Shown here: positions 1 to 64,000 of the stretch, in pieces
How the letters are laid out: each line of letters begins with the position of its first letter
How positions within the stretch are numbered: position 1 is the stretch's first letter
NCBI GenBank assembly: GCA_013178225.1
Contig: JABLXE010000001.1
Span: 1 to 64,000 of the forward strand
DNA length: 64,000 nucleotides
From: Methanotrichaceae archaeon
GTDB taxonomy: Archaea; Halobacteriota; Methanosarcinia; Methanotrichales; Methanotrichaceae
Reading direction: 5' to 3'
The notes under the pieces: generated by a model
What the model saw: only the letters and a program-made list of their open reading frames with translations
The model's database searches: none
Told to the model about the DNA's origin: nothing
Translations under genes and position numbers: made by a program

Positions 1-154
1 TTTGCCCATTCTTCCATGTATGGTTTATTAGGGTATACATGAATTTATGGTTTTCGATTCTAAGGAGATTATGATAGCGATATTCAAAGAAGAAGATGAT
101 ATTATACCCTAAATTGCGGAGTTAAGGTTATTACCACCTTTGAGGTAACTGAGA

Positions 155-385
155 TTGCCGAGACTTAGAGCAGTTTCCGGCGAAATCGTGATCAAGATCC
201 TGTGCAATCGTTTCGGATTTGCGGTTTCAGGACGATCTGGCAGTCATGTCAGGCTCTCCAAATTTACGGCAGAGGGCAAGATAGGAACTGTTGTGCCAGT
301 ACATGATGAGCTTAAAATAGGAACTCTAAAGGGAATTTTGAAACTGGCCAGGGTCGACCCGGAAGAATTTGCAGAATTTTTATAA
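155..385 (+). CDS. hicA: HicA-family toxin (mRNA interferase-like)
   Basis: This 76-residue protein has the small double-stranded-RNA-binding-like fold of HicA toxins, which cleave mRNA when not held by HicB. Family signatures visible are a VSGEIVIKIL-type start, the block GSHVRLSK around residues 29-36 carrying the catalytic histidine, VVPVHDELKIGTLKGIL around residues 46-62, and an acidic EEFAEFL tail. The start is TTG, chosen because GAGGT lies 9 bases upstream. No intact HicB is present on either side. The upstream frame ending at the TAG at 165-167 reads VKVITTFEVTEIAET, which could be the tail of a degraded HicB, but stops interrupt it before about position 100. A toxin without its antitoxin is probably inactive, or neutralised from elsewhere. 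The family call is confident; activity is not. Confidence 0.8.
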   Translation: MPRLRAVSGEIVIKILCNRFGFAVSGRSGSHVRLSKFTAEGKIGTVVPVHDELKIGTLKGILKLARVDPEEFAEFL

Positions 386-595
386 CCTACTTCATATCTC
401 AATCTCAAACAGCTCCTTGCTGAAGTCGATCTGCCTGGCCATCTTGCCCACAAGTGAAACGTTCTTTGAAATTCATAAAAATCATCTCCTGAAGAATACC
501 TTTTGACTGAGAACGAAAAAATGAAAAAGGGACGAAAAGGGGACAGAGGTTCTTCCCCCATCCCTTACCTCTCTGTACCCTTGCCGATCAACTAA

Positions 596-2510
596 TTACG
601 GCGTCACGATGTTGAACCAGAACTCGAACGAATCCAGCAGTGAGACCAGTTCTCTAACCTGATCTAGGCTGCCGTCAACCTTCACCTTGCCGTTCTTGAT
701 CTCTTCCTCCAGGGTGGATTCCTGTAGGACGATGTTGTTCAGTGCTGTCCGGGTCAGAGTCAGGGTGGCGCCGGCACTGGGGTCCTGCCGGTTCGGTGAG
801 TGGTTCAAGGCGGCATTGTTCAGGATGAGCACCTCCTTCTCACCGGTATCGGTGAAGTTCAGGTTGATGGAAATCTTCTTTCCCGCCGCCTTGGGGCCGT
901 TCAGGCGCACGCCTAAGTAATCGAAGAAGAGGTCAAGGCTCATGGCCCGTACCGAATCGGGACTTGCGGTGTTCGGTGCAGGCAATTGCTTTACGCCCTC
1001 CCGCAGTTCCTTGGCACCGGTCAGGTAGAAATTCCGCCACGGGCCGGACTCCGACTGGTAGCCCAGCTGCTCAAAGGCGTCGGCCAGCAGCTCACGCGCC
1101 GCCTCATGCTCCGGATCGGCGAAGACCGCATGTTTCACCACTTCCGCCACCCAGCGGTATTCTCCTTTGGCAAAGGCTGCAGTTGCCGCCTCCACCACTT
1201 TGTCCGTGCCGCCCATCATCTCCACGTATTTCTTCGCTGCCTCTTCAGGCGGCAGAGTGTACAGGGTGGCCGGATTGCCGTCAAACCAGCCCAGGTACTT
1301 GGTGTAGGTTGCCTTCACGTTGTGGTTGAGGCTCCCGTAATAAGGACGCATGGCCCAGTGGTTGGCCAGCTCCGGAGGGAATTCAATCTGCTCTGCGATC
1401 TCCACCGGCGTGTAGCCGTGGTTGGCCAGGCGCAGGGTCTGGTCATTGATATAGCGGTAGCCATCCCGTCCTTTTTCCAGCATTTCCAGGATGCGTTCAC
1501 GACCCCAGACCGGCCAGTGGTGCATCCCGTACATCACCTCTGCCTTGTCTCCCCACATGTCTATAGTCTGATTGAGGTACTTGGCCCACGCCTGCGGGTC
1601 GCGGCAGCTTGTGCCCCGCATGGAGTAGGTGTTGTGAAGGGTGTGGCAGCAGTTCTCAGCGGCAGTGAGCGCCTTTAGCTGCTCGATGAACCAGTGCATC
1701 TCTGCCGGAGCTTCGGTGTCCGGTGCCAGCAGGAACTCGAAATCCAGGCCGTCTATGTTCATCTTTTGCCCGGTCTCGGTGATCTCGTGGGTGGGCGGAA
1801 TCAGGGTGATGGTGCCGTTGGATGTGGTCATGCCCAGGCCGGTGCCGACCTGCCCTTTGGGGCTGGCGGGCAGCAGATTGCCGTACATATAGCTGGCGCG
1901 CCGGCTCATCACATTTCCTGCCAGCACATTTTCGGCCACGGCCGCTTTCAGAAAGCCGACCGGGGCACGATCATCACTCGACCGGCTTTGACATCATCTT
2001 CCGAGACCACACCCCTGACACCGCCATAGTGGTCTGCGTGGCTGTGCGAGTAAACAACAGCTACCACCGGCTTTTTAGGACGGTGCTGGTAATAGAGGTC
2101 AAGTGCCGCTCTGGCCGTTTCGACGGAAATGAGCGGATCAAAAATGATGAGGCCGGTATCCCCCTCCACGATGGTAATGTTAGAAAGGTCGGCGGTGCGA
2201 ACCTGGTACATCCTGTCCACGACTTTGTAAAGCCCACCCTTGATCACCAGCTGCGACTGCCGCCACAGGCTGGGGTTGACGCTGTCTGGAGCAGTTGGTC
2301 TTGCTTGATGAAGTTGAACAGGGACAGGTCCCAGACCACACGTCCGTTATCAGCCTTTATCACGCCGTCATTGGGCAGCGGGGCGATGAAGCCGCGGTTG
2401 GCCTCCTCGAAATCTCTCCGGTCTGCAAAAGGCAGTCGTTGCAGCAGTTTGGCATTGGCGGCTTTGGTCACCGCGGTTGCATCTTTTGGTTGTATATTCA
2501 TGATTTCCAC
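596..2510 (-). pseudogene. SdsA-type alkylsulfatase, interrupted by two frameshifts
   Basis: Three consecutive reading frames rebuild one metallo-beta-lactamase alkylsulfatase of about 650 residues, the usual length for SdsA1/YjcS enzymes, which hydrolyse primary alkyl sulfates such as dodecyl sulfate. Piece 1 (2510-2244) is the N-terminus. Piece 2 (2247-1948) carries the zinc motif [10 protein letters not shown]. Piece 3 (1939-596 and a few codons upstream) holds the rest, including GNVMSRRASYMYG and the C-terminal SCP2-like domain. At about 2303 the frame slips so that NFIKQ must be followed by [17 protein letters not shown], read in the next frame. At about 1946 PRSAF meets a TGA, while one added base gives [12 protein letters not shown]. 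Both lesions are therefore single missing bases. Either the gene is recently dead or the assembly has indel errors. Family assignment is secure. The enzyme has no signal peptide in piece 1. Confidence 0.85.
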
Positions 2511-2870
2511 CTTATTTTCTATATTACATCATCAAAAATCGCTCAGCTATATCTCCGATCCCAGCTAATATCGCCTTCACGGGACGTCGCCTTTCAGAGG
2601 GCCCGGACCTATGCCTTGCCCTTTTTTTCGCTTTGTGACTCGGGTCCGTCCATTTTGCCAGAGGGCTGTCGGTTGGTGACCGCTTCATCTGACTAACTAC
2701 ATTAATTTGTATATCTACGGCCATAAAGCTATAAAATATTTCTTCTTGTCAGCCTGGTGATGGCCTTCAAACGCTTCTGACCCAATTTCCAGTAGTTGTT
2801 CCGACGACGACAACGGTCGAATTGATAACGGCTGAGACCGCGTTATGGATTTTGCACCAATTGATGTAGA
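2511..2870. other. Gene-free stretch between alkylsulfatase and sulfate permease
   Basis: No convincing gene is seen here. On the minus strand, 2845-2730 contains a short open stretch rich in Arg and Asn (R-rich then NNYWKLGQKRLKAITRL) bounded by stops, which may be a tail of a degraded gene. It has no start and no family was recognised. The part next to the alkylsulfatase start is AT-rich and probably holds its promoter. Confidence 0.4.
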
Positions 2871-4583
2871 TCACCTCTTGGACTCAGCCAAATAGGCATC
2901 AACACCCTCACGCACCGACATGTAAAAGTGGTCTGTACCTATGGCGTCCTCCAGCCCGGACCGGTGAAGGATTTCCCGCACTTCCTTGTTCATGCGAGAG
3001 AAGCTCAGGTTGACGTTCGATCTGGTCAATTCATCGTGCAGCTTCTCCAGCATATCAATGGCGGTGGAGTCTATATCGGTTATGGACTCGGCATCGATTA
3101 AAACCATTCTGACGGCGGGATCATCTTCCACCAGCGAACGAACACAATTTCGAAAATTGGGAGCATTGGCGAAGAACAGCAGACCATCAAACCGCAGGAT
3201 GAGCAGGCCGGGATAAGTCCCGGCCCCAGGATAGTTTTTAATATTCCGGAAGATGTCTTTTCCGGGAACCCTGCCCAATACGGCCATTGATGGCGTTTTG
3301 ATCCTTCTTAGCAGCAGCAGTAGCGATAGCAGTACCGCTAAGACCAGTCCCGGAAGTATGCCCAGCACCAGCACACCCAGCAAGGCCACGGATGCCGCTA
3401 CAAAATCATCAAACCGAACTCTGTAGAGGCGCTTCAGCTTGGAGAAGTCGATCAAATGCCACACGGCATGAATGACTATGGCCCCGAGCGTAGCCTCAGT
3501 AAGGCTATGAAATAGTGGCGTCAAAGCCAAAATAGTAACGAGTACCATTGCGGCAAGAATAAGAGAGGACATCTGGCTCTTGACTCCGGCCTGGTCGCTG
3601 GCGGATGAACGGGACATGCTGCCGTCTACCACAAAGCCCTGAGACATCCCTGCACCCAGGTTAGCAAAGCCCAGGCCGATCATCTCTCGATTTGCGTCCA
3701 CTTCATATCCATGGCTTGTGGCATAAGATCTGGCAATGGCCACCGACTCCGAAAACGCCACCAGCACTATTCCTGCTGCCCCGGGCAGAAGCATAATCAG
3801 TTCTGAAAACGTTATGCCAGAAGGCATCCCAAATGATGGAAATCCCGTGGGGATGGACCCCACCACATGGACTCCAAAGGATTCCAAATCAAAGACAGAT
3901 GAGGCCATTATGCTCAGCACCATCACCGCGAGGGCAGCCGGTATTTTAGGAATGAACTTATGAACGGCAAAAAGAAGAAACAGGCTGATCATGCCGACGG
4001 CCAGTGTGGGAATGTGGGCCATTCCCAGGTCTCGGATGAAGAACCATACCTCTCGGAAAAAGCCCACATCTCCAACGCCGTAGCCGAGCATTTTGTCGAG
4101 CTGGCCGACCACGATGGTCAGAGCCAGGCCAATTATAAAGCCGGTCAGAACCGGATTGGACATGAAATCCACCAGGACCCCAAATCGCAGAAGCCCGGAT
4201 GCGACCAACAGGCCTCCGACCAGAACGGCCAGAACTTCGGCCAGGACTACGAACCGCTCTGGATCACCGGCTGCCACTGGAGCCACGACCAGTGCGGACA
4301 TGATGGCTACCGTGGAGCTGGGACCAACAGTCATGTGGCGGGAAGTGCCGAAGATGGCATAGCCTATTGCCGCAAGCGGAGCGGCATAGAGTCCTGCTTC
4401 AGGCGGAACTCCGGCCAGAGTTGCATAGGCCATTCCCTCCGGCACAAACAATGCCCACACGGTCAAAGCTGCTACAAAATCCCAGCGCAACCAGGATCTT
4501 TCGTATCTTGGAAGCCAATTAAGAATGGGCAGAAATGATTTAATGGTGGCCTTCAGTTGATGATTCTGTGGCTTCTTGGACAT
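2871..4583 (-). CDS. SulP-family anion (sulfate) permease with STAS domain
   Basis: This is an integral membrane transporter of the SLC26/SulP type with about a dozen hydrophobic segments followed by a C-terminal STAS domain. The signature at the first membrane segments reads ALFVPEGMAYATLAGVPPEA, followed by GTSRHMTVGPSSTVAIMSAL. The STAS part ends with VLIDAESITDIDSTAIDML, the loop expected around the regulatory Ser/Thr. Substrate could be sulfate, bicarbonate or another anion, since SulP sequence alone does not decide. Its place between an alkylsulfatase and an arylsulfatase favours sulfate or sulfate-ester traffic (inference). An ATG at 4583 is preferred over an in-frame GTG at 4595. The length of about 570 residues is normal. 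Confidence 0.9.
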   Translation of the reverse strand: MSKKPQNHQLKATIKSFLPILNWLPRYERSWLRWDFVAALTVWALFVPEGMAYATLAGVPPEAGLYAAPLAAIGYAIFGTSRHMTVGPSSTVAIMSALVVAPVAAGDPERFVVLAEVLAVLVGGLLVASGLLRFGVLVDFMSNPVLTGFIIGLALTIVVGQLDKMLGYGVGDVGFFREVWFFIRDLGMAHIPTLAVGMISLFLLFAVHKFIPKIPAALAVMVLSIMASSVFDLESFGVHVVGSIPTGFPSFGMPSGITFSELIMLLPGAAGIVLVAFSESVAIARSYATSHGYEVDANREMIGLGFANLGAGMSQGFVVDGSMSRSSASDQAGVKSQMSSLILAAMVLVTILALTPLFHSLTEATLGAIVIHAVWHLIDFSKLKRLYRVRFDDFVAASVALLGVLVLGILPGLVLAVLLSLLLLLRRIKTPSMAVLGRVPGKDIFRNIKNYPGAGTYPGLLILRFDGLLFFANAPNFRNCVRSLVEDDPAVRMVLIDAESITDIDSTAIDMLEKLHDELTRSNVNLSFSRMNKEVREILHRSGLEDAIGTDHFYMSVREGVDAYLAESKR

Positions 4584-4761
4584 CGTTTCGATCACTCGAT
4601 GACGAAAAATTTGGATGCGGCCATGGATCTTCCGCTCTGCTCTAAAAGCAGCAAATACTCTGTGCTAGCTCAACTGAGCGACCATCACTTCAACAACGAC
4701 TAGCGAAGCAACAGCTGCTCACACGGAGTCCAATTTGCTTCATAGCCGATACATTTTGTCC

Positions 4762-5268
4762 TCATCCTGTCGCTTGCTGGCCTTGGGGTGATAGCAGTTG
4801 TACTATAAGCTCCGGCAATACAGGGTGGCCGAGCAGCACATTCACTTTTAACTGGTTAATGAAGCCGTTCCCTTTAACCGATATTTCTTGATCGTCCAGC
4901 GCTTTGTTAAAAACGGCTACAGGATCCTCTGCCTCCTGGAGATTGGTGAGCGCGCTCTCGGCGACCTCAATTTCAATGGTCGGATCTTTCAACTCGCCAT
5001 CAACAGCCTCCTCCAGCTGGCCTTTTTTGGTTACAAGCCCAAAAGCATGTACTTTGTTGTCTTCTGTTATTATTCGAATGGCAATTCTGTTGTCGCCGAT
5101 CAGGGACTTATAGGCCTCGGGAAAATCCCCAACCGATTCATTGTAGGCCTGATTTAAGAAAGTAGAGTTTATATCTGAAACTTGTATGTTGGAAATGGTT
5201 GCACTCGATCCTGATGCACAGGTTACGCAGAGGGCAACAAGTGCAAATACGAAAACAAGAGATTTCAT
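4762..5268 (-). CDS. Secreted protein with SCP2-like domain
   Basis: This 168-residue protein starts with a clear signal peptide (MKSLVFVFALVALCVTCASG), so it should act outside the membrane. It has one Cys near the signal-peptide end, which might be a lipid anchor, but no standard lipobox was confirmed. The remainder resembles SCP2-type sterol/lipid carrier folds: the segment DPTIEIEVAESALTNLQ, then DPVAVFNKALDDQEISVKG, follows the usual pattern. No catalytic motif is visible. Alkylsulfatases of the SdsA type also end in an SCP2-like domain, so an exported lipid- or detergent-binding partner is imaginable, but that is inference. No strong ribosome site precedes the ATG; the upstream DNA is AT-rich. 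Confidence 0.65.
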   Translation of the reverse strand: MKSLVFVFALVALCVTCASGSSATISNIQVSDINSTFLNQAYNESVGDFPEAYKSLIGDNRIAIRIITEDNKVHAFGLVTKKGQLEEAVDGELKDPTIEIEVAESALTNLQEAEDPVAVFNKALDDQEISVKGNGFINQLKVNVLLGHPVLPELIVQLLSPQGQQATG

Positions 5269-5415
5269 ATTATTAAAATTACTTCTTGAAAGAATATAAG
5301 ACTTGTCGTGATGTCCCTGACATATTCTGATCCAACATTAACCGACAGATCGTTCCTCACCGAACAATCATCCTTTAAACGCAAGCAGAGCGCAGAATTG
5401 CGCTCCGCCAGCTGC

Positions 5416-7779
5416 TCACTGCTGGGCCATCAATCGGTGCATCTCAGCTTCGTCGTCCTTGATCAACTCTCCGCCCACATCCACGGTCACGCTGTGAATC
5501 TTGCCGTTGAAGGCAAACGGCGGCCGGTACGCGCCCTCCAGCACCGGCGCTCCAAAATCATAGCCGCATGAAAGCCCCTCGATGTCGTAAATGATTGGGG
5601 TGGTATATGGAACATCCTTGCTGGCAACGAGCTTGCCGTCGATATAAAGCTGGAAGCGACCGGGAGCGCCTTTGCCGCTGGAGAGATTCATTTTGCCGCT
5701 GGGCTCGAACTCAAAGCGCAGCTTGTGCCGTCCTTCGGGCAGATCGCTCTCGGCTGTAACTTCGAAGATGTCTTTTCCCACATAGTTCAGAGAATAGCAG
5801 AGCTTCTGATCCTTGACATAGAATACATAACCACCGCCGCCGCCCCCGTGGGCAAGGAGGACGCCGTTTGCGCCTCCTGCAGGGATATCTGCATCTGCTT
5901 CAATGCTGTGGGGTCGGTTCTGAACCGGCGGCGCTGCTAGCGCTGGAACAACCGATAGGTCAGGGTAATAAATGAAGCGAGTGCGAGGCACGGAGGTCTG
6001 CGGCCTTTCCGTAGCGATACGCGTTACTCCTGATCCATCTATGGGCAGAACTTTGTATTTGCCGGCCTCCACGTACCACAGCGTGATGAGCTCGATCAGC
6101 TTATCCCGGTGCTCGGTGGCCACATTCTTAGATTCGGTAGGGTCTATAGCAATGTGATACAGTTCCCAGCCTTTAGTATCGAGTTCGAGGAGATCCTCCG
6201 GCGTGATGGGAGAGCCAAGCTGATGTCCCTTAGAAGCGGCCTCGGCAATGCTCGGACCCGGCCAGGGGCACACTGCGCGCCAGCCCTTGTGATCTATGGC
6301 GCGGTGTCCGAACATTTCATAATACTGGGTCGTATGCTTTGAGGGCGCATCAGGCGAATCGAAGGTGTGGGCAAAGCTCACGCCTTCTAGCGGAGCCTGA
6401 GGTACGCCCCGGATGGTGCGGGGCGGAACGATGCCCAAAGCATCGAGTACCGTTGGCACCATGTCGATAGCATGGGCAAACTGGCGGCGTATCTCGCCCC
6501 TTGACTTAATGCTCTTGGGCCAGGCGACCACAAAAGCATCGCTGGCACCGCCCCGGTAGGTCTCGCGCTTCCAGCGGCGGAATGGGGTATCACCGGCCCA
6601 GGTCCAGCCCCATGGATAGTGGTTGTATGTTGTCGGGCTGCCAAGTTCGTCTATTCGGGCAAGGTTATCCTCGAAGTTCTCCGGAACGTTGTTGAAGAAG
6701 TAAAACTCATTGACTGAGCCGACGGGGCCGCCTTCAGCAGATGCGCCGTTATCGGAGATGATCATGATCAATGTGTTGTCCAGCTCGCCGATCTCTTCTA
6801 GGGTGTCCAGAATGCGCCCGAAATGATGATCGGTGAAAGATACAAAGGCCGCGTAGACCTCCATCATCCTTGCGTACAGCTTTTTCTGATCAGGAGAGAG
6901 CGAGTCCCATGCGGGCACGTCCGGGTCGCACTCTGCCAGCACTGCGTCGGCAGCCAATAGTCCCATATCCTTCTGGCGGGAAGAGACGACTTCACGATAG
7001 CGGTCCCAGCCCATGTCGAACTTGCCCCTGTATTTCTCGATCCATTCCTTGGGCACATGATGGGGAGCGTGGGCGCAGCCTGTTGCATAGTACAGGAAAA
7101 AGGGTTTTTCCGGGGCATTGACATGAGCATCTAAAATCATCTTGATGGCCTGGTCGGCCAGGTCTGCGCTGAGGTGGTAACCTTCTTCCGGAAGTTTGGG
7201 TTGTTTTAGTGATTTATTGTCCTCAGTTAGATCGGGATACCACTGATTAGTCTCGCCTCCCAGGAAGCCGTAAAAGCGCTCGAATCCCCGGCCCAAAGGC
7301 CAGCGGTGAAAGGGCCCTGCTGCGGTATTTTCCTCTGATGGAGAGAGGTGCCACTTGCCCACGCAAAAAGTGTTGTATCCGTGCAAGAGGAGCATCTCAG
7401 GCAGCATGCCATTCTCAAAGGGCATGCGGCCGTCGTATCCAGGGTAACCTGTGGCCATTTCCATGATGCAGGCAACTCCGCTGGAGTGGTGGTTTCTGCC
7501 AGTGAGGATGCAGGCGCGAGTGGGAGAGCACAGGGCAGTGGTGTGCATGTTCGCATAGCGCAGTCCCATTGCTGCCACCCGATCGATGTTGGGGGTATCC
7601 ACCAACCCGCCAAAGACCGAAAGCTGGCCATAGCCTACATCGTCCAGCACGAAAAATAGCACGTTCGGCGCACCTTCTCTGGCGCGAATCGGCTGCGGCC
7701 AGGCGGGAGACGAGTCTGCGGTTGTCCTTCCGATCTTGCCAGGGAAGCGAGTCCCCTGCTCATATTCAATAATTGACAT
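5416..7779 (-). CDS. Arylsulfatase (formylglycine-dependent, type I sulfatase)
   Basis: This cytosolic-looking enzyme of about 787 residues hydrolyses sulfate esters. The first metal-binding aspartates lie in FFVLDDVGYGQ (D46, D47). The maturation motif CSPTR at residues 84-88 shows that Cys84 should be oxidised to formylglycine, followed by ACILTGRNHH. The second metal site is IMIISDNGASAEGG, and a C-terminal beta-rich domain with VFYVKDQKLCYSLNYVG completes the long, bacterial AtsA-like architecture. The ATG at 7779 follows GAGAGGG at good spacing; an in-frame TTG at 7785 is less likely. No signal peptide is seen. No formylglycine-generating enzyme or anaerobic sulfatase maturase is present in this window, so maturation must depend on a distant gene. 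Sulfatases of this size are uncommon in methanogens, which suggests acquisition by transfer (inference). Confidence 0.93.
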   Translation of the reverse strand: MSIIEYEQGTRFPGKIGRTTADSSPAWPQPIRAREGAPNVLFFVLDDVGYGQLSVFGGLVDTPNIDRVAAMGLRYANMHTTALCSPTRACILTGRNHHSSGVACIMEMATGYPGYDGRMPFENGMLPEMLLLHGYNTFCVGKWHLSPSEENTAAGPFHRWPLGRGFERFYGFLGGETNQWYPDLTEDNKSLKQPKLPEEGYHLSADLADQAIKMILDAHVNAPEKPFFLYYATGCAHAPHHVPKEWIEKYRGKFDMGWDRYREVVSSRQKDMGLLAADAVLAECDPDVPAWDSLSPDQKKLYARMMEVYAAFVSFTDHHFGRILDTLEEIGELDNTLIMIISDNGASAEGGPVGSVNEFYFFNNVPENFEDNLARIDELGSPTTYNHYPWGWTWAGDTPFRRWKRETYRGGASDAFVVAWPKSIKSRGEIRRQFAHAIDMVPTVLDALGIVPPRTIRGVPQAPLEGVSFAHTFDSPDAPSKHTTQYYEMFGHRAIDHKGWRAVCPWPGPSIAEAASKGHQLGSPITPEDLLELDTKGWELYHIAIDPTESKNVATEHRDKLIELITLWYVEAGKYKVLPIDGSGVTRIATERPQTSVPRTRFIYYPDLSVVPALAAPPVQNRPHSIEADADIPAGGANGVLLAHGGGGGGYVFYVKDQKLCYSLNYVGKDIFEVTAESDLPEGRHKLRFEFEPSGKMNLSSGKGAPGRFQLYIDGKLVASKDVPYTTPIIYDIEGLSCGYDFGAPVLEGAYRPPFAFNGKIHSVTVDVGGELIKDDEAEMHRLMAQQ

Positions 7780-8048
7780 TTTCAAAGCCCTCTCCCGTTT
7801 ACATCCATCAGCCCAACCATCAAATTGGGTATTTTGACTGTTTTTTAAACATTTCCTATTATTACCGTGAGTACTTATTAATATTTTGTCAAGACGATAA
7901 ATCCTTAACTCAGCTTAGATGCTTTTGGCAAAATCAGAAAGCAGGTCGGCGCCAAAAGCCTCAGCAGGATGATCCCTGCAGCTGCCGAAAATAAGAGCAT
8001 AGGATTATTGAGATAAAAAATAATATGAGTTAAATAATTAACATGGCC

Positions 8049-8909
8049 TTAGAGGGAACCCTGGCTTCGCCTGCCAAGCTCTCCGGCAATGAGCATCAGC
8101 ATAACCAGCCCTATCAATGACACAACCATTATCTCAATCAAGACATCTGGATTGGCGGCAAAGTTGCTGGTGGCAATGGCAAATGCGGCCGCTAAATTTC
8201 GCTGACCTGTTCCAAGTGCCAGAACCTTTTTGGTATCTAAACTCTTTCCCCCCAATAAAAAGCCGGCAACCGTGGCGCCGACCACCAGAGCTATGGCCGC
8301 CAGAATTCCTCCGGTTCCAATAACCCCGAAGATCTCGCTGAAATAGGCCACAAAATATCCGATGAACGTCACCGCTAGAGACAGGTTGGTGGCCATGGTC
8401 ATAGTCGGTGTGAGGCCGATGGCGATCTCTTCGTACCTGGCCCGAACAAAGAGAGCGAGAGCCAGGGGGATCAACATCAACAAAATGAGGCTTTTGGCAA
8501 TATCCCAGGGACTGACCTGCACTCCGGATAGCACAAAGGGCAGGACTAGGGGCAGGAAAATAACCGTTGCCACCATCAGGAGGACCATCAGCCCGGCAGT
8601 GAAGGCCATATCGCCTTTGGCTACCTGCACCAGCTTGGGCAGAAATGGCGCGCCTGCCGCCATACCCACCAGAATTAGGCCGATTTGCAGCCCTTCCGAC
8701 AGAGGTACCACGCGTGCGATCGACAATGCCAGTATTGGAACAACTATGAAGTTGGCAGCCAGTGAAATCAGAACCAAACGCGTATTTTTCAGAGGGGTTA
8801 GGATCTGAGGAACGGTCAGGCTAAATCCCATCCCCAGCATGCTGGAAACTATGAACACCAGCACGCCTAATGTGCCTATTGCTATCAAAAAAGGATCTAA
8901 TTGGGGCAT
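8049..8909 (-). CDS. BASS-family (bile acid:Na+ symporter-like) transporter
   Basis: This 286-residue protein is almost entirely hydrophobic with about nine or ten predicted membrane segments. It carries BASS/SBF hallmarks: MLGMGFSLTVPQ near residue 25, VGMAAGAPFLPKL, and GTGQRNLAAAFAIA about 50 residues before the C-terminus, the conserved sodium-site region. Known substrates in the family include bile acids, pyruvate, pantoate and other organic anions, so a Na+-coupled organic-anion symporter is the safest call. Located beside sulfatases, it could move a sulfated or desulfated organic acid (inference). The ATG at 8909 is supported by AAGGAGC about 12 bases upstream. Confidence 0.85.
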   Translation of the reverse strand: MPQLDPFLIAIGTLGVLVFIVSSMLGMGFSLTVPQILTPLKNTRLVLISLAANFIVVPILALSIARVVPLSEGLQIGLILVGMAAGAPFLPKLVQVAKGDMAFTAGLMVLLMVATVIFLPLVLPFVLSGVQVSPWDIAKSLILLMLIPLALALFVRARYEEIAIGLTPTMTMATNLSLAVTFIGYFVAYFSEIFGVIGTGGILAAIALVVGATVAGFLLGGKSLDTKKVLALGTGQRNLAAAFAIATSNFAANPDVLIEIMVVSLIGLVMLMLIAGELGRRSQGSL

Positions 8910-9197
8910 AAATCATTGAGCTCCTTATGTTTACTCTATAAAGTCTTTTAAGATACATAAATTTATTGAAACTTATAATTAAGTAGTGAAGTACGGAAGA
9001 TCTTATTCGTGATCTTCTCTTAGGCATTACGACATGCATCTTAGGCCTCTGGTGATGATTTCCCGTGATGCGAAAACAACCGGTTGCACTGTCGCAGATA
9101 GGATCCGGAAGCTCGATTCGTGGCCGGCAAACCGCATATTCTTCGAACTGTTACAACTGGAATAACTATTTATTTTACTAAGGGTCACATAAATGAT

Positions 9198-11129
9198 ATG
9201 ACTAAATATTCCGTTCTCTTTTCAGAGGGTAAAATTGGCAACCTGAAGACCAAAAATCGTCTGGTAATGCCGCCAATGGTTCTCAATTATGCAGATGAAA
9301 TGGGTTTGGTCACACCCAAATACCTGGCTCACATCGAACGCATAGCCTGCGGTGGCGTTGGAACGATGATCCTGGAGGCTTCATTCATCAGCCAGGATGG
9401 CAGAGGATTTGGCAACGAACTGGGTCTGCACACCGATGAAGTCATCCCGGGGCTGAAAAAGCTGGTAGCGGCGGCCCATTCTCAACGCGCTGCCATAGGC
9501 CCGCAGCTCTACCATGCCGGAAGGCAGACCTCCTTCAAGGTCACAGGCACCAAACCTGTAGCTCCTTCGGCTATACCGGACCCTGTCATCAATGAGATGC
9601 CCAGATCTCTGAGCGTAGAGGAGATTCACGACATCGTTGAGGCTTACGCCCAGGCAGCCGGAAGGGCAAAGGAATCAGGGTGCGACTTTGTGGAGATACA
9701 CGGTGCCCACGGCTATCTAATAACTCAATTCCTGTCTCCCTACAGCAATCTGCGTGAGGATGAGTATGGGGGCTCTGAAGATAACAGGATGCGTTTTGCC
9801 TCCGAGGTGGTGCAGGCGGTGCGCGGGGCCGTGGGGCCGGAATTTCCATTGATCATGAGGTTATCGGCCCAAGAGATGGTTCCTGGCGGCCTGAGGCTGC
9901 CGGACAGCATGAAGATCGCCCGGAGACTGGAAGATCTGGGCGTTGATGCACTGCACGTATCCGTAGGCAACTATGCGTCTTTTAGTCACGGATACATGAT
10001 CTCGCCTATGGCTATGCCCGATTCGCTTCTGGTTCCGTTTGCCGAGGCCATCAAACGATCCGTGGATATTCCCGTCATCGCCGTGGGCAAGATCCGCCAT
10101 CCCGAGCTGGCGGAGGAGATCGTTAGCACCGGAAAGGCCGATTTCGTGGCCCTGGGCAGGTCGCTCCTGGCTGATCCCGACTGGCCCAGAAAGGCCCAGG
10201 AGGGGCTTGAACTGGAGATCAATAAGTGCGTAGCCTGCAACCAGGGATGCATCAGCAGGCTGTTCGACGGTAAGGACGTCTGGTGCACAGTCAACCCGGA
10301 AACGTCTCGAGAGACGGAGTTCGCAAAGCCGCTTCCCGAATCCGTCAAGCGCGTGCTGATCGCAGGAGGGGGGCCTGCAGGCATGCAAGCCGCCAAGACT
10401 GCCGCCTTGAGAGGGCATCAGGTGATGCTCTGCGAAGAGACTGACAGCCTCGGCGGGGCTCTAAATCTCGCAGCTGCGCTCCCTCTTCGGCCAGGGTGGG
10501 TGGAGCTGAAGAACCATCTCATCGCTGAGATGAGCCGCTTGGGGATCGACATTCGGCTGAGAACTAAGGTCACGCCCGAACTGGCCAGCAGGGAGAGGGC
10601 TGATGTGGCTATCGTGGCCACAGGTGCCCTGGAGGCCCGTCCGGATATCCCGGGAGTCGATCTCGGGAATGTTATGATGAGCCACGAAATTCTGAGCGGC
10701 AAGGTTGTTGCCCGGGGTAAGGTGGTAGTTCTGGGAGGCGGGGTTTCCGGAGCCATGATCGCCGATCATCTGTCCCGAAAGGGTCACGAAGTGACGCTGG
10801 TGGGAACGGGGAAGACTATCGCCAGGGCAGCGGCAGCCGTTGAACGGTATCTGTTGCTGGAAAGGTTGAGAATGGGCAGGGTGACGATGCTCACTAGCGC
10901 CAGAATAAAGGGCATAGAAAAGGGCGGAGTGATCATAGAGCTGATGGGCAGAACCGAGGAGCTTCCTGCAGATACTGTGGCAATAGCCATGGGCTCGGTG
11001 CCCAATGACGGCATCGCCGACGAACTAAGAAGTGTGGTGAAAGAGGTACTGGTAGTGGGGGATGCAGTAAAGTCCAGGAATGTGACCTACGCCATGATCG
11101 AAGGGGCACGTGCGGGTCTATCTATCTAG
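9198..11129 (+). CDS. Ene-reductase / 2,4-dienoyl-CoA reductase-like Fe-S flavoprotein
   Basis: This 643-residue enzyme has the full Old Yellow Enzyme plus iron-sulfur plus NAD(P)H/FAD architecture of FadH, BaiCD and trimethylamine dehydrogenase relatives. An FMN-binding TIM barrel occupies residues 1 to about 340 (KNRLVMPPMVLNY near the start, EIHGAHGYLITQFLSP in the middle). Four cysteines at 344, 347, 351 and 363 give the CxxCx3Cx11C pattern of a 4Fe-4S cluster. Two Rossmann motifs follow: GGGPAG near 391 and VVLGGGVSGAM near 510. It should transfer hydride through FAD, Fe-S and FMN to an activated double bond; the substrate is unknown. A GTG 26 codons upstream is in frame, but the ATG at 9198 matches the family start. 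The gene is divergent from the BASS transporter. Confidence 0.92.
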   Translation: MTKYSVLFSEGKIGNLKTKNRLVMPPMVLNYADEMGLVTPKYLAHIERIACGGVGTMILEASFISQDGRGFGNELGLHTDEVIPGLKKLVAAAHSQRAAIGPQLYHAGRQTSFKVTGTKPVAPSAIPDPVINEMPRSLSVEEIHDIVEAYAQAAGRAKESGCDFVEIHGAHGYLITQFLSPYSNLREDEYGGSEDNRMRFASEVVQAVRGAVGPEFPLIMRLSAQEMVPGGLRLPDSMKIARRLEDLGVDALHVSVGNYASFSHGYMISPMAMPDSLLVPFAEAIKRSVDIPVIAVGKIRHPELAEEIVSTGKADFVALGRSLLADPDWPRKAQEGLELEINKCVACNQGCISRLFDGKDVWCTVNPETSRETEFAKPLPESVKRVLIAGGGPAGMQAAKTAALRGHQVMLCEETDSLGGALNLAAALPLRPGWVELKNHLIAEMSRLGIDIRLRTKVTPELASRERADVAIVATGALEARPDIPGVDLGNVMMSHEILSGKVVARGKVVVLGGGVSGAMIADHLSRKGHEVTLVGTGKTIARAAAAVERYLLLERLRMGRVTMLTSARIKGIEKGGVIIELMGRTEELPADTVAIAMGSVPNDGIADELRSVVKEVLVVGDAVKSRNVTYAMIEGARAGLSI

Positions 11130-11225
11130 GCCTTCTGCATCATCCGTCTGCATCCGGTCATCGCTTGGGGCTGAGGCTTCAGCATACGTGTGATAGCGGC
11201 ATATATCCCGATTCAAATTGAGGGG

Positions 11226-11284
11226 GATGGGGGGTTGAGATCCCCGATGTGCTCATATGGCATCAACAAGGGTTGCCCCCCATC
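11226..11284. other. Long G/C hairpin between convergent genes
   Basis: A perfect 9-base inverted repeat (GATGGGGGG at 11226-11234 and CCCCCCATC at 11276-11284) with a 41-base loop lies between the ends of the ene-reductase and VOC genes. It could act as a bidirectional transcription or mRNA-end structure, although there is no poly-T tract beside it. Confidence 0.45.
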
Positions 11285-11296
11285 TCTCCCAGAATA

Positions 11297-11650
11297 TCAC
11301 CCGGCTTGAGAATCGCTCTCCCATAGGCCGAAGACGTTTCCTTCAGTGTCCATGCAGACCGCAAAGTAGCCCATCTTCGGGACGGCCATTTTAGGTGCCA
11401 GCACTTTGCCTCCGAGCATCTCGACCTTGGAGGAAGACTCCGAGACGGAACTGACGCCAAAGTAGCTGATGATCTTTTGATCGGGCTCTTGCCGCTTCAT
11501 CATTCCGCCTCCAGGTCCTCCCAGAGTATAGATCATCCAGTAATCCATTCCAGGAGCTTTCTCCACTTTCCAGCCGAAAAGCTCTGTGTAGAACTTCTTG
11601 ACCCTTTCTGCTTCATCGAAGGGAATCTCAAAATGAACTATTCCAGACAT
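11297..11650 (-). CDS. VOC (glyoxalase/dioxygenase fold) protein
   Basis: This 117-residue single-module protein begins IVHFEIPFDEAERVKKFYTE, the usual first beta-alpha unit of the vicinal oxygen chelate superfamily, and ends with MGYFAVCMDTEGNVFGLWE. Putative metal ligands are His6 and the late Glu of GLWE. Members of this 'bleomycin resistance/glyoxalase' subgroup with the FYTELFGWK signature are common and mostly of unknown substrate; they usually work as dimers. The ATG at 11650 follows GGAG at suitable spacing. No operon partner is visible. Confidence 0.88.
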   Translation of the reverse strand: MSGIVHFEIPFDEAERVKKFYTELFGWKVEKAPGMDYWMIYTLGGPGGGMMKRQEPDQKIISYFGVSSVSESSSKVEMLGGKVLAPKMAVPKMGYFAVCMDTEGNVFGLWESDSQAG

Positions 11651-12414
11651 GATTCCTGGTCTCCATTAACAACGAAAAATCCTTCCTTGGCCATATCCGC
11701 ATCGAGGGCTGGCGCCCTCTACTTTTACGAATGCAACTCTGCCATTTCGGCTCGCCAAACCTCTTAAATTATTATCAACTTGAGCCAAATGCACAAACAT
11801 CGAAGATACCGTATTTCCTGCCCGCAACGATTCACCTCGCCAACTCCTGCATTTTAAACTGAAATATTCTTATATTCGATGACATATATAAGTTTCTAAC
11901 AATTAGAATTACTTTGATTAGATCCTTGGACCAAAATAGACTTGCCGGGCATGAGGCCCGAGAAAAATTTCTTGGGCACTTCATATAATATAAGCAAGCT
12001 CAATCGCCATCCTGCGATCAGATTACTCTTCCGGTTGGGCGCTCCAAAAAAGTCCGAACTTCCTTTGGACCATCATTTTATCGACCTAACGGGGTTAGTT
12101 GCGGGGTATAGCTCTGCATGCGGCCCCAGCTGCATGCTGCTGATGCAAAATATATCGCTCTCTTTGAGGTGACGACCAGCACGATGTCGATCAGGAAACA
12201 ACTGGACGAGCTGAAGCCGGGAGGAAGAAAGGCGCATTGTGGCACTGGCAACAAGAGGAGCTCTGCGTGGAAGGATGAAGGATATGGGCCCTTGTGATCG
12301 GATTGGAATTGAACCGCAGGCACTATCGTTTGCCGGTCGAACCTGCGGTCCTGATTTAGATTGAGCTCGGCCTTCCTGGCACCATTATTTATAAATTTAT
12401 TGATTGAGTAGAAC

Positions 12415-12428
12415 TTAATGATCATTAA
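12415..12428. promoter_or_regulatory. 14-base perfect palindrome (candidate operator)
   Basis: TTAATGATCATTAA is a perfect palindrome lying about 116 bases upstream of the secreted-protein start at 12544. Its dyad symmetry fits a dimeric repressor, and the gene context suggests a metal-responsive one such as a DtxR or Fur relative. That is inference from position only. Confidence 0.35.
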
Positions 12429-12468
12429 ATATTCTAACTTATTATGATTAATTAAATAAGTCAATAAT

Positions 12469-12485
12469 ATGATAACTTTTATCAT
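12469..12485. promoter_or_regulatory. Second dyad upstream of the uptake operon
   Basis: ATGATAA and TTATCAT flank a 3-base spacer, giving a 17-base dyad that ends 59 bases before the ATG at 12544. It shares the core ATGAT/ATCAT with the palindrome at 12415-12428, so the two may be paired sites for one regulator. A TATA-like TTAAATATT follows at about 12498-12506. Confidence 0.4.
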
Positions 12486-12543
12486 ACAAAGAAAGAATTA
12501 AATATTACTTTATGCAACCTGACGCTCCAAAGAGGGATTGATA

Positions 12544-13530
12544 ATGGGATGCTACATTAGAGGTATCGGAATTGTTGCGATCCTCATGACGATTCTAACG
12601 GGTTTGTCGTTGGCCGGCACCAACGACTACAATCCACAGTACGAGGGAAGAGACGTAGTAAAATACACCTATGAATACGATGACGATGTGGAGGGAGACG
12701 GCTATATGATGGTCCGTGCCGATGTGAACACCAACAACCTCTCCCTTCTGGAGTACATGCATGGCAGCGGCTCAATTGACTATGCCCACGTGCTCGACTC
12801 AAAGCAGAAGACTGCTCACGACAGCAGCTACTATTACACCATTACAAAGGATGGCGGATTTCTGAAGAAATCGAAGGGGGCCAATAGCGAGATCAACTTC
12901 ACCATCCAGAAGGATTTCGTTCAATCCCCGCATATCTTTGCCTTTGGGACCGGATGGTATGCCGCTCGCCCGATAACCTACGACTCCCTTCTCAAAGAGA
13001 AGACTGTGGCCAAAAGCTATCAGGAGGGGGTTATGCTGCACCACCAGCTCGAGTATGCTCGCGGATATGTGGGTGACATATCAGTTTACCTCAACTGCAC
13101 CGGTCCCGATTATAAGGTCAAGGGAAAGGGCCTGGCCTCTATGAAGATTGAGGACTTCGTGACTCAGGGCACAGTCCATGTAGGAATGCTATTCACGGAT
13201 ACCCTGAAGGCTACACAGAAGGCCAAGAGCATCAATACTCAAGGCTGGAGAGCGCCGATCATCGATATCGATTCCGACTATGTGGGCGACTTCCACATTA
13301 AGAAGAACTTGAAGATTGAGATTGAGAAGAGCTGGGGATCCGATTGTAAGGACTGGCTGCCCTGCTGCTTCGGAGGCTGGGGCGATATGGATGAAGTGGA
13401 TACACTGCCCATAGCCGAGGACGGAGTATTCGATTGCACCTGCAGGGAGGCCGCGCTCAAGACCTACAAGCCGGCCTGGAACGGGACGACCGCGCAGTTC
13501 CCTAACGACATTTATGCAACCAAGCCCTAG
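12544..13530 (+). CDS. Secreted protein of unknown family, Cys-containing C-terminus
   Basis: The 328-residue product starts with a signal peptide (hydrophobic IGIVAILMTILTGLSLAG) and is otherwise hydrophilic and Tyr/Asp-rich, so it should be exported. The last third carries a cysteine cluster, CKDWLPCC followed about 30 residues later by CTC, which could bind a metal or form disulfides. No known domain was recognised. The ATG at 12544 follows GAGGG by 7 bases and is preferred over a TTG at 12538. Only 27 bases separate its stop from a metal-type substrate-binding protein, with GGAGGT in the gap, so the two are probably cotranscribed. A role as a surface receptor or scavenger for the imported ligand is a reasonable guess, not shown. 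Confidence 0.75.
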   Translation: MGCYIRGIGIVAILMTILTGLSLAGTNDYNPQYEGRDVVKYTYEYDDDVEGDGYMMVRADVNTNNLSLLEYMHGSGSIDYAHVLDSKQKTAHDSSYYYTITKDGGFLKKSKGANSEINFTIQKDFVQSPHIFAFGTGWYAARPITYDSLLKEKTVAKSYQEGVMLHHQLEYARGYVGDISVYLNCTGPDYKVKGKGLASMKIEDFVTQGTVHVGMLFTDTLKATQKAKSINTQGWRAPIIDIDSDYVGDFHIKKNLKIEIEKSWGSDCKDWLPCCFGGWGDMDEVDTLPIAEDGVFDCTCREAALKTYKPAWNGTTAQFPNDIYATKP

Positions 13531-13557
13531 GGCTGGTTCTATTTTTTTGGAGGTATT

Positions 13558-14625
13558 ATGAGAACAATTATCTCTTTTATGATGGCGGTCTGCGTGATCT
13601 TTGCCTTTTTTGCCTTTTCCGCCACAGCAAATGGCGGCAGCGAAAACAAAACGATTCAAGTGACAGATGACCGCGGACGGACTATTGAGGTTCCATATCC
13701 TTGCGAGCGTATAGTCTTCCTGGTAGAGAACGCCATGAACACCATGTATGCAGTAGACGGTGCCGATAATATCTCTGGCATTGGAGACATCTGGATGCCG
13801 GAACAGCGCGAACCTCTCTTCAAGGCCATAGATCCCAACTTCGATAGCAAGGTGAGAATCTCGAAGGAGGGGGGAATGGTTAATATGGAGACTCTGGCCA
13901 AGGCCGATCCCCAGCTGGTGGTGCTATGGTCCGCGGACTGGGATGACGATGTGACTCAGGCCATCGAGGAGAACCTGAATGTTCCCACCTACGGCGTTTT
14001 CATAGACAGCACCTCTGACCTGCAAAGGCAGGCTGAGGTCTTCGGACAGATCATCGACCGGGAGAAGCGCGCTGCAGAAGTGGTGAACATTATGAAGCTA
14101 TACGAGAAGAAGGTCACAGACGACACTTCGACCATACCACAGGAAGAAAAACCCAAGGTCTACTGGATGTGGGGCGACATACTGGGAACTGCTGGTCTCA
14201 AGAGCACCGCTAACGAGCTGATCGAAAAGGCTGGGGGTGTGAACGTCATGCAGCTGTGGACGAATGAGACCAGGACTTTGGAGCATCCCACCCTGAACCT
14301 TGAGACTCTGGTACAGCTCAATCCGGATGTAATCTACATGTGGTTCAACACCAACCTGGACCCTGAGGACATCGTCAATGGAAAGGACTTCGAGGGCTGG
14401 AAGGATATCAATGCCGTCAAAAACGGTCGAGTGTACGAGGTAGAGAATCCGCTGATCTTTGACTTCCACACTCCGAGATATCCTCTGGCCTTGATGATCA
14501 TGGCCAAGGATATCAACCCGGATAAATTCCAGGATCTGGATTTGGATGCGGAGATCGACAATATGTTCGTCGATCTGTATCAGGTGCACTATCCGGGATT
14601 CGAGGCTGCCTCCGGTAGTGCCTGA
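13558..14625 (+). CDS. Substrate-binding protein of an iron/siderophore/cobalamin ABC importer (copy 1)
   Basis: This 355-residue protein has a signal peptide (residues 1 to about 26) followed by the cluster III periplasmic-binding fold. Typical blocks are IQVTDDRGRTIEVPYPCERIV, LVQLNPDVIYMWF and DINAVKNGRVYEVENPL. It should deliver a metal chelate or corrinoid to the permease encoded next. Translation is coupled: its TGA overlaps the permease ATG by one base (TGATG at 14623). GGAGGT precedes its ATG. The substrate cannot be read from sequence; ferric siderophore, haem, vitamin B12, and less likely molybdate, are all handled by this fold. This copy is clearly diverged from the two paralogues at 16574 and 17673. 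Confidence 0.9.
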   Translation: MRTIISFMMAVCVIFAFFAFSATANGGSENKTIQVTDDRGRTIEVPYPCERIVFLVENAMNTMYAVDGADNISGIGDIWMPEQREPLFKAIDPNFDSKVRISKEGGMVNMETLAKADPQLVVLWSADWDDDVTQAIEENLNVPTYGVFIDSTSDLQRQAEVFGQIIDREKRAAEVVNIMKLYEKKVTDDTSTIPQEEKPKVYWMWGDILGTAGLKSTANELIEKAGGVNVMQLWTNETRTLEHPTLNLETLVQLNPDVIYMWFNTNLDPEDIVNGKDFEGWKDINAVKNGRVYEVENPLIFDFHTPRYPLALMIMAKDINPDKFQDLDLDAEIDNMFVDLYQVHYPGFEAASGSA

Positions 14626-15692
14626 TGTATAGCGGCTTTGACAGATGGGCGAAGCTTCAGAGAGGGCTTTTCCCATCTCGGTTTCCTTTTTCGAGGAAGC
14701 GCTTTCTGATAGCTCTTTGCCTGCTGCTGCCATTGCCTGCCTTTTTGTTATCCATGAACGTGGGAACCTACCCCCTCTCAGCATTTCAACTGGTAGAAAT
14801 TGTCGCGGCCAGGCTTACGGGCCATGAGTCGGGATTGCCGCAGGTGTACGACACGGTTATATTCAACATCCGACTGCCGCGGGTCCTACTGGCAATGCTG
14901 GTGGGCGCGGCATTATCCATATCTGGAGCCACTTTGCAGGGCATTTTTAGAAATCCGCTGGTAAGCCCGTTCATATTAGGGCTGTCATCAGGCGCCGCCT
15001 TCGGAGCGGCACTGGCCATAGCGATTTTTCCAGAGGTGCCCATTCAGTTAGGAGCGTTTGCCTTCAGCCTGCTGGCGGTAGGGTCAGCCTACATGATGGC
15101 CAGGCGGAAAGGTGAGGTCCCCATCATCTCGCTGGTCCTGGCGGGGGTAATCGTCTCTTCCGTCTTCGGCGCTCTTCTGGCTGTGATCCAGTTCGCGGTG
15201 GACGCGCGCTCCTTGCAGAGCATCGTCTACTGGAACATGGGCACCCTATCAACTGCTTCTTGGTCCAAGTTCTATCAGGCTGCGCCCTGGGTTTTAGCGG
15301 GATGTTTGATTCTGCTCGCCTTGAGATGGAGGCTGAACGTCCTGGCCCTGGGGGAAGAGGAGGCCCGGTCGGTGGGAATGAACCTGGAGCTGTACAAGTT
15401 CGTCTTCATCGTCTCTTCCACCCTGGTGGCGTCAGCCGTGGTATCCGTGGCTGGGATTATCGGCCTGGTGGGCTTGATTGTTCCGCACATGGTGCGCATG
15501 GTCTTCGGTCCGGACCACCGCATACTCCTCCCGATCTCGGTAACCGTTGGAGCCTCATTTCTGGTGCTGGTGGACGATGTAGCCCGGGCGGCCTTCAGCT
15601 TTGAGGTGCCGGTGGGGATAATCACCACTCTGCTGGGAGCGCCGGTCTTCGTCTATCTGCTACGCAAGACCCGAGCAGGTGGTTGGGAATGA
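14625..15692 (+). CDS. FecCD-family ABC permease (copy 1)
   Basis: The 355-residue membrane protein has about ten membrane segments and the FecCD/BtuC hallmarks: NIRLPRVLLAMLVGAALSIS, then GATLQGIFRNPLVSPFILG near residue 105, and GIIGLVGLIVPHMVRMVFGPDH, the coupling-helix region facing the ATPase. It forms the homodimeric channel of a metal-chelate or corrinoid importer. The start overlaps the substrate-binding protein stop, and its own stop overlaps the ATPase ATG by four bases (ATGA), so the three form one translationally coupled operon. Confidence 0.93.
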   Translation: MYSGFDRWAKLQRGLFPSRFPFSRKRFLIALCLLLPLPAFLLSMNVGTYPLSAFQLVEIVAARLTGHESGLPQVYDTVIFNIRLPRVLLAMLVGAALSISGATLQGIFRNPLVSPFILGLSSGAAFGAALAIAIFPEVPIQLGAFAFSLLAVGSAYMMARRKGEVPIISLVLAGVIVSSVFGALLAVIQFAVDARSLQSIVYWNMGTLSTASWSKFYQAAPWVLAGCLILLALRWRLNVLALGEEEARSVGMNLELYKFVFIVSSTLVASAVVSVAGIIGLVGLIVPHMVRMVFGPDHRILLPISVTVGASFLVLVDDVARAAFSFEVPVGIITTLLGAPVFVYLLRKTRAGGWE

Positions 15693-16477
15693 AAGCTGGA
15701 GTAAGGATCGAGGAAATCAGTATGAGCTATGGCGGCTCTAGGATTCTGGATTCGGTATCTCTATCGATTCGCAAGGGGTCTGTGGTCACCATGGTGGGGC
15801 CAAACGGCTGCGGCAAGACGACGCTTCTAAAGATCATTAACCGCTTGCTGAAACCGGATCGAGGCCAGGTCTATGTCGATGGGAGGCCGGTGACTTCCAT
15901 GCCTGCTCACCAGCTAGCCAGGATCGTGGGCTATGTGCCGCAGGGTCACAAGACCTCCTTTCCCTTTACCGTCAGGGAGGTGGTAGTCACCGGCAGGATG
16001 CCCTACATTCCTGCGTTCTCCTCTCCCAGGAGGAATGATCTGGAGAAGGCCGATCAGGTTCTGGAGCTTACTGGAATTGACCGGCTGGCAGACCGGGCCT
16101 ATACCCGGATCAGCGGAGGAGAGCGGCAACTGGTGATGATTGCGCGCGCCCTGGTCCAGGAGCCAGCCGTGCTGTTGCTCGATGAGCCTACCTCCTACCT
16201 AGACTTCAAGAATCAGGTTCAGACCCTGAAGATGATCGGCGAGATCTCAAGAGCGAGGGGTGTAACAGTCATCATGACCCTTCATGATCCCAATCATGCT
16301 CTAATGTTCTCGGATGATGTGGTGCTATTGAGGCGGCTCTGCAGCGTTGGCGATGCAAATGTGGTCGCCTCTGGCCTCCCCCATTCAGTGATGACTCCGG
16401 AGAACATCAGAGCAGCTTACGGAGTAGAAGTCGAGACGGTGGAGGTGAGAGGGCGTAGACTACTGATGCCTCTTTAA
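15689..16477 (+). CDS. ABC ATPase of the metal-chelate/corrinoid importer (copy 1)
   Basis: This 262-residue nucleotide-binding subunit shows Walker A GPNGCGKTT near residue 37, the Q-loop in VGYVPQG, the signature ISGGERQ near 141, Walker B VLLLDEPTS near 165 with D-loop YLD, and the switch histidine in LHDPNHA. It is closest in pattern to FepC/BtuD. The ATG at 15689 (ATGA overlap with the permease stop) is preferred to a TTG two codons earlier. The C-terminus EVETVEVRGRRLLMPL matches that of the second ATPase at 18874, suggesting both serve related importers. Confidence 0.93.
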   Translation: MKAGVRIEEISMSYGGSRILDSVSLSIRKGSVVTMVGPNGCGKTTLLKIINRLLKPDRGQVYVDGRPVTSMPAHQLARIVGYVPQGHKTSFPFTVREVVVTGRMPYIPAFSSPRRNDLEKADQVLELTGIDRLADRAYTRISGGERQLVMIARALVQEPAVLLLDEPTSYLDFKNQVQTLKMIGEISRARGVTVIMTLHDPNHALMFSDDVVLLRRLCSVGDANVVASGLPHSVMTPENIRAAYGVEVETVEVRGRRLLMPL

Positions 16478-16573
16478 TACTTATTATCAATAATCATGGT
16501 CTAAAGGCAATATCTTTATACATAAGAATATTAATTGATACTAAATAAGAAAAAATTAAAAAAAGGTGTCAAA

Positions 16574-17647
16574 ATGCGATATAAATTCGCTGAAAGGCTG
16601 TTAAGAGAGATTCTTCTTGCTTCTCTAATTCTGATGGCCTTCACCGCAAGTGGCCTGGCATTGGATTCCGGCGACAGTCGCGAAACGATCTCCGTAATCG
16701 ACTCTGCAGGCCGATCGGTGGAGGTGCCGTTCCCGGCCGAGAGCGCGGTGGTGCTGTGGAGTAACCCGGCCAAAGAGATGCGTGCCCTGGGCGCGGTGGA
16801 TCGAATAGTTGGCATGGATCAGTCCACCAAGGATGAGGCCGATAAGGGCTTATTGCCGGAGCTGGCGGATGTGCCGGTGGTGGGCACACAGGAAGAGCCC
16901 AACTACGAAAAGATTGCGGAGCTGAATCCAGATGTGGTGATTGCGCTATCTGCAGGCTACCCGCCAGAGCCCGCCGAGATCGAGGCGAAGCTGGCTCCCT
17001 TTGGAATTCCTGTGGTGGGGCTGGACTTTTACCGCACAGAAGTGTGGTTTACTGAGATGGAGACCTTGGGACGGATGCTCGGGTTGGAAGATCGGGCTGC
17101 TGAATACATGGACTTCTTCTCCGCATACTATGACCTGATCAACCAGACGCTCTCATCCATTCCCGAATCTGAGAAGAAGGATGTCTATTTTGAGGGAGCC
17201 AAGAAGTATCAGACCTACGGCGGCGCGGGATACGGTAGCGGAATTCCTAACATGGTGCGCTTCGCAGGAGGAAAAGATCTGTACCCGGAGAGATCTGAGC
17301 TGGCCTTCGAGGTCAATCCTGAGGACGTCGCAGAGAGGAATCCGGATGTGATCTTCAAGGGAACACCCCTTGGATGGAACGCTCAGAACGAGACCGAGTT
17401 CCAGGTATTGCGTGACGAGATCATGAGCCGCCCGGAGCTGGCAACGACAAATGCCGTAAAGAACGGCCAGGTGTACGTGGTAAGCTTCGATGTGGCAGGT
17501 GGTGCAGGAAAGAAGTTTGGACCTATATTCCTGGCTAAGGCCCTTTATCCAGAGAAATTCCAGGATATGGATCCAGAAGCTTTCTACCGCCAGTATCTGG
17601 AAGAATTTCTGGGTCTAAAGTACCAGAGAGTGTACTTCTATCCTTAA
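16574..17647 (+). CDS. Substrate-binding protein of metal-chelate/corrinoid importer (copy 2)
   Basis: The product (357 residues from the ATG at 16574, preceded by AAAGGTG) has a signal peptide and the same cluster III fold as copy 1. Signature pieces are SVIDSAGRSVEVPFPAE, the LNPDVVIAL block, GGAGYGSGIPNMVRFAGGKD and TNAVKNGQVYVVSFDVAGGA. It is a close paralogue of the next gene: both share NPEDVAERNPDVI, ALYPEKFQD and the same order of blocks, so they arose by tandem duplication. No permease adjoins this pair directly. The intergenic DNA upstream contains the dyad ATTATCAATAAT at 16483-16494, a possible operator. Confidence 0.9.
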   Translation: MRYKFAERLLREILLASLILMAFTASGLALDSGDSRETISVIDSAGRSVEVPFPAESAVVLWSNPAKEMRALGAVDRIVGMDQSTKDEADKGLLPELADVPVVGTQEEPNYEKIAELNPDVVIALSAGYPPEPAEIEAKLAPFGIPVVGLDFYRTEVWFTEMETLGRMLGLEDRAAEYMDFFSAYYDLINQTLSSIPESEKKDVYFEGAKKYQTYGGAGYGSGIPNMVRFAGGKDLYPERSELAFEVNPEDVAERNPDVIFKGTPLGWNAQNETEFQVLRDEIMSRPELATTNAVKNGQVYVVSFDVAGGAGKKFGPIFLAKALYPEKFQDMDPEAFYRQYLEEFLGLKYQRVYFYP

Positions 17648-17672
17648 ATTAATTTTTGATAGGTTGATATTC

Positions 17673-18749
17673 ATGTGTGCAGATGTCCGAAAAAAGGCAG
17701 CGTGTATCCTTGTTGCGCTGTTAATGTTCCCCTGTTTCATGGTATGTGCCCAGGCTAATTCCGGAGCCGCCGGTTCGACAATTAGCATCACCGATTCTGC
17801 CGGGAGGACGGTGGAAGTACCTTACCCCGTTGAAAGCGTAGTCGCCTTGAACTCGAACGTTCCAGAGGAGATGATTGCCTTGGGGGCCTGGGACCGGATC
17901 ACAGGGATTGACACCAGTGCCAAGAAGAAAGTGGACCAAGGGCTTTATCCTCAGCTCAAGGAGGTCTCTCTTGTGGGATCTTATGACGATCCGAACTATG
18001 AGTTGATAGCGCAACTTAAGCCCGATGTGGTAATCCAGTGGACCTCCTGGCCGCCCCTTCCCGATGAGGTGGCACAGAAGCTGGAGCCCTTCGGCATACC
18101 TGTAGTAGCTTTGGATCTGTACCGGATGGAGATATACACATCCGAAGTGGAGCTGCTGGGAAAGATGCTTGGCAAAGAAGAAGAAGCTCATGAATATATA
18201 TCGTTCATTCAGGATCAGTATGATTCCATAAACCAGACTCTTGCTCGAATACCAGAATCCGAGAGAAAGACGGTATATTTCGAAGGCGCCAATTACTACG
18301 AGACTTATGGGGGTGCTGATTATGGCTGCGGAGTACCGGGAATGATACGCGCAGGCGGTGGCAAGGATCTTTATTACGATCAGAAGCCCTATTATTTCAC
18401 CACCAATCCGGAGGATGTTGCGGAGAGGAACCCGGATGTGATCATCAAAGGCATATCCGAACCACAGGGCTACTTCATGGAGGATGAAAGAACCTTGAAA
18501 GATCTCAGAAATAATGTATCAAACCGGGTGGAGCTGGCCAATACTAATGCCGTAAAGAACGGCCAGGTTTATGCCATTAGCTTTGATGTCACAGCAGGAC
18601 TCAGGAAGAAGTTCGGACCTCTGTTTGTCGCCAAGGCGCTATACCCTGAGAAGTTCCAGGATCTCGATCCAGAGGCATTCTTGCTGGAATACCTGGAGAA
18701 CTATCTGGGAATGCCGCCACAAGGTCAGTATATTTATCCAAAAATCTAA
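17673..18749 (+). CDS. Substrate-binding protein of metal-chelate/corrinoid importer (copy 3)
   Basis: A 358-residue exported protein, the tandem paralogue of copy 2, 25 bases downstream of it. The signal peptide spans about residues 1-28 and contains cysteines (FMVCAQAN), so lipoprotein anchoring is possible. Recognisable blocks are SITDSAGRTVEVPYPVESVV, ALGAWDRITGID, GGADYGCGVPGMIRAGGGKD and NAVKNGQVYAISFDVTAG. The ATG at 17673 has AGG about 10 bases upstream; a TTG three codons earlier is possible. Two near-duplicate receptors for one importer usually widen ligand range or differ in regulation (general inference). It is convergent with the ATPase at 18874. Confidence 0.9.
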   Translation: MCADVRKKAACILVALLMFPCFMVCAQANSGAAGSTISITDSAGRTVEVPYPVESVVALNSNVPEEMIALGAWDRITGIDTSAKKKVDQGLYPQLKEVSLVGSYDDPNYELIAQLKPDVVIQWTSWPPLPDEVAQKLEPFGIPVVALDLYRMEIYTSEVELLGKMLGKEEEAHEYISFIQDQYDSINQTLARIPESERKTVYFEGANYYETYGGADYGCGVPGMIRAGGGKDLYYDQKPYYFTTNPEDVAERNPDVIIKGISEPQGYFMEDERTLKDLRNNVSNRVELANTNAVKNGQVYAISFDVTAGLRKKFGPLFVAKALYPEKFQDLDPEAFLLEYLENYLGMPPQGQYIYPKI

Positions 18750-18873
18750 TTTTTTAAATTAATTTTTTAAATATATCGATATCATAAACCCACGAACCTC
18801 TGAACGCATCCAAATTGCACTTCTTGCGAATGCCCAAGGTTCAGGTCGATTTCAGATAGGTGGCTGGAAGGTC

Positions 18874-19686
18874 TCAGGAACGACTGCCAGGATGAGGACC
18901 AATTGAGCTTTCGGCATCTCTTAGGGATCGGAGTGGTATAACACAAGGACTTCCCCTGACCTTTACCACTTCCACCTCCACTTCGAAAATCCTCAGCATA
19001 TTTTCGGCAGTTAGCAGTGTGTCAGGAGGGCCTTCGGCGTAAAGCATCCCATTCCGGAGCAATGCTAGACGATCCGAGAATCTGGCGGCAAGATTCAGAT
19101 CGTGAATAGCCATTATAGCAGATATACGTCTCCCTTTTACCAGGTCGCTTATGATCTCCATCACCTCCAGCTGGTGTCTTATGTCCAGGTTTGATGTAGG
19201 CTCGTCGAGCAATAGCACGGACGGCTCCTGGGCCAGAGCACGAGCGATCAGAATCTTCTGTTTCTGGCCTCCGCTCAGCTGGCCGAAATCCATCATGGCC
19301 AGATCGTCGAGATGAAGCAGCTGCAGCACCTCGGTCACCTTGTCCAGATCGTTTTCAGAGACCCGCCAGCGTATGTGGGGCCTGCGCCCCATCAGAACGG
19401 TGTCGAAAACCGTGGTGGAGAGCGGGCTGGAGCTGCCCTGGGGAACATAGCCTATTATTCGGGCTATGTCCTGTCTGCTCAGGCTTTCGATGTCATTTCC
19501 GTCCAGCAGGATGCTGCCGTTGGGCTTCAAAATGCGATCTATGCACTTGATCAGTGTGGTCTTGCCTGATCCGTTTGGCCCTGCCAGGCTGAGCATTTCC
19601 GAATCATGCACAGAAATGTTGATCTTGTCCAGGATCTTGTGGTTCCCATAGCTGAAAGTTAGGTCCTTTATGACAATCTTGGCCAT
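18874..19686 (-). CDS. ABC ATPase of metal-chelate/corrinoid importer (copy 2)
   Basis: This 270-residue protein has Walker A LAGPNGSGKTT, Q-loop in IGYVPQGSS, signature QLSGGQKQKI, Walker B VLLLDEPTSNLD and switch His in AIHDLNLAARFSD: a FepC/BtuD-type nucleotide-binding subunit. It is transcribed alone on the minus strand with an AT-rich leader. The nearest permease without an ATPase of its own is at 21080, divergent from it, and the nearest unpartnered receptors are copies 2 and 3, so these may make up the second importer (inference). The C-terminal tail SIGPHPGSRS extends beyond the usual end. Confidence 0.92.
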   Translation of the reverse strand: MAKIVIKDLTFSYGNHKILDKINISVHDSEMLSLAGPNGSGKTTLIKCIDRILKPNGSILLDGNDIESLSRQDIARIIGYVPQGSSSPLSTTVFDTVLMGRRPHIRWRVSENDLDKVTEVLQLLHLDDLAMMDFGQLSGGQKQKILIARALAQEPSVLLLDEPTSNLDIRHQLEVMEIISDLVKGRRISAIMAIHDLNLAARFSDRLALLRNGMLYAEGPPDTLLTAENMLRIFEVEVEVVKVRGSPCVIPLRSLRDAESSIGPHPGSRS

Positions 19687-19846
19687 CCGCTTTCCTTCTT
19701 TTCGATCGGATTCAATGGGACGAAATGCAAAAAACCAAGAGACATGAATCTCCTAAAGTGGCAGCGGAATCTCTCCTATTATAATTATATTAAATTAATT
19801 CTTATAATTTCTTATATCTTGTGAACTTAATTCTTTTCGCGACGGC

Positions 19847-20197
19847 TTAGGAATGCTTCTGTTCTATGCCAGCAAATCGAAGCTCTCCTCCCACGGCCAG
19901 TCCGTGGTCCGGCTTGGCCCATATGCGCAGGAATTGGTCTCCACGCTTAACGCCGATCTCTGGCAGATCTCTTTCGGCGGTGGAACTCTCCAGGATAAGC
20001 ACCCCTTTGCAGTTAATCTTGGCCGCAGAAAGCATGGAGCCATCATCGCAACTATCCTTGCCAGTGACGATCGCCGTCAATAGATCGAATTCGCTCAGCG
20101 ATTTGCTTTTCCTGATATCGGTAATAATTAAAGCGGTGATGCTTTGCCACCTTCCTATTTGGTGGGTTGTTTGGTAGACTAGAAGAGGAGGACCCAC
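19847..20197 (-). CDS. Doubtful hypothetical protein
   Basis: The region 19687-20573 lacks a convincing gene apart from this frame, whose first in-frame start is GTG. The middle (SITALIITDI, LLTAIVTGKDSCDDG, AAKINCKGVLILES) has a natural alternation of hydrophobic and polar residues and could be a real beta-rich domain or a fragment of one. No ribosome site of note, signal peptide or known motif is present. The frame is open for a further dozen or so codons upstream of the GTG. It may be the remains of a larger gene. The rest of the interval, 20198-20573, shows nothing I can name. Confidence 0.3.
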   Translation of the reverse strand: MGPPLLVYQTTHQIGRWQSITALIITDIRKSKSLSEFDLLTAIVTGKDSCDDGSMLSAAKINCKGVLILESSTAERDLPEIGVKRGDQFLRIWAKPDHGLAVGGELRFAGIEQKHS

Positions 20198-20573
20198 TGG
20201 AATGGCAGTTCGTCCAGGGGGTTTACAACAGTTGGGTTATCGGTAAAGGAGGCTAATCTTATCCCTCTGTCGCTCTTCAGGGGGAGATGATATTACTAGT
20301 TAATAAATGCTTCGTATTATGTAACAACGTGACGGTCAGAGATTCGTCATGATCTAATTTTGATCTCTACCTATTGGCCAGATGCTATTCTCTAATATCG
20401 TTCGGAAATAAGGCTCTAACATCAACTTCGCGGACCTCTCATTCCTGAAAAGATTCATATAATTTGCTATTAAATTGAAAAAGGATTGTAATTTATCAGA
20501 AAGATGAAATGTAATTTGACCCATAGCTGAATGCCAATTAGTGCCTTCAGAGCAGCTTTGGAGAACTGCGATC

Positions 20574-21083
20574 ATGTCAGCTGACGAAACCAGAATAATA
20601 TCATGGACGGGCATCCGCATCGTAGAGGATATCACAGATAAAATCAGCAATCCCGGAATCGATACACTGGAAGGCCGGATTGGCCCGCTCTTGAAGGGCG
20701 ACGGCTCCCAGGCTCATTTTATCGAGATGCCGCCGGATCTTTATTGCCAGGAACATCCTCACCCAACCGAGAGCATAATCTTCACCGTAAGAGGGCAGTG
20801 GGTGCTGTGCAGCGGCGGTCAGCGTCACCTCATGAGACCGGGCTCGCTCTTCTGGTTCGGTGCCGATATACCCACCGGCTATGAGATACCATTTGCAAAG
20901 CCTGCTTTCATTCTGATCTTTAAGGCCAGCCGGGATCAGCAGGACGATGCCGCGTTCTTGGAGTACCTGCGCGGCCTGAGGGGCCGGCTGGAGAACGCTC
21001 ACCGCGAAGGTATGCCCTTTAAGATGAGCGAGCTTTCGGAGACGCATCCGGCCAGGGTCTTTGCGCGGAGCCTGACCGAATGA
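20574..21083 (+). CDS. Cupin-domain protein, first gene of the permease-hydrolase operon
   Basis: This protein of about 169 residues has a single cupin barrel. The first motif region QEHPHPTESIIFTVRGQWVL gives histidines and a glutamate for metal binding, and the second region is weak (RPGSLFWFGADIPTGYEI), so one half of the usual metal site may be missing. The ATG at 20574 follows GGAG; an earlier ATG at 20541 lacks such a site. Its stop overlaps the permease start (ATGA), so translation is coupled. The role is unknown. In this setting it may bind or sense the imported ligand, but cupins are too diverse to be specific. Confidence 0.8.
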   Translation: MSADETRIISWTGIRIVEDITDKISNPGIDTLEGRIGPLLKGDGSQAHFIEMPPDLYCQEHPHPTESIIFTVRGQWVLCSGGQRHLMRPGSLFWFGADIPTGYEIPFAKPAFILIFKASRDQQDDAAFLEYLRGLRGRLENAHREGMPFKMSELSETHPARVFARSLTE

Positions 21084-22183
21084 CAAATTTCGGCGAGAAG
21101 GCAGACTTGCCCTGCCCGAGCGGTCATTCTAGCAACAGTCCTGCCAAGCAGGCTTACTCGGAGTTCGTGGCCAGGAAGATGCTCTTTCTAGCAGCAAGCC
21201 TTGGCCTTCTCTTCTTGCTGGTCCTGATCTCGGCTTCCCTTGGGGGAACCACCAAGAGCCCTCTGGAGGTCTTTTCGGCAATAGCAGCCAGATTCCTTCC
21301 AGTGGAGAGCGATCCCTTCGTATCGGGAGTGGTCTGGCACCTGCGGCTTCCCAGAGTTCTGATGGGGATCATTGCCGGAGCAGGTCTTGCGGTGTCTGGG
21401 GCGGCCATGCAGGGTGTCACCAGAAACCCTCTGGTCAGTCCCTTCACCGTGGGCATCTCCTCTGCAGCCGCCTTTGGGGCTTCCATGGCCATTATGTTCG
21501 GCGTGGGCTACTCGGGCTCCGGCACCATTGTTATAATCTCCGCCGCCTTTGCTGCTGCTCTTGGCTGTGCGCTGCTGGTCTTTGGACTGACCAGGCTCAA
21601 GAGATCGTCTCCGGAAACGCTTGTTCTGGCAGGAATTGCATTGACTTATTTTTTCGGAAGCCTCACCGCCATGCTGCAGTTCTTTGCCAATGAGCAGCAG
21701 CTCAACGCTATGGTCAACTGGACTTTTGGAAGTCTCTCCGGAGCGGATTGGGGAAAGCTAGCGGTGATGACGGCAGCATTGGCCCTAACCTTGCCGGTTC
21801 TGATCCGCCTGTCCTGGGACTTGAACGCCATCTTCTCCGGAGGAGACGAGACGGCCAGGAGCCTGGGAATAAATACATCTCGGGTGAGAACTCTAGCGCT
21901 GCTGCTCTCCTCTTTCATAACTGCGAGCATCATATGCTTTACCGGCATCATAGGTTTTGTGGGGCTGGTGGCACCTCATGTGGCTCGCATGGCCATCGGC
22001 GAAGACCATCGATTTCTTCTCCCGGCCTCCTGTCTGGTGGGAGCGATTCTGGTTGTAGGTGCAGATATCGTGGGCCGGACAGCCATGGACCCGATTATCT
22101 TGCCCATAGGGATAGTGATCTCCTTCGTAGGGGTGCCCATGTTCCTGTATTTGATGATGACCAGAAATACGCACTGGGACTGA
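21080..22183 (+). CDS. FecCD-family ABC permease (copy 2)
   Basis: The 367-residue membrane protein has about ten membrane segments and the same hallmarks as copy 1: HLRLPRVLMGIIAGAGLAVS, GAAMQGVTRNPLVSPFTVG and IIGFVGLVAPHVARMAIGED. It has an extra hydrophilic N-terminal region of roughly 30 residues before the first membrane span. It overlaps the cupin gene by 4 bases and is followed 13 bases later by a hydrolase gene, so the operon is cupin, permease, hydrolase, with no receptor or ATPase inside. Partners are probably receptors 16574/17673 and the ATPase at 18874. Confidence 0.93.
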   Translation: MTNFGEKADLPCPSGHSSNSPAKQAYSEFVARKMLFLAASLGLLFLLVLISASLGGTTKSPLEVFSAIAARFLPVESDPFVSGVVWHLRLPRVLMGIIAGAGLAVSGAAMQGVTRNPLVSPFTVGISSAAAFGASMAIMFGVGYSGSGTIVIISAAFAAALGCALLVFGLTRLKRSSPETLVLAGIALTYFFGSLTAMLQFFANEQQLNAMVNWTFGSLSGADWGKLAVMTAALALTLPVLIRLSWDLNAIFSGGDETARSLGINTSRVRTLALLLSSFITASIICFTGIIGFVGLVAPHVARMAIGEDHRFLLPASCLVGAILVVGADIVGRTAMDPIILPIGIVISFVGVPMFLYLMMTRNTHWD

Positions 22184-22196
22184 GGGTGGTGGGGTC

Positions 22197-23237
22197 TTGA
22201 AAGAAGAACCTGTGTTTTTCGAGAGTGATGGCCTCCGGTTGGCCGGAGTGATCAGGCTTCCAGATCATTTAGTGGAACCGGTTCCTGGGGTCTTGCTGGT
22301 GCACGGCTCTCTGGAGCAGGACCGTGACGGCAATTTGCTGGAAACACGAGACAGGAAGGCCGTCCTTAAAAAGAATTTCTTTCTAGAAATCGCCCGTCGG
22401 CTCTGCGATGCCGGATTTGCCGCATTCTCCTGGGACCGGAGAGGCTATGGTGAAAGCGCGCGGTCCACCGAGCATAGAGGCTATCTTGCGGACGTCCGGG
22501 ACGCCAAGGCTGCCCTGGATTGCCTCTCCCGCCAGAAAGGCATCAATCCGCAGAGGATAGCGGTCTTGGGCCAGAGCGCCGGGGTTTACACGGCCTGTCG
22601 ATTGGCCCGAGAAGACCGGCGGCCAGCGGCTTATATTCTTCAGGGAGGCCTATTCCGCAACTACGAGGAGATGATGGCCTTCAACTACCAGCGGGTGGTG
22701 GACTATGCCTCCAGGAGCCCTGAACATTTATCGTGGGTGGAGGAGCACGATCTCTACGGGTTGATGATCGGCTTGAACTTGAAGGAGATCGAAAGCCGTG
22801 CCAGGAAGGGCATCATGGACCACGAGCTGAGCTACAGGGGACAGACCTGGAGGTTATATCACGATCCCACCTGCTATTCTGAGGAGCTTGCTCCGTCCCG
22901 CCAGTTCAGGTACCTAAACAAGCCCGCGCTGGTGATTCACGGTGGCTGCGACATGAATGTGCCGGTTGAAGATGCCAAGCGGGTTTTTGAAGAGATGCGG
23001 GCAGGCGGAAATCGTGATGTGGAGATCGCAATCATTCCAGGTGCGGATCACAGCTTTCAGCTGGCTGCAGAGGATGAAGACTTGCGGTTGCGGGAAAGGA
23101 TGTCTCTACAAAGCTTTCTCCGGCCTTACAGCGATCTATATTTTGCGGCAGTCATTGGCTTTCTGAAGCGGATTTTAATGGAGGATTTAAAGTCCCCAAG
23201 ATTAGGCGGTGCAATTGTGCGAGATGAATTTTTCTGA
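22197..23237 (+). CDS. Alpha/beta hydrolase, possible esterase acting on the imported ligand
   Basis: A 346-residue serine hydrolase: oxyanion region VLLVHGSLEQD, an S/D-rich SWDRRGYGES segment, nucleophile elbow GQSAG near residue 129, an acid candidate in HGGCDMNVP and the catalytic His in GADHSF. No signal peptide is present, so it acts in the cytoplasm. It starts with TTG, 13 bases after the permease stop, with GGTGGGG as ribosome site. Position right after a FecCD permease recalls esterases that open ferric siderophores after uptake. That function is inferred from context only; a general acyl or lactone hydrolase is equally possible on sequence. Confidence 0.85.
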   Translation: MKEEPVFFESDGLRLAGVIRLPDHLVEPVPGVLLVHGSLEQDRDGNLLETRDRKAVLKKNFFLEIARRLCDAGFAAFSWDRRGYGESARSTEHRGYLADVRDAKAALDCLSRQKGINPQRIAVLGQSAGVYTACRLAREDRRPAAYILQGGLFRNYEEMMAFNYQRVVDYASRSPEHLSWVEEHDLYGLMIGLNLKEIESRARKGIMDHELSYRGQTWRLYHDPTCYSEELAPSRQFRYLNKPALVIHGGCDMNVPVEDAKRVFEEMRAGGNRDVEIAIIPGADHSFQLAAEDEDLRLRERMSLQSFLRPYSDLYFAAVIGFLKRILMEDLKSPRLGGAIVRDEFF

Positions 23238-23367
23238 ATAGATCTCGCCTTCTCGATCCATTGAACGCGATCTGGCCCTCCGGCGCCCTTCTCTTAAGGA
23301 CCCGGCATATCAATTACAGACAAAAGTTATTAATAATAAGAATTCTTTTTTATTAGAGGGGCTGGCA

Positions 23368-23916
23368 ATGGAGGATAGCGACCGGGAATTCTTGCACGCG
23401 CTTCACGAGGAGAAGATCAGGACCCAGAACGAGCGTGCAGATTATGTAACCAGGAAGCTGGCCTTCGTCACAGTCCTCTTCGGCCTGAGCTCGGTAAACC
23501 TTGGGATCGACATCGCAGATATCTGCTGGCTTCTCTATTTCGTCCCCCTGGTGGCCATAAGCTATGACCTGTATATCATGTCTGCCGACTCCCGCATCAA
23601 GAGAATAGGTATCTTTCTGGGCAGACATCCCGTGTCCCGGGCGGGATTGGCCGAGAGGCATTGGGAGCAGTTCTGCACCAATTACCGGGATTCATTGGCC
23701 CCGTCGGCCAATATGTTCTTCTCTCTGATCGTAACCGTGGCCGCGGCCATGTTCATCCGCTCCCAGCAGCTGGTGATGGATGGATATACAAGGCTGTGGT
23801 TTGCCACCTGGCTGGCACTATCGCTCTTCTTTATCGCATTTTTGTGGATGAGACACCAGGATCTGATCAAGAAGATCGGCGGCTACGAGCCCCTGAACAG
23901 AAATCGAAGCGCATAG
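23368..23916 (+). CDS. Small membrane protein of unknown function
   Basis: The 182-residue product has a charged N-terminal helix (EKIRTQNERADYVTRKL), two hydrophobic spans close together near residues 31-65, and two more near 117-165, with a cytosolic tail. No known motif was recognised. GAGGGG precedes the ATG. The 130-base gap after the hydrolase contains AT-rich DNA with TTATTAATAA, so it probably has its own promoter. Confidence 0.7.
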   Translation: MEDSDREFLHALHEEKIRTQNERADYVTRKLAFVTVLFGLSSVNLGIDIADICWLLYFVPLVAISYDLYIMSADSRIKRIGIFLGRHPVSRAGLAERHWEQFCTNYRDSLAPSANMFFSLIVTVAAAMFIRSQQLVMDGYTRLWFATWLALSLFFIAFLWMRHQDLIKKIGGYEPLNRNRSA

Positions 23917-24120
23917 AAGTGCATAGATCGCTTCGTCTGGACAAGGCCGTCTGTCCCCTCTGTGCCTCCCGAATTCTTCTGTGCCTTCCGGCTGCCATTT
24001 TCTGAAAGGGTCACAAAAAGGTTAATTAAATCCTGAGTCGTACGGTTGAGGATACGACAATTGCATTCACCCAAGCGAATTAAGGCGTGAGAGATGGCGC
24101 TTTAAAAACGGGGACTTCTT

Positions 24121-24954
24121 ATGACCATGAAAGAGAGAGAGATAAAAAGAGCTGTTCGAGAGGGCTACGCACGCATCGCCAAACAAGCCACGTCCTACTA
24201 CTCTCAGCGGAGCTGCGGGTGCTCTGATGTTCCGCAGGAGATCAGCAAAAAGATGGGCTACAGCGAGGAAGAGATACGCGCAGCACCACCTGAGTCCAAC
24301 CTCGGCCTGGGCTGCGGAAATCCGGTAGCCCTGGCAGACCTGCATGACGGAGAGATCGTCCTGGATATGGGTTCGGGAGCGGGCTTCGATTGTTTCCTGG
24401 CTTCAGCCAGGGTTGGAGCCCGGGGCCTGGTAATAGGCGTGGATATGACCTCTGAGATGGTGGAGAAAGCCCGGGCCAACGCCCGCAAGGGCGGATACGC
24501 AAACATCGATTTTCGACAGGGCGATCTGGAGAACATGCCAGTGGCCGATAATTATGTGGACGTTGTGATATCCAACTGTGTGATTAACCTGGTCCCCAAC
24601 AAACGCAGGGCCTTTAAAGAGGCCTTCAGGGTGCTCAAGCCCGGAGGGAGGCTGGCTGTCTCAGATGTAGTGCTATTGCAGGAGCTTCCCAGCTTCGTCA
24701 AGAGGTCAAATGAAGCTTACATCGGCTGCCTGGCCGGGGCCATCATGAAGGATGAATATCTGGACCTGATAAAGTCGGCGGGCTTTTCTGATCTGAAGGT
24801 GGTGGAAGAGTCGGCGTTTCCAATCGAGAGCCTGGTCTGCTGTTCTCAGGGATCTGGAATCATAGAGACACCACAAGTATCTCCGGAACAGCTGGAGGAG
24901 GTCAAAGCATCAGTGGCCAGCATGAAACTGATGGCAGTGAAGCCTGAGGCCTGA
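24121..24954 (+). CDS. arsM: Arsenite S-adenosylmethionine methyltransferase
   Basis: This 277-residue methyltransferase has the ArsM pattern. The SAM-binding motif LDMGSGAGFD lies at residues 81-90. The three cysteines expected to hold arsenite are in SNLGLGCGNP (Cys65), VISNCVINL (about 152) and IGCLAGA (about 203). There are additional cysteine pairs at SCGC (32, 34) and VCCS near the C-terminus. It methylates As(III) to less charged, often volatile forms. No ArsR, ArsB or ArsC lies next to it, so resistance or arsenic methylation would depend on this gene alone or distant ones. It is followed by a good terminator. Confidence 0.93.
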   Translation: MTMKEREIKRAVREGYARIAKQATSYYSQRSCGCSDVPQEISKKMGYSEEEIRAAPPESNLGLGCGNPVALADLHDGEIVLDMGSGAGFDCFLASARVGARGLVIGVDMTSEMVEKARANARKGGYANIDFRQGDLENMPVADNYVDVVISNCVINLVPNKRRAFKEAFRVLKPGGRLAVSDVVLLQELPSFVKRSNEAYIGCLAGAIMKDEYLDLIKSAGFSDLKVVEESAFPIESLVCCSQGSGIIETPQVSPEQLEEVKASVASMKLMAVKPEA

Positions 24955-25003
24955 TCCGGCAAAGACCGGACCCTGGGGTCTATCCTGTCTCAGGCCTTTT
25001 TTA
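24947..25003 (+). terminator. Terminator hairpin after arsM
   Basis: AGGCCTGA (24947-24954) pairs with TCAGGCCT (24990-24997), with an inner stem TCCGG/CCGGA (24955-24959 and 24966-24970), followed by a run of T. The stem overlaps the arsM stop codon. Confidence 0.7.
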
Positions 25004-25243
25004 TTAGCGCCCGATATCACGAATCCGGTCATTCGTCATTTCTATTTCATGTCGCGCTTTTTCGTGCAGCTTGGCTGACAGGCACCGCCTCTGGAAACGT
25101 CTAAATAGGATAACTTCTAACAATTTTCGGTAAGTTGTCCGGGCTTTCGAGGTATGATCGGGCAACAATTTGCGCAACGGTTGAATCCCCGGGGCCCGAT
25201 CTGATGCTAATGATTTCGACCTGAGCGCAATGGGGTGAGGATT

Positions 25244-25687
25244 ATGGCCGGCACGGAGCAATCGGAGATCATGAAGGCACCTGTCATTCTGGAGTATCAG
25301 GGTATCGGGATAAGGTTTGTCTCATTATTGATAGACTCCATTGTGCTTGGGCTGCTCTTGGGGGCACTGGGCGCGATCCTTGGAGTGGGCAGAGCCTCTG
25401 GGACAGCCGAATGGGGCTGGGGTCTGTTTTACTTCCTCGTCTATCTGGCGTATTTCACCTATCTGGAGGGATCTCGCGGCCAGACTGTCGGAAAGATGAT
25501 CACCAAGATCAAAGTTGTGGGAGAGAATGGCGGAAAGATCGATATGAATCAGGCTTTCGTGCGCAATATCCTGCGCATAATTGACGGCCTGTTTGTTTAT
25601 CTTATCGGGGCCATCCTGATCTGGAGATCGGATAAGAAACAGCGTCTCGGGGACAGTATCGGCAAGACGGTGGTGGTGAAGGCTTAA
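25244..25687 (+). CDS. RDD-family membrane protein
   Basis: This 147-residue protein carries an RDD domain: GIRFVSLLIDSIVLGLLLG at the first span with the Arg...Asp signature, then YFTYLEGSRGQTVGKMITKIKVV and AFVRNILRIIDGLFVYL, and a final basic segment SDKKQRLGDSIGKT. Three or so membrane segments are expected. RDD proteins are thought to transport or exchange ions, but function here is unknown. The ATG at 25244 is favoured by GTGAGG just upstream; a GTG at 25235 is also in frame. Confidence 0.88.
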   Translation: MAGTEQSEIMKAPVILEYQGIGIRFVSLLIDSIVLGLLLGALGAILGVGRASGTAEWGWGLFYFLVYLAYFTYLEGSRGQTVGKMITKIKVVGENGGKIDMNQAFVRNILRIIDGLFVYLIGAILIWRSDKKQRLGDSIGKTVVVKA

Positions 25688-25769
25688 TCTGCATTTTCTG
25701 CAGATAATTCGCTTTTTCCGGTGATTGGTGGCCGAATCGATTGACACCCAGTTTCAGGCCACCCTGTTT

Positions 25770-26087
25770 TCAGGTCACTTTAATCCTGTGAATTCCCATT
25801 TCCCCATCTATTGATGCTCTTAAAGCAGGCTCCATTTTCATGAGCGCTTTGATGGTCATCTGTTCTTCGCCGAGATTGATGAGGTACTCGTCTCTCTTCT
25901 CCACCACAATTATGGCCAGGGGGACCATTACCACGGCTTTGACCGCCAGTTCAGTCCAAAGGACGGTCACTTTAGCCACCGGAAAAAGAGTTCTGTGGCC
26001 TGATTTCAGGGACTTTCCCACTTTTATTCGAGTCTCTACCAGGGGATGGATTTGCTTCACGATCTGGCTCCAGTAGCCATATCCCAT
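25770..26087 (-). CDS. Small GerW/YtfJ-like protein, third gene of unit
   Basis: About 105 residues. The pattern GKSLKSGHRTLFPVAKVTVL, then AVVMVPLAIIVVEKRDEYLINL parallels the 'sporulation' GerW/YtfJ fold of the gene at 26709, without its Gly-rich loop, so it may be a diverged duplicate. The ATG at 26087 overlaps the end of the DUF2953 gene by 31 bases, which points to translational coupling. Another in-frame start lies at 26144. Function unknown. Confidence 0.55.
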   Translation of the reverse strand: MGYGYWSQIVKQIHPLVETRIKVGKSLKSGHRTLFPVAKVTVLWTELAVKAVVMVPLAIIVVEKRDEYLINLGEEQMTIKALMKMEPALRASIDGEMGIHRIKVT

Positions 26088-26704
26088 GCCAGGCTTCTGA
26101 TCTTTTCTTCTCGCAAGGCCCGGAGCAGGGCAATTGCCGTCCACAGCATTCTGGCTTGGAGTTCGGTCAGAAAGGACCCATCCAGTCGGGGTCTATCAAA
26201 GGACGGCTCTATTGAGACCTCGGCCTTGCCGCAACCTAAAGCCGACAGCACTGCCCATAGATATCCACTGACCGCAGCAGTATCCGCGGGATCGCTCAAG
26301 CCCAAGGCAATTATGCAGGACAGCCTCTCGATCTTAACTGAATTAACCATGCCCATTAGCACGCAGGCCAGAGCCGGAAGGGCATCAATCACCTTCTTGC
26401 TATCTAATTCTGTGGGAATCGGACTGAGGTCTGTCTTTTCAGGTTCAGGCTGAGGCTCATGCATCTTTTCTGCAGCTTCAGTCTCGCCGGCAGGTTCACG
26501 GGTTTCGGATATCTCCGGGGGTGAAATATCTCCCCGATACAGGGAATGCCCCAGCCAGATGATGCGATAAGTGCCTTTCATAAAGGACCCGTCCTTGATC
26601 AGGTGCAGTTTCAGATGGAACGGAATCAGCAAAAGGCCTGCCAGTATCAGCAGCGTTAATAAAAATAATATCGATATTATCAGCAAAAGGGTCGATATCA
26701 TCAT
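26057..26704 (-). CDS. DUF2953-like membrane-anchored protein
   Basis: The 215-residue product begins with a single long hydrophobic stretch (LLLIISILFLLTLLILAGLLLI) followed by IPFHLKLHL and a WLGHSLYRG segment, the layout of DUF2953 proteins found beside GerW genes in spore-formers and in many methanogens. A Pro/Glu-rich linker spans about residues 61-95, then a soluble domain with SVKIERLSCIIALGLSDPADTA. It lies 4 bases after the GerW gene. Archaea do not form spores, so the pair must do something else at the membrane. Function unknown. Confidence 0.75.
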   Translation of the reverse strand: MMISTLLLIISILFLLTLLILAGLLLIPFHLKLHLIKDGSFMKGTYRIIWLGHSLYRGDISPPEISETREPAGETEAAEKMHEPQPEPEKTDLSPIPTELDSKKVIDALPALACVLMGMVNSVKIERLSCIIALGLSDPADTAAVSGYLWAVLSALGCGKAEVSIEPSFDRPRLDGSFLTELQARMLWTAIALLRALREEKIRSLAWDMATGARS

Positions 26705-26708
26705 CGGC

Positions 26709-27119
26709 CTACTTTATCTCGACCGGCTGGTGGCCCTGTGCCCGTTCTCCGGTTGCCCTATGCCGCTGGCCCTCCAGCCGTTCCAGGAAGGTGTGAGCGA
26801 CGCGGGCAATCGAATCTGCCAGAGGGTTTGGCGCTATTAGCGGGACCACCTGTACGCCTTCCGGTCCCGAGACGCCCTTATAGACTATCACTATTGCTAC
26901 TGGAAAAATTCCCGCTCCGCCACCTGCTCCGCCGGCGATGCCTCCCTGGCATTTCTCTTCGGATCCGGCCCCAATACCCGTCCCGAAGCCCATGCCCATC
27001 TTGGTTATGGGGATGATAAGCTTGTCTTCGGTTTCGATGGGGTCGCCAATTATGTTTCTGGCAGGAATCGCCTTCAAGAGTTCGTCCACAGTAGCCCTTA
27101 TGGCATCTTCGGCAGCCAT
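26709..27119 (-). CDS. GerW/YtfJ-family protein
   Basis: This 136-residue protein shows the GerW family sequence: VDELLKAIPARNIIGDPIET at the start, KLIIPITKMGMGFGTGIGAG, a Gly-rich GGIAGGAGGGAG loop, and VAIVIVYKGVSGPEGVQVVPL. In Bacillus the relative YtfJ/GerW affects spore germination; archaeal homologues are uncharacterised. AGGAGAT lies immediately upstream of the ATG. First gene of a three-gene unit with the DUF2953 gene and a small GerW-like gene. Confidence 0.9.
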   Translation of the reverse strand: MAAEDAIRATVDELLKAIPARNIIGDPIETEDKLIIPITKMGMGFGTGIGAGSEEKCQGGIAGGAGGGAGIFPVAIVIVYKGVSGPEGVQVVPLIAPNPLADSIARVAHTFLERLEGQRHRATGERAQGHQPVEIK

Positions 27120-27440
27120 TTGTATCTCCTGAAAATACTATCGATTATACATATTTACATCTTCCGCCTGAGATAATATATTTAGTTAGTTCTTAATGGA
27201 CTTAAAATCCTAAAATTTTTTACAGAATTTGAAATTCAAGCAATATCGACAATTATCCCGATATCGCACCTATTCTCAAGCAGATAATAATTAAATATCT
27301 TAATTAAGAAATAATCCTTTTTGCTTAGAATAATTCTCAATGATGTTTAGTTTGATATCTTCTGATTCGAAATCATGAGGTAATAAAATTTAAATATGAT
27401 AGATGATATTGATATATTTAAAAAATTGGGGAGGAGATTT
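27120..27440. other. AT-rich divergent promoter region
   Basis: No gene is seen. The DNA between the divergent GerW and DUF378 genes is very AT-rich with several TATA-like tracts and probably holds promoters for both directions. Confidence 0.5.
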
Positions 27441-27656
27441 ATGGAAACGTATAACACTCTTTATTGGATCTCGCTGATACTAGTTGTTGTTGGTGGCCTG
27501 AATTGGGGATTGATCGGTCTTTTTAACTTTAATCTAGTAGCAGCTATCTTTGGTGAAGGATCAATGCTCTCAAATATAATATACGTCCTGGTGGGACTGG
27601 CAGCACTATATCTAATAGTGGTATCGGCAATGAAGCCCAAGGCCGCCAAAACCTGA
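27441..27656 (+). CDS. DUF378-family small membrane protein
   Basis: A 71-residue protein with two membrane spans. The block VVGGLNWGLIGLFNFNLVAA in the first span is diagnostic of DUF378 (YuzA), and the second span reads IIYVLVGLAALYLIV. The ATG at 27441 sits behind GGGGAGGAG, so an upstream in-frame start at 27396 is rejected. Function unknown. Confidence 0.9.
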   Translation: METYNTLYWISLILVVVGGLNWGLIGLFNFNLVAAIFGEGSMLSNIIYVLVGLAALYLIVVSAMKPKAAKT

Positions 27657-27695
27657 GCTCCTAGCCACGGTTTCCCTTTTTCCAGCAGTTGAGAA

Positions 27696-27930
27696 TCAAC
27701 TCAATGCGTGTTTAGATTTCAGGTTAATGTTAACGCTTCCCGCCCTCAAATCCAATTTTTCATCATCATCTGAGATATCTAACTGGGCATACAACTTTTC
27801 ATTAGCTAGATCATAGATGAGGCGCTCTCCATTTCGATCTTAAATTCGGATCCATTTCTCCAGATCCCGTACTCCGCGTTCGAGAAATTCAATTTGATCG
27901 CGTCAGAATACGCTCAAAATTATGCTCTCG
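27696..27930 (-). pseudogene. Remnant of an unrecognised gene
   Basis: Two abutting frames on the minus strand look coding but are joined only through a frameshift. The first, about 27905 to 27798, reads SDAIKLNFSNAEYG, then IWRNGSEFKIEMESASSMI and a TAG. The second continues with YDLANEKLYAQLDISDDDEK and LDLRAGSVNINLKSK to a stop at 27696. A TGA blocks the frame upstream. This looks like the C-terminal piece of a decayed, perhaps secreted, beta-rich protein. The family is not recognised. Otherwise 27657-28065 holds only AT-rich leader DNA for the peroxiredoxin. Confidence 0.35.
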
Positions 27931-28065
27931 ATGAATATTAAGCATTTCAGAGTAGCATTTCGCTGCATTAAGGTAGAACAATGTACAACAATGGTCAATT
28001 CTCAAAACGATCACAGCAATCTTTAATAGGAAACGGATCTTCATTATAGAAAAGAGGAATGAGAT

Positions 28066-28785
28066 ATGTGCTGCATGGAAGAGCCTAAGGGAATGGGGCC
28101 GTTGGCAATGGGCCACATGAAGATGGTTCACGGAGCCGGATTGGGAAGCTTCCCTCTGATTGGAGATAAGTTTCCGCAGATGGAGGTCAAGACCACTCAC
28201 GGGATGATAAAGCTCCCCGAAGCCTATGCTGGGAAATGGTTTGTGCTGTTTTCACATCCCGGAGACTTCACGCCCGTCTGCACCACGGAGTTCGTGGGCT
28301 TTGAGAAGAGACGAGGGGAGTTTGAGAAGCTCAACTGCGAGCTGATCGGCATCTCCGTTGATCAGGTCTTCTCACACATGAAGTGGACTCAGTGGATACG
28401 CGAGAACCTGGGCGTGGAGATCAAGTTCCCGATCATCGCTGACGACTCCGGCCGGGTGGCCGGTCGCCTGGGCATGATTCACCCCGGAAAGGGAACCAAC
28501 ACCGTGAGGGCTGTCTTCATCGTCGACCCCGAAGGCACGGTCAGAATAATTCTCTTCTACCCGCAGGAAGTGGGCAGAAACATGGATGAGATCCTGAGGG
28601 CGTTAAAAGCCCTGCAGACCACTGATAAGTTCAAGGTGGCCACTCCGGCTAACTGGCCGAACAGCGATCTGATTGGGGACGAGGTGATCATACCGCCACC
28701 AGCAGATGAGAAGACGGCTGCCACCAGGAAGACCGGCGGCGGGATCGTTTGCAAGGACTGGTGGTTCTGTCATAAAAAACTGTGA
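28066..28785 (+). CDS. Peroxiredoxin, archaeal Prx6-like 2-Cys type
   Basis: This 239-residue peroxidase reduces hydroperoxides. The peroxidatic cysteine is Cys72 in [13 protein letters not shown]. Two C-terminal cysteines, 229 and 235, lie in [11 protein letters not shown]. The distances 72 to 229 (157) and 229 to 235 (6) equal those of Cys50, Cys207 and Cys213 in the Aeropyrum pernix enzyme, so Cys229 is the likely resolving residue. The protein carries an extra N-terminal stretch of about 22 residues beginning MCCMEE and rich in Met, absent from typical relatives. GAGGAA precedes the ATG. Role: peroxide defence in an anaerobe. Confidence 0.95.
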
Positions 28786-28802
28786 ATTTGCGGTACATTG
28801 GC

Positions 28803-28828
28803 CTGAGAGCGATTTTTTTAGCTCTCAG
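28803..28828. terminator. Bidirectional terminator hairpin
   Basis: CTGAGAGC (28803-28810) and GCTCTCAG (28821-28828) form a perfect 8-base stem around a loop containing seven T. It lies between the convergent peroxiredoxin and secreted-protein genes and overlaps the stop codon of the latter. Confidence 0.6.
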
Positions 28829-29394
28829 CCAAGAGAAGATTCGACACACTGCCCCGGAGGAATGATTTTCAGCTGCTTGAGTAATTGCGTAGCTCTGGTC
28901 GAATTTTCATAGGTCTCATACGTAACCAAAAGCCCCGGGCAAACCGTGCCGGCATAAGCTATCACTTGGGTATTATTATCACGGAAGCTTGTTATCCAGC
29001 CGGGGTATGGCAAGTTGGTTTCATATAATTTCGCATTGTTTGGATCGCCGCTAAGCCATTTTATGCGCAGTGAGAGTAAGTCAAACGAAGATAGTGCGGC
29101 GGGATTTTCGAGAGAAAATATGGCTATCAAGCTTCCAGTTTCACCGGCATTGTATCGCCAATGAAAACCTTCAACTACTGCCCATCCGGAAATTACTTTC
29201 TCACCGGAAATAAATGCGAATGGTGTTACCTCAGGGCCGCTTCTTGCTCGAGTCCAATTTTTATAATCTTGATTTTGATAATCTATCGGCATGAGATAGC
29301 TGCCGGTATCAATTGTATAATTATGCAGAGGAATTAATTCAGCAGATGCACAGCCTATCATAGAGATCATTAAGATAACTATCGCTATTTTCAT
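28825..29394 (-). CDS. Secreted protein of unknown family
   Basis: About 189 residues, starting with a signal peptide (MKIAIVILMISMIGCASAE) that contains a Cys, so lipid anchoring is possible. The mature part is Asn/Tyr-rich with several possible N-glycosylation sites, for example NYT, NWT and NNT, as in other surface proteins of this window. The ATG at 29394 is chosen because an ATG eight codons upstream adds basic residues ahead of the signal peptide without need. No family recognised. Confidence 0.65.
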   Translation of the reverse strand: MKIAIVILMISMIGCASAELIPLHNYTIDTGSYLMPIDYQNQDYKNWTRARSGPEVTPFAFISGEKVISGWAVVEGFHWRYNAGETGSLIAIFSLENPAALSSFDLLSLRIKWLSGDPNNAKLYETNLPYPGWITSFRDNNTQVIAYAGTVCPGLLVTYETYENSTRATQLLKQLKIIPPGQCVESSLG

Positions 29395-29488
29395 GAGAGT
29401 TCGTCTAACAAAAAACATGTAAATAGCTTCCGCTAGCTATGATAATATGCTATCAGCGATTGGGCAAGATCGATGCCTTTTTTGGCCA

Positions 29489-30550
29489 TCAGAGTATCAT
29501 GTCTCTTATATCCACATAAAACGGTCTGAACTCCGGCGTCGGTGCACCGAGCGATTTGGCGAACACGTGCGTGGTCTCAACCAGAGGCCTTCTCTTCTTC
29601 AGCAGCGGGATGATTGCATCCCCCGGATCCACAACCGCCACCAGGGCACCTATATCTTCCTCCAGCGTGATGTTGTTCAGGTGACTCACCAGATTCTGCA
29701 TGGCCTCTGGATGCTGGCGGTCAAAGGCAAAGTCTGCCAGATAGTTGAAGTGAAAATACTCGCCCTCTTTTGCAATCGCTGGCACCTTGATGAACCTGCC
29801 CAAGAGCCCAAGGGCCATTCCCAGCATCTTCCACGATGTCGGCTCTCTGGTGTAGCAGAACTCTGCGATGGTTGATGAATCCCAGAGCCCAGCACATGCC
29901 ACCATCTTCCCCTGATCTCTGGCGGCATAGAAATTTTCCAGACCGTAACCAGGAATTTTCTTCAGGTAGCCGGCAAAGCTCTCGGTGGAAAAGGGCACAA
30001 AGTTCTCGCTGCTACGGCAATATTCGTTGATCAAACTGACGGCCTCATCTACTTCGTTTTCTCTGAGGCGTTCAAAGGACCATCCCGGATGCAGCTCATC
30101 CTTCCTGTAAACCGACATCTCGACCTGCTTGATATCGGCGACGTGGGAATAGCCTAGCCCTCGAATCAGGGCCTTTGAGGCATCGTTGGGCTCATAAATG
30201 AGACAATAGAGGTAACCGGCATCCGAAGCCTGCGCATTTCTCTCGGCTTCCTGTATCAGCCGGCTGGCGACCCCTTTGCGCCGGAACTCAGGATGCACCA
30301 TCACCTCCGGCAAATAGGCACATTGAGCTTTCCGGGTCAGGTCTTGCTTGATGGTCAGTCCGGTCCAGCCGGCGACCTTGCCGTCCTCTTCGGCCACCAT
30401 CACCGTCCAGTTGTCGTAGATCCGGTAGCGAGCGAGGATGTCAGTCTTTTTGACCCCCATGGCGCAGCTGTTGTTTCCCTGGGGGCAAAGCCTCTCGATC
30501 TCTAATAGATGCTGATTGTCGCTTTCAACAAACGGCCGGATAGAGATCAT
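29489..30550 (-). CDS. GNAT N-acetyltransferase with a second GNAT-like half
   Basis: A 353-residue protein. The first half is a classic GNAT domain: IRPFVESDNQHLLEIE at the start, acetyl-CoA motif YLPEVMVHPEFRRKGVASRL near 100-120, then LYCLIYEPNDASKALIRGLG. The second half (from about residue 155) has the layout of a diverged GNAT-like domain (RLRENEVDEAVSLINEY, then a long beta/alpha stretch) without an obvious acetyl-CoA loop. The substrate is unknown. The ATG at 30550 is preferred to one eight codons upstream. Confidence 0.85.
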   Translation of the reverse strand: MISIRPFVESDNQHLLEIERLCPQGNNSCAMGVKKTDILARYRIYDNWTVMVAEEDGKVAGWTGLTIKQDLTRKAQCAYLPEVMVHPEFRRKGVASRLIQEAERNAQASDAGYLYCLIYEPNDASKALIRGLGYSHVADIKQVEMSVYRKDELHPGWSFERLRENEVDEAVSLINEYCRSSENFVPFSTESFAGYLKKIPGYGLENFYAARDQGKMVACAGLWDSSTIAEFCYTREPTSWKMLGMALGLLGRFIKVPAIAKEGEYFHFNYLADFAFDRQHPEAMQNLVSHLNNITLEEDIGALVAVVDPGDAIIPLLKKRRPLVETTHVFAKSLGAPTPEFRPFYVDIRDMIL

Positions 30551-30702
30551 AATGATATTCCTGGCTGCGTACATATTTATTTTTCTTTATTTGTACCTGA
30601 ATGGTTGGTTCCCAGAACCAGTGTTGAGATATAGCTTGATGAATGATAGCAAAATTAATATTGAAACAGCTAGGCAACATGATTCCGGCAGAGGATGAGA
30701 TT

Positions 30703-31404
30703 ATGAGAATTCACTACCTGCAGCACGTTCCCTTCGAGGATCTGGCCAACATCGAGCGCTGGGCAAAGTCTCGAGGCCATCAGATCACCAGAACCCTGCT
30801 CTACCAGGATCAGACTCTCCCGGAGCAGGAGGAGTTCGACTGGCTGATCATCATGGGCGGCCCCATGAACATCTACGAGCATGAGAAATTCCCCTGGCTG
30901 GTGCGGGAAAAGGAGTTCATCGCCGCATCCGTCCAGGGGGAAAAGACGGTCCTGGGTATCTGCCTTGGCGCGCAGCTGATATCCGACGTTCTGGGGGGAC
31001 GGGTGCGCAAGAACGAGTACCGCGAGATCGGCTGGCACAAGGTCAGGCTAACGCCTGAAGCTCGGACCTCCCCCATATTCTCAGCCCTCCCACCAGAGTT
31101 CATGGCCTTCCACTGGCATGGCGATACTTTTGCCATCCCTCCGGGAGCCGCTCGCATGGCCAAGAGCGATGCCTGCAAGAACCAGGCCTTCGAGATCGGG
31201 CGGGCAGTGGGCCTTCAGTTCCACCTGGAGTCGTCCATGGACAGCATCGACCATCTCATTTTGAACTGCGCCGATGAGCTGGACGGGAGCCCTTACGTGC
31301 AGATGCCGAAGGAGCTTCTCTCTCATCTGGACCGCTTCTCCGAGATTCGGGGGTACATGGAGAAGCTGCTGGACAGGATGGAGGAAAACTTCGGCCAGAG
31401 CTGA
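30703..31404 (+). CDS. Class I glutamine amidotransferase-like protein (GMP synthase-type)
   Basis: This 233-residue protein has a full GATase1 triad: the nucleophile Cys in GICLGAQLISDVLGG, the His in QFHLESS and its Glu two residues later. Other signatures are LIIMGGPMNIYE and FHWHGDTF. It belongs to the stand-alone group related to YfeJ and poly-gamma-glutamate or glutathione hydrolases rather than to a synthase subunit, since no partner synthetase is adjacent. The ATG at 30703 follows GAGG. The substrate is unknown. Confidence 0.88.
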   Translation: MRIHYLQHVPFEDLANIERWAKSRGHQITRTLLYQDQTLPEQEEFDWLIIMGGPMNIYEHEKFPWLVREKEFIAASVQGEKTVLGICLGAQLISDVLGGRVRKNEYREIGWHKVRLTPEARTSPIFSALPPEFMAFHWHGDTFAIPPGAARMAKSDACKNQAFEIGRAVGLQFHLESSMDSIDHLILNCADELDGSPYVQMPKELLSHLDRFSEIRGYMEKLLDRMEENFGQS

Positions 31405-31455
31405 AGACTGTTCAACGAGTTAATTATTTACGTTTCGATTCTGCAACTATAAGCG

Positions 31456-34119
31456 ATGATCTTCCAGATCCTGGACGCGAACTACTCCTACGACAAAGAC
31501 GGAAACCCGCTGGTTCAGCTCTTCGGGCTGGACCAGAACGGCGCAAGCGTGAACTGCCGCGTGGCCGGTTTCCGTCCCTATTTCTATGCCGGCCTGGAGG
31601 CAAACCGTCTGGAAGAGGCTTCTATTGCCCTGCGAGATCTGGGCCTTGAGGTCGAGGTGGTGGAGCGCTTTGAGCCCATCGGCTACCAGAAGACGCCCAG
31701 GAAGATGCTCAAGATTACCACCAAAGACCCCAAAGAGGTCCGCAGCCTGAGAGAGCGGGTAAAGGAAGTGCCCGGCATCAGGGCAGTCTACGAGACCGAT
31801 ATACTCTTCAAGAACCGCTTTCTGATCGACTGCAACCTGGGCGGCATGAGCTGGGTGAATGTCCCGCTGCCGGATTGGGCTCGCGGGGAGCATGCGCCCC
31901 TGGTGCCGGTTGAGGAGATAGCACCAGCGCCGAATGATGAAAACGCGCCCCTGCACTATCTGGCCTTCGACATTGAATGCCTGCCCGACCACGGCGAGAT
32001 GCCCCGCCCAGAGGTCTCGCCGGTGATCCTGATCAGCATGTCCTTCGAGCCGGAGTACAAGGGCCATAAAGACCTGGTGCTGGTGGGAAAGGCGGTAGAC
32101 TGCCCCCGAAAAGATGTGCAGATCTGCGAGAGCGAGCGCGAGATGCTGAACGCCTTTTCGGCCATTGTGAGGGACTTTGATCCCGATATCGTAGCCGGCT
32201 ACAACTCTAACGATTTCGATATCCCCTATCTGATGGAGAGGGCCCGTCAGCTTCACGCCGAACTCCGGGTGGGAAGGGACGGCAGCTCCTGCTACGTCCG
32301 CAAGATCGGAAACACCTCCAACGTCTCCATCACCGGCCGGGTGGTGGTGGACCTGCTGCCCATCATTCGCTCCTCCTTCAGCCTCAAGCAGTACACGCTC
32401 AGAAACGCTGCCGCAGAACTGCTGAAGATGGAGAAGTATGATGTGGATCCCAAGGAGATCGAGACCCTCTGGGCGGAGGAAGGCGAAGGACTGCGGCGTT
32501 TCGTGAGCTACGCCCGCCGGGACTCCGTCCTGGCCATGCACCTCCTGCTGGACCTGCGGCTTATGGACAAGTACGTGGCTCTGGCCCGGGCCAGCGGCTC
32601 GCTCTTGCAGGATATCGTCAACGGCGGGCAGAGCGGAATGGTGGAAAACCTTCTGCTGCGCCGTTTCGGAGAGCAGAAAAGGGTGGTGCCGCCCAAGCCC
32701 GACGCCGGGATCTCGGAGGAGCGGCATATCGAGAACGAGGACCTGAAGGGCGGAGCGGTTCTCTCCCCGGAGAAGGGGCTGCAGGAGAACATCCTGATTC
32801 TGGATTACAAGTCCCTCTATCCGACCATCATGATGGCCCATAACCTCTGCTACACCACCGTGGTCAGGTCGGAGGCCCCTGATGGAGATTGCACCATCAC
32901 CGCGCCTTCCGGAGGCCGTTTCGTCTCGACCGAAGTCTTTCCGGGCATCATGCCCGGGGTGCTGCGGGAGCTGCTGGAGGAGAGGACCAGGACCAAGCGG
33001 CTGATGAAGCAGGCCGGCGACAAAGAGCGCCGCTTCCTGGATGCCAAACAGTACGCTATGAAGATCCTGCTCAACAGCTTCTACGGCTACTCCGGCTACG
33101 CCCGGGCAAGGCTTTACAGCCTGGCTTTAGCCAACGCTGTCACCAGCTTTGGCCGGGAGAACATCGTCCGCACCAAGAAGGTCATAGACGACATCGGTTC
33201 GGTCTACGTGCTGGACGGGCGGATGCTCTCAAAGGACGAGGCCTGGAAGATGGGGGCTGGGGCTGCGGCTGCCAGGTCGGCCGGGTCGGCCAGGCGTTTC
33301 GATCTATCAGTGGTTTACGGAGACACGGACAGCGTCTTCGTGCGGCTTGGCTGCGAAGGAGAGGTCACGCTGCAGGAGGCGGAGCTGATCGGCCGAAAGA
33401 TCGCCGAGACCGTCACCTCCAATCTCCCTGAGCCCATGGAGCTGGTCTTCGAGGCCTTTGCCCGGAGGGCCATCTTCCTGGCCAAGAAGCGCTATGCTCT
33501 GTGGGTATTCGAGCCGGCAGGACCTGAGTGGAAGGAGAGGATCAAAGTGCGGGGCATGGAGACCGTGCGCCGGGACTGGTGCGACCTCACCTCCAAGACC
33601 CTGAAGCGCTGCCTGGAGCTGGTGCTGAAGGAGGGCCGGGTGGATGAAGCTGCGGAGCATGTGCGCCTGGTCATAGAGCGGCTGAAGAACCTGGACCTGG
33701 ACCAGGACCCGGAGATCCTGGCAGATGTGACTCTCACCCGCCGCTACACCAAGAACGTGGGCTCGTACAAGAACAAGCAGCCCCACATCCAGCTGGTGGA
33801 GAAGATCAAGAAGCGGGGAGGCCAGGTTCCGGGCGTGGGGGACCGGGTGCCCTTTGTAATCATAAGGGGGCGGAACACCCGCCGGAACAAGGAGTTATTC
33901 GTGGACCGGGCTGAGGATCCGCAGTACGTGCTGGAGCACAAAATTCCGCTGGACACTGAGTACTACATCGAGAAGCAGATCCTGCCGCCGATGCTGCGCA
34001 TCTTCGAGCCCTTCGATATCAAGCGCGACCGGCTGTGCCGGGGGACGAGGCAGTGCAACCTCCTGGGATTCGATGAGGCGGCCAAGCCGCAGAAGCAGAA
34101 GTCGCTGTTTGACTTTTGA
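31456..34119 (+). CDS. polB: Family B DNA polymerase
   Basis: This 887-residue replicative-type polymerase has an N-terminal domain, a 3'-5' exonuclease domain (Exo I FDIECLPD, Exo II YNSNDFDIPYL, Exo III near YARRDSVLA) and polymerase motifs A (ILDYKSLYPTIM), B (KILLNSFYGYSGY) and C (VYGDTDSVF). All catalytic aspartates seem intact. The C-terminus QKSLFDF is a PIP-like box for binding the sliding clamp PCNA. The CRGTRQCNLLGF segment shortly before it could be a small metal or thumb element. Length and order are normal for methanogen PolB. The start ATG at 31456 gives MIFQILDANYSYD, the usual archaeal beginning. Confidence 0.97.
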   Translation: MIFQILDANYSYDKDGNPLVQLFGLDQNGASVNCRVAGFRPYFYAGLEANRLEEASIALRDLGLEVEVVERFEPIGYQKTPRKMLKITTKDPKEVRSLRERVKEVPGIRAVYETDILFKNRFLIDCNLGGMSWVNVPLPDWARGEHAPLVPVEEIAPAPNDENAPLHYLAFDIECLPDHGEMPRPEVSPVILISMSFEPEYKGHKDLVLVGKAVDCPRKDVQICESEREMLNAFSAIVRDFDPDIVAGYNSNDFDIPYLMERARQLHAELRVGRDGSSCYVRKIGNTSNVSITGRVVVDLLPIIRSSFSLKQYTLRNAAAELLKMEKYDVDPKEIETLWAEEGEGLRRFVSYARRDSVLAMHLLLDLRLMDKYVALARASGSLLQDIVNGGQSGMVENLLLRRFGEQKRVVPPKPDAGISEERHIENEDLKGGAVLSPEKGLQENILILDYKSLYPTIMMAHNLCYTTVVRSEAPDGDCTITAPSGGRFVSTEVFPGIMPGVLRELLEERTRTKRLMKQAGDKERRFLDAKQYAMKILLNSFYGYSGYARARLYSLALANAVTSFGRENIVRTKKVIDDIGSVYVLDGRMLSKDEAWKMGAGAAAARSAGSARRFDLSVVYGDTDSVFVRLGCEGEVTLQEAELIGRKIAETVTSNLPEPMELVFEAFARRAIFLAKKRYALWVFEPAGPEWKERIKVRGMETVRRDWCDLTSKTLKRCLELVLKEGRVDEAAEHVRLVIERLKNLDLDQDPEILADVTLTRRYTKNVGSYKNKQPHIQLVEKIKKRGGQVPGVGDRVPFVIIRGRNTRRNKELFVDRAEDPQYVLEHKIPLDTEYYIEKQILPPMLRIFEPFDIKRDRLCRGTRQCNLLGFDEAAKPQKQKSLFDF

Positions 34120-34285
34120 TTTTCTTTGCATTGTTTGCCAAGTGAATTCTGCAGCTTGTCCAACCGGATGCATATGGAATTTTGGTCTATCCTCAATTTT
34201 CCCGTACCTCATTGCACGAGGCATTTGCTTCTGCGATTATGAATTAATTAAATATCACAACTCGGTAAAAAAGTTAATTTTATTT

Positions 34286-34933
34286 TTATCCGCCCACCAT
34301 CGCCTGATACAAGTTCCACGTCCCCACGGCCACGAAGTTCACGGCTATGGCCCCCAGCAGAAGCCCCATGATCCTGGTCATCACCATGATCCCGGTGATC
34401 CCCAGCACCCGGTCGATGTACTCCGAGAACTTAAGGATGTAGTAGGCGGCGAGAAAGGTCAGGCTGATGGCCAGCAGCACCGTGGCCTTCTGGGTTAGAG
34501 TTGCCGCTGCACCCATCAGCACGATCACCGTGGTGATGGTTCCAGGGCCGGTCAGGAGCGGTGTGGCCAGCGGAAAGACCGAAATGTCCTCCCGGTCGCT
34601 GGCATCGCGTAGTTCGGCCTCCGTCACCTTGCGGTAGTGCCTGCCCGACCGGAGCATGTCGATTGCCACCAGGAAGAGAAGGATTCCTCCTGCCACCCGC
34701 AGGGAGTCCACGGTGATCCCGAAGAAGCGCAGCACCAGATCGCCGGCAACCGCGAACAGGAGCGCGACGAAAAAGGCCACCAGCGTGGTTCGCCGGTAAA
34801 TCCGCTTCTTCTCTTCCCCGCTCATGCCGGAGGTGAGCGAGATGAAGACCATGGTCCCTTCGACCGGATTCACGATCACGAAGATGGAGGCGAAGGCGTA
34901 GATGAAATAGAGGAAATAATCTGCAAGTGCCAT
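34286..34933 (-). CDS. MarC-family membrane protein
   Basis: The 215-residue protein has six predicted membrane spans. Family blocks are FASIFVIVNPVEGTMVFISLT near the start, RVAGGILLFLVAIDML in the middle and FPLATPLLTGPGTITTVIVL in the second half. The MarC/SNARE-associated relatives are of unknown transport activity despite an old link to antibiotic resistance. GGAG precedes the ATG. Confidence 0.9.
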   Translation of the reverse strand: MALADYFLYFIYAFASIFVIVNPVEGTMVFISLTSGMSGEEKKRIYRRTTLVAFFVALLFAVAGDLVLRFFGITVDSLRVAGGILLFLVAIDMLRSGRHYRKVTEAELRDASDREDISVFPLATPLLTGPGTITTVIVLMGAAATLTQKATVLLAISLTFLAAYYILKFSEYIDRVLGITGIMVMTRIMGLLLGAIAVNFVAVGTWNLYQAMVGG

Positions 34934-35080
34934 CTTATCTGCTCCATCCCGCGTCTTAGCGCTCGAAAAAGCCTTCTGTTAATGTCAGCCTTTGCGGTCC
35001 ATGTGCCGTTGCCTTCAGTCTGCAGTCAGAGTCAGGGCTTTCCCGGTCAGCGCATTTTAGTTATTAGTTAATGATTTACC

Positions 35081-35533
35081 TCAATCGATTTTGGGCGCCC
35101 GGCCGCGGCCGTCTGACTGATCGCCGTTCAAGAGCTTCAGCAGCTTTCCCGAGGCCAGAGTCAGGGCGCTGGCCAGCAGGGCCGCCTGAATCGAGCTGCT
35201 TTTTTGGTGGCGGCCGGTGGCCAGACCTGCCAGCGCGCCAGCCAGGGCCGAGGCCAGGTATTCGGGCGCATCCTTTAACAGATGGCCGAGAGGGTCCTGG
35301 TCTGCGTTCACGTGATCACGGTGCAGCACCCAGCGGTCATGAAACTCCCGCACATGCGCCCCGTAAGGTCCCCGGTACTGCCGCTTCACTCCTTCTTCCA
35401 TCTCTCCTAGAAATGTCTCTTCAAAGCAGGGCGGGAGCCTGGTGGCCTCCTCTTTGGGTATGTTGTAGTTGACGTGGAGGGGCTGCTCTTTGATCCAGGA
35501 GCAGAATCCCTTGCAGGTGCGATTGCACTCCAT
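35081..35533 (-). CDS. Hypothetical protein with Cys-containing N-terminus
   Basis: 150 residues starting MECNRTCKGFCSWIKEQP, so three cysteines lie in the first eleven residues, followed by a hydrophilic segment (GEMEEGVKRQYRGPYGAHVR, FHDRWVLHRDHVN) and a mildly hydrophobic Ala-rich stretch ASALAGALAGLATG near residue 95. This resembles a small archaeal protein family seen in methanogens, but no function is recognised. It is divergent from and overlaps slightly the untranslated upstream part of the beta-helix gene. Confidence 0.65.
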   Translation of the reverse strand: MECNRTCKGFCSWIKEQPLHVNYNIPKEEATRLPPCFEETFLGEMEEGVKRQYRGPYGAHVREFHDRWVLHRDHVNADQDPLGHLLKDAPEYLASALAGALAGLATGRHQKSSSIQAALLASALTLASGKLLKLLNGDQSDGRGRAPKID

Positions 35534-35639
35534 GATATGCTATTGGCCTTCCAGCTTTAAAAAGATGGCCGGAGGAGGGAGTTGGAGGGAGTTTAGAGCC
35601 AATGGCATTTTATACCGCCAGGTCGTGGGCTATTCTCGT

Positions 35640-37544
35640 ATGAAGGCTATGCCGAGAACGCTATTGATACTATTATTATCATCGATACTAATATTCTCAA
35701 TAATGATCGCAGCCCTTGGCCAGTCAAAGATCTCGGTCCATGATGGCGAGAGCATTCAGAGGGCCATAGAGGCCGCAACTCCCGGCGATGTCATCGAGGT
35801 TTACAGCGGCACCTATCAGGAGAGCCTGGAGATCAAGAAACCTCTGACCCTTAGGGGAATCGATTCCGGGAGCGGGCTGCCGCGGGTGGTGTCTGACCGC
35901 AGTTCGGCCATCTCCGTCCTTGCCGACAACGTGACCCTGGAGGGCTTCCAGGCCTGGAGCACCAGTGGCTGGAGCGAGGATGCCGGAATCCTGGTGGCCT
36001 CAGACGGAAACCTGCTGACGGGAAACGCTGCCAACAGCGGCGGCAATATCGGCATCGTTCTCAAAGATGCGGACGACAACATATTGAGGGGCAACTCGGC
36101 CAGCGAGAACCGCAACGAGGGAATCTCGCTTCGCAACTGCAGCCGCAACTTGCTGGAGGACAACCGCCTCAACCAGAACCGTTACGGCATAAAGCTCGTC
36201 GACTCCAATCAGAACACCATCCAAAGCAATGCTGCCAGCGGCAACAGGCTTGAGGCTATCTTCCTGCAGAACTCCATGGCCAACCTGGTCTCGGACAACT
36301 CCGCCCTCGGCAACGCCGGCGGGGTCTATCTGGAGGGTTCAAGGAACAACACCATCGCCGCCAACGATCTGATAGACAACGAAAAGGGGATCTACATCTC
36401 CAACCACAATGCCAGCGAGAGCCTATCTTCAGGGAAAGCTGGCGTCTCCATCTCCTATAGCGGCATGTCCTCAAGCGACCTCCGGCGCAGCAGCAACAAC
36501 ACCATCTTCTTGAACAACCTCTCCAACAAGGAGAACGCCTATGATGACGGACTGAACAGCTGGAGCCTCAACCAGCTCGGCAACAATTACAGCGATTTCA
36601 ACGATCCGGAAGAAGGCTGCACGGGCGGCAAAGTCTGCAGCGCTGAATACCGGATCAGCGGCGGCTCCAGCGTGGACCGGTATCCTCTGGTCAAGATAAA
36701 GCCCCCCAAGGTCCCTGCCGCAAAGGCATCCGGTCCAGAGGGAGCCAGGATCTCCATCGACAGATCCTATTATCTGCCCGGCCGAGACATTCTGGTCAAC
36801 TTTACGGCTCCTGCGGAGAGCGAGGCCTGGGCGGCCATGATGCAGGACAACCTGACCCTGGAAGAGCAGTATTTAGGGCAGAACAACTCCGGCATGCTGG
36901 CCTTTGCCGCTCCGAAAGATGAGGGCGCTTACCGCCTGCGCATGTACGATCAGACCGGAAAGGAGATCGTATCACTGGCATTTGACGTCACATCACCACG
37001 TATCTCGACATCTGTAGATTCCGCCCGAACCTGTGAAAAGATCGTTGTCAGCTATTCCGGCGCTCCGGGGCTGGAAAAGGACTGGATAGGGATGTTCTCA
37101 TCCGGCTCATCCGATCCCGTTTCCCGGCAGTACCTGAAGGGAAATCCGTCGGGAAATGTCAGCTTCTCCACCCAGGAAGCGGGGACCTATCATTTCTCCA
37201 TGTTTGAAGCCGGACAGTCAACTTCCATTTCCCGCAGCGGCGATGTGGCGGTTGAGGCTGTGGGCGGCGTCAAGTTGATTGCCGAGCCCTCGAAGGTGTC
37301 TCCGGGCGGAACGATCACTGTAACCTTCTGGGGTGCGCCTTCTAGCGGAACAGGTGTGATAGGCCTGTACGGCATGACCCGCCCCGACAAGTTCCACATC
37401 GAAAAGAGAGCTACGGGATCTCGCAGCTGCGGCACCATGACCTTCAGGGCACCATCAGCGCCAGGCCAGTATGACTTCAGGATGTTCGAAAATGACGTCT
37501 ACCGGCCGCTGATGGTTCAGAGCAATGTGGTCACTGTGGCCTGA
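35640..37544 (+). CDS. Secreted right-handed beta-helix (NosD/carbohydrate-binding-like) surface protein
   Basis: The 634-residue protein has a signal peptide (residues 1-29), then a parallel beta-helix from about 35 to 330 with many NNTI, NLLxGN and GIxL turns (for example NGNLLTGNAANSGGNIGIVL, SRNNTIAANDL), which are PbH1/NosD-type repeats. Beta-sandwich repeats follow to the C-terminus, each ending YHFSMFEAG or YDFRMFEND, which look like three copies of one Ig-like module. No sorting motif was seen. Such proteins bind or cleave polysaccharides or form surface layers. The ATG at 35640 begins MKAMPRTLLILLLS; longer frames to 35469 lack reason. Confidence 0.85.
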   Translation: MKAMPRTLLILLLSSILIFSIMIAALGQSKISVHDGESIQRAIEAATPGDVIEVYSGTYQESLEIKKPLTLRGIDSGSGLPRVVSDRSSAISVLADNVTLEGFQAWSTSGWSEDAGILVASDGNLLTGNAANSGGNIGIVLKDADDNILRGNSASENRNEGISLRNCSRNLLEDNRLNQNRYGIKLVDSNQNTIQSNAASGNRLEAIFLQNSMANLVSDNSALGNAGGVYLEGSRNNTIAANDLIDNEKGIYISNHNASESLSSGKAGVSISYSGMSSSDLRRSSNNTIFLNNLSNKENAYDDGLNSWSLNQLGNNYSDFNDPEEGCTGGKVCSAEYRISGGSSVDRYPLVKIKPPKVPAAKASGPEGARISIDRSYYLPGRDILVNFTAPAESEAWAAMMQDNLTLEEQYLGQNNSGMLAFAAPKDEGAYRLRMYDQTGKEIVSLAFDVTSPRISTSVDSARTCEKIVVSYSGAPGLEKDWIGMFSSGSSDPVSRQYLKGNPSGNVSFSTQEAGTYHFSMFEAGQSTSISRSGDVAVEAVGGVKLIAEPSKVSPGGTITVTFWGAPSSGTGVIGLYGMTRPDKFHIEKRATGSRSCGTMTFRAPSAPGQYDFRMFENDVYRPLMVQSNVVTVA

Positions 37545-37552
37545 AGAGGATC

Positions 37553-38020
37553 CTAGCGGCCTCTTCCCGCTTCCAGCCTGGCGGCGCACTCCGCGCAGAG
37601 CGACCGGGGCCTCTCCTCTCGCTCTTCATAGGAGGTGAGCTTCATCACGCAGTGTTTCCGGCAGTGATCTAGCCCCAGCAGATGCCCGGTCTCGTGCAGG
37701 GCTTCCCGTATCAGCATCTGCGGATCGGCAACGGCCGCGGAGAGCAGGGCTGCATGCTCTGAGGAGCAGCCGAAGACCCTGCCGATGCCGGGATATTCAA
37801 GCTCGCGATCCACCATCCACAGCGCCGGACGAGCGCCGGATACCTGCTGCAAATGTCCCAGCAGCCTGGCGGCATCCAGAGTCTCACCATTTTGAGGCAC
37901 ATGAAGGTAGCCCTGCTCGACGGTCCTGAGTCCGTGGGAGCCGAAACAGGCTTCCATTGCCCCCTTCAAAGCGCTCACATGGACCAGCGATTTGCGGTCG
38001 TGGAAGATGGCGACGATCAT
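37553..38020 (-). CDS. amzA: Archaemetzincin (zinc metallopeptidase)
   Basis: About 155 residues. The zinc-binding motif HETGHLLGLDHC at residues 109-120 (His109, His113, His119, catalytic Glu110) is followed by CRKHCVM and SLCAEC, the four-cysteine structural zinc site and Met-turn that define archaemetzincins. The spacing between the Met and the last CxxC pair is 15 here, a little shorter than I recall for the family. GTG at 38041 or ATG at 38020 could start translation. Physiological substrates are unknown. Confidence 0.93.
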   Translation of the reverse strand: MIVAIFHDRKSLVHVSALKGAMEACFGSHGLRTVEQGYLHVPQNGETLDAARLLGHLQQVSGARPALWMVDRELEYPGIGRVFGCSSEHAALLSAAVADPQMLIREALHETGHLLGLDHCRKHCVMKLTSYEEREERPRSLCAECAARLEAGRGR

Positions 38021-38113
38021 TATTGCCGCGTATAATTGCACCTATGATTAAAGAACTTTCAGGATTGTTTTTGGGAAATTCTTTAAGCCTGGTGCGACCC
38101 AGTTTAATCCTGG

Positions 38114-39085
38114 ATGGACAAAGAGACCAAGGCCTATCTTCTATCGATCGGAACCATAGAGATGCCGCAGGCCGTTGACTATGGCCAGTCATCGACTGCC
38201 GGCCCGAGCGCTGGCGGCCAGTCGATCTTCTTTAAGTCAGGAGAGCGGCTGGTGAGACTGTCTGTCGTTCCCGCATCCCCGCTCCGCCTGCAGCAGACGG
38301 AAGATGAGGCGGCGGTCTTCCGAGGCGATGAGGAGATTGCCCGGGGACACCTGCTTCAGCCATTGCTTCACTGTCCGGAGCAGGCTTATCTGACCATAAG
38401 CGAGCGCTGCATCTACAACTGCAAGTTTTGTGCCGTTCCCAAGCTCAGGGGTAGCGTGAAGTCCAGAGAACGGGTGCTGCAGATGGTGAATGAGGCCTAT
38501 TCGAGCGGACGGATGAAGGCCATCTCCCTTACCAGCGGGGTTGAGATAGATCCGCAGCACGAGGCCGCAAGAGTAGCCGAGATAGTGCGGGACCTGAAGA
38601 GGTTCGGGGTGCCGATTGGGGTCTCGGTCAGTCCCTTTAAGGGAGTCAGCGGCATTCTGAAGGAGGCTGGGGCAGACGAGGTCAAGTATAACCTGGAGAC
38701 CGTGGACGCCGATCTTTTCTCGACGGTGTGCCCTGGAATATCCTTAGACGAGATCTGGGAGGCGCTCGAGGAAGCCGTTGCGGTCTTCGGCCGGAACAAA
38801 GTATGCTCCAACGTGATCCTCGGCCTGGGAGAATCGGACCGGGTCATGATGAGAGGAATCGACCAGCTGACTGAGATGGGAGTTCTGCCGGTTCTTCGTC
38901 CCGTTTACCCCCATCCTCTGAGGAAGGGCGAGATAGAGATGACCCGTCCGGGCGCAGAGCGGCTGCTGCGTCTATCGACTTATCTGCGGCGCTCTCTGGA
39001 CCGGCAAGGGCTGCGGGGAGATCAGGCTCTGACTGGCTGCTATCGCTGCACAGGCTGCGACCTGGTGCCCCACCGGGACCTCTAG
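38114..39085 (+). CDS. Radical SAM protein with C-terminal CxxCxxC
   Basis: The 323-residue enzyme has the radical SAM motif Cys99-x3-Cys103-x2-Cys106 (ERCIYNCKFCAVP) and a TIM-barrel style continuation (KAISLTSGVEID, VSVSPFKGVSG, VIL GLGESD region). The C-terminus adds Cys309, Cys312 and Cys315 (GCYRCTGCDLVP), which could bind an auxiliary Fe-S cluster. Overall it resembles biotin-synthase-like radical SAM proteins of methanogens with unassigned roles. No substrate can be named. The start has no clear ribosome site, so the message may be leaderless. Confidence 0.88.
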   Translation: MDKETKAYLLSIGTIEMPQAVDYGQSSTAGPSAGGQSIFFKSGERLVRLSVVPASPLRLQQTEDEAAVFRGDEEIARGHLLQPLLHCPEQAYLTISERCIYNCKFCAVPKLRGSVKSRERVLQMVNEAYSSGRMKAISLTSGVEIDPQHEAARVAEIVRDLKRFGVPIGVSVSPFKGVSGILKEAGADEVKYNLETVDADLFSTVCPGISLDEIWEALEEAVAVFGRNKVCSNVILGLGESDRVMMRGIDQLTEMGVLPVLRPVYPHPLRKGEIEMTRPGAERLLRLSTYLRRSLDRQGLRGDQALTGCYRCTGCDLVPHRDL

Positions 39086-39260
39086 CAGCGCTCAGAACTC
39101 AATATCCTCATCATGCCATCAGACAGGCCTGCTCATCATTGCGCCAGATTCTTAAATTTCGTCTGCCATATCAATTTTATCGCTCCTGGCCTTCTGGAAA
39201 GCCACAAACGAAGAGATAGGCCTTTTCGCTCATCCATTTCGGGAGGGCGGAAAAAACGTT

Positions 39261-39905
39261 TCAGTTCCGGCTTTGTTCTTCCCCGGCATCGTTCGTCTCC
39301 CCGCTCATTTTGAGATATTCCAGCGCAGCCGTTGCCGGAACACGGTTGAAGGGACAGGACAGGTTCAAGCATCGGCGGCAAAAGCTGCGGGTCAGATGAT
39401 AGCAAAACTGGACTGCGGACAGAATTAGGGCCCCCTCCAGAACAGCGGCCGCCAGCAGGAGAGAGGGATTCAGGCCCTGCTGCTGAACCGGCAGAGACCG
39501 TATAGCTCCGGCCAGGGAAAAGGCCGGAAACGACAGGATGAAACCTGCGAAGGCCGCGATTATGATCCGTTCGTGGCTTTTCATGGGACCCGGGCGCGGG
39601 CGGAAGAGCTTGGGAAACGGATTGGGTGCCATGCACTTCAGCCACCGTCCCTCGCGGGCGTAGTGAGGGCAGTGGCTGCACAAGAAGCGCATTTCGACCG
39701 GGCCGAGAAAGGCCAGGCCCACGGCAGCAAAGGCAGCCATCGGCCACCAGGTTCTGGTCGCAGCCCCGACAAACCCAAGCGAGATGAGAGCCAGGCCCAG
39801 GTAGGGAATTTGGCTGATCACGAATAGCCCGACCTGGCCGGGCTCTATATGGCAGAGAAGCGCGCCTTTCAGGCGGCAGAAAGAGCAGACCGCCTCATCT
39901 TCCAT
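39261..39905 (-). CDS. Membrane protein with three Cys motifs
   Basis: About 214 residues from an ATG at 39905 (upstream frame extends to 40049 but lacks support). Sites are CSFCRLKGALLC at the N-terminus, CSHCPHY near the middle and CRRCLNLSCPFN near the C-terminus, placed between hydrophobic spans. Paired CxxC sites next to membrane helices suggest metal binding or disulfide exchange. It is convergent with the radical SAM gene. No family recognised. Confidence 0.65.
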   Translation of the reverse strand: MEDEAVCSFCRLKGALLCHIEPGQVGLFVISQIPYLGLALISLGFVGAATRTWWPMAAFAAVGLAFLGPVEMRFLCSHCPHYAREGRWLKCMAPNPFPKLFRPRPGPMKSHERIIIAAFAGFILSFPAFSLAGAIRSLPVQQQGLNPSLLLAAAVLEGALILSAVQFCYHLTRSFCRRCLNLSCPFNRVPATAALEYLKMSGETNDAGEEQSRN

Positions 39906-40159
39906 GCCTCTGCATCTTGCTGTCAATTCTGAAGCCCTCCGTTCGATACAGATTCGATACAATATCGTGTAACCGGGCGCTGGGCAGTACGAGAGGACCA
40001 TAGCCTTTGCAGCAGAGGCCCTTGGCGTCATTTCCCACCTGCCAGACATGAAGTCACGCCATCGCTAATGGTTCTTGTGATACCTAGATGAGGTTCACGC
40101 AAAACCTAAATCTAAATACCATCGTCTCAAAGGGCGCTGAAACGAGGTGTAATCACTTG

Positions 40160-41311
40160 ATGTTCAGGGATGCGTTCATTAGTTTACTGGTGATTCTGTC
40201 CTTAGGAGCTGCAGTGGGGATCGTTCAGGGAAACTCCTACCAGCAGTCCTTCGGCATAACCAGCTCTTTTAATCAAACCACAACCAGCGACTACTTTGGA
40301 TTATTCGGATCGGATTTCAACATCGATATCTCATATCCTTGGTTCGACTGGCAGTTCAATGACTCCTTCGATCTCGGCGATATGTACTCCTATTACAGCG
40401 AGTACTACGTCAGCGGCGGTCTGCCCGTTGTGGGAGGAATCATCAGCACTCCGGTGAAGTTCGATATCAATCGCGGAACTCCTACCAAGATATACCTGGG
40501 CAGCGGCCAGCAGGTTGCCTACAGCCAGTACGCCACATCAGTCTCCTCTTCCAGAGGAAACGAGCTGTGGATTCAGGGCCCCTCAGAGTGGTCTCAGTAT
40601 TTGGTCTGTCCGACGGGCACCGGTATTCAGCTGGTGGCATTCTCGCCCGCCGGCGGACAGGCTGACTTCTTCGATATTGTTCAGACCAACACGGTAAATG
40701 CGACCAGCAAACGCTACCAGTTCTACTCCGGCTACAACAGCATGAGCTTCGTCGCCGATCAATTGGGCAGACACATCCTCATGTTCGTGGTCAACAACCA
40801 GCCCAGCAGTGCCGTCATCGTTGACGTGATCAGCGCGCCACCGGTGGTTCAGTCCCAGCCGGTTATGACTCAGCCGGCGGTGATGGGAGCGGTTGTGAGC
40901 CCGGGCAGCGGTCAGACCCAGAGCACCGGCAGCTCTTTCCAGTACTCGCAGGTCTCCTCGCAGTACACTTCCGGCCTAGGTTCGACATCTCAATATGGTT
41001 CGGCCTCGACTTCGTCCTCAATGTCATCCTCGATGCCATCCTCAATGCCGGGCGGTGATACTCCGGTCACCATTCAGACCAGCATCCTGGGCTATGATGT
41101 TTATCTGGACGGTGCCTATATCGGAAAAGAGGGAACCGGCGGAGATGCGATGGACGGCATATTCAAGTTCAAAGTGGTTGGCGGCCAGACTCATACCATA
41201 AGGATATTCGACGGCATGAATCCCTATGAGAAGACCATGTACTTCGAGAGGGGCGTGCAGAAGATAATCAATGTGCCTCCTGCCAGCACCATTATAGTCT
41301 CAGGTTGGTAG
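40160..41311 (+). CDS. Secreted surface protein with C-terminal PEGA-like domain
   Basis: This 383-residue protein starts with a signal peptide, then has Tyr/Ser/Phe-rich exported sequence, a low-complexity Ser/Gln/Pro linker at about residues 255-300 (SSSMSSSMPSSMPGG at its end) and a C-terminal PEGA-like domain: VTIQTSILGYDVYLDGAYIG, then HTIRIFDGMNPYEKTMYFER and IINVPP. PEGA modules are common in archaeal surface proteins. GAGGTG lies about 10 bases upstream of the ATG at 40160. A terminator hairpin follows. Probably an envelope component. Confidence 0.82.
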   Translation: MFRDAFISLLVILSLGAAVGIVQGNSYQQSFGITSSFNQTTTSDYFGLFGSDFNIDISYPWFDWQFNDSFDLGDMYSYYSEYYVSGGLPVVGGIISTPVKFDINRGTPTKIYLGSGQQVAYSQYATSVSSSRGNELWIQGPSEWSQYLVCPTGTGIQLVAFSPAGGQADFFDIVQTNTVNATSKRYQFYSGYNSMSFVADQLGRHILMFVVNNQPSSAVIVDVISAPPVVQSQPVMTQPAVMGAVVSPGSGQTQSTGSSFQYSQVSSQYTSGLGSTSQYGSASTSSSMSSSMPSSMPGGDTPVTIQTSILGYDVYLDGAYIGKEGTGGDAMDGIFKFKVVGGQTHTIRIFDGMNPYEKTMYFERGVQKIINVPPASTIIVSGW

Positions 41312-41319
41312 TGTCAGGC

Positions 41320-41346
41320 CGGCTCAATCGGAGCCGCTTTTTTCTC
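41320..41346 (+). terminator. Terminator hairpin after the PEGA-like gene
   Basis: CGGCTC (41320-41325) pairs with GAGCCG (41331-41336) around loop AATCG, followed by CTTTTTT. Confidence 0.75.
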
Positions 41347-41459
41347 ATATTTTCCGGAACTTGAGAGTTTAGGATTTGAATCGCGCCATTAGATCCAAAC
41401 TCTACCTAAGGGGAGACTGCCACTCCTTTTATTTATGCACTCGATCATCTCTCCTAGCA

Positions 41460-41764
41460 ATGCCCGCCGATCGAATTCCAATAGCCAGGTTCTCTGCTAT
41501 AACCAAGATCTCGGAGAAGGCTCTGCGTTACTATGGCCGCAAAGGAATCCTGGTACCGCAGTACAGAGATCCTTGCACAGGATACAGATACTACGCAGCC
41601 TCCCAGATGCAGAGAGGCGTGGCGGTCAGAGCGCTTTGCAGCCTGGGGTTTTCCTTCTTCGCGATATTGAATATCCCTGCAGTCCTGCCACAGGTAAGGT
41701 GAAATTCGGCGTTTTTTGCCATGAAAAAGCAAAAATATGTCTTAATAAACAACCGCTTGCTTAG
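41460..41764 (+). pseudogene. MerR-type regulator, truncated and frameshifted
   Basis: The N-terminal helix-turn-helix of a MerR regulator is clear: PIARFSAITKISEKALRYYG, then RDPCTGYRYYAASQ. The frame ends after 80 residues with GFSFFAILNIPAVLPQVR. In the neighbouring frame the expected continuation LRDIEY appears, so one base slip lies near 41660, after which the sequence no longer resembles MerR. The effector-binding domain is absent. It is probably a dead fragment, though a DNA-binding-only protein cannot be excluded. Confidence 0.6.
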
Positions 41765-41912
41765 TTAAACCTATTTTTCTTCCGATACTCTGATATAGTT
41801 CTGAATTAATTCGCTAAACGAGATGGGAGAGACATGAGCGTTCATATTCGCTGGCGGGAGCGCCCCGATGATTCTTCCACTTCTGCCGGGAGGGATCCAT
41901 TTGGCGAGCGAA

Positions 41913-42146
41913 ATGAGGAGATGCTTTAAGGTTATATCGCACATCGACACTGTGGAGCAGGCGGTGCAGTGGTGCGCTGAGGAGTCTGCAGATATCGAGT
42001 TCTCCAATAATGTTGGCGTGCACAGAGTTTGGGTAAAAATTCCTGGACACCCGGTGGTGGTGCGGGAGACCTTGATTGAGGCCGTGAATGTGCTCAACGA
42101 CATGGTCAGAAAACGCCGCTGTGACGAGTGCATCTATATCTGGTAA
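41913..42146 (+). CDS. Small hypothetical protein
   Basis: About 77 residues from ATG 41913 (an earlier ATG at 41868 gives a less natural start). The sequence VISHIDTVEQAVQWCAEESADIEF, shown in part, and VREAL-like VRETLIEAVNVLNDMVRK segment alternates plausibly for a small alpha/beta protein, with a CDEC pair at the C-terminus. No ribosome site of note and no family. Moderate doubt that it is expressed. Confidence 0.4.
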   Translation: MRRCFKVISHIDTVEQAVQWCAEESADIEFSNNVGVHRVWVKIPGHPVVVRETLIEAVNVLNDMVRKRRCDECIYIW

Positions 42147-42386
42147 AATGCAAAAATATCAGAATTGAAGCCCAGAATAGGCCGGTCCGGATAACGACGA
42201 TTGATTCCATTTGGGACCTGGCCAAGGTCTGACCAGAGGCTTAATGAACTGCCGTTTGATGTGGCCGGAGGCTGTAACTATCGCAGTGCTTTGTATTCGC
42301 CATCATTGTATCATAACCGGAGGATCTTGAAACTCTCTGGTGCAGCGTAGAGCTTGCAATGGCCGGTCTACCCAATTCTTATTCGT

Positions 42387-42656
42387 CTAGTAGGACACGT
42401 CAAACCCGGATTGGCTCAAATCGTCCAAAACCTCAGCCGCTGCCCCAGGACTGAGCCCGTGACGCCGGCAGATGGTCAGAACCCGGACCAGCTCGGCATT
42501 CACATCAGCTGCCAGGTAGGCCTGTTCTGCGAAGACTATCGCCGAATCGTAGCCCTTCACGACCAGGATGCTCCGGAGGTCTGCGATCAGCTTCTGGCTT
42601 GCCGGCAGCCTGGATTCGTCTATGACTCTCCTGGCACCTTCAATATCTTCGTCCAG
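42387..42656 (-). CDS. Small gene following the zinc peptidase, apparent CTG start
   Basis: An 89-codon frame of good composition reads DEDIEGARRVIDESRL, SQKLIADLRSILVVKGYDSA, AELVRVLTICRRHGLSPGAA and ends GFDVSY. It lies in the same frame as the zinc-peptidase gene, just after its TAA at 42675-42677, and has no ATG, GTG or TTG near its beginning. A strong site GGAGGGTGG stands directly after that TAA, 7-8 bases before the CTG at 42654-42656, so translation may start with CTG. Other options are stop read-through or a lost start. It has no detectable known domain and may be all helical. It is short and internally consistent, so probably real. Confidence 0.55.
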   Translation of the reverse strand: MDEDIEGARRVIDESRLPASQKLIADLRSILVVKGYDSAIVFAEQAYLAADVNAELVRVLTICRRHGLSPGAAAEVLDDLSQSGFDVSY

Positions 42657-42674
42657 CCGACCACCCTCCTGGTT

Positions 42675-43172
42675 TTAGCCGATGTACGAGACACTGGATC
42701 GGTCGAAATCCCGCTCCAGCTCGATTCTGGTGTCGTCCGGCCTCCAGGCGGCATCCGGATAGACCAGATGCTTCATGAAGTCCAGGGGACGTGAGGCTAT
42801 CTGAGTTGCCAGATGCTCTATCCCGAATGAATCCCGTGTGATCTGTAGAACCCGAGACCTGACCATTCCTTCATCCAGATAGCCCAGAGAATGAATGTAC
42901 TCGTGAAGCAGCACGTGAAAGGCATAGGGCTTGTAAAGCTCCGGACGGGTCTCCTTGATCCTATGCAGCGGAATCTTGTTCATGACGATTACGTTTGTCC
43001 CCACGGTGAAGAAGCCGCCGAAGAAGCCCTGGGGGTGGTTCCCTAAGTTGGCCATCCCCAGCATCAAGCCTGCCCGGCTCTGGCCGGTGCTCTTCATGAC
43101 CGCAGCCTTTACCACTTCAAATATGTCCGCCAGGGTCTGGGCCTCTTCCAGCCTGGCACAGAATTCGACCAT
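42675..43172 (-). CDS. Putative zinc metallopeptidase (HExxH)
   Basis: The product of about 165 residues carries HEYIH within FHVLLHEYIHSLGYLDEG near residue 107, giving two zinc ligands and a catalytic Glu. The third ligand is not obvious; a Glu or His further on (GIEHLATQIA) is possible. The N-terminal half contains GLMLGMANLGNHPQGFFGGFF. Archaeal families of this sort are uncharacterised. ATG at 43172 or GTG at 43175. It is followed in the same frame by the CTG-started small gene. Confidence 0.7.
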   Translation of the reverse strand: MVEFCARLEEAQTLADIFEVVKAAVMKSTGQSRAGLMLGMANLGNHPQGFFGGFFTVGTNVIVMNKIPLHRIKETRPELYKPYAFHVLLHEYIHSLGYLDEGMVRSRVLQITRDSFGIEHLATQIASRPLDFMKHLVYPDAAWRPDDTRIELERDFDRSSVSYIG

Positions 43173-43316
43173 CACTTCAAGTTGCGAAGACTAAATATAT
43201 AATACTAACTCAAAGTTACTATCACCCTTATTACAAAGCGAAGCATTTTTCATCCGCCAAACCAGTTGAAACCTCGAACTCATGCCGTTCATAGCACTCG
43301 AAGGAGACCATGGCCC

Positions 43317-44345
43317 TTGGAAGACCTGGAAGCCAAATCTGTAATTGAAGCCGCCCTCTTTGCCGCAGGAAAGGTTCTCTCGGTAAGGGAGATCTCTGCC
43401 CTCTGCGGACTTTCCGAGCAGAGGACTGCCGCTCTGGCCGAAGACCTCTCAGGCGAGTATCGCTCTCGAAAGAGCGGAATTGAGATCAAGCGCCTGGGCG
43501 AAGGCTTCGCCATGCAAGTTGCTCCTGGCCTATCCACAGAAGTGACTTCGGTAGCTCCTCGGGAACTGGAGGCTCCGCTCATCAGGACCCTGGCGATTAT
43601 CGCCTACAAACAGCCCATCCTGCAGAGCAAGCTGGCAGAGATCCGGGGAAATAAGAGCTACGTCCACGCGCGAGAGCTGGAGAAGAGGGGGCTAATCAGC
43701 CGGGAGAAACACGGACGGACCAAAGTTCTCACCACCACCAGAGCTTTCGCCGATTATTTCGGGCTATCCTCCTGCCGCCCCGAGCATATCCGGCGGGCCA
43801 TTTTAAAGGACCAGAAGATGATAGGGGTGACCCCCATGTACGAGAGCCTGGCCCTGCGGCTGGGACTGGACTTCGTAGTGGTCAATCCCTACAGGCCAAC
43901 GGATGAGGATCTGGAGCGCCTGCGGGAACTGGACGTATTGATTGCTGCCCCAGGCTATGCATACCGCATAAAACCGAATTTTTCTGGCCAGCTGATCGAG
44001 GCCGGAGTCAAGACCCTGTCTGAGCTGAAGGAGAGCGCTGAGCTGATCTGCTGCTCCTGCGGTGGCGACGTGGAGCCACTGGCAGAGGAGATTGATGCCC
44101 TGCTCAAGCACTACCGCCAGAAGGCCATCAGGGCTAAACCGGTGAAGCCTCTATCCCCAATGATCGAAAAGCTGGCCCTGGATCTGAGAATCGCTGTCAC
44201 GGAGGACGGGATGACTGCTTCACCTGATCACACCGACCAGGAGGCGGAGATCAAGGTTCCCACCCACCAATCCTACGACCTGGACATAGTTGAGCGGCTC
44301 AGGCAGCGCTGCGACAAGCTGATCGAAGGAGCCTGCCAGCCCTGA
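43317..44345 (+). CDS. scpB: ScpB-like chromosome segregation protein with long C-terminal extension
   Basis: A 342-residue protein. Residues about 1-170 form the two winged-helix domains of ScpB, the kleisin-binding subunit of Smc condensin (SVIEAALFAAGKVLSVREIS, PLIRTLAIIAYKQPILQSKL, IRGNKSYVHARELEKRGLI, GRTKVLTTT). The last 170 residues, with CCSCGGD in the middle and ALLKHYRQKAIRAKPVK, are not part of bacterial ScpB and make it nearly twice the usual length. The start is TTG at 43317 behind AAGGAGA; an earlier TTG at 43266 has no site. No scpA or smc lies beside it. Confidence 0.85.
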   Translation: MEDLEAKSVIEAALFAAGKVLSVREISALCGLSEQRTAALAEDLSGEYRSRKSGIEIKRLGEGFAMQVAPGLSTEVTSVAPRELEAPLIRTLAIIAYKQPILQSKLAEIRGNKSYVHARELEKRGLISREKHGRTKVLTTTRAFADYFGLSSCRPEHIRRAILKDQKMIGVTPMYESLALRLGLDFVVVNPYRPTDEDLERLRELDVLIAAPGYAYRIKPNFSGQLIEAGVKTLSELKESAELICCSCGGDVEPLAEEIDALLKHYRQKAIRAKPVKPLSPMIEKLALDLRIAVTEDGMTASPDHTDQEAEIKVPTHQSYDLDIVERLRQRCDKLIEGACQP

Positions 44346-44404
44346 GCTGGGAGGAAGTGCCGGAGCCTGCCAACTCGCGAAATACGGCGATTCCAAACCG
44401 TTTT

Positions 44405-45049
44405 TTAGAGCACTACGATCTCGGCCTTCAGCTGAATTCGATCCAGGAAGTGGCTTTTCTCTCGAAGCTGATCTGCATAGAGGACTGAGCCCTCCAGCTT
44501 TCCGGTCAAAAAATCAAGCCCCTCTGAGACGCCTTTTCCTGCCGATTGAACGGCCGTCTTCCCGGCACCGAGATCGGGTCTTCCCCCAGAGGTCACAAAC
44601 AGGTCGCTTTGTGCCGACTGGAGCTTGCTCCGTGACATCATCGATGTCTGGCGCAATATCTTTTTGTAATCAGGATTCACGAAATTGCTGAAAGTGAGAG
44701 GCTTTAAATCCAGAACGCCTTCAGCCTCCAGCGCCTGCAGCCATTCCGATCCCGACCAGGCCGGATCGGCGGGTGGGGTTTGGCTGCTCTGCTGGGCGGG
44801 ATTTTCAGCAGGAATGCCGCTTTCCGGAGAGGTATCTACATCACCGGTTTGAATCTCATCAGGCAGATCGGGCAACTCAGGCTGACTTTGCCAGATCTGC
44901 TCGGAGTATCCTGAAACGGCAACTATAGAGCCAACATTTCTCAAATCATCGAAGTTCGCGCCTGCGCCCATTGCAGAGGGATTCAAAGCCATGCATGATA
45001 TTATTAATAAAATAAATAATAAATATTTTATAATGCTTACGCCTCCCAT
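44405..45049 (-). CDS. Secreted protein of unknown family, ambiguous start
   Basis: About 214 residues with a signal peptide (IIKYLLFILLIISCMALNP), a Pro/Ser-rich linker and a C-terminal helical part. No known domain. The start is unclear: ATG at 45049 places GGAGG inside the first codons (45046-45042), whereas an ATT at 45034 lies 7 bases after that site and would begin (M)IKYLLF, a natural signal start. Leader DNA is AT-rich. Exported, likely envelope-associated. Confidence 0.65.
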   Translation of the reverse strand: MGGVSIIKYLLFILLIISCMALNPSAMGAGANFDDLRNVGSIVAVSGYSEQIWQSQPELPDLPDEIQTGDVDTSPESGIPAENPAQQSSQTPPADPAWSGSEWLQALEAEGVLDLKPLTFSNFVNPDYKKILRQTSMMSRSKLQSAQSDLFVTSGGRPDLGAGKTAVQSAGKGVSEGLDFLTGKLEGSVLYADQLREKSHFLDRIQLKAEIVVL

Positions 45050-45232
45050 CAGATAATACAATACTGTTTGGAAGTACTTTTTATATAAATTTTGTCAGAA
45101 TTGCCGATCTAACTGAAATTCAGTAAAACTGGTCAGATTCGGTAAAATAGGTCAGGCGTGGCAAAAGCGAAGGCAGCTGCACGGCGCCCGCGCAGCATCT
45201 GCCGGAAGCACCCACCCGCCTTTCAGGAAATA

Positions 45233-46378
45233 TCAGATCCATCTTCTCTTCTTGAAGAACAGCAACATCACGGAGCCCACTATAATTAGCAGGATGACAA
45301 CCATCGGATACCCGTAGGGGGACTCAAGCTCCGGCATATTTCTAAAGTTCATTCCGTACAGCCCGGTGATGAAGGTTAGGGGAATGAATATGGTAGAGAT
45401 GATGGTCAGGACCTTCAGCACCTCGTTTAGGCGGTTGCTGAGGCCGGAGAGATACATCTCCAGAAGAGACGCAGACATATCTCTGAAGGTCTCCACGTTC
45501 TCGATCACTTGAATGGTGTGATCGTAGACGTCTCGCAGATAGATCTTGGTGGACTCGGTAATTATAGGTGAGTCGGACCTCTGCAATTTGCTTATGGCCT
45601 CGCGCAACGGCCAGACCGATTTGCGCAGGAACAGCATATTTCGCTTCAGCTCGTAAATGTCGGGCAGGTTTTCTTTCTCCGGACTGGCCACCACATCGTC
45701 TTCCAGATCCTCAAACATCTCGCCCAGCTTCTCCATGATGATGAAGTAATGGTCAACCACCGCATCAATCATGGTGTAGGCCAGATAGTCTGAGCCCATG
45801 CGTCTGATCCGGCCTTTGCCCGTCCTCAGGCGATCTCGCAGGGGATCGAATACGTCCACTTCCTTGTCCTTGAAGGATATCACGAAATTGGGGCCGAGGA
45901 TCAGGCTCACCTGATCGGCATCGATCAGATCTTCGTCCGACTCATCGTCCTCATGTTCATCTCCCTCCTTCTTCTCGTTGAAGTAGATCATCTTCAGGAC
46001 GATGTAGACGTAATCCTCGTAGTCCTCCACCTTGGGCCGCTGGTCGGTGAGGATGTCTTCCAACACCAGGGGGTGAATCCCGTAGCCTGCCCCCAGTTTT
46101 TCCAGAATATCCACCTGGTGCAGGCCGTCGATGTTTATCCAGGTAACTGTGGGCTTTTCTTTAAATGCGAAGCACTCCTCGACGCTCTTGATCTCCGCCT
46201 CGTGATAATGGGCCTCACCGTAATCTATAACGGTGATTCTCGGTTTCTCAGACCGTCTCCCGTTTACGCGTGCCAGCGGCCCGGGAGGGAGATCAGAGAG
46301 TCCTGTGCTTCGCAAAGATCGCCCCAGCATCTGAAAACTGCCCCCGAATCGGCCTGGGCGGCCGAATGACCGGGGCAT
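45233..46378 (-). CDS. corA: CorA-type magnesium/cobalt transporter
   Basis: This protein of about 381 residues has a large cytosolic N-terminal domain (TWINIDGLHQVDILEKLG, HPLVLEDILTDQRPKVEDYE) and two C-terminal membrane spans joined by the diagnostic loop YGMN (LTFITGLYGMNFRNMPELES). It makes a pentameric Mg2+ channel. An acidic insert DEHEDDESDEDL in the cytosolic part is unusual. Start ATG 46378; a TTG at 46417 would add 13 residues. Confidence 0.93.
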   Translation of the reverse strand: MPRSFGRPGRFGGSFQMLGRSLRSTGLSDLPPGPLARVNGRRSEKPRITVIDYGEAHYHEAEIKSVEECFAFKEKPTVTWINIDGLHQVDILEKLGAGYGIHPLVLEDILTDQRPKVEDYEDYVYIVLKMIYFNEKKEGDEHEDDESDEDLIDADQVSLILGPNFVISFKDKEVDVFDPLRDRLRTGKGRIRRMGSDYLAYTMIDAVVDHYFIIMEKLGEMFEDLEDDVVASPEKENLPDIYELKRNMLFLRKSVWPLREAISKLQRSDSPIITESTKIYLRDVYDHTIQVIENVETFRDMSASLLEMYLSGLSNRLNEVLKVLTIISTIFIPLTFITGLYGMNFRNMPELESPYGYPMVVILLIIVGSVMLLFFKKRRWI

Positions 46379-46533
46379 TGAGCTTCTAGGATAAATACCC
46401 TCTTGTGGGAGGATCAAGAGGGGTCTGGCGAGGTTTGCGGAAGCTTCGGGAAATTGATGTCAAGTTCATTGAGGGTATGGCATTTGTCTTCATCTGTAAT
46501 GGACTCTTGGAGATGGAGTTATGAGGTAGAAAA

Positions 46534-46770
46534 TTATAACGACTTAAAAAATCTTCTGGCCTGCTTAGCAGTTTTAAAATGCCTCAAAGTCCCAATCCTC
46601 AAGCCCGCCATGCACCTGGCACAACGATGCAAATTTTTCCTATCTGCACTAAATTTGCAAAGCCAGACCACGGCTGCCAGCTCATGCCTGAACCGTAAAT
46701 CCAAAGGGGCTGTAAAGGACAAATGGTCGGTTTCATCAGGAAAGATCTGATTTTTTCGCAACAGTTCCAT
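46534..46770 (-). CDS. Doubtful small CxxC protein downstream of Mrp
   Basis: The stretch 46379-46801 contains this 78-codon frame, 31 bases after the Mrp stop on the same strand. It holds a basic tail and CARC in LHRCARCMAGLRIGTLR. No ribosome site is clear. Could be a small zinc protein or chance. Otherwise the interval shows nothing. Confidence 0.25.
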   Translation of the reverse strand: MELLRKNQIFPDETDHLSFTAPLDLRFRHELAAVVWLCKFSADRKNLHRCARCMAGLRIGTLRHFKTAKQARRFFKSL

Positions 46771-46801
46771 TCCATAACACGGAACGACGTCCTCTGCGCC
46801 C

Positions 46802-47617
46802 TTAATCTTTCAAGAGTTTTGCCAAAATACGTGAAACAATAGCATCGAAAGCCTCCTCAATCTCCGTTTTACTTCCGACAAATGTCATTCCCTTTTCGGC
46901 CATGCTTCCCACTTCCGGATCCATGGGTATCGCACCGAGGAAGTCCACACCCAGTTCTTTGGCCGCTGCCTCTCCATTCCCCCGCCTGAAGATCTCTATT
47001 TTCTCACCGCAGCGCGGACAGGTAAGCCAGCTCATGTTTTCAATCATGCCCAACACGGGGACTTTCATTTGCACAAACATCTTCACCGACTTGCGAGAAT
47101 CAAGCAGGGCCACTCCTTGAGGCGTTGTCACGACTATGGCCCCGGAAATATCAGGTATGAGGTGCACTGCGGTCATTGGCTCGTCGCTTGTGCCTGGTGG
47201 CAGATCAATAATTAAGAAGTCAAGGTCCTTCCAGCTGACATCGGCCAAAAACTGCCTTATGGCTGCCGTCTTCATCGGCCCCCTCCAGATCACCGCGGAA
47301 TTTTTGCTTTCAAGGAGAAGCGCCATGGAGACGACTTTTACTCCTTGAGCATCTGCAGGCTCTATGCCATCAGGGCCTGAATGCAACCGTATGTCCTCAA
47401 TTCCCAGCAGCTTGGGAATATCAGGACCAGTGATGTCCGCATCCAGCAGCCCCACATTGTAGCCCTTCTGCTTCAGGATCACCGCCAGGTTGACAGCGAT
47501 TGTGCTCTTCCCTGTCCCTCCTTTCCCGCTTCCCACCAATATCTTGTATTTTATTTTACCCATTCGGTCCGCAATCTTTTTGGCCATATCTTCTGACTCA
47601 ACAGTGCTTTTCTTCAT
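46802..47617 (-). CDS. Mrp/NBP35-family P-loop ATPase (Fe-S cluster carrier)
   Basis: The 271-residue ATPase has the deviant Walker A GSGKGGTGKSTIAVNLA near residue 30, LLDADITGPDIPKLL, LDFLIIDLPPGTSDEP and SWLTCPRCGEKIEIF, where CPRC supplies the cysteine pair that binds a bridging 4Fe-4S cluster between two subunits. It probably hands Fe-S clusters to apoproteins. The archaeal form has no N-terminal DUF59 domain, as here. Start ATG 47617 lacks a strong site. Confidence 0.93.
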   Translation of the reverse strand: MKKSTVESEDMAKKIADRMGKIKYKILVGSGKGGTGKSTIAVNLAVILKQKGYNVGLLDADITGPDIPKLLGIEDIRLHSGPDGIEPADAQGVKVVSMALLLESKNSAVIWRGPMKTAAIRQFLADVSWKDLDFLIIDLPPGTSDEPMTAVHLIPDISGAIVVTTPQGVALLDSRKSVKMFVQMKVPVLGMIENMSWLTCPRCGEKIEIFRRGNGEAAAKELGVDFLGAIPMDPEVGSMAEKGMTFVGSKTEIEEAFDAIVSRILAKLLKD

Positions 47618-47657
47618 AAGGTCATTTCTTATTTTTCGACTATGAAAAGGTTCTTAC

Positions 47658-47677
47658 CCCAGCAAAAAAATGCTGGG
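47658..47677. other. Short hairpin upstream of Mrp
   Basis: CCCAGCA and TGCTGGG surround a six-base A tract (T on the minus strand). It lies in the 47618-47925 interval, in which no gene is seen, and may be a leader structure or attenuator. Confidence 0.35.
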
Positions 47678-47841
47678 ATCAGCCCTGGCTTCCACAGAGA
47701 TCCTGATATCAAGAGCCAACTATGGAAGCGATCGAGGAATTGGGATATGTCGCCTTCGAGGGGAAGCCGCTCTATGCTGAGCTCCCGCTCCAAATATCTG
47801 ATCCGATTGCAAGAAATTCTTTCCATCGATGATCAATAATT

Positions 47842-47902
47842 TAAAAAAAGTGAAGCGGCACTCCTAGCAAAGCCCATGCAGGTTGACTTTACATGCCGCT
47901 TC
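47842..47902 (-). terminator. Terminator after the secreted M3 peptidase
   Basis: On the minus strand, GAAGCGGCA (47852-47860) and TGCCGCTTC (47894-47902) pair across a 33-base loop, and the run ACTTTTTTTAAATT follows, at 47850-47837. Confidence 0.65.
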
Positions 47903-47925
47903 TCCAATCTGCAGAAAGACAAATT

Positions 47926-49881
47926 TCAGCTCGCAGTCTCGTTGTTCAGTTCGCCCAGTTGATCTACCCTGAGCTTCACCACGTCCATGGCATCCTCAAA
48001 GAGCTTCCTGTTGATCTCCAATCCGAAATATTTCCGGAGCTTCTCTGGCGGAGTCATGGTTGTGCCTGCCGATAGGTAAGCGACATAGTTCTTATTGAAC
48101 TCCTCTGGATTCTCCTTGTACATCTTGAAGAGTGACAGCGTTATGGCCTCTGAGAGGGCGTAGTTGAAGGTGTAATAGTTATCGGTGAAGTAGATATGGC
48201 TGATATAAGGCCACTCAGGCTCTATGGTGGGGTAGTAGGCAATTTCGTCGCTCTTGTATTCATTTGAAATGCTGTCCCAAAGGGCATTCAGATCTGAGCC
48301 GCTCACATTTTCCTTTTGACTGACAAGTTGATGGGCCTTATGTTCAAACTCAGTGATCATGGCCTGCCGGGGCATTGTCCTGGCATAATTGTAGATATGG
48401 CTTGCCAAGACTGCAATGGCGGTATCTCTGTCGTAATTCTTGATCGCGTAATCCATGAAGAGCTCTTCGTTGAACGTGGATGGTACCTCCAGCTCATAAA
48501 TGGTGCCACCGCAGTAGATGTAATCCAGCGACTGACCCATGAGGTAAAAGTCGATTGCATGGCCCATCTCATGAGCTATAGTGGATTTGTCGTCTATCAG
48601 CCCTTTATAGTTCAGGAATACGAGCGCCGGGCGCTTCAGAGCACATAGGTCCATGGCATATTGTATGGAATTTTTTCCATGATCGGCATTAGGATAGACA
48701 TCAACTGAATTGCTGGTGACGGTCTTTACAAAAGCCTGATCGAATGCAGGGTCCATCAGCGCAAGTGATTCGTATATCTCCCAAACAGCGTCTGTATAGT
48801 TGGTTTTCTGGTCAGGATTCTCCATGAGCTGAAGGAAGAGGTCATAGGGTGCAAGCTCTTGGACCACCATCTTGGCCCTGCGGAACTCATAATATTTATC
48901 GAAATCCCCTCTTCGCTCCTTGAGGACCTGGTTCATCTCATCGATCTGTGATGCATTGAGATATGAGCCGAACATCATGGCATCATAGGCATCCGAATAA
49001 TTCAGCTCTCTAGCATACTCATCATCGAGCTTCGATTTGACGACATAGATCTCCCCCATTTCAGTCGATTCGTTGAAGAGATGGTAATAACGTTTATCGT
49101 AGCATTTCTTCCGGTCACTCCGGTCTTCATTGGTCATGAGGAGATCGTAGTAGGATGAATAATTGATGGCATAATTGGTCCCATCGGCCAGGGTTATGTT
49201 CCCGGCCTGGTTAACGTTATTTGTGATCTGCTTTCCTGCATTAGTATCAAGTTTCATAAGCTGATTGGAGAGATCAGCCAGGTATGCGGCATGAATCTCA
49301 TTCTTGGGGCGATGATCCAAAAATCGAATGTAGCTGGCCTCAAGATAGGGGCGGTATTTATCCAATCGCGGCTCTTCAACGAACAGCTGATCCCACTTCG
49401 ATCTGGGAAGCGATTTCAGCAAGACATCGGCAAAGGAGCTGGCCTTTACGTATTCCGTGGAGAGGTTCTGGACGTCTGAGACCAATTCCTGGAAGAATAT
49501 GTCGTTGACGTCCAGGCTGTTCTGCGCAGTGGCATATGCGTACAGGACGTTGAGCGATTTTGAGTAGTTCTCATCGCTCTGGATGTAATCAAGCAAAGCT
49601 GTTCCGGTAAGATTGATAAACCTTGGCCGGAAGGTCTGGTTGATCTCATTTACGGTTGCATTCAGCCGTTCATACTCTGCCCTGGCAGCGTACTTGTCCT
49701 CGTAGAGAAATGATAGATCCCAGGTTGTGGTGATCTTGCTCGGGTCAAGTTTCAGAGATGGATCAAGGCTTAAAGATGTGTCATTTTTTGAGCCGTTTAA
49801 GGGCTGTGCAGCTTCCATGGGAGCAAGCAGTACAGTTGCTGTGGCCACGGATATGATGACTGCTATGCACATTAGGTTCAA
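47926..49881 (-). CDS. Secreted M3-family oligoendopeptidase F-like peptidase
   Basis: The 651-residue enzyme has the M3 zinc motif HEMGHAIDFYLMG (HExxH with a downstream Glu in the third helix), preceded by the large helical channel typical of PepF. Unlike usual PepF, it begins with a signal peptide of about 25 residues and carries many NxS/T sites, so it should work outside the cell on peptides. Start TTG 49881 or ATG 49872, the latter giving a shorter signal; the N-region lacks the usual basic residues. No export partner nearby. A terminator hairpin follows. Confidence 0.88.
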   Translation of the reverse strand: MNLMCIAVIISVATATVLLAPMEAAQPLNGSKNDTSLSLDPSLKLDPSKITTTWDLSFLYEDKYAARAEYERLNATVNEINQTFRPRFINLTGTALLDYIQSDENYSKSLNVLYAYATAQNSLDVNDIFFQELVSDVQNLSTEYVKASSFADVLLKSLPRSKWDQLFVEEPRLDKYRPYLEASYIRFLDHRPKNEIHAAYLADLSNQLMKLDTNAGKQITNNVNQAGNITLADGTNYAINYSSYYDLLMTNEDRSDRKKCYDKRYYHLFNESTEMGEIYVVKSKLDDEYARELNYSDAYDAMMFGSYLNASQIDEMNQVLKERRGDFDKYYEFRRAKMVVQELAPYDLFLQLMENPDQKTNYTDAVWEIYESLALMDPAFDQAFVKTVTSNSVDVYPNADHGKNSIQYAMDLCALKRPALVFLNYKGLIDDKSTIAHEMGHAIDFYLMGQSLDYIYCGGTIYELEVPSTFNEELFMDYAIKNYDRDTAIAVLASHIYNYARTMPRQAMITEFEHKAHQLVSQKENVSGSDLNALWDSISNEYKSDEIAYYPTIEPEWPYISHIYFTDNYYTFNYALSEAITLSLFKMYKENPEEFNKNYVAYLSAGTTMTPPEKLRKYFGLEINRKLFEDAMDVVKLRVDQLGELNNETAS

Positions 49882-50143
49882 ATTATTCGTTTTCTTACCC
49901 CCTAATTAGGTGCAAGATTTTGATTGCAATTGCATTAGCCCGCAGATGGGCAATGCTGCCTTTCATGCAACTTCTTCTTAAAACTTTTTGTTTTGAGATA
50001 TATTATGCACTGATTTTAAATTGAGTTTTAAGGCACAAACTTCCCATGAACACCGGATAAATGGTTTCGGGGTCCATCTCAATGGCTCTCGACTGCCTCT
50101 TGGAGCAGGTGGTTTTTATTGCAACAGGGACAACTTATTCCAC

Positions 50144-50890
50144 ATGAAGGAAGACACCCGCTGGAAACTGATGGCTGGAGCTGGCCTTCTCATGCTGTCC
50201 CTCATCCTGTTTGCTTTCCACTACCTGATCTTCCATGACCAGCATCACATCTGGATATTCTTCATGGGGGACCTGGCCTTCATCCCCATCGAAGTCCTGG
50301 TCGTGACGCTGATCATCGACCGTCTGCTGGAGTCCCGGGAGAAGGAAATGAGGATGGAGAAGTTGAACATGGTAATCGGCACCTTCTTCTCGACGCTCGG
50401 AACGCCGCTCCTCTCCATGCTCTCCTGCGCAGATGAAGGGATAAGCTCCATCCGGGACGATCTGGTTGTCGAGCAGGACTGGGACAGCGGCCGGTTCCGG
50501 GAGGTACAGGCCCGCATGCTCTCTCAGAAATGCAGTATTTCTGCAGACGGTATCGACCGGCAAGCACTGAAGAGGCTCCTGACGGGAAACGAGGACTTTC
50601 TCCTTCGCCTTCTCGAAAACCCGATGGTCTTCGAGCACGAGTCGTTCACCGACCTGCTCCTTGCCGTGACCCACCTGACCGAAGAGCTGAGAGCACGGGA
50701 GGACCTCGACCAGCTCCCGCCAACTGATCTCGCTCACCTCTCTATTGACATCGGGCGGGTATACAAGCGCCTGGTCCCAGAATGGCTGAAGTACATGGAA
50801 TACCTGAAGAGCCATTACCCGTACCTGTTCAGCCTGGCTATGCGGCAGAACCCGTTCGATACAGAGGCGTCGGTCGTGGTGAAGAGCTGA
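50144..50890 (+). CDS. Membrane protein of unknown function
   Basis: About 248 residues: two membrane spans at the N-terminus (GAGLLMLSLILFAFHYLIF, then FMGDLAFIPIEVLVVTLIID), then a cytosolic helical domain (RLLESREKEMRMEKLNM, LTEELRARE). The layout resembles a sensor or regulatory membrane protein, but no catalytic motif is present. ATG at 50144; the upstream frame is not supported. Confidence 0.65.
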   Translation: MKEDTRWKLMAGAGLLMLSLILFAFHYLIFHDQHHIWIFFMGDLAFIPIEVLVVTLIIDRLLESREKEMRMEKLNMVIGTFFSTLGTPLLSMLSCADEGISSIRDDLVVEQDWDSGRFREVQARMLSQKCSISADGIDRQALKRLLTGNEDFLLRLLENPMVFEHESFTDLLLAVTHLTEELRAREDLDQLPPTDLAHLSIDIGRVYKRLVPEWLKYMEYLKSHYPYLFSLAMRQNPFDTEASVVVKS

Positions 50891-50985
50891 TAGGAGAAGA
50901 TGCGATCTACCCGTAGAATTCGGCGAGAAACTGGCAAATTAGTGCGGGAGGCGGGATTTCCGCACGAGTTTACGAGTAAAATTCT

Positions 50986-53934
50986 TCATTTCTCCTTGTC
51001 AGGATTGCATCGTTCCAGCATCTTCGCCAGATCGCACACCCGCACCGGCTTGCTGAGGTAAACATCCATGCCCGCATCCAGGCATCTCTTTTCGTCTCCC
51101 GGCAGCGCGTAAGCGGTAAGGGCCACAATATTTGGGCCTTTCTCCGGCCATCTCTCACGGATAGCTCTCGTAGCCTCCAGACCGTTCATTACCGGCATCT
51201 TCACGTCCATGAGGATTAAATCGTAATGCTGTCTTTCCAGAGCCTCCAGAGCCTCCTGGCCGTTTGCCACGGCATCGGCCCGATAACCCAGCTTTTTAAG
51301 CATCGACAGTGTTACTCTCTGGCTGCATATATTGTCCTCTGCCAATAGGATACGCAGAGGGCTGTATTCGAGCTTTTGTTCGACCTGGTCAGTCTGTACA
51401 GTTTCCTGTTCCGGCTCTGAAAGCACTTTGGTCAGAGCCTCGTGAAAATCTGCTGGCTTGAGAGGCTTTGTCAGCGTCATAACCGGGAGGTCCGGAGGCA
51501 CCTTTTGACCTGTCTGCACCAGAACTACCTGTGGAATATGTTTATCATATCCGTGAATCACGGTCAACATGGGAATGGCATTAGGAGTTGCCAAATCTAC
51601 TACAACCAGGTCGAATGACTGGGAAGACAATAGAAACCGATAAGCTTCCTGAACGGATTCTGCAAGCCGTGGCGTCATCCCCCATTTATGAACCTGATGA
51701 CCCAATATTCGTCTGAGGGTAAGGTTACCGGCCACGATCAGCACGGTCTTGCCCTGCAGAAGCGGCTGCGATTCTTCCATGAACAATTTGAGCTGAGCAG
51801 GAGCCTCCAGAGCCTTGATATTGAAGTGGAAAGTGCTTCCCCGGCCAGCCTCGCTGGTTACCCAGATCCTGCCGCCCAGCAGTTCCACCAGCTTCTTGCT
51901 GATCGCCAGGCCCAGGCCTGCTCCATCATAACCCCGTGTCATGGATATGTTCAGTTGACTGAACGGCTGGAAGAGGCGGTGCATCTGGCCCAGGGCTATG
52001 CCTATGCCCGTATCTTGAACGGCGAAGTGGACTTCTTCATTTTTGTGAGATACGGATAGCAACACGCTACCATGATCCGTGAACTTCACGGCATTGCCAA
52101 GCAGGTTGCTGAGCACCTGTCGCAGCCTGGCTGGGTCGCTAACTATGGCCTCAGGAGCAGATTTCTCAAAAACGTAGGCCAGCTCCAGACCCTTCTTGGC
52201 GGCCTCCACAGCCACCATATCCAATGCCTCTTCAACCAGCTGGCGCAGGTCGAAGGGATGGACTTCCAACTCCAGCTTCTCCCGTTCCATCCGTGAAAAG
52301 TCCAGAACCTCATTGATGAGGGTCATCATCGCTTCCCCACCGCTGCGTATGGTCTCCACGTAGTCCTTCTGCTCGTCGGTCAGACCTTCCATGAGCAGCA
52401 GGCTGGTCATGCCGATCACCGCGTTCATGGGCGTCCTCAGCTCGTGGGACATGTTGGCCATGAAGGCAGCCTTCACCTTCACGGCCGCCTCAGCGGCTTC
52501 CTTGGCCTGCTGGAGGTCGGCAGTTCGTTCCTGGACCTTTAGCTCAAGCTCATCTCTCGCCTTGACCAGCTCTTCCTCTATTCGCTTGCGCTCTGTGATG
52601 TCCAGGCCGATGCCAGCTATGTAACGGCGGCCAGCGGCGTCGCGGAACGGGAATTTAGTGTTTAGCCAATAACAGCGGCTGCCATCCGGGTTGGGTGTTT
52701 CTTCGGTGACTTGTATGGGCTGGTCGGACTCCAGCACCACCAAATCATTCATGCGAAATTCGGTGGCAATGTCGAGTGGCCAGAGTTCAGCATCAGTCTT
52801 GCCGCGCCAGTCGGCCGATTGCACGCCGAAGCGTTGTTCGTAGGTGCGGCTGAGATAAACGTGCTGGCCTTCCTCGTTTTTAATCCAGGCAATTGTCGGA
52901 CTATTATCCATGAACAGCCGGAACCTCTCCTCGCTCTCCCGCAACGCCTCCTCCGCTCGCTTCTGCTCAGTGATATCGCGGACGATTCCGCCGCGAAACA
53001 GTGGCTTGCCCTCTTTATCCCTGGTTACAGTGAATCGATCTGAGAGCCAGCGATACTGACCGTCCTTGCACCTAAACCTGTACACAAGGGTTCCCCAACT
53101 AGTCTCGATGGCATGCTCTATTTCGGAAACAGCAGGCGGACGATCATCGGGATGGATGCGGTCCAGAACCTCTTCGATGCCCATCCCATTCACTTCTTCA
53201 GCTGAGAATCCGGTGATCGGCTCAATTACCGGGCTCATGTAATCATATCGATCTTTCTGAAGGTTGCGTCGATATGCTGCGTCTAGGGAGTTCTCCAGCA
53301 CTGATCTGAAGCGGGTCTCGCTCTCTCGTAGAGCATCTTCGACCTGCTTGCGCTTCGTGATGTCGATACAGATGCCGATCATTCGGACTGCACGACCCTG
53401 GTCATCGTATATGCCTTCTCCCAGGGCGTTGATCCATAGCACCTGGCCGTTTGGCAGGATAATCCGATATTCGCTGTTCAGGACAGTGTGCTCCCTCAAT
53501 GCCTTTTCAACTAGAGAGTTGGCAATTTCTCTGTCATGGGGATGCAAGATGACGTTCCATTCTTCGAAAGACGCCACAGTGCTCTGCGGATCGAGTCCAA
53601 AGAGATCGAATAGCTCCGGCGACCACTCTATGTGATTGGTTATTACGTTCCAATCCCATATACCGGCTCCAGATGCTCGCTGGGCCAGATGAAGGCGGAT
53701 GTTTGTCTGGTCCAGCGTTTCCTCTGCTATAACAAGTTTCTCTTTTTGTTGCTTAAACTGTTCATCAGCTTCTGACAGCCCCTCGAATGCGATTTGCAGC
53801 TGCTCCAGGGCATCAGATATGATGACCTCGGCATTGCTCGAATCGCTAGCACATCTAACCTGGAGGTCTTCTAATCTTTTTTGGATCTCAGATAAAGAAT
53901 TTGATAGTTTATCGCTAGCTATTCTATCGCCCAT
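50986..53934 (-). CDS. Hybrid sensor histidine kinase with three PAS domains and two receiver domains
   Basis: The 982-residue soluble kinase has, in order, an N-terminal coiled coil, three PAS/PAC domains (about residues 75-190, 205-325, 335-455), a HisKA domain with the phospho-His in [15 protein letters not shown] near residue 496, and a HATPase domain with NLLGNAVKF near 613 and [12 protein letters not shown]. After it come a degenerate receiver (about 745-850) that keeps VVVDL but lacks the acidic pair (VLIVAGN), and a full receiver with LAEDN, LMDVKMP (Asp near 908) and the Lys in YLSKP. No response regulator or operon partner is next to it. No membrane span, so the signal is likely cytosolic, such as redox. 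Confidence 0.95.
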
Positions 53935-54084
53935 GGGGGGTGCCTCCTCTGCCAGAAATATAGGTCTAGGTACTGATATATGTTGCTATCGAATGTTGAT
54001 TATAAAATAAATTGAAAAATTTTTTGTTAGATCATTAAGTCTCTAAAGATGGTAACTGGATATCAGTATGGATCAGATACCCTG

Positions 54085-54340
54085 GAAGTAAGCGTAAGGA
54101 TGCGGGAGAGGCTGTGGGACAGAGTGGCGATGGTGGCATAGATGGGGTCATCAAGGAGGATAAACTGGGTCTGGATGCGATTTATATCCAGGCCAAGAGG
54201 TGGGGCGGGAAGGTGGGTAGGCCCGTGGTTCAGGCCTTTGCAGGTAGCTTGGAGGGTCCCCGGGCATGGAAGGGGGGTGATGATCACCAATCAACCCAAT
54301 GTTTTCTCTGATTATACAATGGACGGCGTTCTTTGAGAAC
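54085..54340 (+). pseudogene. Remnant of an Mrr-type restriction endonuclease
   Basis: The frame through 54114 reads GSKRKDAGEAVGQSGDGGID, then GVIKEDKLGLDAIYIQAKRW, GRPVVQAFAGSL. This matches the catalytic block of Mrr-cat endonucleases (D-x-G-G-I-D ... Q-A-K). The QAK core is present, but near 54280 the frame slips: KGG then VMITNQPNVF continues in another frame. The front and back of the gene are missing. Surviving Mrr genes cut methylated DNA; this one is dead. Confidence 0.7.
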
Positions 54341-54697
54341 CTGCATTAAGCACCTTCCCTAGCCCCTCTGCAATTGGGACTGCCAGATCTTGCCTTTCCA
54401 CCGGCACCCACGCGGCACCAGCGAAAACCTGTACTTTTCCTCTATAAGATTGTATAGAGCAAATGTACGGCCAGGTTGGAAATTTTGTAACAAGGTGATT
54501 CATCATTATCCCTGTTCATCTTGAAAATCAATATCCAATGATGCTGTAAATCCGCTGAGCTCCTCCTTGCCACCTGGAGGCCTGGTCCCTTAGCTTTATC
54601 GGTCACCAGTCCAAAGGACTGAGATCAAAAGTCGTTATCACCCTGTCACTTTCGATAGTCAGATCCGAGTAGCAGGTTGCCTTGTGGCCTCCAGGAG

Positions 54698-54755
54698 TAG
54701 GCTGCCCTTAACAGCACGCATCCCAGCAGCACGGAGAGGTCTGCCCGCAATCTCT
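54698..54755. repeat. Diverged repeat copy A
   Basis: Shares the run AGGCTGCCCTTAACAGCACG, CATCCCAGC and ACGGAGAGG with copies B and C; all three lie in gene-poor DNA. Confidence 0.5.
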
Positions 54756-54872
54756 GCCCTCGCTTAAGCACGATCGATTGCCCATTGCGTATGCATCCTA
54801 TCGTGGGCAGCGGAAGCTAAAATAAATTCTGGAGTGAAGCCTTTAATTTATAGCAACCAAAACCAGAGGAGT

Positions 54873-55532
54873 ATGAATACATTGGAATATACAGTAGTGC
54901 TTGAAAACGATTGGTTCTGGCCACTAATATTTGTCGTCTCAGGATTTGTTGCGGGGGTTATATTTAAAAAGTTTATATTTCCCAAACTATGGATACTCGC
55001 CTCTAAGACGAAATGGAAAGCTGACATTGTCTTGGGCGTCGTTGCCAAATACTCAATTCTGTGGTGTGCTCTGGCCGGATTTTACATCGCTGATCTAATT
55101 GCACCGCTCAGCGAATCTGTTGCCTTTGCCATAAAGACTGCCTTACTCGTCATCGCTGCATTCTCTGTCACCATTGCTCTCTCTGGAATCGCTAGGGAGA
55201 TTGTTACCCAATATGCCAGAAAGCATGGAGAAGCATTCCAGGAAACCTCTACGTTCAATATCCTAATCAATGGCGCGGCCTTGATAATATGCATCTTGAT
55301 AGTCCTAAAAGCAATAAACATCGATATTACTCCTTTTTTGGCTGCATTGGGCATTGGAAGCTTAGCTGTGGCATTGGCCTTGCAGGAGCCACTAGGCAAT
55401 TTCTTCTCAGGGCTGAATATCGTAGCCTCATCCCAGATACGCACTGGAGATTATATCAAGCTGGATTCGGGTGATGAAGGTGTGATCACAGATATATCAT
55501 GGCGTAGCACCACAATGCTTACACCATCAAAT
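54873..55532 (+). pseudogene. MscS-family mechanosensitive channel, 5' part (split by IS200 element)
   Basis: First 220 codons of an MscS-type channel: several membrane spans and the pore-lining segment FLAALGIGSLAVALALQEPL, then SGLNIVASSQIRTGDYIKLD. ATG at 54873 follows AGAGGAG. The frame is broken after TPSN by the element at 55533-56258. Joined to the 3' part at 56259, the gene reads TPSN-NIILVPNKTLA, with no bases lost, giving about 346 residues, normal for a small MscS. Confidence 0.9.
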
Positions 55533-55539
55533 CAAACTG

Positions 55540-55587
55540 CGTGCGGCCACCCCGCCCTAAAGGACGGGGTATGCTTCGGGCCGCACG
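55540..55587. repeat. Left-end hairpin of the IS200 element
   Basis: An outer stem CGTGCGGCC (55540-55548) with GGCCGCACG (55579-55587) encloses an inner stem CCCCG/CGGGG (55550-55554, 55565-55569). This type of foldback is recognised by Y1 transposases. Confidence 0.75.
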
Positions 55588-55653
55588 CCCCGTTTGCCCG
55601 GTTTTCCGGAATCTAGAAATCATCAAGCCTTAGTTGACCGGATGCCCTCGATC

Positions 55654-56076
55654 TCACGACTGAAACCTCGACTTAGGTTTTCCCTGAGATTCCTTGATAT
55701 AGTGCTTGATTGTGTCAGCTGTCACATTTCCAACGGATCGAAAAAATTTTCCACTTGACCACAGATTTCCACCCCAATAGCGTTTTTTCAATTCAGGATG
55801 AAGCATGAACAACTTATGCGAACTGCCTCCTTTTAAGTATTGAATGACCTTTGATAGAGAAATGCTTGGGTGGAATTCCAGGAACAAGTGAACATGGTCA
55901 TCGACAATCTCTAAAGCATGAATTTTATAGCCTTGCTCCATGCAAATATTGTTGAGGATCAACTCGCAATCCTTTTTTACTTGGTTATTGTAGAATATCT
56001 TGTATCGATACTTTGGCACCAATACGATATGGTAGGTAATTTGGCCATAGCCATGGCTGAAGCTGCGCAATTCCAA
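55654..56076 (-). CDS. tnpA: IS200-type Y1 transposase
   Basis: A 140-residue HUH transposase: HIVLVPKYRYKIF near the start, the HUH motif in DDHVHLFLEF, and the catalytic Tyr in TADTIKHYIKE near residue 127. It nicks and joins single-stranded element ends. It appears intact, so the element may be active. The C-terminal EsQGKPK tail is basic. No tnpB companion. Confidence 0.93.
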   Translation of the reverse strand: MELRSFSHGYGQITYHIVLVPKYRYKIFYNNQVKKDCELILNNICMEQGYKIHALEIVDDHVHLFLEFHPSISLSKVIQYLKGGSSHKLFMLHPELKKRYWGGNLWSSGKFFRSVGNVTADTIKHYIKESQGKPKSRFQS

Positions 56077-56192
56077 TGCGTATCACATCCTAGCCATAGG
56101 TGGCTGGCACCACCTGTGGCTAAGGTGCCAAGTAAACCTCATCTTAAAAGAAGCAATGTTTTTATCGATTTAAGAATGAGCAAAAAACGGGC

Positions 56193-56242
56193 GAGGGTTC
56201 ACTTCATCCCCGACCTGAAGGTCGGGGTATTCGTGACCCTCC
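56193..56242. repeat. Right-end hairpin of the IS200 element
   Basis: Inner stem CCCCGACCT (56208-56216) and AGGTCGGGG (56219-56227) with a 2-base loop, flanked by GAGGGTTCAC and GTGACCCTC, which pair with one bulge. Confidence 0.75.
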
Positions 56243-56258
56243 GCACTCCCAATGTAAT

Positions 56259-56639
56259 AATATAATTCTAGTACCCAATAAAACGCTGGCATCTGTGATT
56301 ATCACCAATTATCGTCTTCTGGAAACGCAGATGTCGCTGCTGGTGGATGTAGGTGTAAGCTACGATAGCAATCTCGATGATGTAGAACGCATCACATTAG
56401 ATGTAGCAAGAGATGTGATGAAGGACGTGCCTGGTGGGATTCCTGAGTTTAAGCCCTTGCTCAGATACAAGAACTTTGGTGAATCCAGCATCGATCTCAC
56501 GGTGATCCTGAGGGTTGCGGATTATGCCCAGCAATTTCCTGTACGGCACGAATTTATGAAGCAGTTGTTCAAAAGATATGGTCAGGAAGGCATAGAAATA
56601 CCATACCCTATCAGAACCGTTTATTTCAAGGAACAATAG
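56259..56639 (+). pseudogene. MscS-family channel, 3' part
   Basis: The remaining 126 codons: NIILVPNKTLASVIITNYRL then the C-terminal alpha/beta cytoplasmic domain ending PYPIRTVYFKEQ. Reads in frame with the 5' part once the IS is removed. Without excision the channel cannot be made whole. Confidence 0.88.
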
Positions 56640-56850
56640 AGTACCGAACTAAACCACAGGCAAAAGGCGTATGCGAGGCAGATCGACACGACTGGCATGA
56701 CGAGGCTGGAGAGGAGGTTATGATGAACCATATGAAGGACCTGCTGGGCGATCAGCAGTACGATGCGCCCTGGCCAGGAACCTCATCAAACCCCACTACT
56801 CTGGCCTGCCCAAGATCCTCCGGCAGGCTGCAGAGGATGGGCCTCGTCAG

Positions 56851-56922
56851 CCAGGCTGCCATCTTCAGCATGCATCCCAGCGTCCCACGGCACGGAGAGG
56901 CCTGCACCCAATCTATGGTCCG
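56851..56922. repeat. Diverged repeat copy B
   Basis: Contains CAGCATGCATCCCAGCGTCC followed by GGCACGGAGAGGCCTGCACC and ACCCAATCTATGGTCC, aligned with copies A and C. Confidence 0.6.
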
Positions 56923-57492
56923 GGATGACGCGTGTCCGCTTGCAGCTTCCTCAAGACCATCCACGTCGAGGCAAGCATAAAAGGTTGATCCGGGGCAGCA
57001 AAGCCCAAGTGATCATCAGCGGGCAGGACCAGGATTGGGGATCTCGCCTGCCCGGACAAATGGAGAGTAGCCAAATGTCAATAATAATAATTAGTTTCAA
57101 ATGATATATTAGCTTTTGCAAAGCCTTTAGATGCACGAAAAACCTACCGGCCAAGCTAATAAACTATTGCTATCATTAGTTATAGTTTGGAGATAGCCCC
57201 TTGCCCATATCTCTTAAACCCCTGTCCTGTGGCTGTCTCCACATAATCCCCTTTTGCTGCGACTATTGACCTCCATGCTAACCGGGGGCCTGATCAAGAT
57301 CCCCCGGCCGGCTGCAGAGGGCGAGCCCATCACCATCCGGCACGATCGCCCACTTGTTCTAGTAGGGCGCGTACACCCGCCTGACCTTCCGCCTTTAGAA
57401 CGGCTTCCAGAAGATCTGTGAAGAGCTAATATCCGCGTGGCCTCTCCGGGCTCAGGCGGATTCCGGACGGCTGCTGATGCGGGCCCAGGAGC

Positions 57493-57582
57493 CAGGTTGC
57501 CCTTCAGCATGCATCGAGCGTCCCAGCGGCAAGGCACGGACCCCGAGAGGCGGAGAAGCCTGTCCACCCAATCCATGATCCG
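57493..57582. repeat. Diverged repeat copy C
   Basis: Contains CAGGTTGCCCTTCAGCATGC, AGCGTCCCAGCGGC and ACCCAATCCATGATCCG, aligned with copies A and B; longer by insertions. Confidence 0.6.
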
Positions 57583-57773
57583 ACTCGTGCACCTACAGGT
57601 CTCCCGGATGGAGGGGATGGCGGGCTTTGCAGGCCAAGCGGTATAGGAGACAAAACTACCACACGAGATTTTTGTCTAACTATAACTAGCGGACCCTGCT
57701 TGAGGAAGAATGTAAGACTCTATGGTCGTTCATCGGCCCAATTGAATACTCTAAAAAATAAAAGTTTCCATCC

Positions 57774-58796
57774 TTAAAAAATGTCGTTCCAATCGTTTTT
57801 CATGCTGACCACCTGCCAGCCCCAATCGCCTGCCATTTTGAGCCCGTTATCCAGTGCTCCGATAGTGTTATCATAGGCATACTCGCGGATAGGATCGTCA
57901 TGATGGTTTAATAGACCTATGCCGGGCCTATCTTCTCCGGTAGCGAATTGGAGCATGGGAATATCCCCATCCGAGTTGCCGTACGCAAAGATGGGGATAC
58001 GTCCAATGTTCTGCTGGATTTCCTCAGCCTTCTCCTGACCATCATTCCAGACCAGGATTTCAGGAAGCTTGACGACCGAGCTGCTAGTATTATTTGCAAT
58101 AAATTGCAACTTAATGGCCGAACCTATCACCTGCTCAGGAGGGATTCCATATACTTCCTCAGAGAAAGCACGGACGAAGTCCTCGTCTCCCCCAGTCACT
58201 ATATAGACTTTGAAGCCTTCTGTTCGTAGATAGCTCAACAGCTCTAACATAGGTTTATAGACGCATTTGGTATAAGGGAGGCCAAAGTGAGGATCTTTTG
58301 ATCTATTGAGCCAGTCCCTTGTCAAACTCATGTATTCCTCAGGAGTCAAATTCGAACTGGTGGCAACATAGATTTGCATTATCTCATTATCGCTGAAGTT
58401 GGCCATGGTGAATCGTTTGCCAGAAAGAATAGAGCTGAAAGGCTCAGTATTATTCCATTCAGGACGATCTCGTGCCATATCCTTAACTCGATCTATAATA
58501 AAGCGAAACGGGACGGGATCCGGATATTCGCACCATAGAGTGCCATCGTTATCAAATGTGGCGATTCGTTCTTCAGGCACTACGTAGTCAGGATTGTTCG
58601 TGTTGGTAACGTTGGCCACAAAATTTAGAATGGCACTTTTTGCATATCCGTCATTCCAAGATGGCAATGGGTCTTGAGCAGCATTGCATGAGATCTTGGA
58701 ATTCGCATCTGCAACTTGAAGCTCAAATGCTGTTGCCAAGGATGAAATACATACAAGAGCTATCGCAATTATGGCTGGACATGTGATTGCTTTCAC
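57774..58796 (-). CDS. Secreted HAD-superfamily phosphatase
   Basis: About 340 residues with a signal peptide (IIAIALVCISSLATA) followed by the complete HAD set: motif I ATFDNDGTLW (nucleophile Asp), motif II IVTGGDE, a downstream Lys and motif IV AYGNSDGDIPML. Many NxS/T sites also point to the exterior. It resembles acid-phosphatase-like HADs of bacteria that are exported. The start is GTG, most likely at 58796, after GGTGAG; a GTG at 58805 is also open. The substrate is unknown. Confidence 0.9.
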   Translation of the reverse strand: MKAITCPAIIAIALVCISSLATAFELQVADANSKISCNAAQDPLPSWNDGYAKSAILNFVANVTNTNNPDYVVPEERIATFDNDGTLWCEYPDPVPFRFIIDRVKDMARDRPEWNNTEPFSSILSGKRFTMANFSDNEIMQIYVATSSNLTPEEYMSLTRDWLNRSKDPHFGLPYTKCVYKPMLELLSYLRTEGFKVYIVTGGDEDFVRAFSEEVYGIPPEQVIGSAIKLQFIANNTSSSVVKLPEILVWNDGQEKAEEIQQNIGRIPIFAYGNSDGDIPMLQFATGEDRPGIGLLNHHDDPIREYAYDNTIGALDNGLKMAGDWGWQVVSMKNDWNDIF

Positions 58797-59001
58797 GTCT
58801 CTCACCGCTAAGTCTCTTTATCTTTATGCCTTTTTACTTTACAATCTTATATGAACTAATCGTGAGATGAGAATCCCGCACTCGTTGGATATAACCTCTC
58901 CAATACTTAACCGTTATAGTGATTCGACATAAATAGCCAAAGCTTTTTGTAGTTTTAAGACAATTGATGATAAAAATTAACTGTTGAGAGGAAGAGCATA
59001 A

Positions 59002-60486
59002 ATGAAAGTTTATATAATATTGCCAATTTTATTCACATTGCTAATAGGAACAGGTTTTGCACAGAATACGACGACAGGTGACGTCGAGGCTTTTAAACAG
59101 GCCTTGGAACACGATGGATTCACTGTACGAGAGGGCGGATTAGGTTATTTTGACTTCATGAAATTATATGATATGGGAGTTTTGCCTTCTGCGTACGGAA
59201 ACAATCCCAATATAAAGTATTTAGTGTATCTAGTTCCACCAGCATCAGGTCATGAGGTCACTGGAAAGATTTCTGAGATAATCAAAGCCCTTGGAGTAAC
59301 CGCAAACGTTACTCCTTTCTGGAGTCTTCGCCCTGATGAAGCCGTTGTATTCGTTGGAAGAACACCACCGGAATGCAGATATTTAAGTATTGACCAATTC
59401 TTGCTAGATAGGACATATGGAAACGAGACACGATGGATCTTTGCACCCTCTTGCGACACAGTAAACAACCTGGTTATAAAAACTGAAGGGACTCCTGATG
59501 GATCTCCTGGCAATCCCTACAATCAGACCACTGTAGTAGTTAGCACAGCCGACAAAGGCATTGATCAACACATCCGTGCGGCAGCCCAAGCCGCGGGATA
59601 CTCCGATGGCATAATTAACACCCTGGTGCTTCCCTCAGCTATGTTGAACATGGGCGTGGAGAATAACTCCGATACATTTGCAGTATACATACGTCCATAC
59701 CTATTCGCAGACGAGCAAGCTGGCGACGATTACATCGAAACCAAACCGGCAACTGTTTTCCGCATAACTCCTAATGAATCTACGGAACTAGATCCTTATG
59801 ATATGCCAGAGCTAAGGGTCCGTGGAACGGGAACGACAGAGTTTGACCTTATGGATGATCTCGAAGAGCTTAGGATCGCGATTCTCAACAAATACAGCGG
59901 ATCGAACGCCACAGAGCTTCCAATTAGTCAAACAATCCCAATAGGAAACGATGCTATCCAGAGGGGAATCGACAGCTATGGCCCTAGTAACGATGCCTGC
60001 TATCTATGGTCCGCAAGCCAAACTGTAGCATCGCCGACACCTCCTTTCCCTGATCTCTCATTGTACTATGATTTCTTGCAGGATTCGCCAATTACTTTGG
60101 GCAACGATGCTAATGAGTTCATAATCGTCTATGGGGTTAATCATGTGGCAACAGGGAAGGCAACATACTCGAACGTTGCTCTATATGGAGCAGATGGGTG
60201 GAATGGCGTAGGAACGGTCACATATGTGGATTTCAATGGAACTGCTGAGGAGTACCTTCCCAATAACCCTAATGCGAAATACCTCTACGTCTACAAGATC
60301 GCAAGGAATTGTGAAGGCAATCCACACTGCTATGAGCTTCCCTATGGTATGGGTAGCTATGGCATAGACCTGGATCAACCGCTCTTCATCACCTGGAGGC
60401 TCTACCTGGAAGAGGCTACAAAGACCGGGCCGTCCTACTCGGAGATCGTTTACGACCGGGCAATAAAGTTCGACCCAAAGGAATAA
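59002..60486 (+). CDS. Secreted protein of unknown family (494 residues)
   Basis: Signal peptide (residues 1-20, ending GFAQ), then a long Asn-glycosylation-rich, Asp/Tyr-rich exported sequence. Noted segments are DAVEAF-like GDVEAFKQALEHDGFTVREG near the N-terminus, FVGRTPPECRYLSIDQFL, and four or five cysteines. The repeated phrases PPASGHEVTGKISEIIKALG and AAAQAAGYSDGIINTLVLP suggest two related alpha/beta modules. GAGGAAG precedes the ATG. A terminator hairpin follows. I know of no function; related long secreted proteins are often found in methanogens. Confidence 0.75.
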   Translation: MKVYIILPILFTLLIGTGFAQNTTTGDVEAFKQALEHDGFTVREGGLGYFDFMKLYDMGVLPSAYGNNPNIKYLVYLVPPASGHEVTGKISEIIKALGVTANVTPFWSLRPDEAVVFVGRTPPECRYLSIDQFLLDRTYGNETRWIFAPSCDTVNNLVIKTEGTPDGSPGNPYNQTTVVVSTADKGIDQHIRAAAQAAGYSDGIINTLVLPSAMLNMGVENNSDTFAVYIRPYLFADEQAGDDYIETKPATVFRITPNESTELDPYDMPELRVRGTGTTEFDLMDDLEELRIAILNKYSGSNATELPISQTIPIGNDAIQRGIDSYGPSNDACYLWSASQTVASPTPPFPDLSLYYDFLQDSPITLGNDANEFIIVYGVNHVATGKATYSNVALYGADGWNGVGTVTYVDFNGTAEEYLPNNPNAKYLYVYKIARNCEGNPHCYELPYGMGSYGIDLDQPLFITWRLYLEEATKTGPSYSEIVYDRAIKFDPKE

Positions 60487-60499
60487 GGGAAAATGAACG

Positions 60500-60533
60500 G
60501 GGTATTAGCGAATACCCAGCTCTTTTTGTTTTA
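60500..60533 (+). terminator. Terminator hairpin after the 494-residue secreted gene
   Basis: GGGTATT (60500-60506) and AATACCC (60511-60517) with loop AGCG, followed by CTCTTTTTGTTTT. Confidence 0.8.
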
Positions 60534-60876
60534 TAACCTGAAAACCATCCCTTCTTTTTAAGCGGCATTGGATGCCGTTTCGGTCACATTGCAGAAACAG
60601 CCTTCACGCCAATCCTCACGCTCTTGAAGCTTAGGCCATAGGCTATTCAACGGCACAATCTAGAAATCTAGTGAAATGAGGATTTTCGGTTGCTCATAAG
60701 CCCTTCCCTCACCAATTTTAATACAGAAGTGATGCTATTGGTTTTGGTCTGTGGATAGATAATTTAGTTTAAGAGGGTTTTATTGTATTAAATTTTAAAT
60801 TACTAGAAATATTCTGCAAAAATCAGATGGCTTTGGCTCTTTATTTTTATTACTGCTGATATAATCTTGGATGACC
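60534..60876. other. AT-rich interval with a possible gene tail
   Basis: No gene. On the minus strand, about 60655-60560 contains a coherent open stretch (PLNSLWPKLQEREDWREGCF then CNVTETASNAA) that may be the tail of a degraded gene of unknown family. Confidence 0.3.
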
Positions 60877-61155
60877 TTAGCCTGTATCCAGAAAAGGAAT
60901 GAACATGAAGAAAGCCTCAAGCAATGTCCTTCCAGGTCTTGCGATAATTCCAGATCTCTTCAATGCCGAGAGCTTCATCTGATCTTCGATGCCAGACACC
61001 TCTAACTGCTTCTTTCGGTGAGTTTTGAGGCTGGTTGAATAATAGTTTTCAAGAACATTGTTGGTTGCAGGTGCATTGTCAACCAAATAAAAAGCGGTAA
61101 GTTTCGACCAGAGCTCTTCGATCTTCATGAGCCTTTTTCGTACCGCCACTTCAAA
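60877..61155 (-). pseudogene. C-terminal stub of a transposase
   Basis: About 92 codons: VRKRLMKIEELWSKLTAFYL, then APATNNVLENYYSTSLKTHR and QMKLSALKR, typical of the end of a DDE-type transposase seen in Methanosarcinales. The frame enters directly from the IS21 end at 61157, so the N-terminal part is gone. Confidence 0.65.
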
Positions 61156-61256
61156 GTGTCAATGGCGGTGTAAAAATGCCCAATTATGGCGGCATAAAAG
61201 TGCTCATGCCTATAAGTAGTTACCCCTTATCCATTTGATTCTCAAAGAAACCACCC

Positions 61257-62024
61257 TCAGCGATTCTGTGTTATTAGACCATGCTTTCTGCGTTCCTTAA
61301 GCCTGTAGCTATCGCCTTTGATGTTAATGGTAGTACAGTGGTGCAGTATCCTATCAAGGACCGCAGATGCGATCACGTGATCTCTGAATATCTCGCCCCA
61401 CTCACCATATGACTTGTTTGAGGTGAAAATGATAGACCTGGTCTCATAGAACCTTGAAATCAGCTGGAAGAAAGCATGAGCACCGTCAGAAGTGAACGGC
61501 AGATATCCGATCTCATCCACAATCAATAGCTGAAACTTGGATAAACCTTTAATCTTCTGCTCAAGCCTATCCTGCTTGTTGGCATCGACTAACCTCTCGA
61601 TAAGAGTTGCAGCGTTCGTAAAATGAACTCTGAACCCTGATATTACCGCCTCCAATCCCAATGCAATGGCCAGATGAGTCTTGCCAACACCTGGCGGTCC
61701 GAGGAAGACGACGTTCTCGCAATTCTTGATGAACCTTAGACTGGTTAGATCCCTGATCACTGCTTTGTCCAGAGACGGTTGAAACTCGAAATCGAAATCT
61801 CCAAGCCTCTTTTGAGACGGAAATCCAGCGATCCTGGTCCTCATTGCCAGAGATTGAGCCTCTTTGTTCTTCATCTCCTGGTCAATCAAATAATCCAGAA
61901 TCTCGATGGTAGATTTACCATCTTTAGCGGCGATTTCAAGGAAGTTATCGAGGATTGAGTCGATGGTATCGAGTTTCATCACCTGAAGGTTATGATGAAG
62001 CCGCTCGTAAGCGAAGTTGCTCAT
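61257..62024 (-). CDS. istB: IstB-family ATP-binding protein of IS21
   Basis: 255 residues. Walker A GPPGVGKTHLAIALG near residue 110, Walker B LLIVDEIGYLPF, and FTSNKSYGEWGEIF are the hallmarks of IstB, the AAA+ helper that loads target DNA for IstA. The start overlaps the istA stop by 4 bases (ATGA). Ends with basic KERRKHGL. Complete. Confidence 0.95.
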   Translation of the reverse strand: MSNFAYERLHHNLQVMKLDTIDSILDNFLEIAAKDGKSTIEILDYLIDQEMKNKEAQSLAMRTRIAGFPSQKRLGDFDFEFQPSLDKAVIRDLTSLRFIKNCENVVFLGPPGVGKTHLAIALGLEAVISGFRVHFTNAATLIERLVDANKQDRLEQKIKGLSKFQLLIVDEIGYLPFTSDGAHAFFQLISRFYETRSIIFTSNKSYGEWGEIFRDHVIASAVLDRILHHCTTINIKGDSYRLKERRKHGLITQNR

Positions 62025-63256
62025 TTCTCTATCCCCTCACTGAACCTATCATAAACGTCTAGCGGTCTTGTCTCAACCATTACTTCGCTAAATCTCAGTA
62101 CTGAAGGAGATTGATTCAGCCTGGCCTTGTTCTCTTTAAGAACCTCTGAAAGAAGACCCGAGAAATGATCTTTATCTCGGCATATCCTACCACTGCCGGT
62201 TAGGATCGCATGTTCGCAGATCAGCTCTGAACCAACATAGACCTTGATGCTATTGTTTCCTATCCGAACCCTGGCCTCTCTTCCTGCAAACCGATAAGGA
62301 ACCGAATAGCGGTTGCCGTTGTAAGACAGGTATGCGTCTCTTGAAATCTTCCTAGTGCACTCTCTGTTGACGACATATGCAGGAATGACCTCGACTGGAT
62401 TCAATCCTTCTAGCTTCAGTCTCTCAACCGGGATTTCATGAGTGGTTCCGTGAATGCTTGAGTTGACGCGCTTAAGCCATATCTGGACCTGGTTGTTGAG
62501 ATCTGAGAAAGAGCTAAAGGAACTGCCTTTGAAGAAATCGCGTTTGACAAAACCCACAGTGTTTTCGATCTTGCCTTTCGTCTGAGGACGATAAGGCCGA
62601 CAGAGCCTGGGTATAAAACCAAAATGCCTGAAAAATTGCTCGAACTCAGGATTCCATTCGGAATTGGCAGGCTTCGACGCTCTTCTCAAAACAACCTGCT
62701 TCATGTTATCGTAAAGGATCTCCTCTGGATAACCTCCAAAGTAGTTGAAGGCATTCAAATGACACTGAATCAGCGTGGCAGCATCTATCGATAAGGTAAA
62801 CTCTGCGTACCTCATACGCGAGTATCCGAGAACCATCGTGAAACAATAGAGCTTGAGGATCTTATCATCAATCTCGATATAGCCGCATTCGCCCCAGTCT
62901 ACCTGACCCTGCTTACCAGGGCGAGTCTCATAACGATATATGGCGCAGACTCCGGATTTGGGCCGGACCTTCCGAACGAAGTCTTTGACTATCGTGTATT
63001 TCCCGGTGAATCCCATCTCCTGGATCTCACGATAGATTCTCGAAGCGGTTAATGGATAGCTGTTCAGCCTCTGAGCGATATAATCCTTGTAATCATCCAG
63101 CTTACTTGGCTTAGGCAATCTCTTTTTGGCGACTGGAGGGGTATCCGAATTGATATACTTGCGCACGGTTCTGCGGTTGTATCCGGTCTCCTTGGCAATC
63201 TCGCTGATGCTCAATCCCTGCTCGTGTGTTCTCTTAACATGAGAAACTCCTCCCAT
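62021..63256 (-). CDS. istA: IstA transposase of IS21
   Basis: About 411 residues in its native form: an N-terminal helix-turn-helix (LSISEIAKETGYNRRTVRKY), the DDE core with VDWGECGYIEID, LYDNMKQVVL and PQTKGKIENTVGFVKR, and the C-terminal beta-barrel with VNRECTRKISRDAYLSY. The reading frame is open across the upstream end of the element into HEAT-repeat coding DNA, so a fused 542-residue product is possible, starting at 63649. The native start is placed at the ATG at 63256, behind which the family sequence begins. Confidence 0.93.
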   Translation of the reverse strand: MGGVSHVKRTHEQGLSISEIAKETGYNRRTVRKYINSDTPPVAKKRLPKPSKLDDYKDYIAQRLNSYPLTASRIYREIQEMGFTGKYTIVKDFVRKVRPKSGVCAIYRYETRPGKQGQVDWGECGYIEIDDKILKLYCFTMVLGYSRMRYAEFTLSIDAATLIQCHLNAFNYFGGYPEEILYDNMKQVVLRRASKPANSEWNPEFEQFFRHFGFIPRLCRPYRPQTKGKIENTVGFVKRDFFKGSSFSSFSDLNNQVQIWLKRVNSSIHGTTHEIPVERLKLEGLNPVEVIPAYVVNRECTRKISRDAYLSYNGNRYSVPYRFAGREARVRIGNNSIKVYVGSELICEHAILTGSGRICRDKDHFSGLLSEVLKENKARLNQSPSVLRFSEVMVETRPLDVYDRFSEGIEK

Positions 63257-63353
63257 TTCAGCATCAATACAGCCTTTGATTTGAAAATCAAAAGCTGTAG
63301 AGGTGGGCATTTTTATCCCGCCGAAATTGAGCACTTTTTGACCGCCTATGACA

Positions 63354-63660
63354 TCGGGTACCTGAGAGAAAGTCTGTCCCAGAGCATCTGCTGCCTTACC
63401 TCGCACATAGCTATCTTCATCATAGGTTAGTTCGATCAGGTCCTTCCAAGCCTGAGTTTTATCGGGTACCTGAGAGAAAATCCTGCCCAAAGCTGTTGCT
63501 GCCTTTCCTCTTACATGATTATCTTCGTCCTGAGTCAGCCTGTGTAGGTCCTTCCAAGCCTGAGTTTTATCGGGTACCTGAGAGAAAGCCTGTCCCAGAG
63601 CCTCTGCTGCTTTCGCCCTCACATCCTTGTCTTTGTCCTGAGTCAGCATGTGTAGGTTTT
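63354..63660 (-). pseudogene. HEAT-repeat protein fragment, three 36-residue repeats
   Basis: Three copies of a 36-residue alpha-helical repeat, such as LTQDKDKDVRAKAAEALGQA followed by FSQVPDKTQAWKDLHR, match tandem 108-base repeats starting at 63354, 63462 and 63570. The fragment ends at the IS21 boundary. Its 5' side meets a TGA in this frame, while another minus-strand frame (63839-63640) with SENFYTIDPNLNLVKINAPH-like text, SLENFYTIDPNLNLVKINA, may be the true continuation after a slip. HEAT repeats serve protein binding. Confidence 0.7.
63570..63660. repeat. 108-base tandem repeats (third unit)
   Basis: The phrase TCGGGTACCTGAGAGAAA recurs at 63354, 63462 and 63570, exactly 108 bases apart; the units encode the HEAT repeats. 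Confidence 0.85.
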
Positions 63661-63897
63661 GCGTGTGGAGCGTTAATTTTCACCAAGTTTAGATTAGGAT
63701 CTATGGTATAAAAATTTTCCAGACTATCTATAATAGTAGGATAGATACCTTTACCCGAAATTCGAAAATCCACTGCCCTCAGGTTTCTTTTGATCCACCA
63801 ACTTTGGTTGGTGCGGCATTCAAGGACCAATGGTACCATTTAGTTCCTTTGGAACATAAATGCCCAGTTGCCAATATTCTGTTCTTTCCCTAGCGAT

Positions 63898-64000
63898 TCA
63901 GGAGGGGCCTTGCGCCTCTACATGCCTGTTGGTGGGATCAATAGTCCAAAGTGACACACCATGCTCCAGATCTCCCATCTGGAACCTATTGTCCCTCACC
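63898..64000 (-). other. Possible partial gene at the window edge
   Basis: A frame running off the edge reads VRDNRFQMGDLEHGVSLWTI then DPTNRHVEAQGPS before TGA at 63898. Too short to identify; it may be a gene tail or part of the decayed flank. Confidence 0.3.

Follow-up and report, generated by a model that had tools for sequence, protein, structure and literature searches.

A near-cognate start codon in a natural gene is known from infC of Escherichia coli, which begins with AUU and is subject to discrimination by IF3. This example shares its near-cognate start with the archaeal small gene described here, but is bacterial and autoregulatory. On a genomic scale, it has been counted how often an ancestral AUG, GUG or UUG start gave way to CUG or AUU in prokaryotes, with 2 of 61,358 ancestral AUG starts switched to CUG; CUG and AUU starts are few and are omitted from part of the analysis (Belinky, Rogozin and Koonin, 2017; PMC5622118). 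That work shares with ours the subject of CUG as a prokaryotic translation start, but here CTG recurs at one start column across many genomes of a single archaeal family. ATC has been proposed as the start of L12ae in Staphylothermus marinus (PMC2678158) and ATT as the start of an Asgard tubulin (PMC13394414). As in the present case, these archaeal genes lack ATG, GTG and TTG at the expected place and the start was deduced from an alignment or from the distance to the ribosome site; they are, however, single genes with ATC or ATT, whereas here CTG is concerned and codon columns are compared across about 30 genomes and sister families. The accessible part of a further article (PMC3261824) holds nothing bearing on CTG starts, and no report of CUG starts in archaea, Methanosaeta/Methanothrix included, was found by title or opening of the abstract in the open-licence literature.

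The window, i.e. the whole stretch of 64,000 nucleotides that was analysed, belongs to an assembly of 2.98 Mb in 28 contigs of a Methanotrichaceae archaeon, with no second genome of its genus among the 60 genomes examined. On the minus strand (Table 1), the frame of a peptidase-like gene, whose HEYIH motif we take to be that of a zinc metallopeptidase, terminates in ...SSVSYIG followed by TAA at 42677-42675 and reopens after this stop for 95 codons, up to the TAA at 42389-42387. The start-like codons of the open frame are, in order, CTG (codon 7), ATT (11), ATA (18), CTG (23) and GTG (39), and no ATG, GTG or TTG lies in frame between the peptidase TAA and codon 39. The first CTG follows the Shine-Dalgarno (SD) site AGGAGGG by 7 bases, or by 8 if counted from the end of GGAGG. 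The frame coordinates thus bear out the original prediction of an 89-codon frame in the frame of the peptidase and just behind its TAA, with a strong GGAGGG that has only CTG and ATT as nearby starts; that the small gene and the peptidase share a frame carries no meaning by itself.

Table 1. Coordinates of the locus in the window and of the compared genes in the source genome.
Feature	Position	Strand	Basis
Small gene, 89 codons, proposed CTG start, TAA stop included	42387..42656	-	open frame, homologues
Proposed start codon CTG	42654..42656	-	SD spacing, no canonical start before codon 39
Shine-Dalgarno site AGGAGGG	42664..42670	-	sequence; anti-SD pairing
18-base gap from peptidase TAA to CTG, SD within	42657..42674	-	sequence
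Upstream putative zinc metallopeptidase, 166 aa	42675..43175	-	HEYIH motif
First canonical in-frame start GTG, codon 39	42558..42560	-	frame scan
Mevalonate kinase, CTG start, source genome	G000:C1 about 131981	-	loci L076-L105
CobS, CTG start, source genome	G000:C1 about 74775	+	loci L136-L165
NAD kinase, apparent ATT start, source genome	G000:C1 about 166326	-	loci L106-L135
Replication factor C small subunit, source genome, L333	G000:C22 about 318443	-	loci L237-L288

The reading we favour, with a probability of roughly 0.78, is that of a functional gene translated from the CTG at 42656-42654 and sharing a two-gene transcript with the metallopeptidase-like gene that precedes it. Ribosomes would bind to the strong GGAGGG after the peptidase stop, and coupling to termination 18 bases upstream, with which the length of the gap is compatible, perhaps assists initiation. 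As the initiator Met-tRNA would be placed on the CUG, the small protein would begin with methionine.

The product of the upstream gene is well conserved in the family, although no Pfam or NCBIfam model matched it. With the source genome counted, 23 of 50 family genomes contain a homologue, and the full-length ones are 63-74% identical. In other genomes, 21 of 21 full-length homologues end at the same terminal residue (FDRSS.. then stop), G008, which contains only fragments, being excluded from this count, and none of these 21 loci harbours a relative of the small protein better than E=2. It follows that the peptidase normally ends at this TAA. Two frames in phase and 18 bases apart could suggest read-through of the TAA to a C-terminally tailed peptidase, or a fused gene that has lately acquired a stop, as had been considered for this locus; with the stop shared by all 21 homologues, with an SD site between the two frames and with no peptidase in the flanks of the other small-protein loci examined, this is highly improbable. 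A fused peptidase-tail protein in relatives, proposed as a check, was not encountered among these loci.

The small frame is, to judge from its homologues, a real gene and a member of a Methanotrichaceae family of proteins of about 90 residues. When 60 related genomes were searched with the 95-residue translation, 24 proved to contain relatives, the closest, in G003, with 61% identity across residues 9-87, and a paralogue is present in the own genome; with homologues in other genomes the frame is beyond chance. Conservation is uneven, with 11 of 29 residues identical to the closest homologue in the less conserved N-terminal third and 37 of 49 in the remainder. That the most conserved region lies downstream of the GTG at 42560-42558, an ordinary start codon, would fit a 57-residue protein started there, with the upstream part of the frame untranslated. 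Against this, the segment before the GTG is conserved by homologues and, compared with the nearest relative, has changed at a smaller share of its nonsynonymous sites (26.2 of 66) than of its synonymous ones (17.8 of 21; Fisher P=1.9e-4, with counts rounded to 26/40 and 18/3), so that it is under constraint at the protein level. Codons 7-38 are as gene-like in codon usage as the rest (scores of 11.6 and 8.1, respectively), and the first two of the five helices predicted by AlphaFold2 (mean pLDDT 81.8) would be lost. Together with the weak SD pairing described below, this renders initiation at the GTG improbable.

As the 16S gene was not found in the 28 contigs of the source assembly, the anti-SD sequence is assumed to be AUCACCUCC in this organism. 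With this assumed sequence, SD pairing at the CTG reaches -9.2 kcal/mol in the standard window and -10.2 kcal/mol in a longer one, compared with -2.6 kcal/mol at the ATT of codon 11 and -4.7 kcal/mol at the GTG of codon 39. Among 357 sample genes, 13% combine a canonical start with an SD of -8 or lower and 2.5% with one of -10 or lower. The ATT resembles a start codon insofar as this codon occupies the apparent start of NAD kinase in Methanotrichaceae. At the locus it is nevertheless a poor alternative, situated 20 bases beyond GGAGG, and the glutamate that is invariant in the family alignment (E9 of the open frame) would be lost; initiation at codon 11 is thus scarcely conceivable.

Within the small-protein family, the N-termini of the relatives align poorly at the start column of the target. 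The starts of homologues lie mostly 1-5 residues further upstream than the target CTG, the exact position of which is found in the source genome alone. One homologue, L018 in G014, reads GGAGGTGAGACC-CTG with no canonical start upstream, and of its siblings L015 reads GGAGGTGAGATC-TTG and L012, L019 and L022 have GTG; in the five loci checked in this divergent branch the start column consists of NTG only.

With respect to the genome at large, CTG is the commonest leucine codon (56%), and its occurrence at a fitting distance from an SD site could therefore be chance. In the genome sample, start regions show no excess of CTG behind SD sites: it stands 6-10 bases past SD-like sites in 1 of 155 cases in start regions versus 134 of 2315 within coding sequence. 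ATG (29) and TTG (12), by contrast, are enriched after SD-like sites in start regions. CTG as a common start in the source genome is thereby ruled out, and a case has to be made gene by gene. An attempt to estimate start-codon usage by free EM strayed to motifs without meaning and was abandoned, with the gene lists retained.

Genes lacking a canonical start were sought in a sample of 464 kb of the source genome, window included. In 11 of 356 sample genes, the vicinity of the coding boundary contains no canonical start; three of these are clear, namely the genes for mevalonate kinase, NAD kinase and CobS, whereas on visual inspection the other eight were put down to misplaced boundaries or damaged genes or were considered unclear. 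Mevalonate kinase and CobS match NCBIfam TIGR00549 and TIGR00317, respectively, above the cut-offs, and searches for mevalonate kinase, NAD kinase and CobS gave matches in 48, 47 and 45 of 50 genomes. For the 30 Methanotrichaceae loci listed per gene, we then collected the codon that aligns with the first position. For mevalonate kinase this column holds TTG in 20, CTG in 7 and ATG in 3 loci, for CobS CTG in 16, TTG in 13 and GTG in 1, which amounts to NTG in 60 of 60 loci listed; in all 23 CTG cases no ATG, GTG or TTG occurs from the upstream stop to the CTG. Because CTG and TTG both encode leucine, internal leucine columns served as control, and here the share of CTG plus TTG is at most 0.87 (23 columns per gene), compared with 100% NTG at the first column. 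Among 22 genomes of sister families, mevalonate kinase has ATG at the corresponding column in 21 and GTG in the remaining one; CobS likewise has ATG in 21, with G037 unaligned at the start. This column thus marks the start itself, at which CTG is in use. As a start, CTG is rare and retained at particular genes, not general.

These columns bear on the suggestion that an ATG has been lost at the small gene. As the CTG is one base away from ATG, GTG or TTG, it could reflect a recent loss of the start in a young pseudogene, or ATG or another NTG may have been turned into CTG by an error of sequencing or assembly. Yet the SD site and the frame are intact, and 23 of 60 loci listed for other genes, from many separate assemblies, have CTG at their start column; we regard loss or error as unlikely. 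A lost ATG is conceivable as history, but the gene is argued to be still started at the CTG, since a strong SD is well spaced from it and CTG is kept in other genes of the family. Among the three options originally put forward, unusual initiation at CTG is the best supported.

NAD kinase and the replication factor C small subunit (rfcS) provide weaker evidence for starts with ATT, ATC and ATA. In the case of NAD kinase, which NCBIfam models match at 6e-79 but below the cut-off, the first column comprises ATT in 26, GTT in 2, TTG in 1 and TTT in 1 of the 30 loci listed, in none of which ATT is replaced by ATC or ATA; the internal isoleucine columns contain ATT at a share of 0.60 or less (11 columns). 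Only 3 of the 26 ATT loci are without an upstream canonical codon, and in many of the rest a GTG lies 2-4 codons upstream, within or beside the SD-like stretch.

In three other genomes, 21 of 287, 10 of 340 and 6 of 257 genes lack a canonical start near the boundary, and from these lists the row of rfcS, named from reading of the sequence, was alone examined further. Its expected-start column shows ATC in 22, ATT in 5, ATG in 2 and ATA in 1 of 30 family loci, of which 14 are without an upstream canonical codon. An SD precedes the ATC, ATT or ATA in most family loci. In the source genome ATA follows CGGAGG, but with TTG and ATG 14 and 15 codons upstream a start at this ATA is not forced. In sister families the column is ATT in 13, ATA in 6 and ATG in 3 of 22, with ATG or TTG often upstream of the ATT or ATA, and the isoleucine may simply be internal in some of these genomes.

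Cumulatively, the small gene most likely starts with CTG, and CUG is, as read from codon columns and SD spacing, an uncommon but genuine start codon of Methanotrichaceae and not an error of one gene. On the wider proposition that this family possesses stable family-wide near-cognate starts, with CUG for cobS, mvk and the small gene, AUU for nadK and AUC, AUU or AUA for rfcS, we would lay even odds. If true, the choice of the start codon would be relaxed in this lineage, or near-cognate starts would be kept at these genes for the low or regulated output that a weak start gives. As standard gene callers commonly consider only ATG, GTG and TTG, genes with near-cognate starts would be missed or shortened. 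The columns in which CTG, TTG, ATG and GTG alternate, with ATG in the sister families, offer a ready comparative system for the acceptance of CUG by archaea, which could equally be used to ask whether weak starts are retained for a reason.

As to the small protein itself, the best matches to Pfam and NCBIfam are far under the curated cut-offs, and a megablast search against phages gave no match. Foldseek of the predicted fold versus the PDB returned nothing below E=1.2; a resemblance to a Cmr5-like fold was weak and was not used. When genome contigs were searched with the single protein no match was obtained, unlike with the family alignment, which recovered 11 named loci, mostly from Methanothrix and Methanotrichaceae, with a few labelled only as Methanosarcinales or uncultured archaeon. 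In L013, L014, L021, L024, L025, L027, L029 and L030 the related domain is preceded by an N-terminal segment; in the two proteins scanned, from L030 (E 0.014) and L029 (3.3e-4), this segment has a weak resemblance to ParD-type antitoxins (PF09386 for the match at 3.3e-4), below the cut-off in both.
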